From NCBI GenBank assembly GCA_017302295.1, contig JAFLDS010000007.1, positions 140,724 to 204,723 on the forward strand: a stretch of 64,000 nt of DNA, in the 5' to 3' direction. The notes under the pieces were generated by a model. It was not told the DNA's origin and searched no databases. It saw only the letters and a list, made by a program, of their open reading frames with translations. Both the position numbers and the translations under genes were made by a program. This DNA comes from Thauera sp. GTDB lineage: Bacteria > Pseudomonadota > Gammaproteobacteria > Burkholderiales > Rhodocyclaceae. The stretch's first letter is position 1, and each line of letters starts with the position of its first letter. Shown here in pieces: positions 1-64,000 of this stretch.

Positions 1-435
1 ATCTGGGGCGCGGTGATGGAATGGGTGGCCGAGCGCCTGCTCCTCCGGCTCGACGAAGCCGTCAAAGCTGCGCCCAGCCCGCTCGCCGCGCTCGAGGCGA
101 TGTTCCTCACCCATGCCGCCTTCGTCGCCGAGCATCCGGGCGTGCCGCGCATGATGTTCGGCGAATTGCAGCGCCCCGCGCCCTCCCCCGCCCGGCACAT
201 GGTGCAGACAATCCTCCAGCGCTACGGCGAGCGCCTGCGCCGCCTGCTCGAAGCCGGTCGCGACGCCGGCGACATCGCGCCCGATCTCGACCTCGACGCG
301 GCCGCCACCTTGTTCATCGGCACGGTCCAGGGTCTCGTCATGCAGTCCATGCTGGCCGGCGACGTCGGCCGCCTCGGCCGCGATGCGCCGCGCGTCTTCG
401 CCATCTACCTGAATGGAATCCGGAGCCCGCGATGA
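1..435 (+). CDS. TetR-family regulator, C-terminal part (5' end outside window)
   Basis: The reading frame is open from base 1 and ends at TGA 433-435, so only the C-terminal ~144 residues are visible and the helix-turn-helix lies upstream of the window. The visible part is all-helical, with a stretch around PRMMFGELQ and a final helix of the kind seen in TetR C-terminal ligand and dimerisation domains of efflux regulators. Its stop overlaps the start of the next gene (ATGA), so it is co-transcribed with the exporter at 432-3510. By analogy with similar operons it probably represses that exporter in response to an exported compound. The family call rests on fold character and context only. 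Confidence 0.75.
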   Translation: MWGAVMEWVAERLLLRLDEAVKAAPSPLAALEAMFLTHAAFVAEHPGVPRMMFGELQRPAPSPARHMVQTILQRYGERLRRLLEAGRDAGDIAPDLDLDAAATLFIGTVQGLVMQSMLAGDVGRLGRDAPRVFAIYLNGIRSPR

Positions 436-1583
436 AGCCGCTTCCGCTTGCGCGCCGCACCCTGGTACTCGCCGCCGTCCTCCTCCCATTGCTGTTGCTG
501 TTCATCTACGCCGCGCTGCGCTCGGGGCCGCTGGCGCCGGTTTCGGTCACCGTCGTAGCGGTGGAATCGCACCCGATCACGCCGGCCCTGTTCGGCATCG
601 GCACGGTCGAGGCGCGCTATGCCTACCGGATCGGGCCGACCATCGCCGGCCGCGTGCGCCGGCTCGAGGTGCAGGTCGGCGATGCGGTAACGGCGGGGCA
701 GGTACTCGGGGAAATGGACCCGGTCGATCTCGACGACCGCGCCCGCGCCCAGGATGCCCTGCTCAGGCGCACCGAAGCCGCGCTGGCCGAAGCCCGGGCG
801 CGCCAGGCCTATGCTTCAGCCCAGGCGCAGCGCTACGACAGCCTGCGCGGAGTCCGCGCCACCAGCGAAGAGATGGTCATCACCAAGCGGCAGGAACTTC
901 AGATCGCCGATGCCGCGCTCGCCGGGGTGCGCCAGGACATGGCGCGCGCTCGCGCCGACCGCGAGGCCCTGGCTGCGCAGCGCGGCAACCTGCGTCTGAT
1001 GGCGCCGGTGGATGGCGTCGTCACCTTGCGCGACGCCGAGCCGGGCAGCACCGTCATCGCCGGGCAGGCGGTGGTCGAGCTCATCGACCCTGCCAGCCTG
1101 TGGGTCAACACCCGCTTCGACCAGACCAGCGCCGCCGGCCTGGCCGCAGCACTCCCGGCGCAAGCAGTCCTGCGTTCGCGCAGCGGTCAGGCGCTCGCCG
1201 GCCGCGTGCTTCGCGTCGAGCCCAAGGCCGACGCCATCACCGAGGAAACCCTGGCCAAGATCGTGTTCGAGCGGCAACCGAACCCCCTGCCCCCGCTCGG
1301 CGAGCTTGCCGAAGTCACCGTCAGCCTGCCGGCGCTGCCCGAGGCGCCGATCATCCCGAACGCGGCGGTGCGACGCGAGGGCGATCGCATCGGTGTGTGG
1401 CGCCTGTCGGGCGACAGCCTCGCTTTTGTGCCGGTGAAGCTGGGCGTGGCCGATCTGGACGGCCGCGTGCAGGTGCGCGAAGGCTTGAGCGCCGGCGACC
1501 GCATCGTGCTCTACAGCGACAAGCCGCTTGGCGTGCGCAGCAAGGTGCGCATCGTCGACCATATCGAGGGCGTCGCGCCATGA
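432..1583 (+). CDS. HlyD/RND-type periplasmic adaptor subunit
   Basis: 383-residue membrane-fusion protein. An N-terminal membrane anchor (about residues 8-27, rich in Leu/Ala/Val) is followed by a split biotinyl-lipoyl domain. Its halves are recognisable at AGRVRRLEVQVGDAVTAGQ and at MAPVDGVVTLRDAEPG, separated by an Ala/Arg/Glu-rich helical hairpin (about residues 105-180). A beta-barrel region follows. The start ATG at 432 overlaps the TetR stop and the stop overlaps the next start, so TetR, adaptor, permease and ATPase form one tightly coupled operon. It links the inner-membrane ABC unit to the periplasm or an outer-membrane channel. The arrangement resembles DevBCA and MacAB-like exporters; the substrate is unknown. 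Confidence 0.87.
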   Translation: MKPLPLARRTLVLAAVLLPLLLLFIYAALRSGPLAPVSVTVVAVESHPITPALFGIGTVEARYAYRIGPTIAGRVRRLEVQVGDAVTAGQVLGEMDPVDLDDRARAQDALLRRTEAALAEARARQAYASAQAQRYDSLRGVRATSEEMVITKRQELQIADAALAGVRQDMARARADREALAAQRGNLRLMAPVDGVVTLRDAEPGSTVIAGQAVVELIDPASLWVNTRFDQTSAAGLAAALPAQAVLRSRSGQALAGRVLRVEPKADAITEETLAKIVFERQPNPLPPLGELAEVTVSLPALPEAPIIPNAAVRREGDRIGVWRLSGDSLAFVPVKLGVADLDGRVQVREGLSAGDRIVLYSDKPLGVRSKVRIVDHIEGVAP

Positions 1584-2785
1584 TCAGCCTGGCCGGGCGC
1601 GACATCCTGCATGGCTGGGGCAAGTTCGTGTTCACCGGCATCGGGCTCGGCCTGCTGATCGGCGTGACGCTGGTCATGGCCGGGGTGTATCGCGGCATGG
1701 TGGCCGACGGCCGCGCGCTGCTCGACAACAGCGGCGCTGACCTCTGGGTGGTGCAGCGCGACACCCTCGGCCCCTACGCCGAATCATCCAGCGTGAACGA
1801 TGACGCCTACCGCGGCCTGCTCACCCTGCCCGGCGTCGCCCAGGCGGCCAACGCGACCTACCTGACGATGCAGGTGCGCCGCGACCACGTCGATGTGCGC
1901 GCGATGGTCGTCGGCATCGCCGCGGGCCGGCCCGGTCACACCCCCGGCTGGCCGCCCCAGCTCGTCGCCGGCCGCCATCTCGCGCGCGGCCATTACGAAG
2001 CGGTGGCCGACGTCGCCACCGGCTTTCGCCTGGGCGACCGGCTAACCATCCGCCGCAACCACTACACCGTCGTCGGCCTCACCCTGCGCATGGTGTCTTC
2101 CAGTGGCGACCCGATGGTGTTCATCCCGCTCAAGGACGCGCAGGAGGCACAGTTCCTCAAGGACAACGACGCCATCCTCCAGAGCCGCCGGCGCACCGAG
2201 GCCAATCCGGCGCTCAACCGCCCCGGCGTGCCCGGTCTGCTCGATGCCCTGCTCGAATCGCAATCCACCAACCCCTACGTGAATGCGGTGCTGGTCCGCC
2301 TGCAGCCCGGTCATGCCCCCGACGAGGTCGCCGACACCATCCGCCGCTGGAAGCGCCTGACCGTCTACACCCGCGCGCAGATGGAAGGCATCCTCGTCGG
2401 CAAGCTCATCGCCACCTCGGCGCGGCAGATCGGCATGTTCCTCGTCATCCTCGCGATGGTCAGCGCCGCCATCGTCGCCTTCATCATCTACACCCTCACC
2501 CTGGACAAGATCCGCGAGATCGCGGTGCTCAAGCTGATCGGCACGCGCAACCGCACCATCGCCGCGATGATCCTGCAACAGGCGCTCGCGCTCGGCCTCA
2601 TCGGCTTCGTCGTCGGCAAGATCGCCGCCACCTTCTCGGCGCCCTACTTCCCCAAATACGTGCTGCTGGTGCCGCAAGACTCGATCACCGGCTTCCTTGC
2701 GCTACAGGCAATCTGCGTGCTCGCCAGCCTGGTGGCGATACGGGTCGCGCTGAAGGTCGACCCGGCCGAAGCGATCGGCGGCTGA
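1580..2785 (+). CDS. FtsX/MacB-like ABC transporter permease
   Basis: 401 residues starting at ATG 1580 inside the stop of the adaptor gene (ATGA). An N-terminal membrane segment (GKFVFTGIGLGLLIGVTLVM) precedes a large periplasmic domain (about residues 40-275). Three membrane segments follow near the C-terminus (FLVILAMVSAAIVAFIIYTL; the region after LKLIGTRNRTIAAMI; and the last hydrophobic stretch), ending in KVDPAEAIGG. That four-segment topology and the LKLIGT motif facing the ATPase are typical of FtsX/MacB/DevC permeases. These use ATP hydrolysis to drive mechanical extrusion across the periplasm rather than classical transport. It works with the ATPase at 2788-3510. Confidence 0.88.
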   Translation: MISLAGRDILHGWGKFVFTGIGLGLLIGVTLVMAGVYRGMVADGRALLDNSGADLWVVQRDTLGPYAESSSVNDDAYRGLLTLPGVAQAANATYLTMQVRRDHVDVRAMVVGIAAGRPGHTPGWPPQLVAGRHLARGHYEAVADVATGFRLGDRLTIRRNHYTVVGLTLRMVSSSGDPMVFIPLKDAQEAQFLKDNDAILQSRRRTEANPALNRPGVPGLLDALLESQSTNPYVNAVLVRLQPGHAPDEVADTIRRWKRLTVYTRAQMEGILVGKLIATSARQIGMFLVILAMVSAAIVAFIIYTLTLDKIREIAVLKLIGTRNRTIAAMILQQALALGLIGFVVGKIAATFSAPYFPKYVLLVPQDSITGFLALQAICVLASLVAIRVALKVDPAEAIGG

Positions 2786-2787
2786 CA

Positions 2788-3510
2788 ATGGAGCAAGCCA
2801 TGGGTGGCAAGGGCATCCGCATCGAAGGGTTGCGCAAGCGATACGGCAAGGGCGACACCGCGGTCGACGCGCTGAAGGACGTGAACATGCACGTCGCCCC
2901 CGGCGAAGTCGTCGGCCTCATCGGTCCGTCCGGCTCGGGCAAGAGCACCCTGCTGAAGTCGCTCGGCGCCGTCATCGACCCTACCGCCGGGCGCATGACC
3001 CTGGGCGACGAAGTCATCTACGACGACGGCTGGAAGGTGCGCGATCTGCGCGCGCTGCGCCGCGACCGTATCGGCTTCGTGTTCCAGGCGCCCTACCTGA
3101 TCCCCTTTCTCGACGTCACCGACAACGTCGCCCTGCTGCCCATGCTCGCCGGCCTGCCCAACGCCGCCGCACGCGAACGCGCGCTGGAACTGCTCACCGC
3201 GCTCGACGTCCAGCACCGCGCGCGCGCCATGCCTTCGCAACTGTCGGGCGGCGAACAGCAGCGCGTCGCCATCGCCCGCGGACTGGTTAACCGCCCGCCG
3301 GTCATCCTCGCCGACGAACCCACCGCCCCGCTCGACAGCAGCCGCGCGATGACGGTCATCCGCATCCTCAACGACATGGCGCGCCAGTTCGAAACCGCCA
3401 TCATCGTCGTCACCCACGACGAAAAGATCATCCCCACCTTCCGCCGCATCTACCACATCCGCGACGGTGTCACCCACGAGGAGGCGGGCGAAGGCCGCCC
3501 AGTGGGCTGA
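2788..3510 (+). CDS. ABC transporter ATP-binding protein (DevA/LolD/MacB-like)
   Basis: 240-residue nucleotide-binding subunit. It has Walker A (GPSGSGKST), a Q-loop (FVFQAPYLIP), the ABC signature (LSGGEQQRVAIARGL), Walker B with catalytic Glu (VILADEPTAPLDS) and an H-loop (VVTHDEK). The usual TAALD/TGNLD after Walker B is TAPLD here. It starts two bases after the permease stop; an in-frame ATG at 2800 is an alternative start. It powers the permease at 1580-2785, and the set belongs to the LolD/MacB/DevA class of mechanotransmitting exporters. It is the last gene of the operon: the next gene is on the opposite strand and convergent. Confidence 0.92.
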   Translation: MEQAMGGKGIRIEGLRKRYGKGDTAVDALKDVNMHVAPGEVVGLIGPSGSGKSTLLKSLGAVIDPTAGRMTLGDEVIYDDGWKVRDLRALRRDRIGFVFQAPYLIPFLDVTDNVALLPMLAGLPNAAARERALELLTALDVQHRARAMPSQLSGGEQQRVAIARGLVNRPPVILADEPTAPLDSSRAMTVIRILNDMARQFETAIIVVTHDEKIIPTFRRIYHIRDGVTHEEAGEGRPVG

Positions 3511-3552
3511 ACGCCGACGATCACGAGGGCGCCAGGCAGAAAGAACGCTCGC

Positions 3553-3972
3553 TCACGCCGGCCGCATCGCGATCACCATCCATGGAACCCCGAAGCGGTC
3601 GGCCACCATGCCGAAGCTGCTCGCGAAGAAAGTTTCACCCAGCGGCATCTGCACCTGGCCACCTTCGGCGAGCGAAGAAAAGCGGCGTTCGGCCTCGGCC
3701 GGGTCGGCCACCGACAGCGTCAGCGAAAACCCCGCAAACGCGGCCTTGTCCTTGCAGCCGCCATCGGACGCCATCACGACGGAATCGCCGATGCGCAGGC
3801 TGGCATGCATCACCTTGTCGCCCCAGTCGGGCGGAATCATCCCCGGCGGTGGCTCGTCGGGACTCTCGCGAAAGCGCATCAGCATCTCGAGTTCCGCGCC
3901 CAGCGCCGCCTGGTAGAAGGCCAACGCCTCCTCGCAGCAGCCGTTGAAGTTCAGATAGGGTTGAACCAGCAT
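3553..3972 (-). CDS. VOC-fold (glyoxalase/bleomycin-resistance, PhnB-like) protein
   Basis: 139-residue protein of the vicinal-oxygen-chelate fold. It opens with VQPYLNFNGCCEEALAFYQ and contains the PhnB-type stretch MRFRESPDEPPPGM followed by MHASLRIGDSVVMASD. It ends with GVPWMVIAMRP, a near-standard C-terminus for this subgroup. A strong ribosome-binding site (AAGGAG, 7 bases upstream) supports the ATG at 3970-3972. Members of this group are often annotated as 3-demethylubiquinone methyltransferase-like or PhnB, but their substrates are mostly unknown. It sits alone, convergent with the ABC exporter and divergent from chrB. Confidence 0.88.
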   Translation of the reverse strand: MLVQPYLNFNGCCEEALAFYQAALGAELEMLMRFRESPDEPPPGMIPPDWGDKVMHASLRIGDSVVMASDGGCKDKAAFAGFSLTLSVADPAEAERRFSSLAEGGQVQMPLGETFFASSFGMVADRFGVPWMVIAMRPA

Positions 3973-4131
3973 GATCGTTCTCCTTCCGGGCTACCCGCCC
4001 GCAGAGTTCAACCATAGACCCGCGATCTCACGGCCGCGAATCCACTTAGAGCGACTCCATCGTGACGCTTTGGTTTGGGCGGCCTGCCCCCCGGTCACGG
4101 CATGCCTCAACGTGACGCGTCATCATGTAGT

Positions 4132-4160
4132 TTGTTTCACATATAACTCTTATGTAGTAT
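4132..4160 (+). promoter_or_regulatory. chrBA promoter with an inverted repeat in the spacer
   Basis: In an AT-rich patch a -35-like TTGTTT (4132-4137) and a -10-like TAGTAT (4155-4160) are exactly 17 bases apart. Between and over them lie ACATA (4139-4143) and TATGT (4151-4155), an inverted repeat with a 7-base centre. Because ChrB is known in other bacteria as a chromate-responsive regulator of its own operon, this repeat is a plausible operator. A ribosome-binding site AAGGAG lies just before the TTG start of chrB. Inference from sequence pattern only. Confidence 0.5.
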
Positions 4161-4190
4161 CTATAACATTCATGATTAAGGAGTTCGTGC

Positions 4191-5135
4191 TTGAGCTTTC
4201 TTACCCTATTCGTCAGCCTGCCCACCAAGGCATCGACCGGCCGCATGCGCGTCTGGCGCTCTGTCAAGGCGCTGGGCTGCGCAACGCTGCGCGACGGGGT
4301 CTATCTGTTGCCCGACTCGACGGACAACGCCGCGAGCCTGGACGAGGTGGCGACGCAGGCGGTGGAAGCCGGGGGCTGCGGCGAGGTCTATCGGCTCTCG
4401 GGGTGCGACGAAGCCCAGGAGGCCGCGATCCGCGCCCTGTTCGACCGGGGCGAGGAGTACGCCAGCGTCGCCGAAGAGATCAAAGCGCTCGGGCGTAACA
4501 TGGCATCCCTGGATGGCGCCGATGCCGTGCGCAAGCTCCAGCCGCTCCTGCGCCGCTTCGAGCAGGTGACCCGCATCGACTTCTTCCCCGGCGAAGCACA
4601 GCGGCAAACCTCGAGCCTGCTGGACGAACTGCGCGACGCGATCACCGTCCGCATGTCCCCCGATGAGCCGACCGCCCGGCACGCGGATATTCCGCGGCTG
4701 AACCACGCCGACTATCGGGGCCGGACCTGGGCCACGCGGGCGCGCCCGTGGGTGGACCGACTCGCTTCGGCCTGGCTGATCAGGCGGTTCATCGATCCGA
4801 GCGCTCATATTGTCTGGCTGGCGAGCCCCGCCGAGTGCCGCAAGGACTGGCTCGGCTTCGATTTCGACGGCGCCGCCTTCAGTCATGTGGGCACCAAGGT
4901 CACCTTCGAAACACTGCTGGCGAGTTTCGGGTTTGATTCCGCCCCTGCACTGGTACGCCTGGGCGAACTGGTGCATTGCCTGGATGTGGGAGGGCTACCG
5001 GTCGCCGAAGCGCTGGGCATCGAATCGCTGCTCGCCGGCCTGCGGGCATCCGAACCCGACGACGACGTGCTGCTTGCCCGCGCATGTGAAGTCTTTGATT
5101 GGCTACTCAAGAGTTACGAGGACAAAACCAGGTGA
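4191..5135 (+). CDS. chrB: ChrB, chromate resistance regulator/accessory protein
   Basis: 314-residue protein with the ChrB layout. The N-terminal region (FVSLPTKASTGRMRVWRSVKALGC, then ATLRDGVYLLPD) reads like a winged-helix-type domain. The C-terminal domain carries RARPWVDRLASAWLIRRFIDP, FDFDGAAFSHVG and VHCLDVGG, all characteristic of the ChrB family. The start is TTG 4191, supported by AAGGAG nine bases upstream; no better ATG lies in frame. Known ChrB proteins sense chromate and control the chr operon. Its stop overlaps the GTG start of chrA (GTGA), so the two are translationally coupled. Confidence 0.93.
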   Translation: MSFLTLFVSLPTKASTGRMRVWRSVKALGCATLRDGVYLLPDSTDNAASLDEVATQAVEAGGCGEVYRLSGCDEAQEAAIRALFDRGEEYASVAEEIKALGRNMASLDGADAVRKLQPLLRRFEQVTRIDFFPGEAQRQTSSLLDELRDAITVRMSPDEPTARHADIPRLNHADYRGRTWATRARPWVDRLASAWLIRRFIDPSAHIVWLASPAECRKDWLGFDFDGAAFSHVGTKVTFETLLASFGFDSAPALVRLGELVHCLDVGGLPVAEALGIESLLAGLRASEPDDDVLLARACEVFDWLLKSYEDKTR

Positions 5136-6475
5136 ACGCCCCGACCCCGTCGCAGTTGCGACCTGCCCACCCCACGTTCCGGGAGGCCCTCTTGTACTGG
5201 CTGAAGCTCGGTTTCATCAGCTTCGGCGGCCCCGCCGGGCAGATCGCCATCATGCATCAGGAACTGGTGGAGAAACGCCGCTGGATCTCGGAGCATCGCT
5301 TCCTGCATGCCCTCAACTACTGCATGTTGCTGCCCGGTCCCGAGGCACAGCAACTCGCCATCTACATCGGCTGGCTGCTGCATCGCACCTGGGGCGGCAT
5401 CGTCGCCGGCGTCCTGTTCGTGCTGCCTTCGTTTTTCATCCTCGCGGCGCTCACCTACGTTTACCTGGTCTTCGGCGACCTCACCTTCGTGCAGGGGGTG
5501 TTCAACGGCATCAAGCCGGCGGTGGTGGCCATCGTGGTGTTCGCCGCCTGGCGCATTGGCTCGCGTGCGCTGAAGAACAACATCCTATGGGCGCTGGCTG
5601 CCCTGTCCTTTGTCGCGATCTTCGTCTTCCGCGTGCCTTTCCCCTACATCGTCCTGGCGGCCGGCATCCTGGGGTCCATCGGCGGCAGGCTGGCCCCGGA
5701 CAAGTTCAGGGTCGGCGGGCACGGCACCTCGGCCAAAAACTTTGGACCGGCGCTCATCGACGACGACACCCCGCCCATCGCCCATACACGCTTTCGCGGG
5801 TCCTTTCTCCTCACCCTCCTGGTGGCGGCGCTGGCGATCTGGGCAGCGGCCATCGCCTTGCTGGGCCACCCTGTGTTGCAGGACATGGGGGCGTTCTTCA
5901 CCAAGGCGGCACTCCTCACCTTCGGTGGCGCCTACGCGGTGCTGCCCTATGTCTATCAGGGCGGTGTCGAACACTACCAGTGGCTGACCGCCACGCAGAT
6001 GATCGACGGCCTGGCCTTGGGCGAAACCACGCCGGGGCCGCTCATCATGGTGGTGTCCTTCGTCGGTTTCGTCGGCGCCTGGACGAAGGAAATCTTCGGG
6101 CCCGATGCCTTGCTGCTGGCCGGCTTCGCGGGCGCCGCGGTTGCCACCTTCTTCACTTTTCTGCCGAGCTTCGTCTTCATCCTGGCCGGCGCACCGCTGG
6201 TGGAATCCACCCACGGCGACCTGAAGTTCACCGCGCCGCTCACCGGCATCACCGCCGCCGTGGTGGGCGTGATCCTCAACCTGGCCGTCTTCTTCGGCTG
6301 GCACGTGATCTTCCCCAATGCCACCGAGGCCGCGCCGTTCGAAGGCGGCTTCGAGTGGTTTTACGCCCTGGTCTCGGTGGCGGCCTTCATCGCGCTGTGG
6401 AAGTACAAGCAGGACATCATGAAAGTGATCGGCGCCTGCGCCGCCATAGGCCTCATCTACACCTACCTCGTTTGA
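5132..6475 (+). CDS. chrA: ChrA chromate efflux transporter (CHR family, long form)
   Basis: 447-residue inner-membrane protein built from two homologous halves. The first opens with LKLGFISFGGPAGQIAIMHQ and the second with the related TKAALLTFGGAYAVLPYVYQ. Both FGG signatures and the LPGPEAQQLA / LGETTPGPLIM motifs are hallmarks of the bidomain CHR superfamily. The chosen GTG at 5132 overlaps the chrB stop, and a longer upstream frame is less likely because it would lie within chrB. It exports chromate taken up through sulfate transporters, lowering cytoplasmic Cr(VI). With ChrB it makes a minimal chrBA resistance operon. Confidence 0.94.
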   Translation: MNAPTPSQLRPAHPTFREALLYWLKLGFISFGGPAGQIAIMHQELVEKRRWISEHRFLHALNYCMLLPGPEAQQLAIYIGWLLHRTWGGIVAGVLFVLPSFFILAALTYVYLVFGDLTFVQGVFNGIKPAVVAIVVFAAWRIGSRALKNNILWALAALSFVAIFVFRVPFPYIVLAAGILGSIGGRLAPDKFRVGGHGTSAKNFGPALIDDDTPPIAHTRFRGSFLLTLLVAALAIWAAAIALLGHPVLQDMGAFFTKAALLTFGGAYAVLPYVYQGGVEHYQWLTATQMIDGLALGETTPGPLIMVVSFVGFVGAWTKEIFGPDALLLAGFAGAAVATFFTFLPSFVFILAGAPLVESTHGDLKFTAPLTGITAAVVGVILNLAVFFGWHVIFPNATEAAPFEGGFEWFYALVSVAAFIALWKYKQDIMKVIGACAAIGLIYTYLV

Positions 6476-6516
6476 GTAGATGACCGCCATGCCCTGCGGA
6501 CTGAAATCGCCCGACT

Positions 6517-7033
6517 GTGAGCGGCCGGGCACTGCGGGCCATCACCGGCGGCTTTGTGGCCATTTTGCTGCCGGTCGCCCTGCTCACGCTCGGGTTGGGC
6601 AAGTGCGGAGCCGGCGCGCGACGGGCTGCAGAGTGTTCCGCTTTTCGCATACCGCGACGAATACGCGGCAGCCAGATCCGAGAACGATTTCGGGAACTTC
6701 ATAAGACGCCATGAAGGAAACTTTGACCCGGAAGGACTGGTGAAACAGGCAAAGACCCAGTTGGCAGAACTCAGCGATAAGCGTGACAGGGAGCGCGCAA
6801 GGGCTCAAGAGACGGAAAAGCGCAACCTGGCGCGACAAAAGGAGGTCGCGTCAAAAATCAAGGTTGGCGATCAGGTCAATGTGGCGGGAATTCTCGGCTG
6901 GCAGGTTCCAGCACTTGTCCTTGAGGTTCGCCCACCTCTAGTCAATGTCCAATGGGCAGACGGAATCACAGTCATGGAACAGACGACCAGGTGGGTCCGA
7001 ATGGAGAACATTGCCGAGATCCGATCCGATTGA
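6517..7033 (+). pseudogene. Small membrane-anchored protein gene, apparently frameshifted
   Basis: Two overlapping frames read as one protein. From GTG 6517 the first frame encodes a clean N-terminal membrane segment or signal anchor (FVAILLPVALLTLGLG) followed by KCGAGAR. The second frame continues DGLQSVPLFAYRDEYAAARS, then a Lys/Glu/Arg-rich helix and a beta-rich tail (VGDQVNVAGILGWQVPALVL) up to TGA 7033. The switch falls near 6615-6625 in a GCGCGCG run, where slippage or a sequencing indel is easy. In the second frame alone the N-terminus is Cys/Trp/Pro-rich and implausible. Family unknown. It may be an inactive gene, a programmed shift or an assembly error. Confidence 0.5.
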
Positions 7034-7136
7034 AGGGAAAACGGGACAGCAGGCCTATTGAAGCATTAACAATCTCGAGTGTTATTAAAGCTTATGAAGT
7101 AAGATTCAATACAGCCAACCGCTGTGAAAGCTTACG

Positions 7137-8315
7137 ATGCGCAGGTCAGACCTCTCTCCCGAGCGCCGGGTACGGCTCGAACCCGTGCCGGACAAGTCCG
7201 GCGTGTTCGCGCTCCACCCACCGCCGGTCGGGCCGCTCGATGCCTTCGCAGGCAGGCTCGAAGCCAGCGACAGCATGAGCGAGGCGGTGCGCCTGCTCGA
7301 ACACCTGAGCGCAGAGAGCGCAAAGCTCCCTCAGCCGGACCTCGTCACCCGCACCCTCATCCGCCGCGAGGCGGTGCTCAGCAGCCACATCGAGGGGACG
7401 CAGTCCGAGCTTTCAGACCTTTTCGAGTACGAGTGCACACTCGATGACAGCCGCTTGCCCAGAGATGTCCGCACCACACTCGCCTACGTGAAGGCGCTCG
7501 AGGCCGGCTTGCAGACCGTGCGTGCAGGAGGTCCCGCCGCCTTCACGCTCTCTTTCATCCAGACCATCCATCACCACCTGATGGAGGACGAGCCCGCCTA
7601 TCGGGACACACCCGGGCAATTGCGCACGGTGCAGAACTGGATCGGCGGCTTGCGGATCGAGGACGCGCGCTTCGTCCCCCCTCGCCCGGAACGCCTGCAA
7701 GCCGGCCTTCAGGACATGATCGACAACGTGCTCAACTACCGGCCCGAGGGCGTCATGTCCATGCACGTACTGCGCCGGACCGCGATCGCGCATGCGCAGT
7801 TCGAGAGCCTGCACCCGTTCCGCGACGGCAACGGCCGAACCGGGCGCGTACTGATCCCCCTGCAACTGGCGGCCGAAGGCTACCCGCCCCTTTATGTCGC
7901 AGGTCCGCTGTACCGCAACCGACGCGAATATTTCGATCGCCTGCTCGATGTCCAGTTGCGCTCGGACTGGCAGGGCTGGATGCGGTTCTTCGCGCAGGCG
8001 GTGATGCTCGCCTGCGAGGAAGCGCTCGACACCACCCGCGCCCTGCTCGCGCTGCGCGAGGCCTGGCGCCAGGCCGTTTCCGACCAGCGGGCGGATTCGG
8101 CGAGCCGCAGGCTCGTGGAATGGCTGATCGGCCAGCCGGTAGTGACCGTCACCCAGGTCAGCCTGCAGCTCGGCGTCTCCTTTCCGACCGCAAACCACGC
8201 ACTGGCGACACTGGTGCAGAAAGGCATCGTGCGCGAGCCGGCGAGCCGACGTAACCGGATCTTCGTGGCCGACGCGGTGATCGGCATTCTGGAAGGCAGG
8301 ACCGCAGGGACATGA
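7137..8315 (+). CDS. Fic-family AMPylase with built-in inhibitory motif
   Basis: 392-residue Fic protein. The catalytic motif HPFRDGNGRTGR (H226 first) matches HxFx(D/E)GNGRxxR, so the enzyme should transfer AMP from ATP to target hydroxyl groups. An N-terminal inhibitory motif SSHIEG (S82-G87) fits (S/T)xxxE(G/N), so E86 should clamp the active site in cis (class II Fic). The C-terminal ~70 residues look like a winged helix (PVVTVTQVSLQLGVSFPTAN), a common arrangement suggesting autoregulation. It opens the defence/toxin island; the 100 bases upstream are AT-rich compared with the flanks, which suggests acquired DNA. No separate antitoxin is evident. Confidence 0.93.
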   Translation: MRRSDLSPERRVRLEPVPDKSGVFALHPPPVGPLDAFAGRLEASDSMSEAVRLLEHLSAESAKLPQPDLVTRTLIRREAVLSSHIEGTQSELSDLFEYECTLDDSRLPRDVRTTLAYVKALEAGLQTVRAGGPAAFTLSFIQTIHHHLMEDEPAYRDTPGQLRTVQNWIGGLRIEDARFVPPRPERLQAGLQDMIDNVLNYRPEGVMSMHVLRRTAIAHAQFESLHPFRDGNGRTGRVLIPLQLAAEGYPPLYVAGPLYRNRREYFDRLLDVQLRSDWQGWMRFFAQAVMLACEEALDTTRALLALREAWRQAVSDQRADSASRRLVEWLIGQPVVTVTQVSLQLGVSFPTANHALATLVQKGIVREPASRRNRIFVADAVIGILEGRTAGT

Positions 8316-8343
8316 TTGACGAAGACGATAAGCGGCACTCTAA

Positions 8344-8363
8344 TAACTGTTATTAACTGTTAT
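8344..8363 (+). promoter_or_regulatory. Tandem 10-bp direct repeat, likely ParD operator
   Basis: TAACTGTTAT occurs twice back to back (8344-8353 and 8354-8363), ending 13 bases before the parD start. Tandem repeats at this place suit cooperative binding by a ribbon-helix-helix antitoxin that represses its own promoter. Direct observation; the function is inferred. Confidence 0.5.
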
Positions 8364-8376
8364 CGAGACCACGATC

Positions 8377-8628
8377 ATGCCGACCAGTGTTGCCTTGGGC
8401 AGTCATTTCGAGCGCTTCGTCCGGGAGCAGGTGCAAACGGGGCGCTTCAACAACGCAAGCGAAGTGGTCCGTGCGGGCTTGCGCCTGCTCGAGGAAGGCG
8501 AGCAGCGCCGGCAACTCGAACTCGACGCCCTGCGGGCCGAAATCGCGGCAGGCCGGGCCAGCGGCGAACCCAAGTCTGCCGACGCGGTGTTCGATCGCCT
8601 CGAGGGTCATCGCACCCACGAGTCTTAG
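8377..8628 (+). CDS. parD: ParD-family antitoxin without an adjacent toxin
   Basis: 83-residue ribbon-helix-helix antitoxin. The N-terminal strand and helices read MPTSVALGSHFERFVREQVQ, then GRFNNASEVVRAGLRLLEEG, the classic ParD/CC2985 signature. A flexible C-terminal tail follows, which in ParD proteins wraps the ParE toxin. Normally parE follows within a few bases, but here 89 non-coding bases lead straight to a restriction-modification gene and no ParE fragment is visible. It is therefore a solitary antitoxin. It could be a leftover of a broken parDE pair or could have been recruited to regulate the restriction gene through the tandem repeat upstream. Confidence 0.9.
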   Translation: MPTSVALGSHFERFVREQVQTGRFNNASEVVRAGLRLLEEGEQRRQLELDALRAEIAAGRASGEPKSADAVFDRLEGHRTHES

Positions 8629-8717
8629 CGATCGGACACCTGCATCGGAAACGGGCGGCGACGTCCGCCTCCATGCTCCCCGTATAATCGGCGGCTCCCC
8701 ATCCAAGGCCCGCGCCC

Positions 8718-11700
8718 GTGGAAAACGCCGCTCTCGCCACTCCCCCCGCTCCGAATCCGCCCGCCACCCAGCCCACCCCTTCCGCCATCGACGCCTTCAT
8801 CGCGCGCTGGCAGCACGCCAGCGGCACCGAGCGCGCCAACTACCAGCTCTTCCTCACCGAGCTGTGCGAGCTGCTCGTGCTGCCGCGCCCCGAGCCGGCG
8901 CGCGACGGGCATGAGGACAACGCCTACGTGTTCGAGCGCCGCGTCGATTTCCGCCACGGCGACGGCAGCGAGTCGCGCGGCTTCATCGACCTCTACCGCC
9001 GCGGCGCCTTCGTCTGCGAGGCCAAGCAGACCGGGCAGACGCTCGGCTCCGGGCGCTGGGACAACGCCATGCTGCGCGCCCGCGGCCAGGCCGAGGCCTA
9101 CGCCCGCGCGCTGCCTGCCGGCGAGGGCCGGCCGCCTTTCCTCGTCGTCACCGACGTCGGCCGCTCGATCGAGCTGTATGCGGAATTCAGCCGCTCGGGC
9201 GCCACCTACGTGCCCTTCCCCGACGTGCGCAGCCACCGCATCAGCGTCGAAGACCTGCGCGACGAGGCCGTGCGCGCGCGCCTGCGCCAGGTCTGGCTCG
9301 ACCCGCTGGCGCTCGACCCCACCCGCCACAGCGCGCGCGTCACCCGCGAAGTGGCCGACCGCCTCGCCCGGCTGGCGCGCAGCCTGGAAGGCAGCCACGC
9401 GTCGGAGACCGTCGCTGCCTTCCTGATGCGCAGCCTGTTCACCATGTTTTCTGAGGACGTCGGCCTGCTGCCGCGCGACAGCTTCAAGGGCCTGCTGCAG
9501 GAATGCGAAGCCACGCCCGACGCCTTCGTGCCACTCGTGGGCGGCCTGTGGCAGGACATGAACCGCGGCAACGCGTTTTCCGCCACCATCCGCGCCCGCG
9601 TGCTGCGCTTCAACGGCGGCCTGTTCGCCGACGCCACCGTGCTCGCGCTCGACCGCGACCAGATCCGCCTGCTGCGCGAAGCGGCGCACGCCGACTGGCG
9701 CCATGTGGAGCCGGCCATCTTCGGCACCCTGCTCGAGCGCGCGCTCGACCCGCGCGAACGCCACGCGCTGGGCGCCCACTACACGCCGCGCGCCTATGTC
9801 GAACGCCTGGTGCTGCCCACCGTCATCGAGCCGCTGCGCGCCGACTGGCAGAACGCCCAGGCCGCCGCCGCGCTGCTCGACGCCCAAGGCAAGCACAAGG
9901 ACGCGATCGACACCGTGCGCGCCTTCCACCGCCAGTTGTGCCAGGTGAAGGTGCTGGACCCGGCCTGCGGCAGCGGCAACTTTCTGTACGTGACGCTGGA
10001 GCACATGAAGCGCCTCGAAGGCGAAGTGCTCGCCACCCTCGAGGCGCTGGGCGAGACCCAGGGCCTGCTGCAGCTCGAAGGCATCAGCGTGGACCCGCAC
10101 CAGTTCCTCGGTCTGGAGCTCAACCCGCGCGCCGCGCGCATCGCCGAGGCGGTGCTGTGGATCGGCTACCTGCAGTGGCACTACCGCACCTTCGGCAACG
10201 TCAGCCCGCCCGAGCCGGTGCTGCGCGACTTCCGCAACATCGAATGCCGCGATGCGGTGCTCGCCTGGGACCGCATCGAACTCGTCACCGACGCGCACGG
10301 CGCCCCGCTCACGCGCTGGGACGGCATCAGCTTCAGGCCCCACCCGGTGACCGGTGAGCAGGTGCCCGACGACGCCGCGCGCGTGCCGCTGGAGCGCTAC
10401 GTCAACCCGCGCAAGGCCGCCTGGCCGCAGGCCGATTTCATCGTCGGCAACCCGCCCTTCATCGGCGCCGCCAGCGTGCGCCGCGCGCTGGGCGACGGCT
10501 ACGCCGAGGCGCTGCGCGGCGCCTGGCGCGAGGTGCCGGAATCGGCCGACTTCGTCATGCACTGGTGGCACATCGCCGCCGAGCAGACGCGCGCCGGCCG
10601 CAGCCGCCGCTTCGGCCTCATCACCACCAACAGCCTGCCGCAGGTGTTCAACCGCCGCGTGGTGCAGGCCCAGCTCGACGCCACCCCACCGCTGTCGCTC
10701 GCCTACGCCGTGCCCGACCACCCCTGGGTGGACAGCGCCGACGGCGCCGCGGTGCGCATCAGCATGACGGTGGGCACGGCGAGCGAAGGCGATGGACTGC
10801 TGGCGACGGTGACGGCGGAGCGCGAAGCGGGCGAGGAAGGCGTGGACGTCGATCTGGCCGAACGCCGCGGGTCGATTCATGCGGATCTGAAGATCGGGGC
10901 GAACGTGGCGGCGGCCGTGCCGCTGCGGGCCAACGGCGGGATCAGTTCGCCGGGCGTCAAGCTGCATGGTGCGGGCTTCATCGTAACCGCCGACGAAGCG
11001 CGGGCGCTCGGACTCGGAGCCGTCTCCGGGCTGGAGGCGCACATCCGCACCTATCGCAATGGCCGCGATCTGGCAGACCGACCGCGCGGTGTGATGGTCA
11101 TCGACTTGTTCGGCCTCGATGCAGACGAGGTGCGGACGCGCTACCCCGAAGTTTTCCAGTGGCTGGCCGAGCGCGTTCGACCCGAGCGCGAAGCCAAGGG
11201 CCAGACCAAGGACGGCGCCGGCTACGCCCGACTGTGGTGGCTGTTCGGCAAGCCGCGCCAGGAACTGCGCCGCTACCTCGCCGGACTTCCACGCTACATC
11301 GCGACCGTTGAAACGACGAAGCACCGCACCTTCCAGTTTCTCGACGCGGACATCCTGCCGGACAACATGCTGGTCAATATCGCTGTGCCTGACGCCTTAG
11401 CACTGGGCGTGCTGTCCAGCCGCGTTCATACCTTGTGGGCACTGTCCGCCGGCGGCCGTCTCGGCGTCGGCAACGACCCGCGCTACAACAAGTCCCGGTG
11501 CTTCGAACCCTTCCCCTTCCCCGCCGCCACGCCCGACCAGCAGACCGAAATCCGCGCCCTCGCCGAGGAACTCGACGCCCACCGCAAGCGGCAACAGGCA
11601 GCCCACCCCGCGCTGACGCTCACCGGCATGTACAACGTGCTCGAAAAGCTGCGCCACGGCGAGGCGCTGAACGCCAGGGAAAAGGCCCTCCACGAGCAGG

Positions 11701-12290
11701 GCCTGGTGTCGGTGCTGCGCGAACTGCACGACCGCCTCGACGCCGCGGTGCTCGCCGCCTACGGCTGGTCCGACCTCGCCCCCGCCCTGGTCGGCCGCCC
11801 CGGCGCCACCCTGCCGCTGGCCGACAAGGCGCCCGAACAGGCCGCCGCCGAAGAGGAACTGCTGTCGCGCCTGGTCGCGCTCAACGCCGAACGCACCGCC
11901 GAAGAAGCCCGCGGCCACATCCGCTGGCTGCGCCCCGAGTTCCAGAACCCGGCCCCGTCCGCCGCAGCCGCAACCGCCACCCCGGCCGCAAGCGCCGAAC
12001 AGACCGACCTCGCCCTTGCCACGAGCGACACCGGCGCGGCCGACGACACCCCCGCCACCGCACCCGCTGCCGGTGCCACGAAGGCAGCGAAACGCCCCTG
12101 GCCCAAGACCCTGCCCGAACAGGTGCACACCCTGCGCACCCAGCTCGCCACCGCCCCCGCCCCGCTCACCGCCGAAACCCTCGCCCGCCGCTACACCGGC
12201 GCCCGCGCCGCCAAGGTGGCCGAAGTGCTCGACACCCTCGTCGCACTCGGCCAGGCGCGTCGGGACGACGGCGGCGGCTACGCAGCGTGA
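8718..12290 (+). CDS. MmeI-like (type IIG/IIL) restriction-modification enzyme
   Basis: 1190-residue single-chain enzyme. The N-terminal nuclease motif is D91 then E101-A-K103, with the D-x9-ExK spacing known from MmeI. A helical linker leads to the methyltransferase: DPACGSGNF for SAM binding (D414) and catalytic NPPF (N578), the gamma-type motif for adenine methylation. A target-recognition region with MTVG and [16 protein letters not shown] follows. Such enzymes cut next to their site and protect host DNA by methylating one strand. Unusual here is an Ala/Thr/Pro-rich linker (about 1075-1125) and a C-terminal winged-helix-like module. The start GTG 8718 has no strong ribosome-binding site. 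hicAB follows after 45 bases. Confidence 0.88.
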
Positions 12291-12301
12291 GAATGGGTAG
12301 G

Positions 12302-12307
12302 TATAAT
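12302..12307 (+). promoter_or_regulatory. -10 box of hicAB promoter
   Basis: A perfect TATAAT at 12302-12307, 29 bases before hicA, lies inside the near-palindrome GGTATAATAACC. HicB proteins with C-terminal DNA-binding domains repress their own promoter, so this near-palindrome may be part of the operator. Pattern-based call. Confidence 0.45.
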
Positions 12308-12335
12308 AACCACTAAAATCGGAACAACCAGGACC

Positions 12336-12518
12336 ATGACAAGTCAGGAAGCAATCCGATTGATTCAGGAGGATGGTTGGTATCTCGTGGCAGTCAAGGG
12401 GAGCCACCACCAGTTCAAGCACCCGAGCAAGGCGGGTCGTGTGACGATTCCCCACCCACGAAAGGACCTGCCACCCGGAACGCTCAACAGCATCCTGAAG
12501 CAAGCGGGTCTCAAGTAA
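12336..12518 (+). CDS. hicA: HicA-type mRNA interferase toxin
   Basis: 60-residue double-stranded-RNA-binding-fold toxin. It carries the catalytic His in KGSHHQFKHP and the typical C-terminal DLPPGTLNSILKQAGL. HicA cleaves mRNA and tmRNA in a ribosome-independent way until neutralised by HicB. Length and motifs match the family fully, so the toxin looks intact. hicB begins 38 bases downstream, the usual toxin-first order. It lies 45 bases behind the restriction-modification gene and may stabilise that island. Confidence 0.95.
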   Translation: MTSQEAIRLIQEDGWYLVAVKGSHHQFKHPSKAGRVTIPHPRKDLPPGTLNSILKQAGLK

Positions 12519-12556
12519 GCCCGCTGCAGCACGGCAGCCAGCGCAGGAGATTCAAG

Positions 12557-12967
12557 ATGCTCTACCCCATTGCCATCGAACCCGGCGACGACGTGCATGC
12601 CTTCGGCGTCGTGGTGCCGGACATCCCGGGCTGCTTCTCGGCGGGCGACACCCTCGACGAGGCGATCGGCAACGCGCGCGAGGCGATCGAGTTGCATCTT
12701 GAAGGCCTCGCTGAAGACGACGCGGACATCCCGGTCGCTGGCACGGTTGCGCAGCATCAGGCCAAGCCCGAGTTCGCGGGCTGGATCTGGGCGGTTGTCG
12801 ACGTCGATGTGACGCGCTACATGGGCAAGGCGGAGAAGATCAACATCACATTGCCAGCCTCGTTGATCCGGCGCATCGACGATTTCGTCGCCCGCCACCC
12901 GGAGTACCGCAGCCGCAGCGGTTTCCTCGCGCAGAGCGCACTGGACCGGATCACGCACTCGGCCTGA
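12557..12967 (+). CDS. hicB: HicB-type antitoxin
   Basis: 136-residue antitoxin. The N-terminal partial RNase-H-like fold carries the family signature VVVPDIPGCFSAGDTLDEAI, and residues ~95-135 (INITLPASLIRRIDDFVARH...GFLAQSAL) form a ribbon-helix-helix DNA-binding domain. It should block HicA by direct binding and repress the hicAB promoter. ATG 12557 is preceded by AGGAG. Two further stretches in the window (13305-13333 and about 16499-16583) resemble parts of this gene, pointing to lost relatives nearby. Confidence 0.95.
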   Translation: MLYPIAIEPGDDVHAFGVVVPDIPGCFSAGDTLDEAIGNAREAIELHLEGLAEDDADIPVAGTVAQHQAKPEFAGWIWAVVDVDVTRYMGKAEKINITLPASLIRRIDDFVARHPEYRSRSGFLAQSALDRITHSA

Positions 12968-13021
12968 GCGCGGGGCGTTCTTGCTGGCCGACTTCATGCA
13001 CGACGTACAGGAGATCGAACC

Positions 13022-13300
13022 ATGACCCCCAACATCCTTCACATCGAGATCCAGCCGGCCGGGGACGCGCTCGCGCGCTTCGGCGCCGATCTGCAGGCTG
13101 TCATCGCCAGCGAACCGGTCGCGCCCTATTCCGGAGTCGGTTTCGAGACCATGACGCAGTTCGGGGAAGTGTTCACACCCAAGCGCTGGGAGCTGATCGA
13201 AACACTGAAAGCAGTCGGGCCGCTGACGATCTACGGACTTGCGAAGCGCCTTTCACGCCATTACCGCAATGTTCACAAGGATGTCACCGCACTGATGTAA
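13022..13300 (+). CDS. Truncated HVO_A0114-type winged-helix regulator
   Basis: 92-residue product with the N-terminal two thirds of the HVO_A0114 family of putative DNA-binding proteins. It shows FTPKRWELIETLKAVGPLTIYGLAKRL and the recognition-helix segment SRHYRNVHKDVTAL. Family members normally run on for 20-40 residues (a GL-x-x-wing and a C-terminal strand). Here the frame ends at ALM-TAA inside the wing, so DNA binding may be impaired. GGAGAT before the ATG supports the start. These proteins usually partner a TumE-type toxin, and none is present. The bases just after the stop resemble a hicB segment, which suggests that recombination removed the 3' end. Confidence 0.7.
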   Translation: MTPNILHIEIQPAGDALARFGADLQAVIASEPVAPYSGVGFETMTQFGEVFTPKRWELIETLKAVGPLTIYGLAKRLSRHYRNVHKDVTALM

Positions 13301-13304
13301 GGCT

Positions 13305-13333
13305 TCCCGGTGGCGGGCACGGTCGCGCAATAC
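13305..13333 (+). pseudogene. Short hicB-like remnant
   Basis: 29 bases resemble the hicB stretch at 12730-12758 (about 23 of 29 identical by eye), encoding a version of PVAGTVAQ. It begins directly behind the truncated regulator and ends at the outer edge of repeat R1. The match is short and could be chance, but its position at two junctions makes a recombination scar plausible. Confidence 0.35.
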
Positions 13334-13337
13334 CGGT

Positions 13338-13434
13338 GTGCGCGCCGGTCCCATCCTCCGGCTTGTATCGGCTGCCTCGGAATCCCTACCGCCGGTCGCA
13401 GGGCACGTCCCTACCGGTTTCGCGCGGCGCGCAC
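13338..13434 (-). repeat. Stem-closed repeat R1 (minus orientation)
   Basis: 97-bp element read on the minus strand. Its ends pair perfectly over 10 bases (GTGCGCGCCG with CGGCGCGCAC). Just inside the stem is the shared core GCGAAACCGGTAGGGACG. A TATGCT box lies six bases before the stem (13441-13446, minus strand). R1 is one of six related elements (R1-R6); it is intergenic, between the truncated regulator and higBA. Confidence 0.75.
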
Positions 13435-13522
13435 GGCTGAAGCATAGTCCGGCGGCGCATCCAGATCGACCGCGCCTTACCGCTTTCTACCCAGGGGTGG
13501 TGGATCTTTACTGACGCTTGCA

Positions 13523-13547
13523 GATACTAACGATGATCGTTACTATC
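13523..13547 (+). promoter_or_regulatory. 25-bp near-perfect palindrome, HigA operator
   Basis: Outer arms GATA/TATC and inner arms TAACGAT/ATCGTTA form a palindrome with one symmetric mismatch, centred four to five turns of sequence before the code and ending five bases before the higB start. HigA-type antitoxins bind such palindromes to repress higBA. The site overlaps where a ribosome-binding site would be, so no clear one is seen for higB. Confidence 0.6.
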
Positions 13548-13551
13548 AATC

Positions 13552-13833
13552 ATGATTCATTCGTTCGGTGACAAGGACGCAGCGGCCATCTTCGCCGGCT
13601 TTCAAGTCCGCCGTTTGCCTGTCGAGATCCAGTCCGTTGCGCGACGCAAGTTGAAGCAGATCGATGCCGCGACCCAGCTCGATTCATTGCGGATTCCGCC
13701 CGGCAACCGGCTCGAGGCGCTGCGCGGCAATCGCGGCGGGTGCCATTCGATCCGGATCAACGATCAATGGCGCATCGTTTTCCGCTGGAATGACGGACAA
13801 GCGCTCGACGTGGTGATCGTCGATTACCACTGA
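13552..13833 (+). CDS. higB: HigB-like toxin (RelE/ParE superfamily)
   Basis: 93-residue toxin of the HigB/YoeB-like plasmid-maintenance killer family. It has ARRKLKQIDAATQLDSLRIPPGNRLEAL, GCHSIRINDQWRIVFRW and the ending VVIVDYH; the conserved Arg/Trp residues of the IRINDQWRI strand are all present. Such toxins cleave mRNA on translating ribosomes. The toxin precedes its antitoxin, the usual higBA order, with 14 bases between the genes. The strong palindrome upstream suggests autoregulation. The pair looks complete. Confidence 0.94.
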   Translation: MIHSFGDKDAAAIFAGFQVRRLPVEIQSVARRKLKQIDAATQLDSLRIPPGNRLEALRGNRGGCHSIRINDQWRIVFRWNDGQALDVVIVDYH

Positions 13834-13847
13834 CCTGGAGAAGATCA

Positions 13848-14327
13848 ATGACCATCGATCGCAACGACATACCCGGCCTCGACCTGTCGGACGTGAGCAC
13901 GGGCGAGCACCTGCCCGCCGTCTCCCCGGGTGAAGTACTGCTGCACGACTTCATCGAACCGCTGGGCATCACCCGCTATCGGCTGGCGAAGGCAATCAGC
14001 GTGCCGCAGCGGCGCATCGACGAAATCTGCATGGGCACGCGCGGCATCACGGCCGACACGGCACTGCGCCTTGGGCGCTTCTTCGGCATGGAGGCGGCTT
14101 TCTGGCTGAATCTGCAAAACCAATACGATCTTGAAGCCGCTGCAGCCGAACTCGGGGCCCGGCTCGACGCCGAGGTTGCGCCGCTGTCGTCCACCGGGGA
14201 ATCGCGGTACGTCCGGTACGCCTCGTCCCGGTCTGGCGAGCCCTTGATCGCCGCCGAGCCGGGGAACGACGATCGGCCGCAGAACGCTCGCGCCGTCGCG
14301 GCCGTCGCAACTCGAAACCCCCGCTGA
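13848..14327 (+). CDS. higA: HigA-type antitoxin with an aberrant C-terminal tail
   Basis: 159-residue helix-turn-helix antitoxin. The XRE-type domain is clear (PGEVLLHDFIEPLGITRYRL, then ISVPQRRIDEICMGTRGI and LGRFFGMEAAFWLNLQ) and the normal family end lies near residue 115. The last ~40 residues (from about GESRYVRYASSRSG) are Arg/Ala/Ser-rich and look like non-coding DNA read through. Bases ~14288-14327, encoding the end of this tail, resemble the block upstream of repeat R3, and the stop codon TGA lies inside the -35-like CTGACA of R2. The antitoxin core should still bind HigB and the palindrome at 13523. Confidence 0.92.
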   Translation: MTIDRNDIPGLDLSDVSTGEHLPAVSPGEVLLHDFIEPLGITRYRLAKAISVPQRRIDEICMGTRGITADTALRLGRFFGMEAAFWLNLQNQYDLEAAAAELGARLDAEVAPLSSTGESRYVRYASSRSGEPLIAAEPGNDDRPQNARAVAAVATRNPR

Positions 14328-14353
14328 CATCGCGGCGCCGCTCGGCCTAAACT
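14324..14353 (+). promoter_or_regulatory. Promoter-like element upstream of repeat R2
   Basis: CTGACA (14324-14329) and TAAACT (14348-14353) are 18 bases apart, and the stem of R2 starts seven bases after the second box, where transcription would begin. R3 has the same two boxes with the same 18-base gap (15310-15315 and 15334-15339). The CTGACA box overlaps the higA stop. Pattern-based. Confidence 0.4.
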
Positions 14354-14360
14354 GCGAACG

Positions 14361-14460
14361 GTGAGCGCGGTGCGAAACCGGTAGGGACGCGCCCCTGTGA
14401 CCGACGGTAGCGACTCTTAGGCAGCCGATCAAAGCCGAAGTGTTGACAAGCCGCGCTCAC
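14361..14460 (+). repeat. Stem-closed repeat R2
   Basis: 100-bp element closed by the perfect 10-base pair GTGAGCGCGG / CCGCGCTCAC. Its core (GCGAAACCGGTAGGGACG, then CCCCTGTGACCGACGGTAGC) is nearly identical to R5 at 16597. Compared with R1 and R3 the two stem strands have changed together, so pairing is kept while sequence differs. A TAAACT box lies seven bases upstream. It sits between higA and the DUF1345 gene. Confidence 0.8.
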
Positions 14461-14555
14461 CCATCGACGTCGCGACGGCGGGTGCCGGTCCCTGCCTGCT
14501 CGGGGGAAAGCCGGCGCTTGACCGGCAGCAGGCTTCGCTCATCGACAGGACCGCC

Positions 14556-15254
14556 ATGCCTCACCCCGTCTCCCATCCCCTGCACGGCCTGCACTGGTCG
14601 GTGCGGCTGAGCGCGCTGCAGCGGCAGGGCCTGGCGCTCGGCGCCGCGGGGTTCGCCATGCTGGCGGTCACCCGCGGCACGCTGCCCCGCGATGAGCTTC
14701 CCTGGCTGGTCGGCTGGCTGGCCTACAGCGGCATGTACTTCGGCATCACCTGGCACTGGATCGCCGGCCTGGACGCGCAGGCGACGCGACGCCGCGCGCA
14801 GTGGATCGACCCCGGGGCGGCGGCGCTGTTCGTGTTCGCCACCGTCGCGGCCTGCGCGAGCGTGATCGCCGTGGCGCAGGCGGTCGGCACCAGCCGCGCG
14901 TTGCTCGGGATGGCCCGCTGGGGCTACCTCGCACTGTCGATGGCATCGCTGGCGTCGGCCTGGCTGCTGCTGCAGACGGTATTCGCGCTGCACTACGCGC
15001 ACGTCTACTACGGCCTGCGCGACGAGGAACACGAACCCCGCCGCGGCCTGCTCTTCCCCGGCGGCAGCGAGCCGGACTACCTGGACTTCCTCTACTTCTC
15101 GCTCGTCATCGGCATGACGTCGCAGGTTTCGGACGTGGCCGTCGCCAACCGGCATCTGCGGCGGCTGACGCTGACGCACGGCGTGCTGTCCTTCGCTTTC
15201 AACCTCGTCGTGCTGGCCATCGCGGTGAATGTGTTCGCCGGCAGCCTCGCCTGA
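14556..15254 (+). CDS. DUF1345 family membrane protein
   Basis: 232-residue integral membrane protein with about five hydrophobic segments: near residues 28-42, 45-63, 84-108, 124-147 and 205-228. The run FALHYAHVYYGLRDEEHEPRRGL followed by FPGGSEPDYLDFLYFSLVIGMTSQVSDVAV is the DUF1345 signature, a family of unknown function common in Proteobacteria. AGGA upstream of ATG 14556 is a reasonable ribosome-binding site. It is the only ordinary housekeeping-like gene inside this repeat-rich stretch and is flanked on both sides by repeats R2 and R3. Confidence 0.9.
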   Translation: MPHPVSHPLHGLHWSVRLSALQRQGLALGAAGFAMLAVTRGTLPRDELPWLVGWLAYSGMYFGITWHWIAGLDAQATRRRAQWIDPGAAALFVFATVAACASVIAVAQAVGTSRALLGMARWGYLALSMASLASAWLLLQTVFALHYAHVYYGLRDEEHEPRRGLLFPGGSEPDYLDFLYFSLVIGMTSQVSDVAVANRHLRRLTLTHGVLSFAFNLVVLAIAVNVFAGSLA

Positions 15255-15346
15255 TGTCGAGAAGGGAGACGACCCGCGCCGCCGCGCCAGTCGCTACGCG
15301 AGACAGCCGCTGACATCACGCCGTCGTTCGGCCTAGACTGCAGACG

Positions 15347-15444
15347 GTGCGCGCCGCGCGAATCCGGTAGGGACGAGCCCCTTCGACCGGAGTTAGGGAT
15401 TCCGAGGCAGCCGAGACATGCCGGAGAATGGGACCGGCGCGCAC
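15347..15444 (+). repeat. Stem-closed repeat R3
   Basis: 98-bp element closed by GTGCGCGCCG / CGGCGCGCAC (perfect over 10 bases). The core begins GCGAATCCGGTAGGGACGAG. A TAGACT box at 15334-15339 lies seven bases upstream and a CTGACA box 18 bases further. Similarity to R2 extends some 60-75 bases upstream of the stem, so R2 and R3 are copies of a larger unit than the stem-closed element alone. Confidence 0.8.
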
Positions 15445-15480
15445 CTCTCATGTTGAGCGCAGGCGCAAGGGTGGATCGAT

Positions 15481-15600
15481 GGCCGACCGGTTTCCCGGCC
15501 GGCCTGTGGACGGTTAGTGTGGTCCATGCCCCGCCCACGCTGGCACCCCACTCTGACAGCCGGCTATCGGTCGTGGGCCCAGCCGGTTTCGCGCATCCAC
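15481..15600 (-). repeat. Repeat R4 with trailing hairpin (minus orientation)
   Basis: Read on the minus strand: TACACT box (15607-15612), six bases, then GTGGATGCG opening the stem, then GCGAAACCGGCTGGGCCCA and an inner hairpin CCGGCT...AGCCGG. CGTCCAC closes the outer stem at 15506-15512 with one G-T wobble. A second GC-rich hairpin (15481-15505) follows directly. R6 at 23447-23541 is a close relative (about 90% identical by eye) with the same trailing hairpin. The shared box and GAAACCGG core tie R4 and R6 to R1, R2, R3 and R5. Confidence 0.7.
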
Positions 15601-15613
15601 GGCTGGAGTGTAG

Positions 15614-16094
<481 letters not shown>

Positions 16095-16096
16095 TC

Positions 16097-16417
16097 CTAT
16101 GCGGTCTTGCCGGCCGTTCGGGCGCGGAGCCGTTCACGCAACAGCGCCATCGCATCGTCGTGGCCGTGAACGCGGGCCTCCCCGGAATCGACCCGCGCAA
16201 GCGTGGCCGACACCTTTGCGAAAAGCCAACCGTCGTAGCCGGGGTCCTTGTCGAGCAGGAACTCCGGTAGCAGCGTATCGGCCGCGTCCTCGATGGAGAT
16301 CATGATCCCGACGGGACGGTCGTTCCTGGTCACGACGACAGGCTCCCGACGCGCGGCATCGAGAAACTCGCCGAACCGGTTCTTGGCGTCGCGCGCCGAC
16401 ATGACTTTCATGACCAT
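16097..16417 (-). CDS. Phd/YefM-type antitoxin
   Basis: 106-residue prevent-host-death protein. The DNA-binding N-terminus VMSARDAKNRFGEFLDAAR, then PVVVTRNDRPVGIMISIEDA, is the classic Phd/YefM signature, followed by a disordered toxin-wrapping tail. ATG 16417 is the longest start; ATG 16411 is equally possible. It precedes the ParE-like toxin at 15810-16094 in antitoxin-first order. Pairing of a Phd antitoxin with a ParE-type toxin is common among mix-and-match class II modules. It probably represses its own promoter in the region just to the right. Confidence 0.92.
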   Translation of the reverse strand: MVMKVMSARDAKNRFGEFLDAARREPVVVTRNDRPVGIMISIEDAADTLLPEFLLDKDPGYDGWLFAKVSATLARVDSGEARVHGHDDAMALLRERLRARTAGKTA

Positions 16418-16498
16418 TCCCCTCGGGCGTGTTCAATGATGTCCATTGTAGCCACTTTGGACATCTCGGAGACGCCGGCGACACCGCGCAGACATCCT

Positions 16499-16583
16499 GC
16501 GTCGTCGTGCCGCACATGCCCGGCGTTTTCCCTGCGGGCGACACCCGCGACGAGGCCATCGCAAACGCACGCGAGGCCATCGG
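16499..16583 (+). pseudogene. hicB antitoxin gene remnant
   Basis: Encodes CVVVPHMPGVFPAGDTRDEA then IANAREAI, which aligns with the HicB core in hicB at 12557 (VVVPDIPGCFSAGDTLDEAI...NAREAI). No start codon with a ribosome-binding site, no hicA and no C-terminal DNA-binding domain are present. Homology ends where the TACACT box and stem of R5 begin, so repeat R5 marks one breakpoint. Confidence 0.75.
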
Positions 16584-16596
16584 CTACACTGAATTC

Positions 16597-16696
16597 GTGA
16601 GCGCGGCGCGAAACCGGTAGGGACGCGCCCCTGTGACCGACGGTAGCGACGCCGAGGCAGCCGACAAATGCCGGAGTGTTGACAAGCCGCGCTCAC
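16597..16696 (+). repeat. Stem-closed repeat R5
   Basis: 100-bp element with stem GTGAGCGCGG / CCGCGCTCAC and the core GCGAAACCGGTAGGGACGCG. It is almost identical to R2 apart from a few bases in the second half (GCCGAGGCAGCCGACAAATG here). A TACACT box (16585-16590) lies six bases upstream, supplied by or fused to the hicB remnant. Confidence 0.8.
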
Positions 16697-16731
16697 CCTT
16701 CGGCTCGGGCACCTGGCCGTTGGCGCCCTGC

Positions 16732-17712
16732 TCAGTTGGCGAACCAGTCCCGGCCATTGCTGCGGATGAGCTGCGCCAGCGCGTCGAAGTCCGCCCACTC
16801 GTCCTCGGAGTGGATGATCGGCGGCTTGGCGTTGCCGAGGCGGGGCAGCTTTTTCATCAGATACGGAAGATCGGCGAATGCCGATGCAAAGTAACGCGCA
16901 GGCTTGCCCAGGGCGTACGCGTAGCCGGCCTCGAAGATCGCGCTGGTCGGCAGCTTCTTCGGGTAGACGAGCATGAAATGGCGGCTCTGATCGATGGCGC
17001 GCAAGTCCTTGTCGGCCGAGACGTCGGCGGCCTGGAACTTTGCGATCGTGTCGATCTTCTCGGCCGACCAGTAGACGCGCAGCTTGCAGTCGAGCAGCGC
17101 ATCAAAGACCTTTTTCATCTCGCCCCATTTCGCGTTGTATTCGTGCGCAGGCCAGCCTGCCATCGGCACCGACAGGAACACATCGAACGCGCAAGGCGGC
17201 GCACCGTCCGGCTTGCGCGTCCGATTCGTCGCGTCAGTGAGCACGGTATCGAGCGCTTGCCATTCCTTGTTGAACTTGCGTTCGAACTTGGCATTGTCCA
17301 GCGGAACAGCGAGCGACTCGTTGACGGCGCGCACCAGCCGCAGCATGTCGGCACGCTTGGTGTCGGCGGCATTGAGCTCGTTGAGCGGGCTGGGCAGGGC
17401 GTCGCGCTTGAGGCCGATCACCAGCGGGATGACGCACGCATTCTTCGCATAAAGGTGTTTGGCGAGCGCCCCTGCTTCGAACATGATCCAGGGCGCAAGC
17501 CGGTTGTCGGGCGTCAGGCACAGCACGCCCATGCTGCTTTCGTCGAGCACCTCCATGAGCGCATCGAACCAGGCCTCGCCCTTGGCGATGTCTTCCGACG
17601 ACAGGAACACGTCATCGGGACTGAGCGCGTCGAAGAAGTCGATCAACCAGGTCTTGAGCGACTCGGCGACGTAACTGCTCACCTCGCCGGACCAGCTGAT
17701 GAAGATTCTCAT
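16732..17712 (-). CDS. TIR-domain protein fused to a deoxyribosyltransferase-like domain
   Basis: 326 residues. The N-terminal TIR-like domain (MRIFISWSGE, then PWIMFEAGALAK) has a glutamate at E79 where bacterial TIR NAD-cleaving enzymes keep their catalytic residue. The C-terminal half (FDVFLSVPMAGW, RVYWSAEKI, then TSAIFEAGYAYALGKPARYF) resembles nucleoside 2-deoxyribosyltransferases, with E261 in the FEAGYAYALGKP loop as candidate catalytic residue. The start at ATG 17712 has AGAGG at good distance; a longer upstream frame is unlikely. TIR proteins in such islands usually act as anti-phage effectors that deplete or process NAD. No ThsA, SIR2 or cyclase partner is seen here. Confidence 0.8.
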   Translation of the reverse strand: MRIFISWSGEVSSYVAESLKTWLIDFFDALSPDDVFLSSEDIAKGEAWFDALMEVLDESSMGVLCLTPDNRLAPWIMFEAGALAKHLYAKNACVIPLVIGLKRDALPSPLNELNAADTKRADMLRLVRAVNESLAVPLDNAKFERKFNKEWQALDTVLTDATNRTRKPDGAPPCAFDVFLSVPMAGWPAHEYNAKWGEMKKVFDALLDCKLRVYWSAEKIDTIAKFQAADVSADKDLRAIDQSRHFMLVYPKKLPTSAIFEAGYAYALGKPARYFASAFADLPYLMKKLPRLGNAKPPIIHSEDEWADFDALAQLIRSNGRDWFAN

Positions 17713-17922
17713 GGCGACCTCTTGTTGTTCGTTCTGTGAGTCTGGACCCGACGACGTTCCGTCTGGAGTGCGCCCCGGGGAGCGCTGGCTGCGAAGAGGA
17801 GCGATGCCGACGACGCAAGAGCGTATCGGAAGAATAGACACCCGTTGTCAGCACGGCAATCGGACCGAGGCGGCATGCACCATGGGCTAAACTCTTTGCA
17901 AGCCCATGCCAGGAGTCCTCAA

Positions 17923-19299
17923 TTGACCGAACACTTCGATCTGATCGTCATCGGCGCCGGTTCCGGCGGTGTGGCCGCTTCGCGGCGGGCCGCGGTGCAT
18001 GGCGCGCGCGTGCTGATCGCCGAGGCCGACCGCGTCGGCGGCACCTGCGTGATCCGCGGCTGCGTGCCCAAGAAGCTGATGATGTACGCCGCCGGGTACG
18101 CCCAGGCGCTGCAGGAGGCTGCGGGCTACGGCTGGACGGACGTCGGCGGACGCTTCGAGATGTCGCGCTGGGCGGACGCCAAGGCGCGCGAGATCGATCG
18201 CCTGGAAGGCATCTACCGCAAGATGCTGGCCGACGGCGGCGTCGAGCTGGCGCTGGGCCGCGCGCGATTGCTGGCCCCCGATACCGTCGACATCGACGGG
18301 CGCACGCTGCGGGCGAGCCGGATCCTGATCGCCACCGGCGGCGCGCCGGCGCACGACGCACTACCCGGGCTCGAGCTGGCGATGACGTCCAACGACGTGC
18401 TGAACCTGCGTGAAGTGCCGAAGTCGCTGATCGTCATCGGCGGCGGCTACATCGCCATGGAGTTCGCCAGCATCCTGGCCGGCCTGGGGGCGAAGGTCAC
18501 CGTTGCCTACCGCGGCGCCCATCCGCTGCGCGGCTTCGATACCGACCTGGGCACTCGCCTGGCACAGGCGCTGGAAGCGCGCGGCATCACCCTGGCAGCC
18601 GGCGTGGGCCTGCAGGCGCTGCAGCGCAGCGGGTCGGGCTTTGCGCTGCAGCGTGCCGACGGTTCAGTGCTGAGCGCCGACGCCGCGCTCAACGCCACCG
18701 GCCGGCGACCCAACACTGCAGGGCTGGGCCTGGCCGAAGCGGGTGTGCGCCTCACCGCCGGCGGCGCCGTCGCGGTGGACGCCGAGAGCCGCAGCAGCGC
18801 ACCCGGCATCTGGGCGATCGGCGACGTGACCGACCGCGTCAACCTGACGCCGGTGGCCATCGCCGAAGGCCGCGCCTTCGCCGACACCGAATTCGGCGGC
18901 CGGCATACCCGTGTGGACCATCGCACCGTGGCGAGCGCGGTGTTCACCGATCCGCCGATCGCCACCGTCGGCCTGTCCGAGGCCGACGCCATGAAGCTCG
19001 GCCCGGTGGATGTGTATGAGTCGGACTTCCGCCCGATGAAGAGCGCCTTCGCCGGCAGCGACGCGCGCAGCTACATGAAGCTGGTGGTCGACGGCCTCAG
19101 CGAGCGGGTGCTGGGCATCCACATGATCGGCGCCGACGCGCCGGAGATCGTGCAGAGCCTTGCCGTCGCCATGACCTGTGGCGCCACCAAGCGCGACTTC
19201 GACCGCACCATCGCCGTCCACCCGACGGCGGCCGAGGAATTCGTGCTGATGCGCCAGCCGTCGCGATCGGCGGGGCCGGTCGCCGCGCCCATGAGTTGA
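17923..19299 (+). CDS. gor: Glutathione-disulfide reductase
   Basis: 458-residue class I pyridine-nucleotide disulfide oxidoreductase. The N-terminal FAD motif is [10 protein letters not shown], the redox-active disulfide sits in [12 protein letters not shown], and the NAD(P)-binding GGGYIAMEFA is followed by a C-terminal dimer domain with the active-site HPTAAEEFV. The RGCVPKKL spacing favours glutathione reductase over dihydrolipoamide or mercuric reductase. The start is TTG 17923 with AGGAG seven bases upstream. It regenerates glutathione from GSSG with NADPH in the cytoplasm. Partial copies of this gene lie at 15625-15799 (5' end) and 25340-25500 (3' end). Confidence 0.93.
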   Translation: MTEHFDLIVIGAGSGGVAASRRAAVHGARVLIAEADRVGGTCVIRGCVPKKLMMYAAGYAQALQEAAGYGWTDVGGRFEMSRWADAKAREIDRLEGIYRKMLADGGVELALGRARLLAPDTVDIDGRTLRASRILIATGGAPAHDALPGLELAMTSNDVLNLREVPKSLIVIGGGYIAMEFASILAGLGAKVTVAYRGAHPLRGFDTDLGTRLAQALEARGITLAAGVGLQALQRSGSGFALQRADGSVLSADAALNATGRRPNTAGLGLAEAGVRLTAGGAVAVDAESRSSAPGIWAIGDVTDRVNLTPVAIAEGRAFADTEFGGRHTRVDHRTVASAVFTDPPIATVGLSEADAMKLGPVDVYESDFRPMKSAFAGSDARSYMKLVVDGLSERVLGIHMIGADAPEIVQSLAVAMTCGATKRDFDRTIAVHPTAAEEFVLMRQPSRSAGPVAAPMS

Positions 19300-19348
19300 C
19301 GAACGGGTCACCCCACGAAGCGAAACGACGCCCGCGGTATTTCCCGAA

Positions 19349-22300
19349 TCAGGCGTCGCGGGTGGCGTCGGAGATCCAGCCGACCAGTCCGCGGAAATCG
19401 ACCTTTTGCCAGGTGCAGCCGTCCGCGTCGACGGGCTCCTCGCCATCGAGCAGCGTGAAGGTGGCGCCGGCCGGGATGACGCCGATGCGCTCGCCTTGCT
19501 GCATGGAGGGCCGGTCACGCACGAGCAGCGCCTGTCCCGCCGGCGTCGAGGGGACGGCCGCCCTCGCGCGTACCCGCGACGCCAGGCCGGCCGGCTTGAC
19601 TGCGGCGCGCGTCGGCGGCCCGAACACGCAGGTCAGGCGAAGGTTTCGATCGGTGGACGCGTGAAACGTGGGCGTAGCGATCTCGTCCAGGCTCATCGCA
19701 TCGCAGTCGAGCACGGCCCAATGGCGGAATACCTGTTCGCCATCGGTCGACGGCGCCACGAGCGCGACCTTGGTCGACCGCGGGAAGATCCTGTAGAGCC
19801 TGCCGAAGCCGGCGCTTCGGCCATTGACGTCCTCGGTGTCGCACAAGATGAGCGGCGCCCGCTGACCAGCGGTGCGGATGTCGAGCGTGTGATGCTCGAA
19901 CGCCAGCGGACAGAACAGGAATGAAAGGTCCAGCAGGACGCTGTCGAGCTCCGTCCCAACCGGCTTTTCGAGCGCAACTTCCACGTCGGTCCACGCTGCG
20001 GGTTTGGCCAGGCTGTCCTTGTCGATGGCCGGATCCTTGATCAGGCAGGCCAGCAGACTGAGCGACTCCTTGCTCGGTTCGATGGGCGTCATCGCCCCGC
20101 TCGACAGGCTGTAAACGGTGCCCCACAGCAGTTGCGACCTGCGCTCCTCGGCGGACGCCTGACCGCTCTGCGCAGGGTGGCGGAACGCATACAGGCGTCC
20201 GTCGGAGCGTATCGTGCCGTCTCCCACCGGCCGGAAGGTGAGTTCGACCGAGCCGGCATCGGGCGCTCCCGCACGCAGGACGATGCGCTTGACGCCGATC
20301 CCGGCGAGCCGGACGCGCTCCTTGTTGGGCGGAATCAGAACAGCCTGGGGATGAATGTCCATCAGGTTGAACGTGGCGCGCCCGTCCCGATTGAGCCGGG
20401 CGACGATGTCCGGCGTGTTCTCGCTCGAGAGGCGGTACTCGCGGCTGTAGGGGTAGGAGGTCTGGAAGTCCGACTTCAGGCGCTCTTCGATCTCGTCCAG
20501 GATGCCGCGAAACACCGGGCGCAGGATCGCCAGGCGCTGCTGCAACCCGTCCCCGGCATAGCGGTCGGCGTACGTGCCCTGGCGCCCTTCCGCGTCCTTC
20601 TCCAGCAGTTCGGCGATACGGTCGAAAACGCTCGCGAGCCGATAGTCCACGTCGTCCCAAGCCCGATACGCCGACGCTTCGTAGGCGCGGAGCAGGTAGT
20701 ACTGGTAGCGGACGAGCCGGTCCCTGGCGCGCTGCTCCATGTCGTCGATGAAGAGCAGCGCCTGATGGTCCAGGATCGCCAGGGTACTCTGCCGCTGCCG
20801 CGCCAGGCTGGCGATGTCGACGAAGTTCGCCGTGATCCGGCCGTAGGCGCCGGCGAGCGTCTGCAGCGCGTCGTCGAGCCGGCGGATGAAACCGGCCTTG
20901 CGCAGGTTCAGGTCGACGATCCTGTCGATCAGTTCGCCGTATTCGGGCGACTCGGCCGCCAGATGCTCGAGTTCCGCCTCGATCTCGCTGTGCGGGATCT
21001 TCAATCCCTTGAACGCGTCGCCGATCTGGCTCAGCGCCGGGCCGATGTTCTTCCCGACGTGCGCGATGCGATCGGCTCTCGTCTTCGCGTCATCCTCGTC
21101 GCTGGCGGCTTGCCCACCCTTCGGCTTCGCCTCCGCTTTCACCTTCGCCGCCCACTCGGTGAAGGTGTCCTTTCCGGCACCCTTCGACCAGCCCGCCAGG
21201 GCCTGGAATCCATCGCCCACGGCGTCGATCGGGTCGGAATCGGCGGCCGTGGCATGCCGGGCGATGACAGGAGCCAGCGCGCCGACGACGCCCAGTGCGG
21301 GTTGCCCCACCGGAACGACCGTGCACACGGCGCCGAGCGCCTGCGCCGCGAAGTCGATCCGCGCCCGCATCAGCAGGTCGTTGGCGGCGGCAACGCGGAG
21401 CGCCTCGCGCCGCCGCTCCAGGTCGTCCTGCAGCGCGAGCAGTTCCGTGCGCAGGCTCGTCAGTTCCTCCTCGACGCGACGCAGGACGCCCTCGGCGGCG
21501 TCGATGGATTCGCCGGCCTCCGCCGTGTCGGCGTTGAGGTTCGCGATCGCGTCATCCATTGCCGCTAGCGCGTTCTGTTCCCGCTCGGCGGCATGACGGA
21601 CCCACCGGGTCATGATCAGCGTCCGGAGCCCTGCGTCGACCTCGTCGTCGTACATGCGCATGTGCGACTGCAACGAGAACAGCGGCGTCCACCCGACCGG
21701 ATTGCCGAAGTAGTCGCGATGGCTCGCGATCCGGTGAAGCAGGGTGCGAACCTCGGCCTTCACCGCTTCGTAATGGGCGTCGCTTTCCCAGCCGGCGCCC
21801 TCTGGCGTCCTGCCGCCATCTGTGTCGAAGGCCTGCCGATAGACGGACAGGATCTCCCCGGTGGTCTCGACCCGGTCAGCCAGGTACATGTCGCGCGCAT
21901 GGCGCAGCACCACTTGCGCGAGGAAGGGATGGAGCCAGGCGTTGGCGCTGTCATTCACCACCGGCTCCGGACTGGCTCCCGTTTCCTTCCGCGCCGCGGG
22001 GGCCGGATACGCGACCCCATCGGCGGTCGTGCCCTGAGCCGTCTTCCTGACCTCGCTCCAGCTCCCCTTGCTGTCGGGCGCCGTGTAGTAGTAGGTGAGC
22101 TCGTAGTGGGCCCAGCTCGCGGGTTGCCCGCCGGGCGCCGCCGCGACGTCGGCGGCCTTGCGGCCGCACGCGCCGCCCGCCCTGTCGATCAGCCCATCCG
22201 CGATCCTCCGGTTGGACGCGAACTGGCCGGCGTCGCCGCCGTTTCCGGGTGTGCCCGGCGCCTGCCCGCCGGTCGCGGACGTCGGCCTGCAGTTCGGGGC

Positions 22301-23323
22301 GCCATAAGAAGCGAGATCCCGGTCCTTGATGGCCAGCGCCCGGCCCAGCGTTCCATCCCATTGCGATGACTTCACGTAAGTGGCGGGCACGTCGAACTCG
22401 GCCGTCACCGTCTTCTTCGTCGTCCACGGCCACAGGCTCGCATAGCGCACCGACCGGCTGCGGGTCGAGGGATGGCTCGTGCCGGCCGTCCACCGCATCC
22501 CTTCGCCCGCGTCCTGGCCGCGGCCACCGCGGAGGACGAAGCGCGTCGAGAGCTCGCCGCCCGCGTCGAGCCGGTCGAAGCGGACAAGCATGTCCCCGGC
22601 CTTGCGGCCGTGAGCCCCGTCGTCCCCCTTCGCCCCGGTCTCTACGGCTCCGCGGGCCCGGTCGCGCTGCCACGCCAGCGGCGAGGTGTCGATTCGCGCC
22701 TGGCCTTCGAAGGTGACCTCGCGCGCGAAGATCCGCACGTCCGTTTCCGGTAGGTAAAGTTCGTCATGAATGACGAGGTGGTCCGCGCACAGCGTCAGCG
22801 AGCCGACCAGCGAGGCATGACGCTGGTCCGCGGGCATGGTGGACGAACGGTCCACGTGGTACATCCGGTGCAGCCGATTCCTGTCGTCCGGCCCGCCGAA
22901 CACGAGCGTCATACCGGAGATGACGTGGTCTTCGCTCCCATCGGCGCGGGGCGTGACCGTGCGCTTGAAGTAATGCGTGTCGCGAGGGTCGGGCGCGATG
23001 GGCCGGCCGCGGATGACTTCGCGCTCCGCCTTGAGCGGGGGAACCGGAGAGATCGTGATCGTCTGGCTGACTTCCACACCGTCTCGCGTCGCCGAGAACG
23101 TCGCGGCGAACGCCGCGCCGTCATCCGGGGCGGGATCGAAGTGGAAAGCGCCGCCTGCCTGATCGAACGCGACCTTGCCCCTGGGTACGGGATCGAGGCG
23201 GTAGCGGAGCGAGCCGGCATCCAGCCGTCGCGTGTCGAACTTCAGCACCAGCGGATAGCCGTACCACACCCGCTGATCCGGAATGGCCCCCAGGTCTGAG
23301 CCCTGCGTGTTGACACCATCCAT
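19349..23323 (-). CDS. Large protein of unknown function with C-terminal SH3-like domain
   Basis: 1324 residues, family not recognised. The N-terminal ~90 residues look like an Ig/cadherin-like beta domain (GYPLVLKFDTRRLD ... VSQTITISP). Residues ~235-385 contain Gly-rich, collagen-like stretches (GAKGDDGAHGRKAGD; GGQAPGTPGNGGDAG). From ~575 to 650 a long Glu/Arg/Leu-rich coiled coil leads to a hydrophobic segment at ~660-690 (AVCTVVPVGQPALGVVGALA), followed by further helical regions. The last ~60 residues (ALLVRDRPSMQQGERIGVIP ... VGWISD) resemble a bacterial SH3 domain. A helix-hydrophobic-helix middle is reminiscent of pore-forming or injected proteins, but this is only a resemblance. A deleted second copy lies at 25021-25334. 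Confidence 0.7.
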   Translation of the reverse strand: MDGVNTQGSDLGAIPDQRVWYGYPLVLKFDTRRLDAGSLRYRLDPVPRGKVAFDQAGGAFHFDPAPDDGAAFAATFSATRDGVEVSQTITISPVPPLKAEREVIRGRPIAPDPRDTHYFKRTVTPRADGSEDHVISGMTLVFGGPDDRNRLHRMYHVDRSSTMPADQRHASLVGSLTLCADHLVIHDELYLPETDVRIFAREVTFEGQARIDTSPLAWQRDRARGAVETGAKGDDGAHGRKAGDMLVRFDRLDAGGELSTRFVLRGGRGQDAGEGMRWTAGTSHPSTRSRSVRYASLWPWTTKKTVTAEFDVPATYVKSSQWDGTLGRALAIKDRDLASYGAPNCRPTSATGGQAPGTPGNGGDAGQFASNRRIADGLIDRAGGACGRKAADVAAAPGGQPASWAHYELTYYYTAPDSKGSWSEVRKTAQGTTADGVAYPAPAARKETGASPEPVVNDSANAWLHPFLAQVVLRHARDMYLADRVETTGEILSVYRQAFDTDGGRTPEGAGWESDAHYEAVKAEVRTLLHRIASHRDYFGNPVGWTPLFSLQSHMRMYDDEVDAGLRTLIMTRWVRHAAEREQNALAAMDDAIANLNADTAEAGESIDAAEGVLRRVEEELTSLRTELLALQDDLERRREALRVAAANDLLMRARIDFAAQALGAVCTVVPVGQPALGVVGALAPVIARHATAADSDPIDAVGDGFQALAGWSKGAGKDTFTEWAAKVKAEAKPKGGQAASDEDDAKTRADRIAHVGKNIGPALSQIGDAFKGLKIPHSEIEAELEHLAAESPEYGELIDRIVDLNLRKAGFIRRLDDALQTLAGAYGRITANFVDIASLARQRQSTLAILDHQALLFIDDMEQRARDRLVRYQYYLLRAYEASAYRAWDDVDYRLASVFDRIAELLEKDAEGRQGTYADRYAGDGLQQRLAILRPVFRGILDEIEERLKSDFQTSYPYSREYRLSSENTPDIVARLNRDGRATFNLMDIHPQAVLIPPNKERVRLAGIGVKRIVLRAGAPDAGSVELTFRPVGDGTIRSDGRLYAFRHPAQSGQASAEERRSQLLWGTVYSLSSGAMTPIEPSKESLSLLACLIKDPAIDKDSLAKPAAWTDVEVALEKPVGTELDSVLLDLSFLFCPLAFEHHTLDIRTAGQRAPLILCDTEDVNGRSAGFGRLYRIFPRSTKVALVAPSTDGEQVFRHWAVLDCDAMSLDEIATPTFHASTDRNLRLTCVFGPPTRAAVKPAGLASRVRARAAVPSTPAGQALLVRDRPSMQQGERIGVIPAGATFTLLDGEEPVDADGCTWQKVDFRGLVGWISDATRDA

Positions 23324-23689
23324 TCTGCCCCCTGCGATACATGCTCACCGGGATCAGGCCGAGTGTGGCAAAACTTCGCCTGCCCGCCACGCCTCGCCAG
23401 CGTCTACAGATCCATCGGGCAGGCCGGCCGGATTCTCGGCCGGCCTGTGGACGGTTGGTGTGGTCCGTGCCCCGTTCACGCTGGCACCCCACCCTGACAG
23501 CCGGCAATCGGTCGTGGGCCCAGCCGGTTTCACGCATCCACGGCTGAACTATAGACCGGGCGTGGTGCCGGCGCCGGTGTCCGCGCCGGGTACCGAACAT
23601 AGCAGGCCGTGCAAGGCGGTATACCTCACCGACCGAACGCATTACATTGCGCCAAAACGCATTCAAAAGAATAGACCTTCGCAACGCCC
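23324..23689. other. 366-bp gene-free stretch with repeat R6
   Basis: Left end: upstream region of the 1324-residue gene (minus strand, start 23323). Middle: repeat R6 and its trailing hairpin. Right end: upstream region of the ClC gene, without a convincing promoter pair. No coding signal seen. Confidence 0.6.
23421..23541 (-). repeat. Repeat R6 with trailing hairpin (minus orientation)
   Basis: Minus-strand relative of R4. A TATAGT box (23548-23553) is followed after six bases by GTGGATGCG, then GTGAAACCGGCTGGGCCCAC, an inner hairpin, and CGTCCAC closing the stem (23447-23453). A GC-rich hairpin at 23421-23446 (arms AGGCCGGCC / GGCCGGCCT) follows directly. It sits at the 5' side of the 1324-residue gene while R4 sits at the 5' side of the broken reductase fragment. 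Confidence 0.7.
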
Positions 23690-25000
23690 ATGAAGCCGCA
23701 TCCACGGATTGTTTCCGCCTTCCAGCATGAACTGACGGACTGGCGCCTGTGGACGGGGCGTTTAGCGGTGCTCGCCTTCGCCGCGGCAGCCGGCCTGACG
23801 ATCGTGGCTTTCACCTGGCTTTCGGAGCGCGCGCTCGAGGCCTTCTTTCACCTCGAGGGCAAGGCGTGGTGGGCGCCGTTGCTATGGACGCCGCTCGTGA
23901 CCGGCGCCATCGTCTGGCTGACACGCCGCTTCGTGCCGGGCGCGGCCGGCTCCGGCATACCGCAGGTCATGGCGGTGCTGAGTTCCGAGGCGGCGATGGC
24001 GCAGCGCTCGCTCTTCGTGTCGCTGAAGCTGTCGATCTCGAAGATCCTGCTCACCGCAGCGGGACTCCTCGGCGGTCTGTCGCTTGGTCGCGAGGGACCT
24101 TCGGTGCAGATCGCGGCGGGGATCATGCGCCACGCCCATCGCTGGCTGCCCGACCGGACGAGCATTACCGAGCATGGCCTGCTGATGGCGGGCGGCGCGG
24201 CAGGTATCGCGGCGGCGTTCAATACGCCGCTGGGCGGTGTCATGTTCGCCATCGAGGAGCTCACGCGCAAACCCGAGCAGCGCAGCAACACCCTGCTACT
24301 CGGGGCGATCGTATTGTCCGGCCTGATCGCGGTGTCGGTGTATGGCAACAACACCTACTTTGGCGTCATCCACGTCGAAAACCTCAGTTTCGCGATGGCC
24401 CTCCCAGCCCTGGTCGTCGCGCTGGCCAGCGGCGTCGCCGGCGGACTGTTCGCGCGCCTGATGATCAGCTCGCTCGGCGGCGCCTCGTCGGACTGGTTCT
24501 CCCGCACCCGCGCACGCTTTCCGATCCGTTTTGCAATGGCCTGCGGCCTGGTCGTCGCCATTCTCGGCATCATGAGCGGCGGCACCGCCTACGGCAGCGG
24601 CTACGCCCATACCAAGACCATGCTCGCCGGCGGCGAGGAGGTTTCGCACCTGTCGGTGCTGCTGCGCTTCGTGTCGACCTGGGTGACGGCCTGGTCGGGC
24701 GTGCCCGGCGGCCTGTTCGCGCCCGCGCTGGCAATCGGTGCCGAGCTCGGCAACAGCGTATCGGCGCTGATGGCTTATCCGAACGCGCCGACCATCATCG
24801 CGCTGGGGATGGCCGGCTTTCTGGCGGCGGTAACGCAGGCGCCGCTGACCGCGTTCATCATCGTTATGGAAATGGTCGACGGCCACGCGCTGGTGCTGAG
24901 CCTGATGGCGTGCACACTCGTCTCGAGCGGCATATCGCGCCTGATCAGCGCCCCCCTCTACGCGACCCTCGCCGAAATTCAGCTCACACGGGTGCGCTGA
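23690..25000 (+). CDS. ClC-family chloride channel/transporter
   Basis: 436-residue membrane protein with all ClC selectivity motifs: GSGIPQ, GREGPSVQ (gating glutamate E135) and GVPGGLFAPAL near residue 340. About ten to eleven membrane helices are evident, in the duplicated antiparallel ClC topology. The intact gating glutamate and the FAP loop indicate a working Cl- channel or Cl-/H+ antiporter, as in E. coli ClcA acid-stress exchangers. No CBS domains follow. ATG 23690 is preceded by a modest ribosome-binding site. It lies between repeat R6 and a deleted copy of the large neighbouring gene, so it is part of the rearranged region. Confidence 0.93.
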   Translation: MKPHPRIVSAFQHELTDWRLWTGRLAVLAFAAAAGLTIVAFTWLSERALEAFFHLEGKAWWAPLLWTPLVTGAIVWLTRRFVPGAAGSGIPQVMAVLSSEAAMAQRSLFVSLKLSISKILLTAAGLLGGLSLGREGPSVQIAAGIMRHAHRWLPDRTSITEHGLLMAGGAAGIAAAFNTPLGGVMFAIEELTRKPEQRSNTLLLGAIVLSGLIAVSVYGNNTYFGVIHVENLSFAMALPALVVALASGVAGGLFARLMISSLGGASSDWFSRTRARFPIRFAMACGLVVAILGIMSGGTAYGSGYAHTKTMLAGGEEVSHLSVLLRFVSTWVTAWSGVPGGLFAPALAIGAELGNSVSALMAYPNAPTIIALGMAGFLAAVTQAPLTAFIIVMEMVDGHALVLSLMACTLVSSGISRLISAPLYATLAEIQLTRVR

Positions 25001-25020
25001 CCCTGTCAATGCGGACGGAC

Positions 25021-25334
25021 GGAAACGACGTCCGCGGCATTTCCCCCATCAGGCGTCGTAGACTGCGTCGCTGACCCAGCTGACCAGTCCCTGGAAGTCG
25101 ACCTTTCTCCAGGTGAAGCCATCCGCGTTGACGGGCTCCTCGCCGTCGAGCGGCGTGAACGTGGCGTACCCGTTCCGACTGAGGCGGGCGACGATGTCGG
25201 GTGTATTCTCTCTCGAAAGGCGGTACTCGCGGCCGTACGGGTACGAGGTCTCGAAGTCCGACGTCAGACGCTCTTCGATCTCGTCAAGGATGCCGCGAAA
25301 CCCCGGGCGCAGGATCGCCAGGCGTTGGTGCCAC
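25021..25334 (-). pseudogene. Internally deleted 3' copy of the 1324-residue gene
   Basis: Two segments match the large gene at 19349-23323: 25021-25166 matches about 19319-19466 (the 3' end and following bases) and 25161-25334 matches about 20373-20546. They join at GTGGCG, which also occurs at both ends of the missing part (19461-19466 and 20373-20378), so 912 bp (304 codons) were lost in frame between short direct repeats. The remaining frame still reads to a stop (ending AVYDA) but lacks any start region. Confidence 0.9.
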
Positions 25335-25339
25335 CATTC

Positions 25340-25500
25340 TCGTGCAGAGCCTTGCCGTCGCCATGACCTGTGGCGCCACCAAGCGCGATTTCGATCGCAC
25401 CATCGCCGTCCACCCGACTACGGCCGAGGAATTCGTGCTGATGCGCCAGCCGTCGCGATCGGCGGGGCCGGTCGCCGCGCCCGTCAGTTGACGAACAGGT
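25340..25500 (+). pseudogene. 3' fragment of a glutathione reductase gene
   Basis: About 160 bases nearly identical to gor 19148-19309, encoding VQSLAVAMTCGATKRDFDRT, then IAVHPT and the C-terminus to a stop (ending AAPVS). It overlaps the convergent 3' end of the DUF202 gene by a few bases. Together with 15625-15799 it represents a second, split reductase copy. Confidence 0.9.
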
Positions 25501-25849
25501 AAGCCAGCAGAACGAGTCCCAGCACGGCGACCATCAGGTTGATCGCGGGACCGGCATTGACACTGTAGCCGTCGGGAATCTCGATCGGCTTGAGGGTCCT
25601 GACCACCTTGCGGTAGTGCCAGGACGAACTGACCGCCACCAGCGCCCCCAGCAGCACGAAGCCCAGACCGATCCAGAACGACGCGCCGCGTTGCAGGTGG
25701 GGGTCGCCCGCGCGCAGGATCAGGTGCATGAACAGCCCGAAGCGCTCGATGACGAAGCCGAAGGCCATCAGCGCCAGGCTGGTGCGGTTCCATGCCAGAA
25801 GCGTGCGCTCGGCGGCGAAGAACACACGCGGGTCATTGAGGTCGGACAT
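25484..25849 (-). CDS. DUF202 (YidH-like) inner-membrane protein
   Basis: 121-residue membrane protein with the DUF202 signature near the N-terminus (DPRVFFAAERTLLAWNRTSLAL). Three hydrophobic segments lie at about residues 25-45, 58-76 and 102-120. Function unknown; relatives occur in eukaryotic vacuolar SPX/VTC proteins and bacterial YidH. Its last codons (YLFVN-stop) lie in DNA shared with the gor 3' fragment, so the two genes were probably always convergent neighbours here. A large hairpin lies just upstream. Confidence 0.92.
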   Translation of the reverse strand: MSDLNDPRVFFAAERTLLAWNRTSLALMAFGFVIERFGLFMHLILRAGDPHLQRGASFWIGLGFVLLGALVAVSSSWHYRKVVRTLKPIEIPDGYSVNAGPAINLMVAVLGLVLLAYLFVN

Positions 25850-25887
25850 GCTGCAGTTCCATCGAATTGGGCCGAAGCGTCGAGGCG

Positions 25888-25936
25888 CTCAGCGCCTCCC
25901 GAGCGTAAGAAACACTTGCACTCGGGAGGCGCTGAG
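25888..25936. terminator. 16-bp perfect hairpin between wrbA and DUF202 gene
   Basis: CTCAGCGCCTCCCGAG (25888-25903) and its exact complement CTCGGGAGGCGCTGAG (25921-25936) flank a 17-base loop. It lies directly downstream of wrbA (minus strand) and before the DUF202 start, so it could end wrbA transcription or insulate the two genes. No T-run follows on either strand, so it is not a textbook intrinsic terminator. Confidence 0.5.
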
Positions 25937-25953
25937 GAGCCTTTGGCGCGGGC

Positions 25954-26556
25954 TTACCGGGCGGCAAGCTTCGCAGCGATCGCCGCAACATGCTTGCCCT
26001 GGAACCGGGCGATGGCAAGCTCGTTCTCGCTCGGCATGCGCGAGCCATCGCCCGCCGCAAGCGTTGTCGCACCGTACGGACTGCCCCCCGTAATCTCGCT
26101 CATGATCGTCTGGCGTGCTTCCGAGTAAGGGACGCCGACGATGACCATGCCGTGATGCAGCAGCGTGGTGTGGAAGCTGGTGATCGTGGTTTCCTGCCCG
26201 CCGTGCTGGGTCGCGGTGCTGGCGAAAACGCTACCGACCTTGCCAATCAGGGCGCCCTTAGCCCACAGCCCGCCGGTCTGATCGAGGAAGTTGCGCATCT
26301 GGGAAGCCATGTTGCCGAATCGGGTCGGCGTGCCGAAGATGATCGCATCGTATTCCGGGAGTTCTCCCACCGTGGCAATGGGCGCGGCCTGGTCGAGCTT
26401 GATGCCGGACGAGCGGGCAATTTCTTCAGGCACCAACTCCGGGACACGCTTGATCGTGGCCTGCGCGCCCGCTTCCCTGACGCCTTCAGCAACGGCCGAT
26501 GCCATCGTTTCGATGTGCCCATACGACGAGTAATACAAAACAAGAACCTTCGTCAT
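25954..26556 (-). CDS. wrbA: NAD(P)H:quinone oxidoreductase WrbA
   Basis: 200-residue flavodoxin-fold enzyme. It shows the FMN phosphate loop in [15 protein letters not shown], the [22 protein letters not shown] stretch and the WrbA-specific TEMES-like tail region ([20 protein letters not shown]). Length and ending ([13 protein letters not shown]) match the family. It reduces quinones by two electrons with NAD(P)H, avoiding semiquinone radicals. The start ATG 26556 is chosen because GGAG lies ten bases upstream and earlier in-frame Met codons add non-family sequence. It is divergent from a truncated hydrolase gene. Confidence 0.95.
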
Positions 26557-26749
26557 TGCGTCTTCTCCGTGGGATTGATAGTGCATCAGGGAACCGCCGG
26601 CCTCGCGCGTGGCGCACTGCATGGGAGGGGCAAGCGTCACGCAGTTTAGGGCCGGGCGGCGTGACCGTAACGGCGCCCACCCGACCGATGCTCTCATGCC
26701 CGGGATGTGGAAACCCCGTTCAAGGACCGGTCCTCGTCCAGGGACTGGA

Positions 26750-27178
26750 ACTGTGCGGCCAGAGCTGAAGGAGACGTTCCCCGATGCGCCCTATATCGCC
26801 CGGCCTGGCCAGATCAACGCCTGGGACAACGAGGATTTCGTCAACGCAGTCAAGGCCACCGGCAAGAAGCAATTGATCATCGCCGGCGTGGTCACTGAGG
26901 TCTGCGTCGCGTTCCCGGCGCTGTCGGCGATCGAAGCCGGCTATGACGTGTTCGTGGTCACCGACGCCTCGGGCACCTTCAACCAGATGACCCGCGACGC
27001 GGCCTGGAACCGCATGTCGCAGGCCGGTGTGCAGCTAATGTCCTGGTTCGCCGTCGCCAGCGAGTTGCACCGCGACTGGCGTAACGACGTGGAAGGCCTG
27101 GCCACACTGCTCAACAACCACATCCCGGACTACCGCAATCGGATGAGTACCTACGCGGCCATGTCCAAGGCCAAGTAA
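26750..27178 (+). pseudogene. 5'-truncated isochorismatase-family (YcaC-like) hydrolase gene
   Basis: The C-terminal two thirds of a YcaC-type cysteine hydrolase are intact: [20 protein letters not shown], then AGVVTEVCVAFPALSAIEAG (with the catalytic Cys in TEVCV), TRDAAW and HRDWRNDVEGLATLL. Family-like sequence starts near 26760, while intact members have about 70 further N-terminal residues including the catalytic Asp, which are absent. Without them no activity is expected. A Gly/Arg-rich frame reads upstream into this one but looks non-coding. An intrinsic terminator follows. Confidence 0.75.
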
Positions 27179-27190
27179 GCCGCTGCCCAA

Positions 27191-27222
27191 GACCGCACCC
27201 GCACGGGCGCGGCCTCTTTTTT
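27191..27222 (+). terminator. Intrinsic terminator after the truncated hydrolase
   Basis: CCGCACCCG and CGGGCGCGG form a stem with one mismatch around a two-base loop, followed by CCTCTTTTTT. Fits a rho-independent terminator on the plus strand 13 bases after the stop codon. Confidence 0.6.
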
Positions 27223-27343
27223 GGCTGGCCCCGTCCGTTTCCGGGACGACGCACGAGGAAATCGACATTCGATGCACGCACAAGCCGCGAGATGGCATGA
27301 TCGCCGCTCGCTTCAAAGGTTTAAGACCGCACAAGAACAGACC

Positions 27344-28276
27344 ATGGACCTCACCCAGATTACCGAATCCCTGCAACGCGACGCGGTGTGGGTCGTGTTC
27401 TTTAATGTGCTGATGCAGCAGGTGGGGCTGCCGGTACCGGTCGTGCCGACCCTTCTGCTGGCGGGCAGCCTGGTGCTCGGTGCCGAGCAGATGGCCGGGC
27501 TGCTGGCGGCGGCCGTGCTGGCCTCGGTGTTCGCCGACTGGCTGTGGTATCTCGCCGGGCGGGCCTTCGGCTACCGTGTGCTGTCGGGGCTGTGCAAGCT
27601 GTCGATCAATCCGGGCTCGTGCGTCACGCAGACCGAGGCGCGCTTCGTGCGCTGGGGCCTGGCGTCCCTCGTCGTCGCCAAGTTCATTCCGGGCTTCTCG
27701 ACGGTCGCGCCGCCGATCGCGGGTGCGCTGCGCATGCACCAGGTCGGCTTCCTCATCGCCGCAGGATTCGGTGCCGCGCTGTGGGCAGGCGTGGCGCTGG
27801 GCGTCGGCTGGCTGATGCGCGACGAAGTGCAGGTCGCTATCGCCTATCTCGATCGGCATGTGAGCACCGCGGCCACCATCGTGGTGGCGTTGCTGGCGAT
27901 CTGGCTGGGGTGGAAACTCTGGCAGAAGTACCGTTTCCGTCGCCTGTCCGGCCTTCCCCACATCACCCCGGGAGAACTGATCGACGCCTTGCAGACCGCC
28001 GAGCCCCCGCTGTTTCTGGATCTGCGCGGTCCGACGATGGTGGCGCAGACGGGGCATGTCGCCGGTGCGACGGTCGCGGAACTCGATTTTCTGCTGGATG
28101 CCGTCGGCAACTGGCCGCACGAGCGTTCCATCGTGACGATGTGCGCCTGTCCGGGCGACGCCACCGCGATCGAGGCGGCCCGGCAGCTGCTCGCCGCCGG
28201 CTACCTTTCGGTGCGTCCGTTGCAGGGCGGTTATGAAGCGTGGCTGGCGCTGGAGCCCGGGCAGCCACGCGGGTAG
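27344..28276 (+). CDS. DedA-family membrane protein fused to a rhodanese domain
   Basis: 310 residues. Residues 1-200 form a DedA/SNARE-associated membrane domain. It has QQVGLPVPVVPTLLLAGSLV, the conserved ADWLWYLAGRAFGYRVL stretch and FVRWGLASLVVAKFIPGFST (the F-x-R-x-x-P-like region) with about five membrane segments. Residues ~215-305 form a rhodanese domain with ELIDALQTAEPPLFLDLRG and the loop CACPGD (candidate sulfur-carrying Cys C267). DedA proteins act in lipid flipping and membrane homeostasis; the rhodanese part suggests a link to sulfane sulfur or redox. ATG 27344 is preferred over an upstream start lacking family sequence. Confidence 0.88.
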   Translation: MDLTQITESLQRDAVWVVFFNVLMQQVGLPVPVVPTLLLAGSLVLGAEQMAGLLAAAVLASVFADWLWYLAGRAFGYRVLSGLCKLSINPGSCVTQTEARFVRWGLASLVVAKFIPGFSTVAPPIAGALRMHQVGFLIAAGFGAALWAGVALGVGWLMRDEVQVAIAYLDRHVSTAATIVVALLAIWLGWKLWQKYRFRRLSGLPHITPGELIDALQTAEPPLFLDLRGPTMVAQTGHVAGATVAELDFLLDAVGNWPHERSIVTMCACPGDATAIEAARQLLAAGYLSVRPLQGGYEAWLALEPGQPRG

Positions 28277-28356
28277 GTCGCTGCGGCTCGCCCGCCGGCC
28301 ACCTTCGCCGCCGTGAAAACCGCCTCAGGCCGCCATCGACCCACGGATGGCGCGGA

Positions 28357-29361
28357 CTACTTGGCGCTGCGCAGCCTGGCCAGTTCGGCATTGACTTCGT
28401 TCATCAGATCCTCGCCGACCTCCCGGGTGTACTTGTCGATGACCGGCTTGAGGCGCTCGCGGGCACGGGCGACTTCGGACGCCGGCAGTTCATTCACCTG
28501 CAGGTGCTGCTTCAGGTATTCGAGCGCCTGGGCCTCCTTTTCGCGCGACACCTTGCGCTCGTAATCGCGCGCCTCAAGGGCGGCGTCCTGCAGGATCTTC
28601 TGATCGGCCGGGGGCAGGCTGTCCCAGGTCTTCTTGCTGACGATCATGATCTGCGGGTTGTACTGGTGGCGGGTCAGGGTCAGGTATTTCTGCACCTCGT
28701 AGAATTTCTGCACCTGCAACGTGACCAGCGGGTTGGTCGCGCCATCCACGGCCCTGGTCTCCAGTGCGCCGTAGACCTCGGGGAAAGGCAGTGGCGTCGC
28801 GTTGGCGCCCAGCGCATTCATCGTCTCGACATACACCGGCGTCTGGATGACGCGGATCTTCAGCCCTTGCAGGTCTTCGAGCTTGTTGATCGGGCGCTTG
28901 CCGTTCGAGATGTGGCGGAACCCCAGTTCGGGGTAGGCCAGGCCGATCAGATTCTTTGCCGGCAGCTTGTCCATCAGCCGCTTTCCGACCGGGCCGTCGA
29001 CGATCGCGTACGCCTCGGCATTGCTGTTGAACAGGAACGGAAAGTCGAGGAAGGAGAATTCCTTGGACACGCCGTTGAGCAGCGAGGCGTTCATCACCGA
29101 CATGTCGATGATGCCGCCCTGCAGCGAGGACACCGTCTGCAGGTCGCCGCCCAGCGCGCCGCCGCCGAAGATCTTGACGTTCAGCTTGCCGCCGCTCCTT
29201 TCCTTGACCAGCGCGGCGAACTTCTCGACGCCGTCGTATTGCGCGGTGCCGGGGTTGGTCTGCATCGCGAGCTTGAGATCGCGCGCATCGGCAACGCCGG
29301 CGGCAAGCAGGGACAGCGCGCCCAGCACGCCGGTCAGCAGTTTTTTCGTTCGAATGTTCAT
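28357..29361 (-). CDS. TRAP transporter substrate-binding protein (DctP family)
   Basis: 334-residue periplasmic binding protein with a clear Sec signal peptide (MNIRTKKLLTGVLGALSLLA, cleaved around GVADA-R). DctP motifs are present: GPVGKRLMDKLPAKNLIGLAY, GLKIRVIQTPVYVETMNALG, TPLPFPEVYGALETRAVDGATNP. The last is the substrate-carboxylate binding region with the conserved Arg (KIRV). It should bind an organic acid for tripartite ATP-independent uptake. DctQ and DctM membrane partners are not in the window, so it either pairs with distant ones or is regulatory. It is the last gene of the cluster with the FAD oxidoreductase and TIM-barrel genes. Confidence 0.92.
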   Translation of the reverse strand: MNIRTKKLLTGVLGALSLLAAGVADARDLKLAMQTNPGTAQYDGVEKFAALVKERSGGKLNVKIFGGGALGGDLQTVSSLQGGIIDMSVMNASLLNGVSKEFSFLDFPFLFNSNAEAYAIVDGPVGKRLMDKLPAKNLIGLAYPELGFRHISNGKRPINKLEDLQGLKIRVIQTPVYVETMNALGANATPLPFPEVYGALETRAVDGATNPLVTLQVQKFYEVQKYLTLTRHQYNPQIMIVSKKTWDSLPPADQKILQDAALEARDYERKVSREKEAQALEYLKQHLQVNELPASEVARARERLKPVIDKYTREVGEDLMNEVNAELARLRSAK

Positions 29362-29434
29362 GTTGTCTCCAGAAAACCAGGCTGTTCCCCTTTGCATTGC
29401 GCGGGAACCTGACGCATTTTTCTACCGGCGAAGC

Positions 29435-31204
29435 TCAGTAGATCAGGTCGGCGACGCGATGCCCGGCCGCGGGCGCCATGGCGCCCGCCGCGTGGCGGCC
29501 GGCGATGTAGCCGAAGGTCATGGCGGGGCCGAGGTTGATGCCGCCGGACGGGTAGAAGCCCCCCATCACGCTGGCCATGTCCGTCCCGACGGCGTACAGA
29601 CCCTCGATCGGCGTGTCGTCACCACCCAGCACCTGCGCGCAGCCATTGGTCTTCAGCCCGGCGAAGGTGCCGAAGCTGCCGGGCTGCACCTTCACCGCAT
29701 AGAAGGGGCCGTGCTCGATCGGCGCCACGCACGGGTTGGGTCCGTGCGAGGCGTCGCCCTGCTTGCGGTTGTAAGGCGTCGAGCCGCGCCCGAACTGCGG
29801 GTCCTCGCCGCGCCGCGCATGCTCGTTGAAGTTCTTCACCGTCTCGGCCAGCGCGGCGGGGTCGATGCCGCACGCCTTGGCCAGGGCCTCGATCGAGGCA
29901 CCGCGCTGCAGATAGCCGCTGCGCAGGCAGGGCGCGAGCGGCAGCGGAAAAGGCCGGGCGTAGCCGAGGCCATAGCGGCGCTGGAAACGATGGTCGCAGA
30001 TCAGCCAGGAGGCCACCTCCTGGCCCTCGGGCACCGCGGCCACCATGGCAGCGGTGTAGTCGTAGTAGCCGTCGGCTTCGTTGACGAAGCGCTTGCCGTT
30101 GGCCAGCACCCCGATCACGCCCGGCTTGGCGCGCTCGATGATGTGCGGGAAGTGGCCGACGCTGCCGTCGGCGTGCCGCAGCTTCGACACTGGCGCCCAG
30201 GCGACGGGCGAAGCCAGATCGGTGAGCAGCGAACCGCCCGCCGACTCGCCCAGCGTGATGCCGTCGCCCGAACAGCTCTTCGGCGCCAGCGCCAGATGCT
30301 CCTCGCCGGTCGGCGTGCGCGGGAAGAGCGCCTTGCGCCGCACCACGTCGTTGGGAAAGCCGCCGGCGGCGAGCACCACGCCCCGGGCGGCGCGAATCTC
30401 GATCTCGCCATTCGCGCTTGCCACGACCGCGCCGCGCACGACGCCGTCCTCGACAATCAGCCGCCGCGCAGGGGCCGACTCGATCAGCCGCACGCCCAGC
30501 GTCTCGGCCGATTTCGCCAGCCGCGCGACCAGGGCCACGCCATTCACCAACTGCATCGCGCGGCCGTGCAAGGCGAGATCCCACAAGTGGCGGCACACGC
30601 GCTTCACCACATGACGCAGCGACTTGAACGAGCGCGTCATGGAGAGGAAGGCGCCGAGGTCCGCCCCGGCCATGATCGGCATGCCGATGAATGAGGTCTC
30701 GCGCATGGTCTTGCGCAGGCGACCGATCAGGGTCCCCAGCTCGCGGCCGTCGTACGGTGCGGCAATGAGCTGATGCCCCTGCGTCGCGGCGCCGGGCACC
30801 CTGCCATGGATGTCGGGAATCGCGTTGCCATCGACGAACTGCAGGGCGGTGTGCTCCTCGAAGAAGGCCACCATCTTCGGGCCGTTGTCGAGGAAGGCGT
30901 CGATGCGCTCGGGGTCGTAGCGGTCGCCGAGTTCGTTGCGCAGGTAGGTGCGTGGCTGCTGCGGATCTTCATGGATGCCGGCGCGCCGGGCGAGCGGATT
31001 GCCGGGCACCCACATCCAGCCGCCCGACCACGCGGTCGCACCGCCGAACACCGGTTCTTTCTCGACGACCACGACGTTCAGGCCGTGCCATGCGGCGGTC
31101 ACCGCCGCGGCCAGACCGGAGGCGCCGGAGCCGATCACGAGCAGGTCGCAGTTCATCCGGTTCGGGTGGGTCGTATTCATCGCTGCGTTCCTCGGGCCGT
31201 TCAT
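29435..31204 (-). CDS. FAD-dependent oxidoreductase (KstD/fumarate-reductase-like)
   Basis: 589-residue flavoprotein. The N-terminal dinucleotide motif GSGASGLAAAVTAAWHG is followed by EKEPVFGGATAWSGGWMWVPGN, the signature of 3-ketosteroid-1-dehydrogenase and fumarate-reductase flavoproteins. The C-terminal GFYPSGGINLGPAMTFGYIAGRHAA closes the FAD domain. These enzymes desaturate or reduce carbon-carbon bonds next to a carbonyl or carboxylate. ATG 31204 overlaps the stop of the upstream TIM-barrel gene (ATGA), so the two are coupled. With the TRAP binding protein and the LysR regulator it suggests uptake and oxidation of a cyclic or unsaturated organic acid; the substrate is unknown. Confidence 0.88.
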   Translation of the reverse strand: MNGPRNAAMNTTHPNRMNCDLLVIGSGASGLAAAVTAAWHGLNVVVVEKEPVFGGATAWSGGWMWVPGNPLARRAGIHEDPQQPRTYLRNELGDRYDPERIDAFLDNGPKMVAFFEEHTALQFVDGNAIPDIHGRVPGAATQGHQLIAAPYDGRELGTLIGRLRKTMRETSFIGMPIMAGADLGAFLSMTRSFKSLRHVVKRVCRHLWDLALHGRAMQLVNGVALVARLAKSAETLGVRLIESAPARRLIVEDGVVRGAVVASANGEIEIRAARGVVLAAGGFPNDVVRRKALFPRTPTGEEHLALAPKSCSGDGITLGESAGGSLLTDLASPVAWAPVSKLRHADGSVGHFPHIIERAKPGVIGVLANGKRFVNEADGYYDYTAAMVAAVPEGQEVASWLICDHRFQRRYGLGYARPFPLPLAPCLRSGYLQRGASIEALAKACGIDPAALAETVKNFNEHARRGEDPQFGRGSTPYNRKQGDASHGPNPCVAPIEHGPFYAVKVQPGSFGTFAGLKTNGCAQVLGGDDTPIEGLYAVGTDMASVMGGFYPSGGINLGPAMTFGYIAGRHAAGAMAPAAGHRVADLIY

Positions 31205-32016
31205 GCGTCCACTTGCGCGAGCACGCGCCGGGTCGCCGCCAGTGCCCGGCGCGCACGTTCGGTGGCGCCGACCGTCCTGGCCAGCGCCTGGGTGGGGGCT
31301 TCGATGCTGAGCGGAATGTCGCGCGGAACGGCGCGCAGCAGCCCGAGCAGATCGAGGCCGCCCTCGCCGGGAAACAGCCTTTCGGCGCGCGCCTCGGCAA
31401 GAATCGCGTCCATCGTCGGCGGAATCTGGGCGGGCACATCGCAGAACTGCATGAAGCGCAGCCGCGATGGCGGAATCGACGCGATGTCCTCGATGCGGCT
31501 GCGCGAGCGGCTCAGGTGGAAGGGGTCGATCAGCACGCCGGCATTGTCGCGACCGCTGCGCTCGACGATGCGCGCGGCCTGCGGCAGATCCTTCGCATCG
31601 GTCCAGGGCATGAACTCGAGGCCCGCGCTGAGGCCGTAGCCGGCGGCAAGGTCGCAGAACGCGGCGAAGGTATCGGCGAGCCGTGCTTCCTCGGGGTCGT
31701 TGCCAGCCACCAGCAGATCGCTCGCGCCGAGCCGCGCGGCGGTGGCGACGGCGGCTTCGTAGTCGGCGACGCGGGTTTCCGGCTTCATGCGGAAGATCTC
31801 GACATCGAGCACCTTGACGCCGGTGTCGGCGAGGCGGCGCTCGAGGTCGCGCAGCAGCGGCGTGTCGCCGACGAGGTCGTACTGCGGCTCGGTCGGCGTG
31901 GCCGGCAGCAGCCGGATGCCGACGTGGCTGAAGCCGGCTTCGGCGGCGCAGGTCACCATGTCGGGCGGGGCGAGCTCCAGCACCGTGAGAGCGGCGAGCG
32001 AGATGGGGCGGGTCAT
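31201..32016 (-). CDS. Sugar phosphate isomerase/epimerase-like TIM-barrel protein
   Basis: 271-residue protein of the xylose-isomerase-like TIM-barrel family (IolE / dehydroshikimate-dehydratase type). Metal-ligand candidates lie at the strand ends: LEFMPWTDAKD, GVLIDPFHLSRS, MQFCDVPAQIP and LFPGEGGLDLL. This matches the usual E, D-x-x-H, D and E pattern. Such enzymes isomerise, epimerise or dehydrate sugar- or quinate-like compounds. ATG 32016 is chosen; upstream codons extend into the divergent regulator's promoter. It is first gene of the three-gene cluster and transcribed away from the LysR gene. Confidence 0.88.
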   Translation of the reverse strand: MTRPISLAALTVLELAPPDMVTCAAEAGFSHVGIRLLPATPTEPQYDLVGDTPLLRDLERRLADTGVKVLDVEIFRMKPETRVADYEAAVATAARLGASDLLVAGNDPEEARLADTFAAFCDLAAGYGLSAGLEFMPWTDAKDLPQAARIVERSGRDNAGVLIDPFHLSRSRSRIEDIASIPPSRLRFMQFCDVPAQIPPTMDAILAEARAERLFPGEGGLDLLGLLRAVPRDIPLSIEAPTQALARTVGATERARRALAATRRVLAQVDA

Positions 32017-32097
32017 GTTTCGGACAGTCCGGTTCGGTTGCGATGAGGGCAATCTACAGAAAACGGATCGTACGAAATACGCTTGAAATGTGATGCT

Positions 32098-32113
32098 ATG
32101 ATTCACGAATCAT
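32098..32113. promoter_or_regulatory. 16-bp palindrome in the lysR/TIM-barrel intergenic region
   Basis: ATGATTC and GAATCAT surround a two-base centre and overlap the start codon of the LysR gene. LysR regulators bind interrupted palindromes between divergent genes, so this may be its autoregulatory site. A second short palindrome TCGTACGA lies at about 32068-32075. Confidence 0.4.
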
Positions 32114-33026
32114 GAGCCTTAAATTCCACCTCGACGACCTCCGCGTGTTCTGTCTGGCGGCGCGCAAGGCCAGCTTCGCGGCGACGGCGGCGGAGCTGGG
32201 CACGTCGCAGGCCTTCGTCAGCAAGCGCATCGCGATCCTCGAGAAGGCGCTCGGCGTCACGCTGTTCCACCGCGCCGCGCGGCGCGTGACGGTGACCGAC
32301 GACGGCGAGCGCGTGTATGCGTCGGCGCAGCAGATCTTCGAGGGCGTCGAGCACATGGCCGACACCGTGGCCGGCGGGCGGATCGATCCTCGCGGCGCGC
32401 TGCGCGTGACCACCAGCTTCCGCCTCGGGCGCAAGCACATCGCGCCGACGCTGTCGCTGCTGGCGCAGCGCTATCCCGAACTCGACATCACGCTGGACGT
32501 GGTCGACCGCCGGGTCGATCTGATCAGCGAGAACATCGACCTCGACGTGCGCGTGGGCGACGTCGAGGAGCCGCATCTGGTCGCCCACCGCATCGCCGAA
32601 AGCAGCCGCATCCTGTGCGCGGCGCCGGCCTATCTCGAACGCCGCGGCGTTCCGGCCGTCCCTGCGGATCTGAGCCGGCACGAATGCCTGGTGTTGCGCG
32701 ACCGCTTCCAGGCCTTCGGCGTGTGGCGGGTGGAAGGCCCGAACGGCACCGAGAAGGTGAAGGTCACCGGGCGGCTGTCATGCAACAACTCCGAGATCGT
32801 GCGCGGCTGGGCCATCGACGGCCACGGCATCCTGCTGACCTCGGAATGGGACGTGCACGACGACATTGCCGCCGGCCGCCTGGTCCGGTTCATGCCGGCG
32901 TATACGCAACACGCCGACATCTGGGCGGCGACCACGGTGCGCCTGAGCCACTCGGCGAAGGTGCGGGTATGCGTTCAATTCCTGCAGGAGCAGCTCGCCA
33001 GCGGTCCTTTCGCGCTGCAGCGATAG
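32112..33026 (+). CDS. LysR-family transcriptional regulator (DmlR-like)
   Basis: 304 residues. The N-terminal winged helix is standard: LDDLRVFCLAARKASFAATA, then ELGTSQAFVSKRIAILEKAL. The effector domain begins near residue 90 (GALRVTTSFRLGRKHIAPTL) and contains DVVDRRVDLISENIDLDVRV, typical of the DmlR/CrgA branch that controls genes for organic-acid breakdown. It is divergent from the three-gene cluster at 28357-32016 across 95 bases, the classic LysR-target arrangement. It therefore most likely activates that cluster in response to its substrate. Confidence 0.92.
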   Translation: MSLKFHLDDLRVFCLAARKASFAATAAELGTSQAFVSKRIAILEKALGVTLFHRAARRVTVTDDGERVYASAQQIFEGVEHMADTVAGGRIDPRGALRVTTSFRLGRKHIAPTLSLLAQRYPELDITLDVVDRRVDLISENIDLDVRVGDVEEPHLVAHRIAESSRILCAAPAYLERRGVPAVPADLSRHECLVLRDRFQAFGVWRVEGPNGTEKVKVTGRLSCNNSEIVRGWAIDGHGILLTSEWDVHDDIAAGRLVRFMPAYTQHADIWAATTVRLSHSAKVRVCVQFLQEQLASGPFALQR

Positions 33027-33048
33027 TCGATGGCACCGCCGGCCACCA

Positions 33049-33150
33049 TCAGCCGGCCAGGTTGCGCATCAGCCGCAGGTCGGTTTCGAACGGCTCGGCG
33101 CGCTCGACGACCCGCGCCAGGCGCACGAACTTGGCCGACTCAACGGGAGA
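33049..33150 (-). pseudogene. Possible C-terminal gene remnant
   Basis: A minus-strand frame reads LSPVESAKFVRLARVVERAE then PFETDLRLMRNLAG and a stop. Composition and helix pattern look protein-like, but no start codon or upstream domain is visible before the macrodomain gene. It may be the tail of a lost gene; the family is not recognised. Confidence 0.3.
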
Positions 33151-33160
33151 CAAGACGCCG

Positions 33161-33721
33161 TCAGTCGAACAGCGCCGCGGCGAGAAAGGCGTCGGCCTGC
33201 CGACGACTGAAGAACACCAGCCGCACTTCAGCGATCGTGTCGTCCGTCGAGAGAAACTCGCCGAGCGCACGCGACACCACCCGCGCCGCCTCGTCCGGCG
33301 GATAGCCGAACACTCCGGTGGAAATCGCTGGGAAGGCCAGCGTCTTCAGGCCCTGCTCGCGCGCGAGCGCAAGTGCGTTGCAGTAGCAACTGGCCAGCAG
33401 TCGCGGCTCGTCGCCATCGTGCTGGCCGAAGACCGGACCAACCGTGTGGATGACGTGACGCGCCGGCAGGTCGCCTGCAGTGGTGACGACCACCTCTCCG
33501 GTGGGCAGACCCTGGGGGTAACGCGTGCGACGAATCTCTCGACAGGCCTCGAGGATGGCCGGCCCCCCGGCGCGGTGGATGGCGCCATCGACGCCGCCCC
33601 CGCCGAGCAGGCTGGAATTGGCGGCGTTGACAATGGCATCGACCGCCTGTGCGGTGAGATCGCCGACCCGAATCGAGATCCGCCCACCGGCCGCGGTGGC
33701 AATCACTTCGGACGCGCTCAT
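33161..33721 (-). CDS. Macrodomain protein (O-acetyl-ADP-ribose deacetylase type)
   Basis: 186-residue macrodomain. It has the ADP-ribose pocket motif VDAIVNAANSSLLGGGGVDGAIHRAGG, the phosphate loop ISTGVFGYPPDEAARVV and the strand VVTTAGDLPARHVIHTVGPV. The NAANSSLLGGGGVDGAIH pattern is that of YmdB/MacroD-type enzymes that remove ADP-ribose from proteins or hydrolyse O-acetyl-ADP-ribose. ATG 33721 fits the family N-terminus. It follows a 110-base gap after the DoxX gene on the same strand, so it may share its transcript with the bufferin operon, though no functional link is known. Confidence 0.92.
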   Translation of the reverse strand: MSASEVIATAAGGRISIRVGDLTAQAVDAIVNAANSSLLGGGGVDGAIHRAGGPAILEACREIRRTRYPQGLPTGEVVVTTAGDLPARHVIHTVGPVFGQHDGDEPRLLASCYCNALALAREQGLKTLAFPAISTGVFGYPPDEAARVVSRALGEFLSTDDTIAEVRLVFFSRRQADAFLAAALFD

Positions 33722-33833
33722 GCCTGCCCTCCTGTGTTCGACCGCCACCCGCACTGCCGCATGCGGGCGGCGCATCGTTGGATTCAGTATAGGAAGGAAA
33801 GGCCTCAACGAAGGCTGTCGCGTCGTCTCCGGA

Positions 33834-34361
33834 TCAGCGGCAGCGCGCTGCAATCCAGCGATCGATCGAGATGGCTCCGGGCCCCTGCGCGACCAGGTAA
33901 AGCAGCACCGCAGCCCAGACGCCATGGGTCGGATAGGCGCCGGGGTAGACGAAGAGCTGGATCACCGCCGTCATGCCGAGCAGCGCCAGCGCGGAGAATC
34001 GGGTCGCCAGACCGAGCAGCAGCAACAGCGGGAACAGGTGCTCGGCGAACGCCGCCATGGGCGCCGCGATCTCGGGCGGAAGCAGAGGCAGACGGTACTC
34101 GTCGGCAAACAGGGCAACGGCCGAATCCGCCAGGCGCGGGATGCCGACGCTGAAAGTGCCGTCGATCAGGTCGATCGCCAGGCCCTCTACCTTGGTCTGG
34201 CCAGACTTCCAGAAAACGGCGGCAATCGAAAAGCGCGCCAGCAAGGCGATGAAGTCGTGCGGCACGCGGGCACACAGCGCGATGGCGCGGCGGATCGCGC
34301 CGGTGAGCGTGTTCGTGCATTGAGCCGGCCGTGGCCGGGCGTCCACAAGTGGCGTATTCAT
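33834..34361 (-). CDS. DoxX-family membrane protein of the bufferin operon
   Basis: 175-residue inner-membrane protein with the DoxX pattern: LLARFSIAAVFWKSGQTKVE (first helix with the conserved Arg and Lys), then LFPLLLLLGLATRFSALALL, LGMTAVIQLFVYPGAYPTH and a final helix before GPGAISIDRW. Four membrane segments are expected. DoxX proteins are regular members of bufA-bufB-bufC clusters (BufD). Its start ATG 34361 is two bases after the BufC stop, so it is coupled to that gene. Possible roles are in membrane redox or in exporting or anchoring the peptide system. Confidence 0.9.
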   Translation of the reverse strand: MNTPLVDARPRPAQCTNTLTGAIRRAIALCARVPHDFIALLARFSIAAVFWKSGQTKVEGLAIDLIDGTFSVGIPRLADSAVALFADEYRLPLLPPEIAAPMAAFAEHLFPLLLLLGLATRFSALALLGMTAVIQLFVYPGAYPTHGVWAAVLLYLVAQGPGAISIDRWIAARCR

Positions 34362-34363
34362 GG

Positions 34364-35131
34364 TCAGTTCCTGGCTGATGAGCGCAGCGCACCCAGCGCA
34401 CCGTGGCGGATCAGCAGCGCGAGGTTCTCCGCAAGGTCGAAGGACGGGTCGGCAGACGCGGCGGCGGCGGCCTCGCCCAGCGTGGTTTCCGCAGCAAGCG
34501 CAGCGGCGAAGATGCCGCCCCCCGGCGGGAGTCGCAGCACGAGCACCTCGAGCATCGGACGCAACACCAGTGCCGACTCCGCGGCGTAGGGATCGACCTC
34601 GGCAAGCGCGCCCACCCCGTGATGGGCGCCCCACAGCGACACCACCGCATGGGCGGACTGCAGCACCGCCGCCGCGGGGTGCAGCGCCAGGCGCAGGCCG
34701 GGCAACGCGGCCGGATCGGCCAGCAGGGGCGCAATGTCGTCAGCCGCCAGGACCGGCGCATCCGCAGCATGCAGGGAGGCCAGGCGCAGCCATTCGAGCC
34801 GCGCCATGTCGGCCAGGTAGGGAACCTGCCGCGCGGGCTCGAACTGCGCGACGAAGGCGGGAAAGTCGTGCCCGTACTCATGCAGCAGCGGCGAACGGGG
34901 TGGATGGGCGCGCAGGAAGACGCGCGCCATCGCGCAGAAGAAATCCTCTCCCACCAGTTGCTGCGTGACCGGAAAGCTGTCGGCCAGCACGCCCGTCAGC
35001 GCCGTGGTGACATTGTTGCGATAGACGGCAAAGCGCCGCATCGGGTCGACGCCGTTCCAGGCAGTCAAGCCGGCCGGCACGGCGACGTCAGGGTCGAGCA
35101 GCGCCGCGGCGAATGCGGCATGGGCGGTCAT
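34364..35131 (-). CDS. bufC: BufC/HvfC-family peptide modification partner (DUF2063)
   Basis: 255-residue protein of the DUF2063 family. It has the N-terminal [16 protein letters not shown], then [20 protein letters not shown] and [20 protein letters not shown], and the [20 protein letters not shown] region. In bufferin and related systems BufC/HvfC binds the precursor peptide and delivers it to the iron enzyme BufB. Its ATG at 35131 overlaps the bufB stop (35128), typical for this pair. It forms a complex with the MNIO enzyme encoded just upstream. Confidence 0.92.
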
Positions 35132-36066
35132 GCGCACACCTCCGCCGTGCTCGCAGCCATCCTGCACAGCAGTGCCTCTGCGCGACCAGCCTCGGCCGCC
35201 AGGGTGGCGAAATCGGGGACGTCGTGGTCGCGCTCGATCAGTGTCGCCACCGGACCAATCCGCTGCAGGACCTCTTCGTAGAGGGTCCACACCGCATCGG
35301 CCACCGGCGAGCCGTGGCTGTCGATGAGCAGGGGCTCCCCTGCGGCGTCGCGATCGACCGCGAAACCGGCAAGATGAATCTCGCCCACCGCCTCGAGCGG
35401 CAGCGCGGCCAGGAATGCTGCGGCGTCGCAGCCGTGATTGACGGCCGACACGTAGGCGTTGTTCACATCCAGCAGGAGGCCGCAGCCGGTCCGGCGCACG
35501 ACTTCGGTGATGAAGTCGGCTTCGCTCATCGTCGAGTCGGCGAACTCGACGTAGGTTGCGGGATTTTCGAGCAGCATGCGGCGGCCGAGCGCCATCTGCA
35601 CTTCGTCGATGTGCTCGCACACGCGCCGCAGGGAGCGTCCGTCATAGGCCAGCGGCAACAGATCGGCCAGATAGGCGCCTGCATGCGTCGACCACGCCAG
35701 ATGCTCGGAAAAGGCTTCGGGTTCGTAACGTGCGAGCAGGATGCGCAGACGTGCCAGATGCGCGGCATCGAGTGGCTCCTGGCCGCCGATGGACAGGCCA
35801 ACGCCGTGCACCGACAGCGGATGGCACTCACGGATGCGCGTCAGCCAATGGTGCATCGGACCGCCTGCACCCATGTAGTTTTCGGCGTGGACCTCGAAGA
35901 AGCCGAGTTCGCCGGGCGAGTCGAGAATGTCCTGAAAATGCTGCGGCTTGAGGCCGACACCCGCCCGCGCCGGGAGATGCCCCCGGGCGGCGGGACCGAG
36001 CGCACCACCACGACAAGCCGACTCCGACCGGAGACTGGAGGACGAAGTTTCGATAGGCAGGGTCAT
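35128..36066 (-). CDS. bufB: BufB, MNIO (DUF692) multinuclear iron oxidase
   Basis: 312-residue TIM-barrel enzyme of the MNIO/DUF692 family. Metal-ligand stretches occur in order: [64 protein letters not shown] and IDSHGSPV. These supply the His, Glu and Asp ligands for two or three iron ions. Characterised members modify cysteines of the BufA-type precursor into sulfur-containing heterocycles that bind copper. The N-terminal ~35 residues are Ser/Arg-rich and poorly conserved, so a later start is possible. Its substrate should be the peptide at 36108-36428. Confidence 0.93.
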
Positions 36067-36107
36067 TGCGGGCGCTCGCGGAGAATCGGTTTATGGCCGG
36101 GGGGCGT

Positions 36108-36428
36108 TCAGGCCTTCTTTTCCTTGAAGGCCTGCAGCTGCCCCATGCCGGTCGGCGACGTGGGCGAGGCGGTCTTCTCGCAGGTGCCCTTGGGCACGTA
36201 CTTCCAGGCGTTGCCCTGGTGGTCCATCTTCGCGGTACCGGCGCAGGTGGTGCCCGGGCCGGCGGCGCAATCGTTCTTGCCCTTCATCGCAACGCCAAAG
36301 CATTTCTCCTTGTCCATGTCCTGAGCTGCGGCTGGTGCGGAGGCTGTCGTCAGGGCGACACCAAGGGCGAGGGCGAGTGCGGCAGCGCTCGCGCCGAAGG
36401 TGGTGGCGTGGTTGGCGGTGGTTTTCAT
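36108..36428 (-). CDS. bufA: BufA-type bufferin precursor (DUF2282)
   Basis: 106-residue periplasmic precursor with a Sec signal peptide (hydrophobic [20 protein letters not shown], cleavage after AAAQ or nearby). The mature part carries four cysteines: C43 in [15 protein letters not shown]54, C62 in GTTCAGTAK and C83 in YVPKGTC. This matches DUF2282 precursors, whose cysteines are the modification sites for BufB and create a copper-buffering peptide in the periplasm. It is first gene of the operon bufA-bufB-bufC-doxX. The upstream region is shared with a divergent sigma factor gene. Confidence 0.93.
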
Positions 36429-36585
36429 GGTCTTCTCCAGGGTGGTTGGTGGGACATCCCACAGCGCTTGGTCGCAAACCAGCGCCATTTCTTACGCGAC
36501 CCGCAAAAAATTTCTTGCCCCTTGCCACCGGATGACTGCCGCGCCCATGATTCGTCGCGAAATGGGTCTTTCACAGGAGTTGTCG

Positions 36586-37218
36586 ATGAGACTGGGCGAC
36601 GCAGAGGATGGGACGCGCGCTGCGTCGCCGCTCGGCAGCAGCGCGCAGATCACGGCGCTGCGGCGCGACATGCTGCGCTTCGCCCAGTTGCAGTTGCGCG
36701 ACCGGGGGCTCGCCGAGGATGCCGTGCAGGAGGCAATCGCCTCCGCGCTGGCGAACGCCGAGCGCTTCGCCGGGCAGGCCGCCTTCAAGACCTGGGTGTT
36801 CGGCATCCTGCGCAACAAGATCGTCGATCTGCTGCGTCAGGGTACGCGCACAGTGCCCCTTTCATCCTTGATGGGTGACCAAGACGAAGAGGCGGGCGAC
36901 ACCGCGCTCGACGCGCTGTTCAAAGCTTCGGGCCACTGGAATCCGCAGACGCGGCCGAAAACCTGGCGCGATCCGGATGACGCCCTGTCGAACAAGCAGT
37001 TCTGGGCGGTATTCGAGGCCTGTCTGGATCATCTGCCCGCCAAGGTGGCGCGCGTCTTCATGATGCGAGAGATGCTGGATTTCGAGACGGCCGAGATCTG
37101 CGCCCAGTTGGGCATCACCACGAGCAACTGCCATGTGATCCTGCACCGCGCCCGTCTGGGGCTGCGCGCCTGCCTCGAGGGCCACTGGTTCGCGCCAGGA
37201 GAACACCCGACATGCTGA
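36586..37218 (+). CDS. Sigma-70 family (ECF-type) RNA polymerase sigma factor
   Basis: 210 residues. Region 2 is seen in DMLRFAQLQLRDRGLAEDAV, then QEAIASALANAERF and FKTWVFGILRNKIVDLLRQ. Region 4 is the helix-turn-helix in HLPAKVARVFMMREMLDFETAEI...LGITTSNCHVILHRARLGLR. A ~40-residue linker holds an HWNPQTRPKTWRDPDDAL segment typical of this ECF group. ATG 36586 is preferred for its AGGAG; earlier Met codons lie in the shared promoter region. A zinc anti-sigma factor follows and overlaps. It is divergent from bufA, so it likely drives the bufferin operon under metal or oxidative stress. Confidence 0.92.
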   Translation: MRLGDAEDGTRAASPLGSSAQITALRRDMLRFAQLQLRDRGLAEDAVQEAIASALANAERFAGQAAFKTWVFGILRNKIVDLLRQGTRTVPLSSLMGDQDEEAGDTALDALFKASGHWNPQTRPKTWRDPDDALSNKQFWAVFEACLDHLPAKVARVFMMREMLDFETAEICAQLGITTSNCHVILHRARLGLRACLEGHWFAPGEHPTC

Positions 37219-37430
37219 CCTGCAAGGAAGCCTCCCGCCTCGTCTCGGAATCGCTCGATCGCTCGCTGGACCTGCGCGAGCGCCTGTCACTGAAGGTGCA
37301 CCTGATGATGTGCACCGGCTGCACGCAGTTCAATCGCCAGATGACACACCTGCGCAAGCTGACCAAACAGTACGCGGCCGGCGCCTTCACCGAAGCCGCC
37401 GACGAAGCAAAGCCGCCGCCAGCGCCCTGA
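37212..37430 (+). CDS. Zinc-finger anti-sigma factor
   Basis: 72-residue zf-HC2 protein: TCKEASRLVSESLDRSLDLR, then HLMMCTGCTQF giving the His-x3-Cys-x2-Cys zinc site, with a further Cys near the start. It lacks a membrane segment, so it acts as a soluble anti-sigma. It overlaps the sigma gene by seven bases (ATG within its end), ensuring balanced synthesis. Zinc or thiol oxidation could release the sigma factor. Confidence 0.9.
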   Translation: MLTCKEASRLVSESLDRSLDLRERLSLKVHLMMCTGCTQFNRQMTHLRKLTKQYAAGAFTEAADEAKPPPAP

Positions 37431-37455
37431 TCGCAGGGCGCCGCCGCGCGGGCGC

Positions 37456-37854
37456 TCAGGATGCCGGCCCCGTCTGCGCGTCGCTCGCGTTCGCCTTCAG
37501 GGTGCCCAGATCGATGAGGCGCAGCGTCAGCTCATTGGTGGCTTCGAGTACCACCGGCGGGGCAAAGCCCGCCTCCAGCGCTTCCTTCCAGCGCATGGCG
37601 CACAGGCACCAGCGATCGCCGGGTTTGAGGCCGGCGAAGCGGTACTCGGGCCGCGGCGTCGACAGGTCGTTGCCGACCTGCCTGGAGAACGCGAGAAACT
37701 CGGCGGTCACCCGCACGCACACGAGATGCCTGCCTACATCGTCGGGGCCGCTCTCGCAGCAACCGGTACGGTAAAAGCCCGTGAGTGGCGCGTAACTGCA
37801 GGCGAGCAATTGGCCGCCGAGCACGTTACGCGCCTCGTTGATCATTGTTGCCAT
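37456..37854 (-). CDS. DUF2237 family protein
   Basis: 132-residue protein with the full DUF2237 signature: NVLGGQLLACSYAPLTGFYR, TGCCESGPDDVGRHLVCVRV, FSRQVGNDLSTPRPEYRFAG, LKPGDRWCLCAMRWKEAL and PPVVLEATNELTL. Conserved Cys residues are all present. Biochemical function is unknown. ATG 37854 has a GGTGG-type ribosome-binding site; ATG 37845 is also possible. It lies downstream of the HPt gene on the same strand, 38 bases after its stop. Confidence 0.9.
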   Translation of the reverse strand: MATMINEARNVLGGQLLACSYAPLTGFYRTGCCESGPDDVGRHLVCVRVTAEFLAFSRQVGNDLSTPRPEYRFAGLKPGDRWCLCAMRWKEALEAGFAPPVVLEATNELTLRLIDLGTLKANASDAQTGPAS

Positions 37855-37892
37855 CTGCCACCCCCCATCTGCCACCCTCTTTGCGCTTTCCG

Positions 37893-38327
37893 TCAATCCC
37901 GGGCCGCCCTGCCGCTCATGAAGCGAGCCAACGCCTGCAAGGCAGGCTGTGCCTCGGCGCGAACTTGCGCAAGCGCCTGCCGGGCCGCGTCAAGATCGCG
38001 CGCGTTCGCAGCCTGCTCCATGCGCGCCGCCGCGGCTGAAAGACGAACCGCCGACAGATTGGCGGAACTGCCCTTCATTGAATGCGCGCAGTGCGCAATT
38101 CGCTCGAAGTCGCCTTCCGCGAGGGCGCTCGCAAGTTCGTCAGTCTGCGAAGGCAGCAGTTCGCGGAACGCGTCGGCGATCCCTTCAAGGTCTTCGCCAA
38201 GGATATCCCATAGCCGGCCAAGTGCCGCGTGGTCGAGCGCCCCGTCGACATCGCCTCCCGAACTGGCACCGCCCATCCCCACCCCCGGCTCGGGCGGCGG
38301 TCTCTCCCGCCCCACGATATCGTTCAT
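37893..38327 (-). CDS. Histidine phosphotransfer (HPt) domain protein
   Basis: 144 residues. The four-helix HPt domain is complete, with phospho-acceptor H82 in AHCAHSMKGSSANLSAVRLS, the invariant HxxKGxxxN pattern. The N-terminal ~30 residues are Gly/Pro-rich and probably flexible. HPt proteins relay phosphate between receivers. A histidine kinase with no fused receiver, two receivers and a second HPt lie within 5 kb, so it likely belongs to that multistep relay. It is transcribed away from them across a 522-base region. Confidence 0.9.
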   Translation of the reverse strand: MNDIVGRERPPPEPGVGMGGASSGGDVDGALDHAALGRLWDILGEDLEGIADAFRELLPSQTDELASALAEGDFERIAHCAHSMKGSSANLSAVRLSAAAARMEQAANARDLDAARQALAQVRAEAQPALQALARFMSGRAARD

Positions 38328-38849
38328 GTCGATTTCCCCTTATTGCACACCCTGCCTTTCCGCTGGTCGTCCCCGTCGCCTGCCGCCCTGCTCCGCCCTC
38401 GTCGCGGCGGCGGCGACCTCGGCGAGTCACGAGGCGCTTGCAGTGCTGAATTTCCGATCTACCTCGTGCAAGCTCGCCGCGTCAAGTCGCACGACCAAGC
38501 ACCGCCCGCAGCATGACGCTCCGCGCCCCGATGGTTGCGCAATATCTCACGCCACGCAAGTCATTTTAATGCACTTTTGATTTTTTGATTGTTTTTGTAT
38601 TTTTTCTTGAATACAAGAATTCTTCACTCCGCCATGCGGGAACTCCTCGAACGGTGGATGAATGGCCTCGCCACCATCGCCCCCAAGGGTGCCGGACGCT
38701 CCGCGCACTGTTATGACGGGCCGCTCGAGCGCCGCCTGTCGGCTCCGGAACACGCCATCTGCGTAATATGACCCAACGGCAGCAAATACGTCATTTGCGC
38801 CAAGCCTGCTATTTTGGTTAAATAAAGCAACACTTTTGGGCATGCTGCA
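38328..38849. other. 522-bp divergent promoter region, AT-rich in the middle
   Basis: No gene seen. The middle (about 38560-38630) is strikingly AT-rich with runs of T, unlike the GC-rich surroundings. It may hold promoters or protein-bound, bent DNA for the divergent hpt (minus) and receiver (plus) genes. A -10-like TTAAATA lies near 38817-38823, about 30 bases before the receiver gene. Confidence 0.5.
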
Positions 38850-39494
38850 ATGACGACCAGTTCCTCGGGCAATAGCGAATTCATCAGCACCGCCAAGGCG
38901 GCGCGACAGCTCGGGCTCTCGCTCGGCGCCGTGCAGCAGATGGTCGAAAACGGCACCCTCGCTGGCTGGAAGACCGCCGGCGGACATCGCCGTATCAGGC
39001 AGGATTCGGTCGATGCCCTGCTGTCCAGCGCCAAGGCACCACGCGCCCTGACCCCGCGCCACGGGGGTCGGACCGATGAGGAGGCCCTGCGTGTCCTGGT
39101 GGTGGAAGACGACCCGCTCCTGCAGGGTCTGTACGCGGACACCTTCGCCGAATGGTCGCTGCCCCTGCGGATCAGCGTTTTCCAGCACGCGCTCGATGCC
39201 TTGCTGGAAGTGGGCAGGGCGCCGCCCGACCTGCTGATTGCGGATCTGCGCATGGCCGGTCTCGACGGCTTCGAGATGATTCGCCGCCTGCGCGAGAACC
39301 CGCTTGCCGCCGACGTCGCCATCGTCGTCGTGACCTCGCTGTCGGCCGATGAAGTCGCCGAGTCGGGTGGCCTGCCCGACGACGTCACGATGTACCGCAA
39401 ACCGATCCCGTTCCACGAACTGCATGGCTACATGCAGGCGCTGATCTCGCAGCGCGTGCGCCAGAGCGCTTCGAAGTCCGCACGCAAGGCCTGA
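38850..39494 (+). CDS. Response regulator with N-terminal excisionase-type HTH
   Basis: 214 residues in an unusual order. An excisionase/MerR-like DNA-binding domain comes first ([20 protein letters not shown], then [20 protein letters not shown]). After a linker a receiver domain follows with acidic pocket E86-D87-D88, phospho-acceptor D132 in [11 protein letters not shown], Thr in VVVTS and Lys in YRKPIPF. Normally the receiver is N-terminal and the DNA-binding domain C-terminal. It starts the phosphorelay cluster; the kinase gene begins 74 bases downstream. Role: transcriptional output of the relay. Confidence 0.9.
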
Positions 39495-39568
39495 CCGCGA
39501 GCAGGAACACAAGACAATCCAGTCACGCGGGGGACGCCCCGCGCCAGACGCGGATCAAAGGGGAAGGC

Positions 39569-42136
39569 ATGCGGGTACCCGGCTGGATCGAGCGCTTGTC
39601 ATTGCGCTACAAGCTGATCGGAATCTTCGTCGCGATCAAGGTCGTTCCGCTCATGCTCCTGGCCGTGCTTGCATGGAATGCCACGCGCGACCTCGGAAAG
39701 TCGATGACCTACGGCGTCGTGTCGATGTCCGATGCCATGCGCACCGCCCAGCACAGGATGGGCGAGACGGCAATCAACGATGCCATCGAGGCGCTCGACG
39801 ACCGCGCGCGTGAGGCCATCGAGGCCTTGACCACCAGCACCGCGCGCCGCATTGCCAACTTCCTCCACGATCGCGATCGCGACATTCTCTATGCGAGCAC
39901 CCTGAACCCGGACGAGGAGAATTATCGGCGCTACCTGACGGCCTACATGCGTGAGGTCGCGGACCACGCCGAATATCGCCCCACCGCGGACGGGCGAGCC
40001 TGGGAGTCCGCGGCAGTTGCAGCAGAGGCCGCTGACCTGGTTCGGCCCCCGGCAAGGGACAACGCCGCCGGGTTCCACTATCGCGCGCCCGAGACCGAGG
40101 GAGAGGAACGGCGCATTCCGCTGTTTCTCGAGATGACTTTCGTGGACACGACCGGGCGCGAGCGTATCAAGGCCTTGTCGCCCACCGCTCGCGGCCTGAT
40201 GAACCCCGACCTCAAGGACGTCAGCCGGCGTGAAAACACCTTTGTGAAGGCCGAAACCTACTGGCCCGCCCTGAAAGCGCTCAAGGCTGGCGATATCTAC
40301 GTCTCCGAGGTCATCGGCGCACAGGTCAGGACCGCGTGGATCGGCCCCTACACGCCCGCGGCCGCAGCCGAGAAAGGTGTTCCGTTCGAACCCGAGAAGT
40401 CCGGTTATGCGGGACTCGAAAACCCGGTCGGCAAGCGCTTCCGCGGCATCGTCCGGTGGGCCACGCCGGTAGTCCGCTACGGGCGCATCACCGGTTACGT
40501 CACATTGGCGCTAGATCACGCCCATTTGATGAACTTCACCGACACGGTGCGCCCAACCGACAAGCGCTACGCGGCGATCGCAGACCCGGCATCGGGCAAC
40601 TATGCATTCATGTGGGATCACAAGAGCCGCAACATCTCCCATGCCCGCGACTACTTCATTGCCGGCTACGACCCCAATACCGGCGAGCCCAGCCCCCCAT
40701 GGCTGGATACCGAGCTTTACGAGCGCTGGAAGTCGAGCGGTGCGTCCTGGGCCGACTTTGCCAAGGATCTGCCCGTATTCTCCGACCAACGGCTGACGCG
40801 CAAGCCACACCCCGAATCGACCGCGTCGGGCGCCGTCAGCCTCGACTGCCGCTATCTCAATTTTTCGCCGCAATGCATCGGCTGGCACAACCTGACCGAA
40901 TTCGGCGGTTCCGGTTCGTTCCGCCTCTATTTCTCCGGCCTGTGGAAGCTGACCACCGCCGCCACGATTCCCTATTACACCGGCCAGTATGCGCAGTCGC
41001 CGCGCGGCTTCGGCTTTGTGACCATCGGAGCCAACGTCGAAGACTTTCACCGCGCAGCCACCGACTCCAGCCAGCGCATCGGCGCGATGACAGCCGAGTC
41101 GGACGCGGCGATGAAGGGCCAGCTCGAAGCGCTGATCGCAGACATCCGCGCGAGCCTTCGCGGCACGGCCGCAGCGCTGGCGAGCTCGACGCTGCTGATG
41201 ATCGTGGCGGTGATCATGATCGCGATCTGGATGGCGAACCTTCTGTCACGACGCATCACCGACGTCGTCGAGGGCATACGACGCTTTCAGAGCGGGGACA
41301 TGGGCTTTCGCCTCGAGGTTCGCGGGCAGGACGAGATGGCGGAGATGAACCGCTCCTTCAACCAGATGGCCGACGCCGTCCAGGCATCCATCCAGCGGCT
41401 GGACGTTGCGCGTCGCGAAGCCGAACAGGCGAACCGCATGAAGAGCGAGTTCCTCGCAAGCATGTCGCACGAGCTGCGGACGCCGCTGAACGGCATCATC
41501 GGCTTTGCCGAGATGCTGGCCCTGGACCTCGAGGACGAGGAGCAGCGTGCTTCTGCAGTGACGATCCGCGAAAGTGGTCAGCACCTTTTGCTGCTTCTCA
41601 ACGAATTGCTCGACCTGGCGAAGATCGAGGCCGGCCACATGCAGATGCACATGCAGGGGGTCGACCTCAAGGCGCTCGTGCGCGCGCTGATCGCCTTGCA
41701 CAAGGTCACGACCGACGCAAAGGGCCTGCAGCTGCATGCCGAACTGCCCGACGGCCCCCTGGAAGCCTATGCGGACCCATTGCGCGTCCGCCAGGTGCTG
41801 GACAACCTGCTCACAAACGCAATCAAATTCACCAACCAGGGCCAGATCGTCATCAGCGCCGCCCAGGCCGGCGACATGGTGCTATTGACCATCACCGACA
41901 CCGGAATCGGGATCGCTGAACAGGATCTGCCCTACATCTTCGACCACTTCTATCAGGCAGAGAATTTCCTCACGCGAACCCAGCGAGGCACCGGGCTCGG
42001 ATTGTCGGTCGCAAGGAAATTCGCCATGCTCATGGGCGGTCAGATTACGGTAAGCTCAGTTGCAGGCCGCGGCTCGAGTTTCACCGTGGAGCTGCCGGGC
42101 ATCGCTGCTGCGCGGATCAAAGACCAATCTTCATGA
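39569..42136 (+). CDS. Large membrane sensor histidine kinase
   Basis: 855 residues. A first membrane segment (about 13-35: [20 protein letters not shown]) and a second (about 535-555: [20 protein letters not shown]) enclose a ~490-residue periplasmic sensor region with repeated aromatic-rich strands, probably tandem Cache/PAS-like. HAMP follows ([20 protein letters not shown]), then HisKA with H634 in [16 protein letters not shown], then HATPase with N-box [16 protein letters not shown] and GTGLGLSVA. It is a stand-alone kinase with no receiver, so phosphate passes to the small receiver at 42133. ATG 39569 follows AAGGGGAAGG. Confidence 0.92.
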
Positions 42137-42516
42137 ACGCACTTGCTTTCGTCACCGACGACAACGCCGTCAATCGCAAGCTCGCAAGGGCTTTCCTGCA
42201 GCGCCTCGGGTGGTCAATCGAGGAGTTCAGCGACGCCGCGTCTATGCTTGCCCGCCTCGAATCCGCGCAGCCGTCGATCATCCTGCTCGACATCTCCATG
42301 CCCGGCATGAGCGGCACCGAAGCCTGCGAGCAGATCCGCCGCAACCCGGCGTTGAACGCGGTACGCATCATCGCGTACACCGCACACGCGATGACGCAGG
42401 ATAGGGAGCAATTCCTCGCATCGGGTTTTGACGACGTGCTCATCAAACCTGTCAGTCTAGCCGCCATGTCCCAGACCATGGGCATGCCAGGCGCAAGCGG
42501 CAGCCGTTCCGCCTGA
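42133..42516 (+). CDS. Single-domain response regulator
   Basis: 127-residue receiver with acceptor D53 in [13 protein letters not shown], acidic T8-D9-D10 region (FVTDDNAV), Thr in IIAYTAHAM and Lys in DDVLIKPVS. No output domain follows. Its start overlaps the kinase stop (ATGA), and an HPt-like gene follows, so it is likely the first phosphate acceptor of the kinase in a kinase-receiver-HPt-receiver relay. Confidence 0.9.
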
Positions 42517-42537
42517 AATCCGTCATCCCTAACGCGC

Positions 42538-42912
42538 GTGCGCCACTCGACCTATCAGCATTTCGATCCGGACGCTCTGCTCGCCGATCTGTTGGGGAGT
42601 CGCGCGGCCATGAAGGGCGTGCTGCAGCGCGTCGCCAGCTGGCGCAGCACGATCGAGGCGGAACTCCTTACCGCGACCTCGACCGGCGACCTGCAGCAAC
42701 TCGCCCGCGTGCTGCATACAATGCGCGGCGCTCTCGCCCAGCTTCATGCCGACTCTATCGTGGAAATGATCGTCCCATTGGAGAAGGCGTGCAAGGCCCG
42801 CGCAGCGGGCGACGCTTCGGCCCCTACGCTCACGGTCGAAGCGATCACCCCGCTCCTCTCCCGGCTCAAGGCCCTGACTGCCGAAGTAACGCATTACGTG
42901 GCGAGCCATTGA
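42538..42912 (+). CDS. HPt-like protein
   Basis: 124-residue helical protein with H60 in LARVLHTMRGALAQL, matching HPt spacing (His-x-x-Arg/Lys-Gly). It is the second HPt of this region. The start is GTG 42538, 21 bases after the receiver stop; the family N-terminus is variable. It likely moves phosphate from the receiver at 42133 to the DNA-binding regulator at 38850. It shows weaker conservation than H82 of the other HPt protein, so confidence is moderate. Confidence 0.7.
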   Translation: MRHSTYQHFDPDALLADLLGSRAAMKGVLQRVASWRSTIEAELLTATSTGDLQQLARVLHTMRGALAQLHADSIVEMIVPLEKACKARAAGDASAPTLTVEAITPLLSRLKALTAEVTHYVASH

Positions 42913-42985
42913 GGCCTGCCCCATGAAATTTCATTCGAAAACCTTCCACAAGGCAAAGCGCCACGCTATACTTCAGGGCTTCCGT

Positions 42986-43076
42986 GGAGAGGTGGATGAG
43001 CGGTTTAAGTCGCACGCCTGGAAAGCGTGTTTGGGATAATATCCCAACGCGGGTTCGAATCCCGCCCTCTCCGCCA
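42986..43076 (+). tRNA. tRNA-Ser (anticodon GGA)
   Basis: Cloverleaf read directly. The acceptor stem GGAGAGG pairs with CCTCTCC followed by discriminator G and encoded CCA. The anticodon stem CACGC/GCGTG carries loop CTGGAAA with anticodon GGA at 43020-43022. A long variable arm (TTGGGATAATATCCCAA), typical of serine tRNAs, and a T-loop GTTCGAAT are present. It reads UCC and UCU codons. A terminator follows. Confidence 0.97.
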
Positions 43077-43085
43077 GAACATCAG

Positions 43086-43121
43086 AAAAGCCCTGCAAAT
43101 CCTAGACTTGCAGGGCTTTTT
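43086..43121 (+). terminator. Intrinsic terminator after tRNA-Ser
   Basis: AAGCCCTGCAA and TTGCAGGGCTT form a perfect stem around a nine-base loop and run into TTTTTG. A textbook rho-independent terminator, ten bases after the tRNA end. Confidence 0.9.
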
Positions 43122-43361
43122 GTTTATATCGGTGCCGCATCCATCACGCGCGGCGACGGTGCCCGAGGGAAGCTGCTGTCGCGCCGGCGGCCGACTCGCG
43201 CGTACCGGATTGAACTGCGTCCCTGCACCTCCCGCTCGCTGTTGCGTTCCAAGCAATTGTGATTTGTCGGGCACCTCCTTTTTCGCAACTCCGAGAAGAA
43301 TTAAAGTTCGCTCATCGCATCGTTCCGCCCCTGTCGGACACCAGCCTGAGGACATTCATCC

Positions 43362-43898
43362 ATGAGCACACACTACACCGCCACGGCCAAAGCCCTGCAC
43401 TGGGGCATCGCCATCCTGATCCTCGGCTTGCTGGGCCTGGGTTTCTACATGCAGGATCTGCCGCTGTCGCCGGCCAAACTCCAGCTCTACTCGTTTCACA
43501 AGTGGGCAGGCGTAACCGTGTTCATGGCCGTTGTCGTCCGCCTGGCCTGGCGTGTCACGCATCGCCCGCCCGCGCTGCCGACCCATATGGCGCCACTGGA
43601 ACGCCTGGCGGCGCACGCGGGCCATCATCTGCTGTACCTGTTGATGTTCGCGATCCCGCTTTCAGGCTGGTTGATGAGTTCCGCCAAGGGTTTCCAGACG
43701 GTGTGGTTCGGCGTGCTGCCGATCCCCGACCTGCTCGACAAGGACAAGGAACTCGGCGACCTCCTGCAGACGGTACACATGAGCCTCAACTTCCTGCTGA
43801 TCGCGGTGCTCCTCGCTCACGTCGGTGCGGCCCTCAAGCATCACTTCATCGACAGGGACGACGTGCTGACGCGGATGCTGCCGCGTCGCGCTAGCTGA
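43362..43898 (+). CDS. Cytochrome b561-type membrane protein
   Basis: 178 residues with four membrane helices and haem ligand candidates in ATAKALHWGIAILILGLL, FHKWAGVTVFMAVVVRLAWR, AGHHLLYLLMFAIPLSGWLM and VHMSLNFLLIAVLLAHVGAA. Two His per pair of helices are positioned as in bacterial CybB/b561, which bind two b haems. It moves electrons between quinol and superoxide or other acceptors in the inner membrane. Monocistronic; upstream 240 bases carry no gene. Confidence 0.92.
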   Translation: MSTHYTATAKALHWGIAILILGLLGLGFYMQDLPLSPAKLQLYSFHKWAGVTVFMAVVVRLAWRVTHRPPALPTHMAPLERLAAHAGHHLLYLLMFAIPLSGWLMSSAKGFQTVWFGVLPIPDLLDKDKELGDLLQTVHMSLNFLLIAVLLAHVGAALKHHFIDRDDVLTRMLPRRAS

Positions 43899-44080
43899 TC
43901 GAAGCCCGCAAGGACGATAATGGCGCGCGTGCCGGCGACCTCCGGCCGCGGCCGGGTTTCGGATCGGAACGTTGCGGTGCCGCTGCCTGCAGGTGCATGG
44001 TCTGACCGCCTCAGCGGCTCGAGCGTGGTTTTCGGGCGGAGGCCCCGGCTTCCGCGAACTGAAACAGGAATCCTGGCGAC

Positions 44081-44299
44081 ATGCGAAACGAAGCAATCTG
44101 GCGAATGCGCGTCGAGAATCTCAAGCGCTACGCGCATGACAATCGATGGGGACGTGAACTGGTGCGCCAGTGGGCAGCCGAAGGTCTGATGGACGAAGAC
44201 CCCGAGATCCAGGCGTTGCTCGATCTGTGGCCCGAGCGTTATCAGGATCTCGATGGCAAGGAATGGCCCGCGGCACTCCAGGTGCAATCCGCGCGATGA
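44081..44299 (+). CDS. Small conserved-looking hypothetical protein
   Basis: 72 residues (MRNEAIWRMRVENLKRYAHD ... EDPEIQALLDLWPERYQDLD), helical, charged, without membrane segments. Composition and the AGGA-type ribosome-binding site support coding. No family recognised. It precedes glk by 85 bases on the same strand and could be co-transcribed with it. Confidence 0.55.
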   Translation: MRNEAIWRMRVENLKRYAHDNRWGRELVRQWAAEGLMDEDPEIQALLDLWPERYQDLDGKEWPAALQVQSAR

Positions 44300-44383
44300 C
44301 CTGGTTCGTGATCACGCGGCCGACGCCCCCGCCCCTCCGCCGCCTGGCGGGCCTGCCCTGCGATCCGTGCGCGAGAGCGCGTC

Positions 44384-45391
44384 GTGACTCCTGAGTTGCC
44401 GTCCGCCCCGACCGATGCCTTCCCCCGCCTGGTGGGGGACATCGGCGGCACGAATGCGCGCTTTGGGCTGATAACACGGCCCGACGGCAGGCTGCACTCG
44501 ATCCGCAGCCTGCCCTGCGCCGCGTTCCGCAGTGTGGCCGAGCTGATCGAGCACTACCTGAAAGAATGTGGCCCTTCCCGCCCGCGCCACGGCGCGCTCG
44601 GCATCGCTGCTCCGCTCGATGGCGATTTGGTGCGCATGACGAACCGCGAGTGGGCGTTCTCGATCGGCGAACTTCGCGACCAGCTCCGGCTCGCGCGGCT
44701 CGAGGTCATCAACGATTTCACCGCCCTGGCGATGGCGATTCCTGCCCTGCACGACGGCGACCTGCGCAAGGTCGGAGGTGGCGCGCGGGTCGCAGGCCTG
44801 ACGATCGGCCTTCTCGGGCCGGGCACCGGTCTCGGCGTCTCCGGTCTGGTGCGGTGTGGAGGCGACGATGTGGCGATCGAGGGCGAAGGCGGGCACGTCA
44901 CACTGGCTGCGAGCAATGCGCACGAAGCCGCACTGCTCTCACGGCTCGCCGCTCGCTACGAACATGTGTCGGCCGAACGCGTCCTGTCGGGGGCGGGCCT
45001 GGTCGCCCTCTACGAGGCCGAGGCGGCTGTGAGTGGCGAACCGCCCGCCGGGCTCGACGCAGCCACCATCAGCGAGCGTGGCATCGCCGGCAGTTGCGCC
45101 CTGTGCGCGAGCACGCTCGAAACCTTTTGTGCCTTCCTCGGTACCGTCGCCTCGAACCTTGCGCTGACGCTCGGCGCGCGCGGCGGCATTTACATCGGCG
45201 GTGGCATCGTCCCGAAGCTTGGCGACTACTTCCTGCGTTCGGGCTTTCGCGCCCGGTTCGAACAGAAGGGGCGATACGGCGCGTATCTGGCCGCCATTCC
45301 CACCTACGTCATCCACGCCCCCCACGCAGGCCTCACCGGCGCGGCGCGCCTGCTGCAGCGCAGGCTCGACCGCCCGGGCCCCCGCCAGTAG
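44384..45391 (+). CDS. glk: Glucokinase
   Basis: 335-residue ROK-unrelated glucokinase (Glk family). It carries the ATP-binding LVGDIGGTNARFGLI, the glucose-binding EVINDFTALAMAIPAL, the adenine loop LGPGTGLGVSGL and EGGHVTLAA followed by VLSGAGLVALYEAE. The C-terminal IYIGGGIVPKLGDYF is diagnostic. It phosphorylates glucose with ATP. GTG 44384 is the start; the usual family N-terminus begins near PRLVGDIGG, so the first ~14 residues are variable. It is convergent with pgi, the next enzyme of glucose metabolism, with one base between the stops. Confidence 0.95.
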   Translation: MTPELPSAPTDAFPRLVGDIGGTNARFGLITRPDGRLHSIRSLPCAAFRSVAELIEHYLKECGPSRPRHGALGIAAPLDGDLVRMTNREWAFSIGELRDQLRLARLEVINDFTALAMAIPALHDGDLRKVGGGARVAGLTIGLLGPGTGLGVSGLVRCGGDDVAIEGEGGHVTLAASNAHEAALLSRLAARYEHVSAERVLSGAGLVALYEAEAAVSGEPPAGLDAATISERGIAGSCALCASTLETFCAFLGTVASNLALTLGARGGIYIGGGIVPKLGDYFLRSGFRARFEQKGRYGAYLAAIPTYVIHAPHAGLTGAARLLQRRLDRPGPRQ

Positions 45392-45392
45392 G

Positions 45393-47057
45393 TCAGCCCC
45401 TCTCTTGCGCGTTCGCGGCGGCACGCACCGCTGCAATCAAGCCGCGCGTCGAGCCATCGTGCTCTCCGGCCGTTCCCCCCGCGAGTTCAGCGTCGATGCG
45501 GCTGGCGATCTGCTTGCCGAGCTCCACGCCCCACTGATCGAAGGCGTTCACGCCCCAGATCACGCTCTGCACGAACACCTTGTGCTCATAGAGCGCGACC
45601 AGCGCACCCAGCGAGCGCGGCGACAGATCGGGCAAAAGCAGCGTGTTGCTCGGCCGGTTACCGGGGAACACCCGATGCGGAATCGCCGCCTCCAGCGCCT
45701 CGCCGGAAAAACCGGCGGATGCGAGTTCAGCGCGCACTTCCTCGGCTGTCTTGCCCACCATCAACGCCTTGCTCTGCGCAATGCAGTTTGCAAGCAACAG
45801 GCGATGGTGCCCGGCGAGGCCGTGGCTGGTGGTAAGCGAGGCGATGAAATCGACCGGAACCAGGTCGGTCCCCTGGTGGAGGAGCTGAAAGAAAGCATGC
45901 TGGCCATTGGTGCCGGGCTCGCCCCAGATCACCGGACAGGTCGGCGTTTCCACCGGCCGTCCGTCGCAGGTGACCGACTTGCCGGTGCTTTCCATCTCGA
46001 GCTGCTGCAGATAGGCCGGCAAGCGCGCCAGCGCCTGCGCATAGGGTGCGATCGACAGGCTCGTCGCGCCGAAAAATCCCCGGTACCACACGCCCAGCAG
46101 CGCGAGGATGACGGGCAGGTTTTCCTCCAGCGGAGCCTCGACGAAGTGGCGGTCCATCGCATGGGCGCCATCGAGCAGTTCGCCGAAGGCCTCGCGCCCC
46201 ACCTGCAGCGCGACCGGCAGGCCCACCGCCGACCACATCGAATAGCGTCCGCCGACCCAGTCCCAGAAGCCGAACATGTTGGCGAGGTCGATGCCGAAGC
46301 GGGCTACGCGCTCCGCATTGGTCGACACCGCGACGAAGTGCTTCGCGACGTCGGCCTCGCCCGCCCCGCCTGCGAGAAACCAGCGCCGCGCACTGGTGGC
46401 GTTGGTCATCGTCTCGATGGTCGTGAAGGTCTTGGAGGCAACGACGAACAGCGTCGTGGCCGGATCGACCTTCTCCAGCACACCGGCAAGATGATCGCCG
46501 TCGATGTTGGACACGAAATGGAGGCGCAGGCGCGCATGCGCACGGGCTGAGAGCGCCTGGCAGGCCATGGCGGGCCCGAGGTCCGAACCGCCGATGCCGA
46601 TATTGACGACGTCGGTGATGAGCTCGCCGGTGTATCCGCGCCAGCGGCCGTCGCGCACCCTCTCGGCGAAATCGCCCATGCGCTGCAACACGTCGCGCAC
46701 CTCGGGCATCACGTCCCGGCCATCGACCTCGACCGGCTCGCCGCCGCGGTTGCGCAGGGCAATGTGCAAGACCGCGCGGCCTTCGGTGTTATTGATGCGT
46801 TGCCCGCTGAACATCGCCCCTCTCGCCGGCTCGACGCCGCGCGAGCGCGCGAGCTCAATCAGGAGCGCCAGCGTGCGGGCGTCGATGCGATTCTTCGAGT
46901 AATCCAGCAGCAGCCCCGCGCCGCTCGCGGAGAAGCGCTCGAAGCGTGCCGGATCCGCAGCGAAAAGATCGCGCATCGAGACCGAAGCGATCTCGTCGCG
47001 ATGCGATGCAAGCGCGCGCCATGCCGCGCTCTGGGTCAATGAACTCGATTCGTGCAT
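45393..47057 (-). CDS. pgi: Glucose-6-phosphate isomerase
   Basis: 554 residues with all Pgi signatures: [87 protein letters not shown] (containing catalytic Glu) and the C-terminal [20 protein letters not shown]. It interconverts glucose-6-P and fructose-6-P. ATG 47057 follows GAGGAATGAA. Earlier in-frame Met codons exist but do not fit the family. Paired with glk on the opposite strand. Confidence 0.97.
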
Positions 47058-47228
47058 TTCATTCCTCGATACGGCAAATGCGTACATCCGCCCGATCGAG
47101 AGAATACCGTCAAAGCACGCAGGATCCATGGGAACCCACTGAAAACGGGTGTTTCAGCCCACTTCGCACGTTGCTCCGCCACATCCGGGCGCAACGGGAA
47201 TCGGCTCATGAATGCGTCGCAGAATGCG

Positions 47229-47268
47229 CATCGCCCTCGCTGCCGACCGAGTCGGCGCGAGGGCGATG
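47229..47268. terminator. Long nearly perfect hairpin downstream of pstB
   Basis: Outer arms CATCGCCCTCGC and GCGAGGGCGATG (12 pairs), then inner arms GCCGAC and GTCGGC (6 pairs) around a three-base loop, one bulged base on one side. It lies 39 bases beyond the pstB stop and before pgi. It can stop or stabilise the pst transcript; no T-run follows. Confidence 0.55.
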
Positions 47269-47306
47269 GCGAGGCGATTGAGGGCCTGGCGGCGGATCCG
47301 CGTCGA

Positions 47307-48089
<783 letters not shown>

Positions 48090-48129
48090 GAGAGCTTCTC
48101 GAATTCGTTGAACGGAATGGGGTGCGGAC

Positions 48130-49053
48130 TTACCAGGAGATGCTCTTGCGCAGGCGATAACGCAACCAGATCGCAAGGCCATTCATCATCAACGTCATGA
48201 AGACGAGGATGAAGCCGGCCGCGGCAGCGTTCTGCTGGAAAGCCTCTTCCGGACGGGAGGTCCAGTTGAACATCTGGATCGGCATCACGGTAAAGCCGGA
48301 CGTCAGCCACTGAAAATTGATGAAAGGCGCGGTGTCCGAGATCGGCGACGCCGGCAGGAAGGCGATGAAGGTCAGCGCGCCGATGGTGATGATCGGGGCC
48401 GTTTCGCCGATCGCGCGCGACAGGCCGATGATCACGCCGGTCATGATGCCGGGCGTCGAATACGGCACCAGGTGATCCCTGACCACCTGCCATTGCGTGG
48501 CACCGCAGCCGTAGGCGCCCTCGCGCACGTGCACCGGAATCGCGCGCAGTGATTCGCGGGTGGCGACGATGATCACCGGCAGGATCAGCAGGCCCAGCGT
48601 CAGCCCCGCGGTCAGGATGCTCTGACCAAAGCCGAAGGCGTATACGAAGACGCCCAGGGCGAGCAGGCCATAGACGATGGACGGAACACCGGCGAGGTTG
48701 GTGACGTTGATCTCAATGATGTCGGTGACCAGGTTCTTGGGCGCGTACTCTTCGAGATAGACACCCGCCGCAACGCCAAGCGGCACCGCGGACACCGCGG
48801 TGACCAGCATCACCAGCAGCGAGCCGACCCAGGCCGACAGGATGCCGGCATTGGCCGCGCGGCGTGACGGGAAGCTCATGAAGAAGTCCGGGTTCAGCCG
48901 TTCCCAGCCGTTCAGGACCATCTGTCCGAACAGGGTGACGAAGGCGAGCACGCCCAGCAGCAGCGCGACGAAGCCGGCGGCGGCAAAGAAGAGGTCCCAG
49001 CGCCGATTCGAGCGGATGATGCCGCGCACGGCGGCGATGTCTTGATGGTTCAT
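48130..49053 (-). CDS. pstA: Phosphate ABC transporter permease PstA
   Basis: 307 residues, six membrane helices with the binding-protein-dependent permease loop [20 protein letters not shown] and [20 protein letters not shown], both PstA-typical. Conserved SRAIGETAP closes the pathway. It forms the channel with PstC. Gap to pstB 40 bases and to pstC 14 bases, so one operon. Confidence 0.96.
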
Positions 49054-49067
49054 GTGAGGTCCGTGTA

Positions 49068-49994
49068 TCAGTAGGCTTCGCGATAACGACGGCGAATCAG
49101 ATGGCCGACGACGTTGAAGAACAGCGTCAGCACCATCAGGCTCAGACCCGCGGCAAAGATGGACTGATAGCCGATCGAGCCGTGCGGCAGGTCACCCATC
49201 GCCACCTGCACGATGTAGGCCGAAATCGTCTGCGCCGGCTCGGCCGGATTCATCGTGAAGTTCGGCTGCATGCCCGCAGCCACTGCGACGATCATCGTTT
49301 CGCCAACCGCGCGCGAGATCCCCAGAATGTAGGCCGACAGCACGCCGGAGATCGCCGCCGGCAGGACGACGCGAACCGCCGTCTGGAAGCGGGTGCTGCC
49401 CATCGCGTAGGCGCCCTCGCGCAGGCTCATCGGCACCGCGCGCATCGCATCCTCGGACAGTGAGCTGATGTAGGGGACGATGGCGATGCCCATCACCAGA
49501 CCTGCCGCGAGCATCGAGAAACCCGGCAGGGACGGGAAGAAGTACTGCAGCACGGGCGAGACCACCGTCAGGGCGAAGTAGCCATAGACGATGGTCGGCA
49601 CGCCGCCGAGCAGTTCGAGGAAGGGTTTGACCACCTCGCGCACGCGCGGCGAGGCGAATTCCGAGATGAAGATCGCGATGACCGTCCCGAGGGGCACGGC
49701 GACCGCGAGCGCAACAAGCGAAGTCGTGACCGTCCCCAGCAACAACGGCAGGATGCCGTAGCGCGGCTCGGAAAAGAGCGGCGTCCACATTGTGTCGGTG
49801 AGGAAGTCCCACAGCGGAACGTGCTCGAAGAAGTGGTACGACTCGACCAGCAGGATCCAGATGATCCCGAGCGTCGTCAGCACCGATACCGAAGCAGCGA
49901 GGAACAAGACCAGCTCGATCGCGCGCTCGCGCACGTTGCGCGAGAGTTTTCTTGAAAGACGGTCGCTGACGGCGGTAGCTGGGGTGGAAGACAT
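49068..49994 (-). CDS. pstC: Phosphate ABC transporter permease PstC
   Basis: 308 residues. N-terminal cytoplasmic tail (MSSTPATAVSDRLSRKLSRN), then about six membrane helices, the permease loop LREGAYAMGSTRFQTAVRVV and GISRAVGETMIVAVAAG. Start ATG 49994 has GAGG six bases upstream; ATG 50000 would place it too close. Partners PstA. A strong palindrome between pstS and pstC probably reduces read-through so that PstS is made in excess. Confidence 0.95.
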   Translation of the reverse strand: MSSTPATAVSDRLSRKLSRNVRERAIELVLFLAASVSVLTTLGIIWILLVESYHFFEHVPLWDFLTDTMWTPLFSEPRYGILPLLLGTVTTSLVALAVAVPLGTVIAIFISEFASPRVREVVKPFLELLGGVPTIVYGYFALTVVSPVLQYFFPSLPGFSMLAAGLVMGIAIVPYISSLSEDAMRAVPMSLREGAYAMGSTRFQTAVRVVLPAAISGVLSAYILGISRAVGETMIVAVAAGMQPNFTMNPAEPAQTISAYIVQVAMGDLPHGSIGYQSIFAAGLSLMVLTLFFNVVGHLIRRRYREAY

Positions 49995-50049
49995 ACCCAT
50001 CCTCAATACATGGGATCCGCTCACGGCTCCCTCCAGAGATAATTGCAAA

Positions 50050-50073
50050 CCCGGGCGGCAGCTGCCGCCCGGG
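50050..50073. terminator. 24-bp perfect palindrome between pstS and pstC
   Basis: CCCGGGCGGCAG followed directly by its exact complement CTGCCGCCCGGG. Lies 19 bases after the pstS stop on the minus strand. Likely a stabilising or attenuating hairpin that raises the PstS to PstC ratio, as in many binding-protein operons. Confidence 0.65.
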
Positions 50074-50092
50074 CGTCCGACAACGAGGTGAA

Positions 50093-51073
50093 TTACAGCT
50101 TGGCTTCGCGCGCGATCAGCGCTTCGATCGTGACGCCGACCTCAGCTTCGCCACCGAACACCGTGCCGAGCTTCTTCTTGTTCAGATGGTCGGTGTTGGC
50201 CTGGTAGGCCTTGGCCGGCAGCGGAACGTACTTGACTTCCGAGGCGAGCGTCGAGGCGTTGGTCATGTAGAAATCGACGAACTGGCGCACTTCCGGGCGC
50301 TCCAGCGACTTCGAGCTGACGTAGATGAAGATCGGACGGGCCAGCGGGTTGTACGAACCGTCGATCACCGACTTCTCCGACGGCAGCACCGCGGCGCCCT
50401 TGGAGTTGACGATGGCGACCGCCTTCAGCTTGCTCTGGTTCTCGGCGTAGTAGGCATAACCGAAGTAGCCGATCGCATTGATGTCGCGCGACACGCCCTG
50501 CACCAGCACGTTGTCGTCCTCGGAGGCGGTGTAGTCGCCGCGCGAGGCTTTGGACTTACCGTTGATCGCTTCGGTGAAGTAGTCGAAGGTGCCCGAGTCC
50601 GAACCAGCGCCGAACAGCTTCAGCGGCGCATCACCGAACGACGGATCGACCTGGTTCCAGTTGGTGACCTTGCCCTGCGCATCCGGCTCCCACATCTTCT
50701 TGAGCTGCGCGACGCTCAGCTGGGTGATCTTGCTCTTCGGATTGACGACGACGGTCAGCGCATCGAAGGCCACCGGCAGTTCGTAGTAGGTGATGCCGGC
50801 CTTGGCGCAATCCTCCATTTCCTTCTTCAGGATGGGGCGCGACGCGTTGGCGACATCGATCTCGCCACGGCAGAATTTCTTGAAGCCGCCCCCCGTGCCG
50901 GAGATGCCGACCGTCACCTTGACCGAACCTTTGGTGGACTTCTGGAAGTCTTCAGCGACCGCCTCGGTCACCGGATAGACGGTGCTGGAGCCGTCGACTT
51001 TGACAAACGATTCAGCGTGGGCGGCGGAAGCCGCGATGGCCAGAAGGGCAGAAGCAAGAACGGTTCGTTTCAT
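50093..51073 (-). CDS. pstS: Phosphate-binding periplasmic protein PstS
   Basis: 326 residues with signal peptide [20 protein letters not shown]. Phosphate-binding loops are visible: [39 protein letters not shown] and [17 protein letters not shown]. The SSTVYP form is the common subgroup of Proteobacteria. It captures phosphate for PstCAB. GGAGA before ATG 51073. A Pho box lies ~80 bases upstream, so PhoB-controlled. Confidence 0.96.
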
Positions 51074-51139
51074 CGAATTCTCCGAAAATACGTGAAAGGC
51101 TCCGGCGCGCCGATCGGCGCCGAAACAGCCAACCCCTAT

Positions 51140-51171
51140 CGTAAATTTCTTATGTTACAGAAAAGTTAACC
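51140..51171 (-). promoter_or_regulatory. Pho box and -10 of the pstSCAB operon
   Basis: Minus strand: GGTTAAC-TTTT-CTGTAAC (51154-51171), two 7-base repeats with a 4-base AT spacer, matching the PhoB site pattern. A -10-like TACGAT follows ten bases later, the usual spacing for PhoB-dependent promoters. Known family pattern; position and match seen directly. Confidence 0.65.
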
Positions 51172-51282
51172 GTCACAAATCACGTCTTCGGACCCGGGAC
51201 AAGGCGCGCCTCCACCCCATGGCCGCTGGCGCGCCCGCCACGGCACCGATTCGACCTGGCCGACGCACTCGCAGCCCGCCGC

Positions 51283-52173
51283 TCAAGCGGCGCTGGCCAG
51301 CGCCTTCGCCAGAAAGTCGATCAGCACGCGAACCCGATGGGGCAGATAGCGGTTGCTCGGCAGCAAGGCATAGATGCCGAGCGGCGCGGGCTCGAAGTCT
51401 TCGAGAACGGTCACCAGCGCGCCACTCGCCAGCCCATCGGCGGCGATGAAATCGGGCTGCATCGTGATGCCCAGCCCCTGGGCGGCCGCGGCGGCCAGCG
51501 CATCGCCGTTGTTGGCCTGAAGCCGGAAGGGAACGTGAACGTTCTCCATCCGCCCGTCGATGCGGAAGGACAGCGGGCGGTTGTTGGCCTTGGCCGAGTA
51601 GCCCAGGCAGCTGTGCGCGCTGAGCTCTGCAGGATGCGCGGGACGGCCATGGCGAGAGAGGTAGTCGGGCGACGCGACCGTGAGCAACCGGCTCTCGCCC
51701 AATCTGCGCGCGACGTCATTCGGGTCGAGCCGCGCAATGATGCGGATCGACAGGTCGATGCCCTCGTCGATCAGGTTGACGTGGCGATCACTGAAATCGA
51801 GCGCAAGACTGATTTCCGGATAGGTACTCTGGAAGGCCGGCAGCAGCGGCACGATCCGCCGCAAACCGAAGCTGAGAGGCAGGCTGATCCGCAGGTTGCC
51901 GCGCGGCGTCAGGCGCTCTTCCATCACGTCCGCTTCAGCGGTTTCGACCAGATCGAGAATCGTGCGGCACTTGTCGAGGTAAGCGGTGCCGGCCGTCGTC
52001 AGGGTCAGGCGACGCGTGGTGCGCACCATCAGCTTCACGCCGAGATGCTCTTCGAGCGCCGCAATCTGGCGCGTCACCACCGACCTCGCCACGCCGAGCT
52101 GGTTGGCCACCGCGGCGAAGCTTCCGAGGTCCGCCACGCGGACGAACAGGTTCATCGCGTCAAGCCGGTTCAT
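51283..52173 (-). CDS. LysR-family transcriptional regulator
   Basis: 296 residues: winged helix in MNLFVRVADLGSFAAVANQL, then GVARSVVTRQIAALEEHLGV, and the effector domain from RGNLRISLPLSFGLRRIVPL. Belongs to the DmlR/CrgA-like branch (DFSDRHVNLIDEGIDLSIRI). An aldo/keto reductase gene lies upstream on the same strand, 88 bases away, and may be a target. No divergent partner. Confidence 0.9.
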   Translation of the reverse strand: MNRLDAMNLFVRVADLGSFAAVANQLGVARSVVTRQIAALEEHLGVKLMVRTTRRLTLTTAGTAYLDKCRTILDLVETAEADVMEERLTPRGNLRISLPLSFGLRRIVPLLPAFQSTYPEISLALDFSDRHVNLIDEGIDLSIRIIARLDPNDVARRLGESRLLTVASPDYLSRHGRPAHPAELSAHSCLGYSAKANNRPLSFRIDGRMENVHVPFRLQANNGDALAAAAAQGLGITMQPDFIAADGLASGALVTVLEDFEPAPLGIYALLPSNRYLPHRVRVLIDFLAKALASAA

Positions 52174-52261
52174 CGTCGCCGCTCAGAGAGTGGTCATTGC
52201 GCGATCGTGTCCAATTCCGCCTCTACCGCGATGCCCCGCTGTCCACGGTGCCGCGCCGGCA

Positions 52262-53101
52262 TCAATGCCCGAAGCTGTCGGCGTCGAACATGGTCGGGTC
52301 CGGACGGTCCAGGCCGTCGAGCGCGGCCATCTCATCGGCGCCGAGGCTGAAGTCGAAGATATTCAGGTTCTGCGCCTGACGCACCGGATCGGCCGACTTC
52401 GGCGTGGTGACGAAACCCTGCTGGACCTGCCAGCGCAGCAGCACTTGCGCCGGCGTGCGGCCGTGGTTCTGCGCGATCGCGGTCACCACCGGATCCTGCA
52501 GCATTGCGTTGCCGCAGCCCAACGGCCGCCAGGATTCAGTGACGATGCCCTTCACACGATGAATCGCGACCAGGTCATCACGGCGGTGGTAGGGATCGAG
52601 CTGGATCTGGTTCAGATGCGGAACGAGACCCAGGTCGAACAGACGCTGCAGGTGGGCCGGCTTGAAGTTCGAGGTGCCGATCGCGCGCACCACGCCGGCC
52701 TCGAGCAGCTTCACCAGGCCCTGGTAGGCCTCGACATAGCGATCCTGGTCGGGGTTGGGCCAATGCACCAGCAGCAGGTCGATGTAATCGAGGCCAAGAC
52801 GCTCGAGGCTGGCCTCGCAGGCGCTGCGGGCGCCTTCGATGCTGTGCCACTTGCGGTTGAACTTGGTGGTGAGGAAGATCTCCGAGCGCGGCACCCCCGA
52901 GTTGCGGATGCCCTCGCCGACGCCGCGTTCGTTCTCGTAGTTCTCTGCGGTGTCGATCAGCCGATACCCGATTCTGATCGCCTGGGCGACGCCGACGGCC
53001 GCCTCGGCATCGTTCATGGGCCAGGTTCCGAGGCCGAGTTGCGGCATGTCGACGCCATTGGCGAGTTTCACGGTGGGGGCGAGAGCGACCTTCATGTTCA
53101 T
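52262..53101 (-). CDS. Aldo/keto reductase (2,5-diketo-gluconate reductase-like)
   Basis: 279-residue TIM barrel. Catalytic set visible: D in YRLIDTAENYENE with Tyr next, Lys in FLTTKFNRKW, His in LLLVHWPNPD. AKR5-like signatures are ASLERLGLDYIDLLLVHWP and RAIGTSNFKPAHLQ. It reduces carbonyls with NADPH in the cytoplasm. ATG 53101 has AGGA at good distance. The final ~15 residues (DRPDPTMFDADSFGH) are variable. Confidence 0.92.
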   Translation of the reverse strand: MNMKVALAPTVKLANGVDMPQLGLGTWPMNDAEAAVGVAQAIRIGYRLIDTAENYENERGVGEGIRNSGVPRSEIFLTTKFNRKWHSIEGARSACEASLERLGLDYIDLLLVHWPNPDQDRYVEAYQGLVKLLEAGVVRAIGTSNFKPAHLQRLFDLGLVPHLNQIQLDPYHRRDDLVAIHRVKGIVTESWRPLGCGNAMLQDPVVTAIAQNHGRTPAQVLLRWQVQQGFVTTPKSADPVRQAQNLNIFDFSLGADEMAALDGLDRPDPTMFDADSFGH

Positions 53102-53326
53102 TTCACAGTCCTTTCAGGCGATACAGCACGAGGGGAAGCGTCGTGCCGAACAGCCAGGTTGGTGCGGGGGTTGATTGCGGCAGCACAGAACGCACGTCAG
53201 CGGTCCCTCAATGATGCCGGCAAGGAGCGCTTTCGTCCAACCTCGAGGCGATGTGATGCGACCGAGAAAGAGGCCCGCTGACGACCGGGACGGGTCGCAG
53301 GTGCAGCAGCGCAGAACGCGCCGCGA

Positions 53327-53533
53327 TCAGGGCTGCCCCGACGACTCCGGCGGCACGGAAGCGGACCCGGGCTCCGCGCCTTGCTCCGGGCGCAGCGGCC
53401 CGTCGATCTCCAGACGAATCCGTTCGATGATCGCAGCGGTCTCGCCGACCGTCAGTCCCAGTTGCCGGGCGTACTCGTCCATCGAATAAACCGGCTCGTC
53501 ATCCGCCGTTGCGTGCGCAGCCGGATGTTTCAT
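53327..53533 (-). CDS. Small hypothetical protein
   Basis: 68 residues (MKHPAAHATADDEPVYSMDE, then YARQLGLTVGETAAIIERIR). A central helix-turn-helix-like stretch is followed by a Pro/Glu-rich tail. A good ribosome-binding site (GGGGAAGG) supports it. No family recognised. Confidence 0.45.
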   Translation of the reverse strand: MKHPAAHATADDEPVYSMDEYARQLGLTVGETAAIIERIRLEIDGPLRPEQGAEPGSASVPPESSGQP

Positions 53534-53683
53534 GACCTTCCCCTGTCTGGCGCTCGACCGGCACCTTCTCGATTCGATCGTCTCATTCCGACAGGCCGTC
53601 CGGATGGAACTTTGTCACGCCCCGCGCAACACACGCAGCAGGTCTGTCGCTCGGGTCGCAGCCTCCGGCCCGCGAGCCCCGCC

Positions 53684-54874
53684 TCAACCCCCGCTCTTCC
53701 GCCGGTGCTCGAGCGCCTGCGCCATGATGATCGACAGCGACAAATAAACGCACATGCCCGCAGCCAGGCTCAGCGTGGTGCTCCAGAGGGCCGGCGCAAT
53801 CACGCCTGCGAGCACCGCGTTCATGCCGATCTGCAGGAAACTCTGGCAGCTCGACGCCATGCCACGGCGCGTGGGATAGAGATCGAGCCCTTTCAGCGAC
53901 AGACTCGGCATCACCAGAGACATGCCGAAGGTATAGACCGGAATCGCCACCATCGACCACGGCAGGCCCGGAGGCAACAGCGCCGCAATGGCCACATTGG
54001 TGACGGCCGCCGCGATCATGAGGACAAAGCCGACGGCGATCGTGCGGCGCGGCGTCCAGCGCTCGGCGACAATCCCGGAAACCATCGACCCCGACATGAG
54101 GCCCGCCACCGCAGGGATGAAGAACCAGCCAAACCCGTCGGTTCCGAGTCCGAGATGCGTCATCACGAACACCGGAGCGGAAAGCACGTAGAGAAAGAAG
54201 CCGCCGAAGTTCAGCGACACGGCCAGCGCGATCAGGATGAATGCAGCGTTCTTCAGCACCTCCCCGTAGGCGCGCGCGAGCCCGACCGGATGCAAGGGCT
54301 GGCGCGCGTCAGCCGGCAGCGTCTCGGGCAGGTAGCGCCAGCACAGCCAGAACAGCAACATGCCGAAAGCGGTCAAGAAGACGAAGATCGCCCGCCAGCC
54401 GCCCAGCTCCAGCAGCGCTGCGCCAATCAGCGGCGCCACCGCTGGCGCCAGCGCGAAGATCAGCATTACGTGCGACATCTGACGCCGGGCCTGCGCCCCT
54501 TCGTGCAGGTCGCGAATCACCGCCCTGCCGACAACCGTTCCCGCCCCCCCGACCAGTCCCTGCAGCACGCGCCCGGCCCACAGCCATTCGATCGACGGCG
54601 CCAGTGCGCACAAGGCCGAGGCGAAGGCGAAGACCGCGCTCGAGACCATCAGCACGACCCGTCGGCCATAGCGGTCTGCGAGCGCGCCGTGCCACAGCAC
54701 CATGCCCGCCAGCGCCAGCAGGTAGGCGGTCAGGGTCTGCTGCACCTCGAGCTGCGTCGCCCCCAGGGAGGCCGCGATCGCGGCGAACGCGGGCAGATAG
54801 GCATCGATCGCGAACGGACCGATGGCCGACAACGCGGCGAGCAACAGAGGAATGATCGGTGAGGTCGTAGGCAT
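53684..54874 (-). CDS. Bcr/CflA-type MFS multidrug efflux transporter
   Basis: 396 residues, about twelve membrane helices. The Bcr/CflA opening is PFAIDAYLPAFAAIAASLGA, then VQQTLTAYLLALAGMVLWHG. MFS motif A is LADRYGRRVVLM, and motif C-like LQGLVGGAGTVVGRAVIRDL identifies drug:H+ antiporters. It should export hydrophobic drugs or metabolites. The ribosome-binding site is weak. The neighbours are not functionally linked. Confidence 0.92.
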   Translation of the reverse strand: MPTTSPIIPLLLAALSAIGPFAIDAYLPAFAAIAASLGATQLEVQQTLTAYLLALAGMVLWHGALADRYGRRVVLMVSSAVFAFASALCALAPSIEWLWAGRVLQGLVGGAGTVVGRAVIRDLHEGAQARRQMSHVMLIFALAPAVAPLIGAALLELGGWRAIFVFLTAFGMLLFWLCWRYLPETLPADARQPLHPVGLARAYGEVLKNAAFILIALAVSLNFGGFFLYVLSAPVFVMTHLGLGTDGFGWFFIPAVAGLMSGSMVSGIVAERWTPRRTIAVGFVLMIAAAVTNVAIAALLPPGLPWSMVAIPVYTFGMSLVMPSLSLKGLDLYPTRRGMASSCQSFLQIGMNAVLAGVIAPALWSTTLSLAAGMCVYLSLSIIMAQALEHRRKSGG

Positions 54875-54989
54875 CGAGAGAGGCGCAGATGAGACGCGGT
54901 GTAGCGCGGATGAAACATGCGCGCGGGGAGGCGTCCGGCTCGCAGGGAGAGCGGAAGGACACCGGCCAGAGGGCCGGCCGCAGCCCGCG

Positions 54990-55841
54990 TCAGAGACGGC
55001 CGATCAGGCCCTTCAGGGTGCTCTGCAGGTCCGCCGGCAGTACGACGACCTTGGACGCCTCGCTCTCGCCCAGTTTCTGCATCGACGCAATGTATTTCTC
55101 CCCCAGCAGATAGAGCATCGGCACCGTCTGGTCGCCCACCGCGACCGACACGCGACGGATCGCCTCGGCCGAGGCCTCGGCGAGCATCACCTGCGCGCTG
55201 GCGTCGCGCTTGGCGGACTCCAGACGCGCCTCGGCCTCGAGGATCGCCGCCTGCTTGGCGCCTTCGGCCTTGGTCACCGCCGCCTTGCGCTCGCGCTCGG
55301 CCGCAGCCTGCATCTCCATCGCCCGCTGCATGGACTCGGACGGCTTGATGTCCTGAATCTCGACGGATTTCACCGTCAGTCCCCAATCCACCGCCTCGTC
55401 GGCGATGCTCTCGCGCAGGCGGGCCTTGATCTTGTCGCGCGAGGACAGCGCCTCGTCGAGCTCCATTTCGCCGACGATGGAACGCAGCGTCGTCATGATC
55501 AGGTTGCGGATCGCCTCGGAGAAATCCGTGACACCATACACCGCCTTCACCGGGTCGGTGACCTTCACGAAGGCGATGGCATTTGTCAGGATCACCGCGT
55601 TGTCGCGGGTGATGACTTCCTGCTCCTGCACGTCGAGGATGATGTCCTTGGTGATGAGCTTGTAGGCGACGTTGTCCAGATAGGGGATCAGGATGTTGAG
55701 GCCGGGCCGCAGCGTGCTGTGGTACTTGCCCAGCCGCTCTACCACCCACTCCTCGCCCTGCGGAACCAGGCGAACGCCCTTGGCAATGGTGACGACGACA
55801 AAGATCAGTACTGCGATTGCAATGGAGAGCCCTGCGCTCAT
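54990..55841 (-). CDS. SPFH/Band 7 (stomatin-like, QmcA) membrane protein
   Basis: 283 residues. An N-terminal anchor (AIAVLIFVVVTIAKGVRLVP) and the SPFH domain with VPQGEEWVVERLGKYHSTLR, PGLNILIPYLDNVAYKLI, the coiled-coil AEASAEAIRRVSVAVGDQTV and conserved LRSIVGEMELDEALSSRDKI. It assembles into ring-like scaffolds in the inner membrane and associates with the NfeD protein encoded 28 bases upstream. AGAGGAAG before ATG 55841. Confidence 0.94.
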   Translation of the reverse strand: MSAGLSIAIAVLIFVVVTIAKGVRLVPQGEEWVVERLGKYHSTLRPGLNILIPYLDNVAYKLITKDIILDVQEQEVITRDNAVILTNAIAFVKVTDPVKAVYGVTDFSEAIRNLIMTTLRSIVGEMELDEALSSRDKIKARLRESIADEAVDWGLTVKSVEIQDIKPSESMQRAMEMQAAAERERKAAVTKAEGAKQAAILEAEARLESAKRDASAQVMLAEASAEAIRRVSVAVGDQTVPMLYLLGEKYIASMQKLGESEASKVVVLPADLQSTLKGLIGRL

Positions 55842-55869
55842 CGATTCTTCCTCTTGTTGAATTCGGGGT

Positions 55870-56313
55870 TCAGGCCTTCGCCACCCGCACGAAACTGCCC
55901 TCCACCGCCACCACCCGCACGCGTTCGCCGGCGGGGATGGCGGTGTCGGACACGCAAACCCACTCGTCGGCGCCGAGGATCGGGCGCTGGAAACGCACCT
56001 TTCCGTGCTCGAACGGGGCCACCGTCTCGACCAGCAGCCCCACTTCGCCGATCACGTCGCCGCTCGCCGTGCCGACCAGCGTCCGGTGCTGGCTGCGCTT
56101 GAAGATGCGAAACCAGAGCACGACCATGACCAGCGAGGCGATGATCCACAGGGAAATCTGCACGGTGAGCGACAACTCGCCGAACACCAGCAGCGCGATC
56201 GCCACCAGCACTGCGCCCAATCCGAACCAGATGACGAAGAAGGCCGGAACGGCGAGTTCGAGCAGCACCAGCCCCAGGCCCGCGATCATCCAGTGCCACC
56301 ATTCAGGCGTCAT
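55870..56313 (-). CDS. NfeD-like membrane protein
   Basis: 147 residues with two to three membrane segments (about 10-65: MIAGLGLVLLELAVPAFFVI, then VLVAIALLVFGELSLTVQIS) and a C-terminal OB-fold domain (GEVGLLVETVAPFEHGKVRF, then RPILGADEWVCVSD). It is the usual partner of stomatin-like SPFH proteins; short NfeD1b type without protease. Start ATG 56313 with GAGG. Confidence 0.92.
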   Translation of the reverse strand: MTPEWWHWMIAGLGLVLLELAVPAFFVIWFGLGAVLVAIALLVFGELSLTVQISLWIIASLVMVVLWFRIFKRSQHRTLVGTASGDVIGEVGLLVETVAPFEHGKVRFQRPILGADEWVCVSDTAIPAGERVRVVAVEGSFVRVAKA

Positions 56314-56511
56314 CGTCCATCCTCGCAACATGCAGCCCGGCTGCGGGCTTGTCGGCCCGAGTGTAACAGGCGGACTGGCGAACGATGGTGACAGCCTGCG
56401 CGCGCGAATGGCGACATGCGGATGAGAGACTTCAGGACGAGCCGCTAAAAAGCGACCGCTCCAACCGGGCCGCGCATTCCGAGGCCTGCCCGACGTCGGG
56501 CCGTGTTCGGC

Positions 56512-57516
56512 TCAATACCGGCTGCGATCGATGCCGTACTTCTTGAGCAGTTTGCCGAACGCGCGCCGTTCCTTGCCCGCATGCTGCGCGGCGAGCGAGA
56601 CGTTGCCGCGCGTCAGCGCGATCGCCTGCTTCAGGTAGTCACGCTCGAAGCGGGCGATCACCTCGGCCTTGGCCAATTTCATGTCCATGCCCGTGAAGTC
56701 GAGTGACCAAACCGCATGCTCCTCGTCCGCGCAAGTGGTCGATGCGGGCTCAAGCGCGTCGTCCAGGCGGACGACATCGCCCTCGGCGAGCAGGAACTGC
56801 CGATGCACCAGGTTTTCCAGTTCGCGCACGTTTCCCGGCCAGTCATGCGCCAGGGCAGCTCGCGCCGACGAAGGGTCCAGCTGCGGCACCGTGCGCCGAT
56901 ACTCGCGCGCAAAGCGGGCAAGGAAATGCTCGATCAGCAGCAGGATGTCGCCACCGCGCTGACGCAAGGGAGGCAGATCGACCGCCATGATCGCCAGCCG
57001 GTAGTACAAGTCCTGGCGGAAACGGCCCGCGCGCACCAGTTCGGCAAAGTCCTGGTTGCTCGCGGCGATCACACGCACATCGGCTCGCCGGTCGGACTGC
57101 GCGCCGAGCTGCCGGTAGCGCCCGTCCTGAAGAAAGCGCAACAGCGCTACCTGCCCCTTCATCGACAGGCACTCGATCTCGTCAAGGAACAAGGTGCCAC
57201 CCTCGGCGCTTCCGATCAGCCCGGGCTGGCTGTCGCGCGCATCGGTGAAGGCGCCGCGCGCGTGGCCGAACAGCTCGTTCTCCATCAGGTTGTCTGGCAA
57301 AGCGCCACAATTGACCGGGACGAAGGGCTGGTACCGATGCGTTCCGAGATAATGGATCGCCCGGGCGACGAGCTCCTTGCCAGTGCCGGTTTCACCCTGG
57401 ATCAGCACATGCGCGGACGTTTCCGCGAAGCGGCGCATCAGCTTCATCGCCGCCACGAACGCAGGCGACTGGCCCAGCAACCCGAACTCGCTCAATTCAG
57501 CCTGCTGGCCCGACAC
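56512..57516 (-). CDS. Sigma-54-dependent (AAA+ / Fis) transcriptional activator with altered GAFTGA
   Basis: 334 residues without an N-terminal sensor domain. The AAA+ domain has Walker A GETGTGKE, Walker B GGTLFLDEIE, sensor I AASNQDF and R-fingers in FRQDLYYRLAI. The sigma-54 contact loop reads GAFTDA, where the consensus is GAFTGA. A Fis-type HTH (ALTRGNVSLAAQHAGKERRA) ends the protein. GTG 57516 has GGAGGAG five bases away and is preferred over ATG 57576. It may activate genes at the right edge; regulation of its activity must come from other proteins. Confidence 0.88.
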   Translation of the reverse strand: MSGQQAELSEFGLLGQSPAFVAAMKLMRRFAETSAHVLIQGETGTGKELVARAIHYLGTHRYQPFVPVNCGALPDNLMENELFGHARGAFTDARDSQPGLIGSAEGGTLFLDEIECLSMKGQVALLRFLQDGRYRQLGAQSDRRADVRVIAASNQDFAELVRAGRFRQDLYYRLAIMAVDLPPLRQRGGDILLLIEHFLARFAREYRRTVPQLDPSSARAALAHDWPGNVRELENLVHRQFLLAEGDVVRLDDALEPASTTCADEEHAVWSLDFTGMDMKLAKAEVIARFERDYLKQAIALTRGNVSLAAQHAGKERRAFGKLLKKYGIDRSRY

Positions 57517-57864
57517 CCGTACTCCTCCGCAAGGCGACGCCGAACTCGGGTCACCACGGCCGCTAACTCGCAACATTCCTCAACCCTTCATCGAAAGACA
57601 AGCGAACCGCATCAGAAAGCGCCGCTACCGCACTGCATATCCCGGAGGAATTCCCCCAAGGACTGCACGCAGCCTGCATGAACCCTGCTTCAATCTGGAA
57701 TAGACCTTCCGTAACGTCAACCTGCGTTACACCTTGGTCGGGCGCAAATGGCACCGTGATATTGACGGCGTGAGGCATGGCTCCGTAGGCGGCCACCGAA
57801 CCAACGCAGTCCGCGGCGGCATCCTGTCAATCCGGCCCGACAGCGAAGCTGCGGGAAACGGTCC
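57517..57864. other. 348-bp gene-free stretch
   Basis: Between the sigma-54 activator (5' side) and the end of the eCIS operon. It holds an inverted repeat GTAACG / CGTTAC (57711-57716 and 57725-57730), possibly an operator, and no convincing coding frame. No -24/-12 sigma-54 promoter was recognised. Confidence 0.5.
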
Positions 57865-58281
57865 TCAGGGCCAGAACGGCGGGCCAGCCAGCTTCCACAT
57901 CGCGTTCCGGATGCGAACGAAGGGAGCCGGCGGCTCGGTACGTTCGACCACGAAGGCATGGACACGGCCGTCGAGCATCACCTCGAGCACGTCGCGAAAG
58001 CCGTCGTGCCCCGCCCTTGCAATGTTCGACGGGAGGTCCGCGAAGCCTGCATCGGCGACCAGGCGCTGCAGGGATTGAAGCTCGGCGCCGTTCAAGCGCC
58101 GCAGCGGGCGTTCGGCCCACGGCCCGGCCCAGTCCTGCCCCGGCGGAAGATCGGTCGTGACGAGGTCGGTGTAAAGGTCGCCGTCGGTATCGACCCGGAT
58201 GCGCTGGTTGCCCTTGCTCGACATCGACTGGATCCGGCGAAACTCGAGCCAGAAGTCGTTCATGGATGATCTTCCGCTCAT
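57865..58281 (-). CDS. Small conserved-looking protein at the end of the eCIS-type operon
   Basis: 138 residues from ATG 58281, which overlaps the stop of the eCIS-core gene (ATGA); ATG 58263, with GGAAGA upstream, is an alternative. Contains MNDFWLEFRRIQSMSSKGNQ, an acidic, aromatic middle (WAERPLRRLNGAELQSLQRL) and a strand-rich end (VLEVMLDGRVHAFVVERTE). No membrane segments. Family not recognised. By position it could be a small partner or immunity/chaperone protein of the upstream gene. Confidence 0.65.
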   Translation of the reverse strand: MSGRSSMNDFWLEFRRIQSMSSKGNQRIRVDTDGDLYTDLVTTDLPPGQDWAGPWAERPLRRLNGAELQSLQRLVADAGFADLPSNIARAGHDGFRDVLEVMLDGRVHAFVVERTEPPAPFVRIRNAMWKLAGPPFWP

Positions 58282-60200
58282 CCCAGTTTCCACTCTGCCT
58301 GAGCGATGTCCGGCGCCGTCATCCGCCCGAGCGCCTCCCACAGCGTCACGTAGTGACGTGGCAGCACGTCGACGCCGCTCGCCATCTGGCTGGATGTGCT
58401 CGCGCCCCATGCCGCCGGCCCACGTGCGCCCGCCGACGTGACCAGCGCGGAATACAGGGTTTGCTGCGTGCCCAGCACGCCGGTGGTGTTGTTCTGGTAC
58501 TCGTCCGGCAACCCGAGCATGTGGCCGAACTCGTGCTCCCCCGCCGAGAACCGGTTCGACGCATAAGAGGTCTCGAAGGCGTGATCGACCGAGATGTCCG
58601 CCTTGCGGTTTGCCGCATCGTTGGCAGCACCGACCGGACCGCTCCCCTTGACGCCGATGGGCTGCGGCACGCCCTTGCCGGCGAGGAAGGCGCGCACCGC
58701 GATCGCCCGCCGCTCGGACAGGCCGACGTTGTGCGTGAGCTCGCCCTCCATGCTGGCGAAACCGTCCACGTTGATCGGGATCAGCGGATCGGACGGGTTC
58801 TTCTGCTTGAGCGCCTCCGCAAACGCCGTCAGCGGACCTTCGGCCGTGGCGGTGATGGCGTCCGAGTTCTGCTCGAACTGCACCGGGGTCGCGGCGGCGG
58901 CGGCCAGCGCCGACTCGATGCGCCGGCGTTCGGAGGTCGCGACCGCGACACTATTGCGGTTGGGGTCTTCGATTACGTCGCCGGAATCCAGGTCCGCGCT
59001 TGCCGGCCGCTCTGGATGCGCGACGTCGGGATCGCTAGTCGTCGAAGTGCGGCTGGCGCCCGGGCTCGACAGCTTGTGCACCGTCGTCACGTAATGCGCA
59101 TCGGAATCGTCCGCCACCTCGACCGGGGTAACGAGCGCGATGGCGCGGAAGTTCCAGCACGGTTTGGTCGACACCATCGGGTGGCGCGCGCTCCAGCGCG
59201 CGCTCACGCGGCCGATCAATTCGCGCTTGAAGTCCTCCTTCTCGGTGTCACTCCAGTAGAAGCGGCTCAGATCCTCACCGCCGAGCGTGCGACGCGCGCG
59301 TTCAAAGAAGCCGGGGGCGTTGTCCGCGGCGACGAAGTTGAACTTCATCTTCACCGTCACCAGCATCAGCCCCATCAGGGGCCAGTAGTCGGTGTCGAAC
59401 ATGCCGAAGGTCGTGGACGGGATGTTGCGGTCGAGGTGCATGTGACGCAGCGCGAAGGTGTCGCGCCGCCGGCCCTCGTCTTCATCCAGGCAGGCGCCGA
59501 ACAGCGCGTTGAACAGCGGCGGCGCAGGGACGGCCGGCACCCCGGCGGGAATCGGGGCGCCCGCATCCGCGGGGGTGCCGGCGTCCGGAACTGACGGAAC
59601 GCCCGCGACGGGTGCCGCCCCGGCGTCGGGCGCAACACCGGCGTCGGCCTGGCGCGCCACGGTGTGGCCCCGCGAAGGCGCGGTCACATGCGCTAGCTCG
59701 TGTGCCAGCAGGTGACGTCCGGCCTTGGTGGACGGTTCATAGCGGCCTTCGCCGAAGACGATGTCGTCGCCAACGGTGAATGCGGATGCCGACATCGAAC
59801 GCGCCAGCCCGGCGTCCTGCGACCCCGTGTGCACGCGCACCGGACCAAGATCGCGCCCGAAGCGTGGCTCGAAGAATCCCCGCGTTACCGGGTCCAGCGG
59901 CATCCCGGCGCCGAGCCCGCCAAGCCGTCGGCCCGTCCGAGCTCCGGATGGGCTGGTTTCAGTACCGGCAGGCGCGCATTCGGCGCACGGTGCCATAGGC
60001 GCGCAGCCCGAACACCCGCCCCCCTCCATGACCGCGTCGGCAAGCGTGTCCGCCTGACGCTCGAGTGCATCTCCCGGGTGGGTTACCGAAAATCCGTCAG
60101 CCAGGAAACGAGGTATTCCCTTCATGGCGACAGGCGCAGGCGACGGCCGCTCCAATTGGGGCGATATGCCCTTGCTTCGCGCGATCAGGCTCAAGCTCAT
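58278..60200 (-). CDS. eCIS-core (DUF4157) protein with OmpA-like domain and second HExxH motif
   Basis: 640 residues. The N-terminal eCIS-core region has FEPRFGRDLGPVRVHTG, SASAFTVGDDIVFGEGRYEP and the HELAHV motif (H167, E168, H171). An Ala/Asp/Pro linker (about 183-225) leads to an unassigned middle and then an OmpA-like peptidoglycan-binding domain (about 440-545; VDGFASMEGELTHNVGLSER, then RRAIAVRAFL). Inside the last part lies HEFGHMLGLPDEY (H556, E557, H560, D566), a metzincin-like zinc site. DUF4157 proteins are typical cargo or core proteins of extracellular contractile injection systems. A strong AGGAGG precedes ATG 60200. Confidence 0.85.
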   Translation of the reverse strand: MSLSLIARSKGISPQLERPSPAPVAMKGIPRFLADGFSVTHPGDALERQADTLADAVMEGGGCSGCAPMAPCAECAPAGTETSPSGARTGRRLGGLGAGMPLDPVTRGFFEPRFGRDLGPVRVHTGSQDAGLARSMSASAFTVGDDIVFGEGRYEPSTKAGRHLLAHELAHVTAPSRGHTVARQADAGVAPDAGAAPVAGVPSVPDAGTPADAGAPIPAGVPAVPAPPLFNALFGACLDEDEGRRRDTFALRHMHLDRNIPSTTFGMFDTDYWPLMGLMLVTVKMKFNFVAADNAPGFFERARRTLGGEDLSRFYWSDTEKEDFKRELIGRVSARWSARHPMVSTKPCWNFRAIALVTPVEVADDSDAHYVTTVHKLSSPGASRTSTTSDPDVAHPERPASADLDSGDVIEDPNRNSVAVATSERRRIESALAAAAATPVQFEQNSDAITATAEGPLTAFAEALKQKNPSDPLIPINVDGFASMEGELTHNVGLSERRAIAVRAFLAGKGVPQPIGVKGSGPVGAANDAANRKADISVDHAFETSYASNRFSAGEHEFGHMLGLPDEYQNNTTGVLGTQQTLYSALVTSAGARGPAAWGASTSSQMASGVDVLPRHYVTLWEALGRMTAPDIAQAEWKLG

Positions 60201-60316
60201 GGATCACCCTCCTCGACCACCACTTCGACCGCACGGCCCTCGAAGCCCTTGAGGCCGTCGCGGCCCTCGCGACCCGGTTCCGCCGCGTTGTCATACGATT
60301 CACTATAGACGCTCAC
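60197..60316 (-). CDS. Possible 39-residue ORF overlapping the eCIS-core start
   Basis: A minus-strand frame from GTG 60316 reads VSVYSESYDNAAEPGREGRD, then GLKGFEGRAVEVVVEEGDP and ends in TGA inside the start of the next gene (ATGA). The residues look protein-like and the overlap would couple translation, but there is no strong ribosome-binding site and no known family. It may instead be the leftover end of a longer gene. Confidence 0.3.
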   Translation of the reverse strand: MSVYSESYDNAAEPGREGRDGLKGFEGRAVEVVVEEGDP

Positions 60317-60407
60317 TCGGAGCGCTTCGCAATTCGGGGGCGAGCGGACATTCCCACACGCCTCCGCGCCATCGCCTGCGGTGAGTGGGTGTCGCCCGCG
60401 ATGACCG

Positions 60408-61568
60408 TCAGCGCGCCTTCATGCGCGCGACGAGTTCCCGCGCCATGGCGTCGAAGCGTTCCGGCCCAAGCACCGTGTCGCGCAGATGCGCGATACGCGC
60501 GCCCAGCACCTGCTCCACCGCCGCCCAGCCGCGGTGCCTCGCCACGACGAGGCCGGTCACCAGCGTGCGATAAGTCTCGTCGTGGTGGCCTGCGTCCGAA
60601 TGGAGCGAAGCAATGAAGACGATCATGCTGACGTAGCCGATCACGCTTCCCTGTTGCGCATAGCGTTTGGCAACCTCGAGCGCCACTGAGAACGCAGCCT
60701 CGCCCTGCCCCAGCGCCGCCAGCGCACGCGCACTGCCGAGGCCCAGCAAGGGCTCGAGATCGGGCTGGGGATAGCGTTCGCAGAGCTCTGCGGCGCTGCC
60801 GTAACAGGTCTGCGCCGACGCAGCATCGCCGCAGGCCGCATGCAGACTGCCAACGGCCAGATCCATCTGGATCACTTCCGGCCAGATGCCCGCCGCGCGC
60901 AGGAGCCGCCTTGCGAGCTCGAGCGGCTCTCGCGCAGCCTTGGGCTGTAGCTGCGCGATCAGCACGAAGCCGAGCGACTGCAGCACCTGGATGCGCTCTT
61001 CCACCAATTCCTGCGGCAGGCCGAGCAGCGCGGTTCGCAGCGACGCTGCTGCAGCGACGAACTCTCCACGCTCGACCTGGAGTTCGGCGCGCGCGATCTG
61101 CGGCAGCCACCCCATCCAGCCATCGACCCGCGGCCCGCTGATCGAGTCGAGCGTCGCTTGCGCGGCGTCGAAGGCGTGCAGTCGCACCTGAATGCGCGCC
61201 CGCGTGGCCAGCAGCCAGCAGCGTTCCACGGCTGGAGGCGCTGGCTCGGCGGTCTCGATCTGATCCAGTGCGGCAAGTGCCCGGTCGAATTCGCGCCGCC
61301 GCATGAGCAACACCGCCTCACGCAGCGCCAGGCGCGTCAGCGTCGCAGAATCGCCCCGTTCACGGGCGAGCATCCGGGCCTCATCCAGCCAGCCGTCGAC
61401 CGGCGTCGGCCAGCCGCCGAAAACCGGGCTGAACAAAGCGGCGCGTTCCAGCACGGCAAGTCGGGCAGCCTCGTCGCCTTGTCCCCGCGCCAGCGGCACC
61501 GCCATCAGAAGTTCGGAGAGGAAGGCACGAGCACGCGCCTCGGTCGCCTCAGGCGAGCACGGATTCAT
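60408..61568 (-). CDS. TPR-like helical-repeat protein of the eCIS-type operon
   Basis: 386 residues, nearly all helical: repeated Ala/Leu-rich helix pairs such as LTRLALREAVLLMRRREFDR, ALAALDQIETAEPAPPAVER, AAASLRTALLGLPQELVEER and ALAALGQGEAAFSVALEVAK resemble tetratricopeptide repeats. No enzyme motif. ATG 61568 overlaps the 3' end of the preceding gene (stop 61549), so it is in the same transcript. TPR proteins often act as adaptors or chaperones that hold partners for loading. Confidence 0.82.
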   Translation of the reverse strand: MNPCSPEATEARARAFLSELLMAVPLARGQGDEAARLAVLERAALFSPVFGGWPTPVDGWLDEARMLARERGDSATLTRLALREAVLLMRRREFDRALAALDQIETAEPAPPAVERCWLLATRARIQVRLHAFDAAQATLDSISGPRVDGWMGWLPQIARAELQVERGEFVAAAASLRTALLGLPQELVEERIQVLQSLGFVLIAQLQPKAAREPLELARRLLRAAGIWPEVIQMDLAVGSLHAACGDAASAQTCYGSAAELCERYPQPDLEPLLGLGSARALAALGQGEAAFSVALEVAKRYAQQGSVIGYVSMIVFIASLHSDAGHHDETYRTLVTGLVVARHRGWAAVEQVLGARIAHLRDTVLGPERFDAMARELVARMKAR

Positions 61569-64000
61569 CGCTTGCCTCCTCCACACCAGGCCCGGATTCC
61601 GCTGCAGACGCTTCGGCTGCCGGGGGCACCAGCTCTTCAGCACCAGCCCCTGCGGCCAATTCTTCCTCGCCAGCCGCGGCAACCGTCGAACCCGCGCCTG
61701 CTGACTCGGGGGCGAAGAAGGGTTGATAACGCACGCCGAAGTCCAGGATCCACGTTCGCCCCTGCGACTCCTCGGCAAGCAGCGTCTGGTCCTGCGCCAG
61801 CAATGCGGCCTGCGCCGACTGAGCATCCGCCCGTGTGGTCCGAGCGTCCGCAATGTTCGCGCCGGCCTGGTCCATCGACTGCTGGTTGCGCTCGGCTTCG
61901 GCCACCGCCACGTCCTGCGTTTCCTGCAGCCCGGCATCGGTCTCGTGCAGGCTCTGATTGCGCTGTGCGATGTCGTCGCCGCCGTGGTTCAGTTCGGCCT
62001 CGATCTCGTCCAGCCCCAGCGCCTGGTTGATCATGTTCATGATGAACTCGTTGATGGACTGCATCACCTGATTGACCTTCCGTCTCACCGCGCGCACGGC
62101 CGGGGCGATCAGATTGTCCCACAGCGCACCCGCGGTCGCGTCCCAGGCCCTTTCGAGCCAGCTGCGCTTGCGCGGCTCCTCGGGCTTGGGCTCGACACTG
62201 ACGTTGCTGCCCTCGGCCTGGACCGACTGCGCCTCACCCTCGCCTCGATCCGCCTCGCCGGATGCACGTGCGTTCTCGGCCGCCATGTTCTGCTGGGCGC
62301 CGGCGGCCTGGTCAAGCTTCAGCTCTTCGCCGGCGACGGTGGCTCGCTCTGCCTGCGCCACCGCGCCCTGCTCGGCGTTCCTCGCCTTCAGCCCCGCCGC
62401 CGTCTCATGCGCGGCGCGGTTGTGCTGCTCCGCGCTGCTGCTGTCGGTGATGAAACCGGAAACGACCTCCAGCGCATCGGCAATTGCCGCGCGCTGCTCG
62501 CGAATCGACACGAGCGCTGCTGGGCTGTAGGGCACAGGCGCTGGCGGAGCCTCCGGCTCGTCGCGCCCGACGTCCCCCTGGCCTGCCTCGGCGGACGCTG
62601 GAATGGGCAGGCTGGTGGCAGATTCCGCCGCGTTAACGCCGAGTCCGGACGGTGGCGCCATCTCACCGCCAGGCAATGGCTGCGCCGCCAGCGGGTTCTC
62701 GTCGGCGGCCAGCGGTGGAAGCAGTGCAGCGAGTTGAGTTGCCGGTGAAGAACCACGCCCAAGTTGCGTTCGCACCGAAATGCTGCGGTCGATCAGCGCG
62801 TGTGTGCGCGCATCGCCCGCACCCGGCTCCGGCGTTCCCAGCGCGAGCCTGCCTGACCGTTTCACCGCGGGCAGCAGCAACTGGCTACCGAGTTCGCGCC
62901 GCAGGCCGATGCCTAGCCGGCTGTTCATGTCGAAGATCTGACGCGCCAGCTCGTTCTGCCAATCCCAGCCATGGCCGATGCCCAGGTGCGGATTGAAGAA
63001 CGTGCGCTGGCCCGCCACCCTGCGATTGCGCCACACGCCGCTGCTGCCATCGACGACCAGATCGTCGGCCAGGCCGCCGCCCATGAAGTAGTTGATGTCG
63101 GCCCGCGTGTAGCCCGGAATCTGTCCGCGGTCGAGCATGTCCTCAATCACTTCGCGCCGGTTGAGCGCCTGCCGGGTCCGCCCCGCACGCGCACCGGGCA
63201 CCCGGTAGCCGCGCACCTCCGGGACGTGGGTCAGGCCCGGGAAGGCGTTGTCGATGAAGTTCCGGTAGCTGCGGCTATCATTGACGATCTGGATGAAGCG
63301 CGGATCGTGACTGATTTGCGGTGCCATGCTCGCCGGCAGCGTATGGTGGCCGGTCTTCGATACCGCCAGGGCCTCGCCCGCCGCGTCACGCAACGCCAGG
63401 CCGCCCCCGGCACGCCGCGTTGGATGCAGTTGTGTGAATGCACGCAGTTCCTCCTCGGTCCATCTGCCCTTGATGAAGGGGCTGGAATTCACCGCGTCGG
63501 CCAGCTCGCGTGGCGTTGCGCCGGGTGGCAGGCGGTCGCGGACGAGCTGGATCTCGGCGAACTCGGTCTCGCGCACCTCGCGCAGGAAGTCCGCGTCGTC
63601 GCGCACGAACCGTGGCGTGCCACCGCGACCGGTTCCCACCTCCGCATGCCCCATGCGTTCGCGGCCGAAGCGGGCGCGCAGGGCGTCGTCGATCTGGCGC
63701 GCATTCCATCCGGGATTGGCCTGGCGCAAGGCATCGAGTTCGTCCGTCAATTCGCGCCCAAGCCGCAACTGGTACGCACGCTCCACCGGATCATTGATGG
63801 AGCGCGCCACCATCACGTTGCGCTCATGGATGCCGCGCAGGCGCCGGTTGTAGAAGCGGCCCAGCGCCGTGTCCGCGGTGGCCACGCCCCGTAGCCGGCG
63901 CCGTGTCCATTCCTCGGCCTGGCCACCGAGACGGTTTGCCCAGCGCACCGCGCTCGTCCCGCGCGCCCAGCCCAGCGCGCGCATCGCGCCGCCGCGCGCC
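61549..64000 (-). CDS. Large operon protein, cut by the window edge
   Basis: At least 811 residues from ATG 63984; the frame stays open to 64000, so the true start may be outside. The first ~350 residues are a globular region with a GHHTLPASMAPQISHDPRFI stretch that resembles nuclease-like or pre-toxin His-rich motifs, but this is not assigned. Later comes a Pro/Ala-rich linker and two similar Gln/Ala/Glu-rich helical blocks (AHETAAGLKARN ... and LHETDAGLQETQ ...). It ends in a short aromatic strand (TWILDFGVRYQPFF) and an acidic tail. Operon with the TPR-like and eCIS-core genes suggests an injected or particle-linked protein. Confidence 0.6.
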   Translation of the reverse strand, partial: ARGGAMRALGWARGTSAVRWANRLGGQAEEWTRRRLRGVATADTALGRFYNRRLRGIHERNVMVARSINDPVERAYQLRLGRELTDELDALRQANPGWNARQIDDALRARFGRERMGHAEVGTGRGGTPRFVRDDADFLREVRETEFAEIQLVRDRLPPGATPRELADAVNSSPFIKGRWTEEELRAFTQLHPTRRAGGGLALRDAAGEALAVSKTGHHTLPASMAPQISHDPRFIQIVNDSRSYRNFIDNAFPGLTHVPEVRGYRVPGARAGRTRQALNRREVIEDMLDRGQIPGYTRADINYFMGGGLADDLVVDGSSGVWRNRRVAGQRTFFNPHLGIGHGWDWQNELARQIFDMNSRLGIGLRRELGSQLLLPAVKRSGRLALGTPEPGAGDARTHALIDRSISVRTQLGRGSSPATQLAALLPPLAADENPLAAQPLPGGEMAPPSGLGVNAAESATSLPIPASAEAGQGDVGRDEPEAPPAPVPYSPAALVSIREQRAAIADALEVVSGFITDSSSAEQHNRAAHETAAGLKARNAEQGAVAQAERATVAGEELKLDQAAGAQQNMAAENARASGEADRGEGEAQSVQAEGSNVSVEPKPEEPRKRSWLERAWDATAGALWDNLIAPAVRAVRRKVNQVMQSINEFIMNMINQALGLDEIEAELNHGGDDIAQRNQSLHETDAGLQETQDVAVAEAERNQQSMDQAGANIADARTTRADAQSAQAALLAQDQTLLAEESQGRTWILDFGVRYQPFFAPESAGAGSTVAAAGEEELAAGAGAEELVPPAAEASAAESGPGVEEASDESVLA

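Follow-up and report, generated by a model that had tools for sequence, protein, structure and literature searches.

The 64,000-nt window analysed here, the whole stretch of Thauera DNA under study, carries six short repeats, R1–R6, each closed by a terminal stem, and it raises the question of whether they are genes for a structured RNA and, if so, what such an RNA would do. A preliminary description had proposed a single family of transcribed structured RNAs with a promoter-like TANNNT box upstream, and had named a short mobile element as the main alternative. All six copies are found where it placed them, with lengths of 97, 100, 98, 95, 100, and 95 nt for R1 to R6, and the terminal stems it gave are borne out. 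Its core sequence is matched without mismatch six times in the window, solely at R1–R6; the three other core matches listed in the window each have two mismatches. The box lies 6 nt from the stem in R1, R4, R5, and R6 and 7 nt from it in R2 and R3. The notion of a single family survives in part: the box, the start of the stem, and the core are common to all six, but the copies divide into subfamilies A (R1, R2, R3, and R5) and B (R4 and R6), whose 3′ halves cannot be aligned. By comparison of sequences, these are two subfamilies of a predicted three-helix RNA consisting of P1, which closes both ends, P2, and P3. The features are as follows.

13338..13434, minus strand: R1, candidate group A RNA; P1 GTGCGCGCCG/CGGCGCGCAC; covariance model 80.5 bits
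13441..13446, minus strand: −10-like box TATGCT of R1, from the sequence
14324..14353, plus strand: sigma-70-like promoter of R2, CTGACA-18-TAAACT, from a promoter scan
14361..14460, plus strand: R2, candidate group A RNA; P1 GTGAGCGCGG/CCGCGCTCAC; covariance model 121.8 bits
15310..15339, plus strand: sigma-70-like promoter of R3, CTGACA-18-TAGACT, from a promoter scan
15347..15444, plus strand: R3, candidate group A RNA; P1 GTGCGCGCCG/CGGCGCGCAC; covariance model 79.8 bits
15481..15504, no strand assigned: strong hairpin after R4, between the convergent R3 and R4, lacking a T-run, read from the sequence
15506..15600, minus strand: R4, candidate group B RNA, from the sequence and the group B alignment
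15607..15612, minus strand: −10-like box TACACT of R4, from the sequence
16585..16590, plus strand: −10-like box TACACT of R5, from the sequence
16597..16696, plus strand: R5, candidate group A RNA; P1 GTGAGCGCGGC/GCCGCGCTCAC; covariance model 122.2 bits
23422..23445, no strand assigned: hairpin following R6, like the one that follows R4, from the sequence
23447..23541, minus strand: R6, candidate group B RNA, from the sequence and the group B alignment
23548..23553, minus strand: −10-like box TATAGT of R6, from the sequence

The region that holds R1–R6 also contains toxin–antitoxin genes and a TIR protein.

The structured-RNA reading passes, in both groups, the covariation test that had been named for it beforehand. 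When 25 group A rows are fitted to the model, 94.2% of the cells are paired, compared with 31–45% when the partners are slid; both sides have changed in 13 of 26 pairs (6.0 ± 1.1 in shuffles), and the covariation score is 0.233 against 0.098 ± 0.009 in shuffles. The changes in P1 can be read directly, as GTGAGCGCGGC/GCCGCGCTCAC, GTGCGCGCCG/CGGCGCGCAC, and, in the copy of locus L066, GCGAGCGCAGC/GCTGCGCTCGC. The seven rows of group B, aligned with MAFFT under a hand-written structure, have 93.8% of their cells paired and both sides changed in 9 of 28 pairs, versus 2.3 in shuffles; P2 occurs as CCGGCT/AGCCGG, CCGGTT/AACCGG, and CCCACT/AGTGGG. The promoter strand is favoured as the RNA strand by 27 G–U cells (13 of them from one pair) against 5 A–C cells in 22 rows of group A, a count that leaves out rows L067, L021:9311, and L023:9277, which were kept in the covariation test. 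Folded singly, the repeats have ordinary energies (z between +0.37 and −2.68), and the evidence for structure is comparative rather than energetic. At gathering score, Rfam 15 gives no match in the window or in L045 and L047, and with E values up to 10 it returns only two weak, unrelated matches for R1–R5. A first impression of likeness to the cobalamin riboswitch was not borne out by this last scan; locus L182 has a cobalamin riboswitch match in Rfam, elsewhere in that locus.

Of 28 copies, 26 have a TANNNT box placed 4–7 nt upstream of the stem, a count that leaves out the degenerate L025:10370 and L027:607, the odd L067 (no box seen), the 5′-truncated L023:9281 (TAGACT seen), and L071 and L089 (TATACT seen). 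Among the 26 boxed copies, 14 have a −35 element matching at least 4/6 (shuffled upstream DNA, 3.25, maximum 10), and in 13 copies it occurs at a spacing of 18 (shuffled, 0.73, maximum 5); because the gpG start is common to the phage copies described below, these are not independent for promoter counts. In 13200–16800, a sigma-70-type scan detects promoters for R2 and R3 only, where shuffles lead one to expect 0.2, and no terminators for the window copies. The best −35 matches are 2/6 in each of R4, R5, and R6 and 3/6 in R1; R4–R6 have no −35, which counts against the reading preferred below. The box is kept in copies whose flanks mostly differ. Pairs among ten copies are 0.26–0.35 identical outside the element (shuffled 0.27, maximum 0.34) and 0.75 identical in the box, half of which is forced by its own definition. 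A downstream hairpin is common to R4 and R6, and in the phage copy L071 a hairpin matching that after R4 is followed by TTTT. Group A has no obvious terminator, and some copies are decayed.

The family is rare. The source genome holds four A copies, one 32-nt partial match (E 0.004), and two B copies. A copies occur in 6 of 101 relatives, the source genome included, and all six are Thauera; B copies occur in 4 of 29 Thauera genomes, again counting the source genome. A covariance model built from nine A copies finds matches in 10 of 395 genomes of the family, belonging to 3 of 68 genera and including the source genome, and in 1 of 369 genomes of the class sample, which is the source genome itself. 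An exact-pattern search of named genomes found 11 stretches, which belong to Thauera, Parazoarcus, Aromatoleum, and metagenome-assembled genomes. BLAST of the A copies against plasmids and phages gave no match, and the group B pattern was not found in IMG/VR. A pattern scan of IMG/VR gave four stretches, three of which were recovered by further pattern scans; the fourth, L048, was set aside for want of a covariance model match. The DUF1345 gene of the present locus is found in 5 of 29 Thauera genomes, exactly the five that carry chromosomal A copies.

In Mu-like prophages, relatives of R1–R6 occupy the space that separates gene F from gene G, on the strand opposite to both. Group A sequences occupy this antisense position upstream of gpG in L024/L045, L035, L040, L044, L046/L047, L065, L094, and L095, and the same slot is taken in L071 by a group B RNA and in L089 by a B-like one. 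gpF directly adjoins the putative RNA gene in L024, L035, L040, L044, L071, L089, L094, and L095; one extra ORF intervenes in L046/L047, and the ORF upstream in L065 is not recognised. L026 keeps gene remnants, and the copies in L036, L039, L042, and L066 have other settings. In the phages, the box overlaps the ribosome-binding region of gpG on the opposite strand. Eight annotated phages were examined: F and G overlap or abut in Mu, D3112, VW-6B, UMP151, vB_ThpS-P1, and ST405-OXA48phi1.1, the gene order is different in vB_RhkS_P1, and B3 has a gap of 123 nt. In the B3 gap, the antisense strand reads TATAGT and then, at a distance of 11 nt that exceeds the spacing of group A, enters a 10-bp stem enclosing a 94-nt sequence; in Pfam, B3 gpF has the MuF domain alone. 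BLAST of the B3 gap matched B3 only, and BLAST of three gap RNAs against phages gave no match. Among the papers listed by literature searches that preceded the link to gpF described below, none has an RNA between F and G.

The position is not peculiar to groups A and B. gpG was sought in genomes of the family (16 of 395), genomes of the class (14 of 369), and IMG/VR (the best 80 of 439 and the best 80 of 502). Of 193 loci, 5 had no usable gpG start, leaving 188 junctions, or 139 when made non-redundant. These 139, which include the best-80 IMG/VR sets, comprise 62 filled junctions (gap of 60–160 nt), 44 gapless ones (<40 nt), and 33 that are neither. A −10-like box, defined as at least 4/6 matches to TATAAT within the first 36 antisense nucleotides, is present in 53/62 filled, 5/44 gapless, and 9/33 remaining junctions; at a threshold of at least 5/6 the counts are 37/62, 3/44, and 4/33. 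The sense strand gives 6/62 and 1/62 for the filled junctions at the two thresholds, and shuffles give 3.8 (maximum 9) at 5/6. The idea of an antisense box arose on earlier loci. The second scan added 16 filled junctions: 15 of these have the box on the antisense strand at 4/6 or better and 13 at 5/6 or better, against one and one on the sense strand. Terminator-like hairpins follow the same strand preference in filled junctions (19/62 antisense, 5/62 sense, shuffles 5.8); the gapless junctions have 2/44 antisense and 1 sense (shuffles 3.4).

The gap RNAs are of several types, some of them tRNA-like. A T-arm motif occurs on the antisense strand in 14/62 filled junctions and 2/33 of the neither class, compared with 0.3 and 0.1 in shuffled sequences, and on the sense strand in none of either; gapless junctions have it in 0/44 antisense and 1 sense. 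Folding of 14 T-arm loci gave a cloverleaf for six (L100, L102, L104, L116, L123, and L160). Six gap groups were also folded, and pairs with both sides changed, counted without a shuffle control, number 12/26, 12/22, 4/34, 4/19, 1/27, and 2/11. The RNA types are defined by patterns written after the gaps had been read, with the types "tac" and "clam" assigned by hand, and 26 of the 62 gap RNAs match no type pattern. No tandem RNA repeats were found in the gaps read; each phage gap has one RNA.

Junctions that have such a gap mostly come after a gpF protein ending in a nuclease-like C-terminal tip. As the upstream gene we used the closest ORF with 200 codons or more. Among the first ten upstream ORFs (three chosen and seven random), nine match Phage_Mu_F in Pfam and six have a PBECR2 tip. 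Extended to all 62 filled junctions, the Pfam search yields Phage_Mu_F in 60, PBECR2 in 30, PBECR3 in 7, and MuF_C in 2, several of the PBECR3 and MuF_C matches being under Pfam's own cut-off; for the 44 gapless junctions it yields Phage_Mu_F in 31 and PBECR2 in 4, and 13/44 have no MuF match. Among MuF proteins, PBECR2 is thus present in 30/60 filled versus 4/31 gapless cases (p = 5e-4), and the median upstream ORF is 442.5 codons long in filled versus 319 in gapless junctions. When the last 140 residues of gpF are clustered by BLAST, three tip clusters emerge (filled plus gapless, 30+4, 16+3, and 12+5) that cover 58/62 filled versus 12/44 gapless junctions (p = 5e-13). The exceptions are the 12 gapless junctions with a clustered tip but no RNA gap and the 4 filled ones whose tips fall outside the clusters. 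With the tip set aside, the rest of gpF yields a single cluster of 91.

As far as these sequence comparisons reach, the type of RNA goes with the tip rather than with the remainder of gpF. T-arm RNAs accompany 0/30 filled tips of cluster 1, 12/16 of cluster 2, 2/12 of cluster 3, and 0/4 singletons. Pairs of loci with the same RNA type (145) have an identity of 0.38 in the tip and 0.46 in the rest of gpF, and pairs of different type (716) have 0.17 and 0.37. Tip identity tracks RNA type beyond what the rest of gpF accounts for: after regression, a difference as large as the observed one arises in 0 of 1000 shuffles, in a test that corrects for rest-of-gpF identity only. Apparent swaps point the same way. 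L156 shares 0.31–0.33 of the rest of gpF but 0.62–0.75 of the tip with L080, L081, L115, and L145, and has the same RNA type; L070 and L099 share 0.60 of the rest and 0.07 of the tip, and their RNAs differ. The tip and the RNA gene are neighbours, so that linkage alone would make them travel together, and part of the association may have this origin. The tips that go with group A are PBECR2 in 6/6 tested (L024/L070, L035, L040, L044, L094, and L095), and PBECR2 is also found with the B-like L089. Phage Mu has a weak MuF_C match and no gap, which fits its domain being called inactive (Iyer et al., PMC5512222), but D3112 has no gap behind a long gpF ORF in which no tip is recognised.

The structure, box, position, and type–tip matching seen by comparison suggest, with somewhat more in favour than against, that the RNA confers immunity as an antitoxin to the putative RNase tip of gpF and that R1–R6 are orphan copies of it. 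R1–R6 would be small RNA genes of 95–100 nt, each with a −10 box, the 5′ end of the RNA falling on or beside the first base of the terminal stem. In the phage relatives the putative gene lies directly downstream of gpF on the opposite strand under its own predicted promoter, an arrangement that immunity in a lysogen would need. The C-terminal tip of gpF is predicted to be an RNase of the PBECR/MuF-toxin kind, which we infer to be active and delivered into cells; the RNA would be transcribed in the lysogen while the late genes are off, and would bind and block the tip in the manner of an RNA antitoxin. Different tips would have different cognate RNAs, the tRNA-like ones being substrate mimics. 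No PBECR2 domain was found in the source genome, whose six copies thus stand without a PBECR2 toxin, and among 29 Thauera genomes PBECR2 is confined to the prophage of genome G006; R1–R6 therefore look like orphan immunity RNAs, which might protect Thauera against incoming phage toxins. The fuller picture, which could as well fail as hold, is that Mu-like lysogens are guarded from the RNase tip of their phage's own gpF by RNA in place of protein, through exchangeable tip–RNA pairs at a single fixed position, with anticodon-less tRNA-like decoys for tRNA-cutting tips, three-helix RNAs answering PBECR2, and R1–R6 as orphans.

The RNA might instead be a moron unrelated to gpF, a prophage effector acting on another host system such as defence, superinfection, or the sRNA network. 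Its gene is facultative, antisense, and equipped with its own promoter, sRNAs are known at a moron site of lambdoid phages (PMC4104026), and the next gap of D3112 is occupied by an anti-CRISPR gene. This proposal is unlikely, leaving unexplained why the RNA accompanies a gpF that bears a toxin tip and varies as the tip varies; immunity is preferred because of the tip link, the MuF/PBECR background, and the distribution of PBECR2. The matching of tip and RNA would be equally expected if the RNA were a partner or cargo of gpF, bound by the tip in the virion and packaged or injected, and RNA binding has been suggested for the inactive Mu domain (Iyer et al., PMC5512222). We regard this as improbable: the opposite strand and own promoter do not suit late expression, and chromosomal copies exist in a genome that has no PBECR2. 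That the sequence acts in cis, either as a structure within the late mRNA or as an antisense regulator of F and G, is about equally improbable. The slot just before gpG and the overlap of the box with its ribosome-binding region would suit such a role, but F or G is absent beside the chromosomal copies, G–U exceeds A–C on the promoter strand, and promoters and terminators fall on the antisense strand.

The short non-autonomous element with terminal inverted repeats that the preliminary description weighed against an RNA would account for several copies in both orientations in a variable region. It fits worse because conservation extends upstream as far as the box, outside the stem; moreover, the inner helices covary too, copies are few, and similarity does not stop at the inverted repeats as in a MITE. 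We consider it very improbable. The attC sites of integrons end in GTTRRRY-type sequences. Hairpins of ~100 nt beside toxin–antitoxin genes recall attC-like sites between cassettes, yet the repeats occur in both orientations and, in phages, as single copies, and such ends are not seen by eye; this origin has next to no plausibility.

An antitoxin RNA of this kind would resemble the type III toxin–antitoxin system ToxIN, in which a structured RNA likewise neutralises an endoribonuclease, and phage pseudo-ToxI indicates that a phage-borne RNA can serve as antitoxin (PMC3475682). ToxN is a Kid-type RNase, and ToxI is a 36-nt pseudoknot from tandem repeats (PMC3475682), whereas here a BECR-type tip sits on a capsid protein and the candidate is a single three-helix RNA of 95–100 nt or a tRNA-like RNA, on the opposite strand. 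MuF proteins have been described as polymorphic toxins of temperate phages that require immunity, with a toxin tip that can be exchanged at the C-terminus and an immunity gene expected immediately downstream (Jamet et al. 2017, PMC5576092). Immunity is proposed there to be a small protein ORF; in the available portion RNA immunity is not proposed, the words noncoding and antisense do not occur in the main text, and the tips of Proteobacteria phages mostly stay extensions of unknown kind. PBECR is a predicted RNase fused to MuF (Iyer et al. 2017, PMC5512222); the available part of that work on polyvalent proteins places the same domain family on MuF and describes no RNA partner. AsxR and AgvB, the sRNAs of the lambdoid moron site, are likewise encoded at a conserved place in phage genomes, but they are Hfq-bound anti-sRNAs of 51–60 nt from other phages and another site (PMC4104026).

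If the immunity reading is correct, RNA antitoxins would extend from type III systems to polymorphic toxins in phage capsids, the protection of lysogens from the MuF toxins of Proteobacteria phages would be explained, and Thauera may resist such phages by RNA immunity through R1–R6. The antisense gap behind a tipped gpF also offers a positional rule for locating new structured RNAs, tRNA mimics included. With phage tRNAs the tRNA-like gap RNAs have in common an acceptor-like stem and a T-arm. L160 scores 31.5 bits with the Rfam tRNA model (gathering 29), but in place of an anticodon arm it has a long middle hairpin capped by a tetraloop.

In one of the Thauera genomes (G006, stretch L021), the copy of the group A RNA around 8474-8573 is joined to an upstream flank of the R5 type and a downstream flank of the R2 type. 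This junction of flanks suggests that copies have recombined with each other.

A group A copy in Parazoarcus communis (L036:960-2292) has a short flank resembling the start of gpG, and a CRISPR array ends about 80 nt away from it. Another (L066:9920-10019) is in sense orientation, surrounded by other phage late genes; its upstream box reads TACAGT, and its terminal stem, P1, has two compensated pairs. At L067:9178-9277 is a diverged copy for which the covariance model match falls on the strand opposite to the core.

The window itself contains duplications. A gor-like gene has its initial 186 bp duplicated, at 15614-15799 and 17911-18096, with 95% identity; the former copy is truncated next to a ParE/Phd module. 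Blocks at 19148-19466 and 20357-20562 recur at 25015-25505 with 82-95% identity; their order is rearranged, and they lie around an ORF of 1324 codons and a gene for a chloride channel. The protein encoded at 16732-17841 has a TIR domain and also a match, below the cut-off, to nucleoside deoxyribosyltransferase.

Some RNAs in the gap between the Mu-like genes F and G are tRNA-like or bear a T-arm:

L087, L100, L102, L104, L116, L117, L123, L124, L141, L146, L160, L172, L175, L182: antisense, behind gpF

Among those typed, one cluster of gpF tips (the C-terminal, nuclease-like part) accounts for most, and some tips of this cluster show weak matches to MuF_C or PBECR3. Phage B3 has an antisense candidate stem-closed RNA at L311:1869-1991; the annotation places a sense ORF of 99 nt there. 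At gapless junctions (<40 nt before gpG), the nearest long ORF before gpG encodes a D12-class DNA methyltransferase in 6 of 44.
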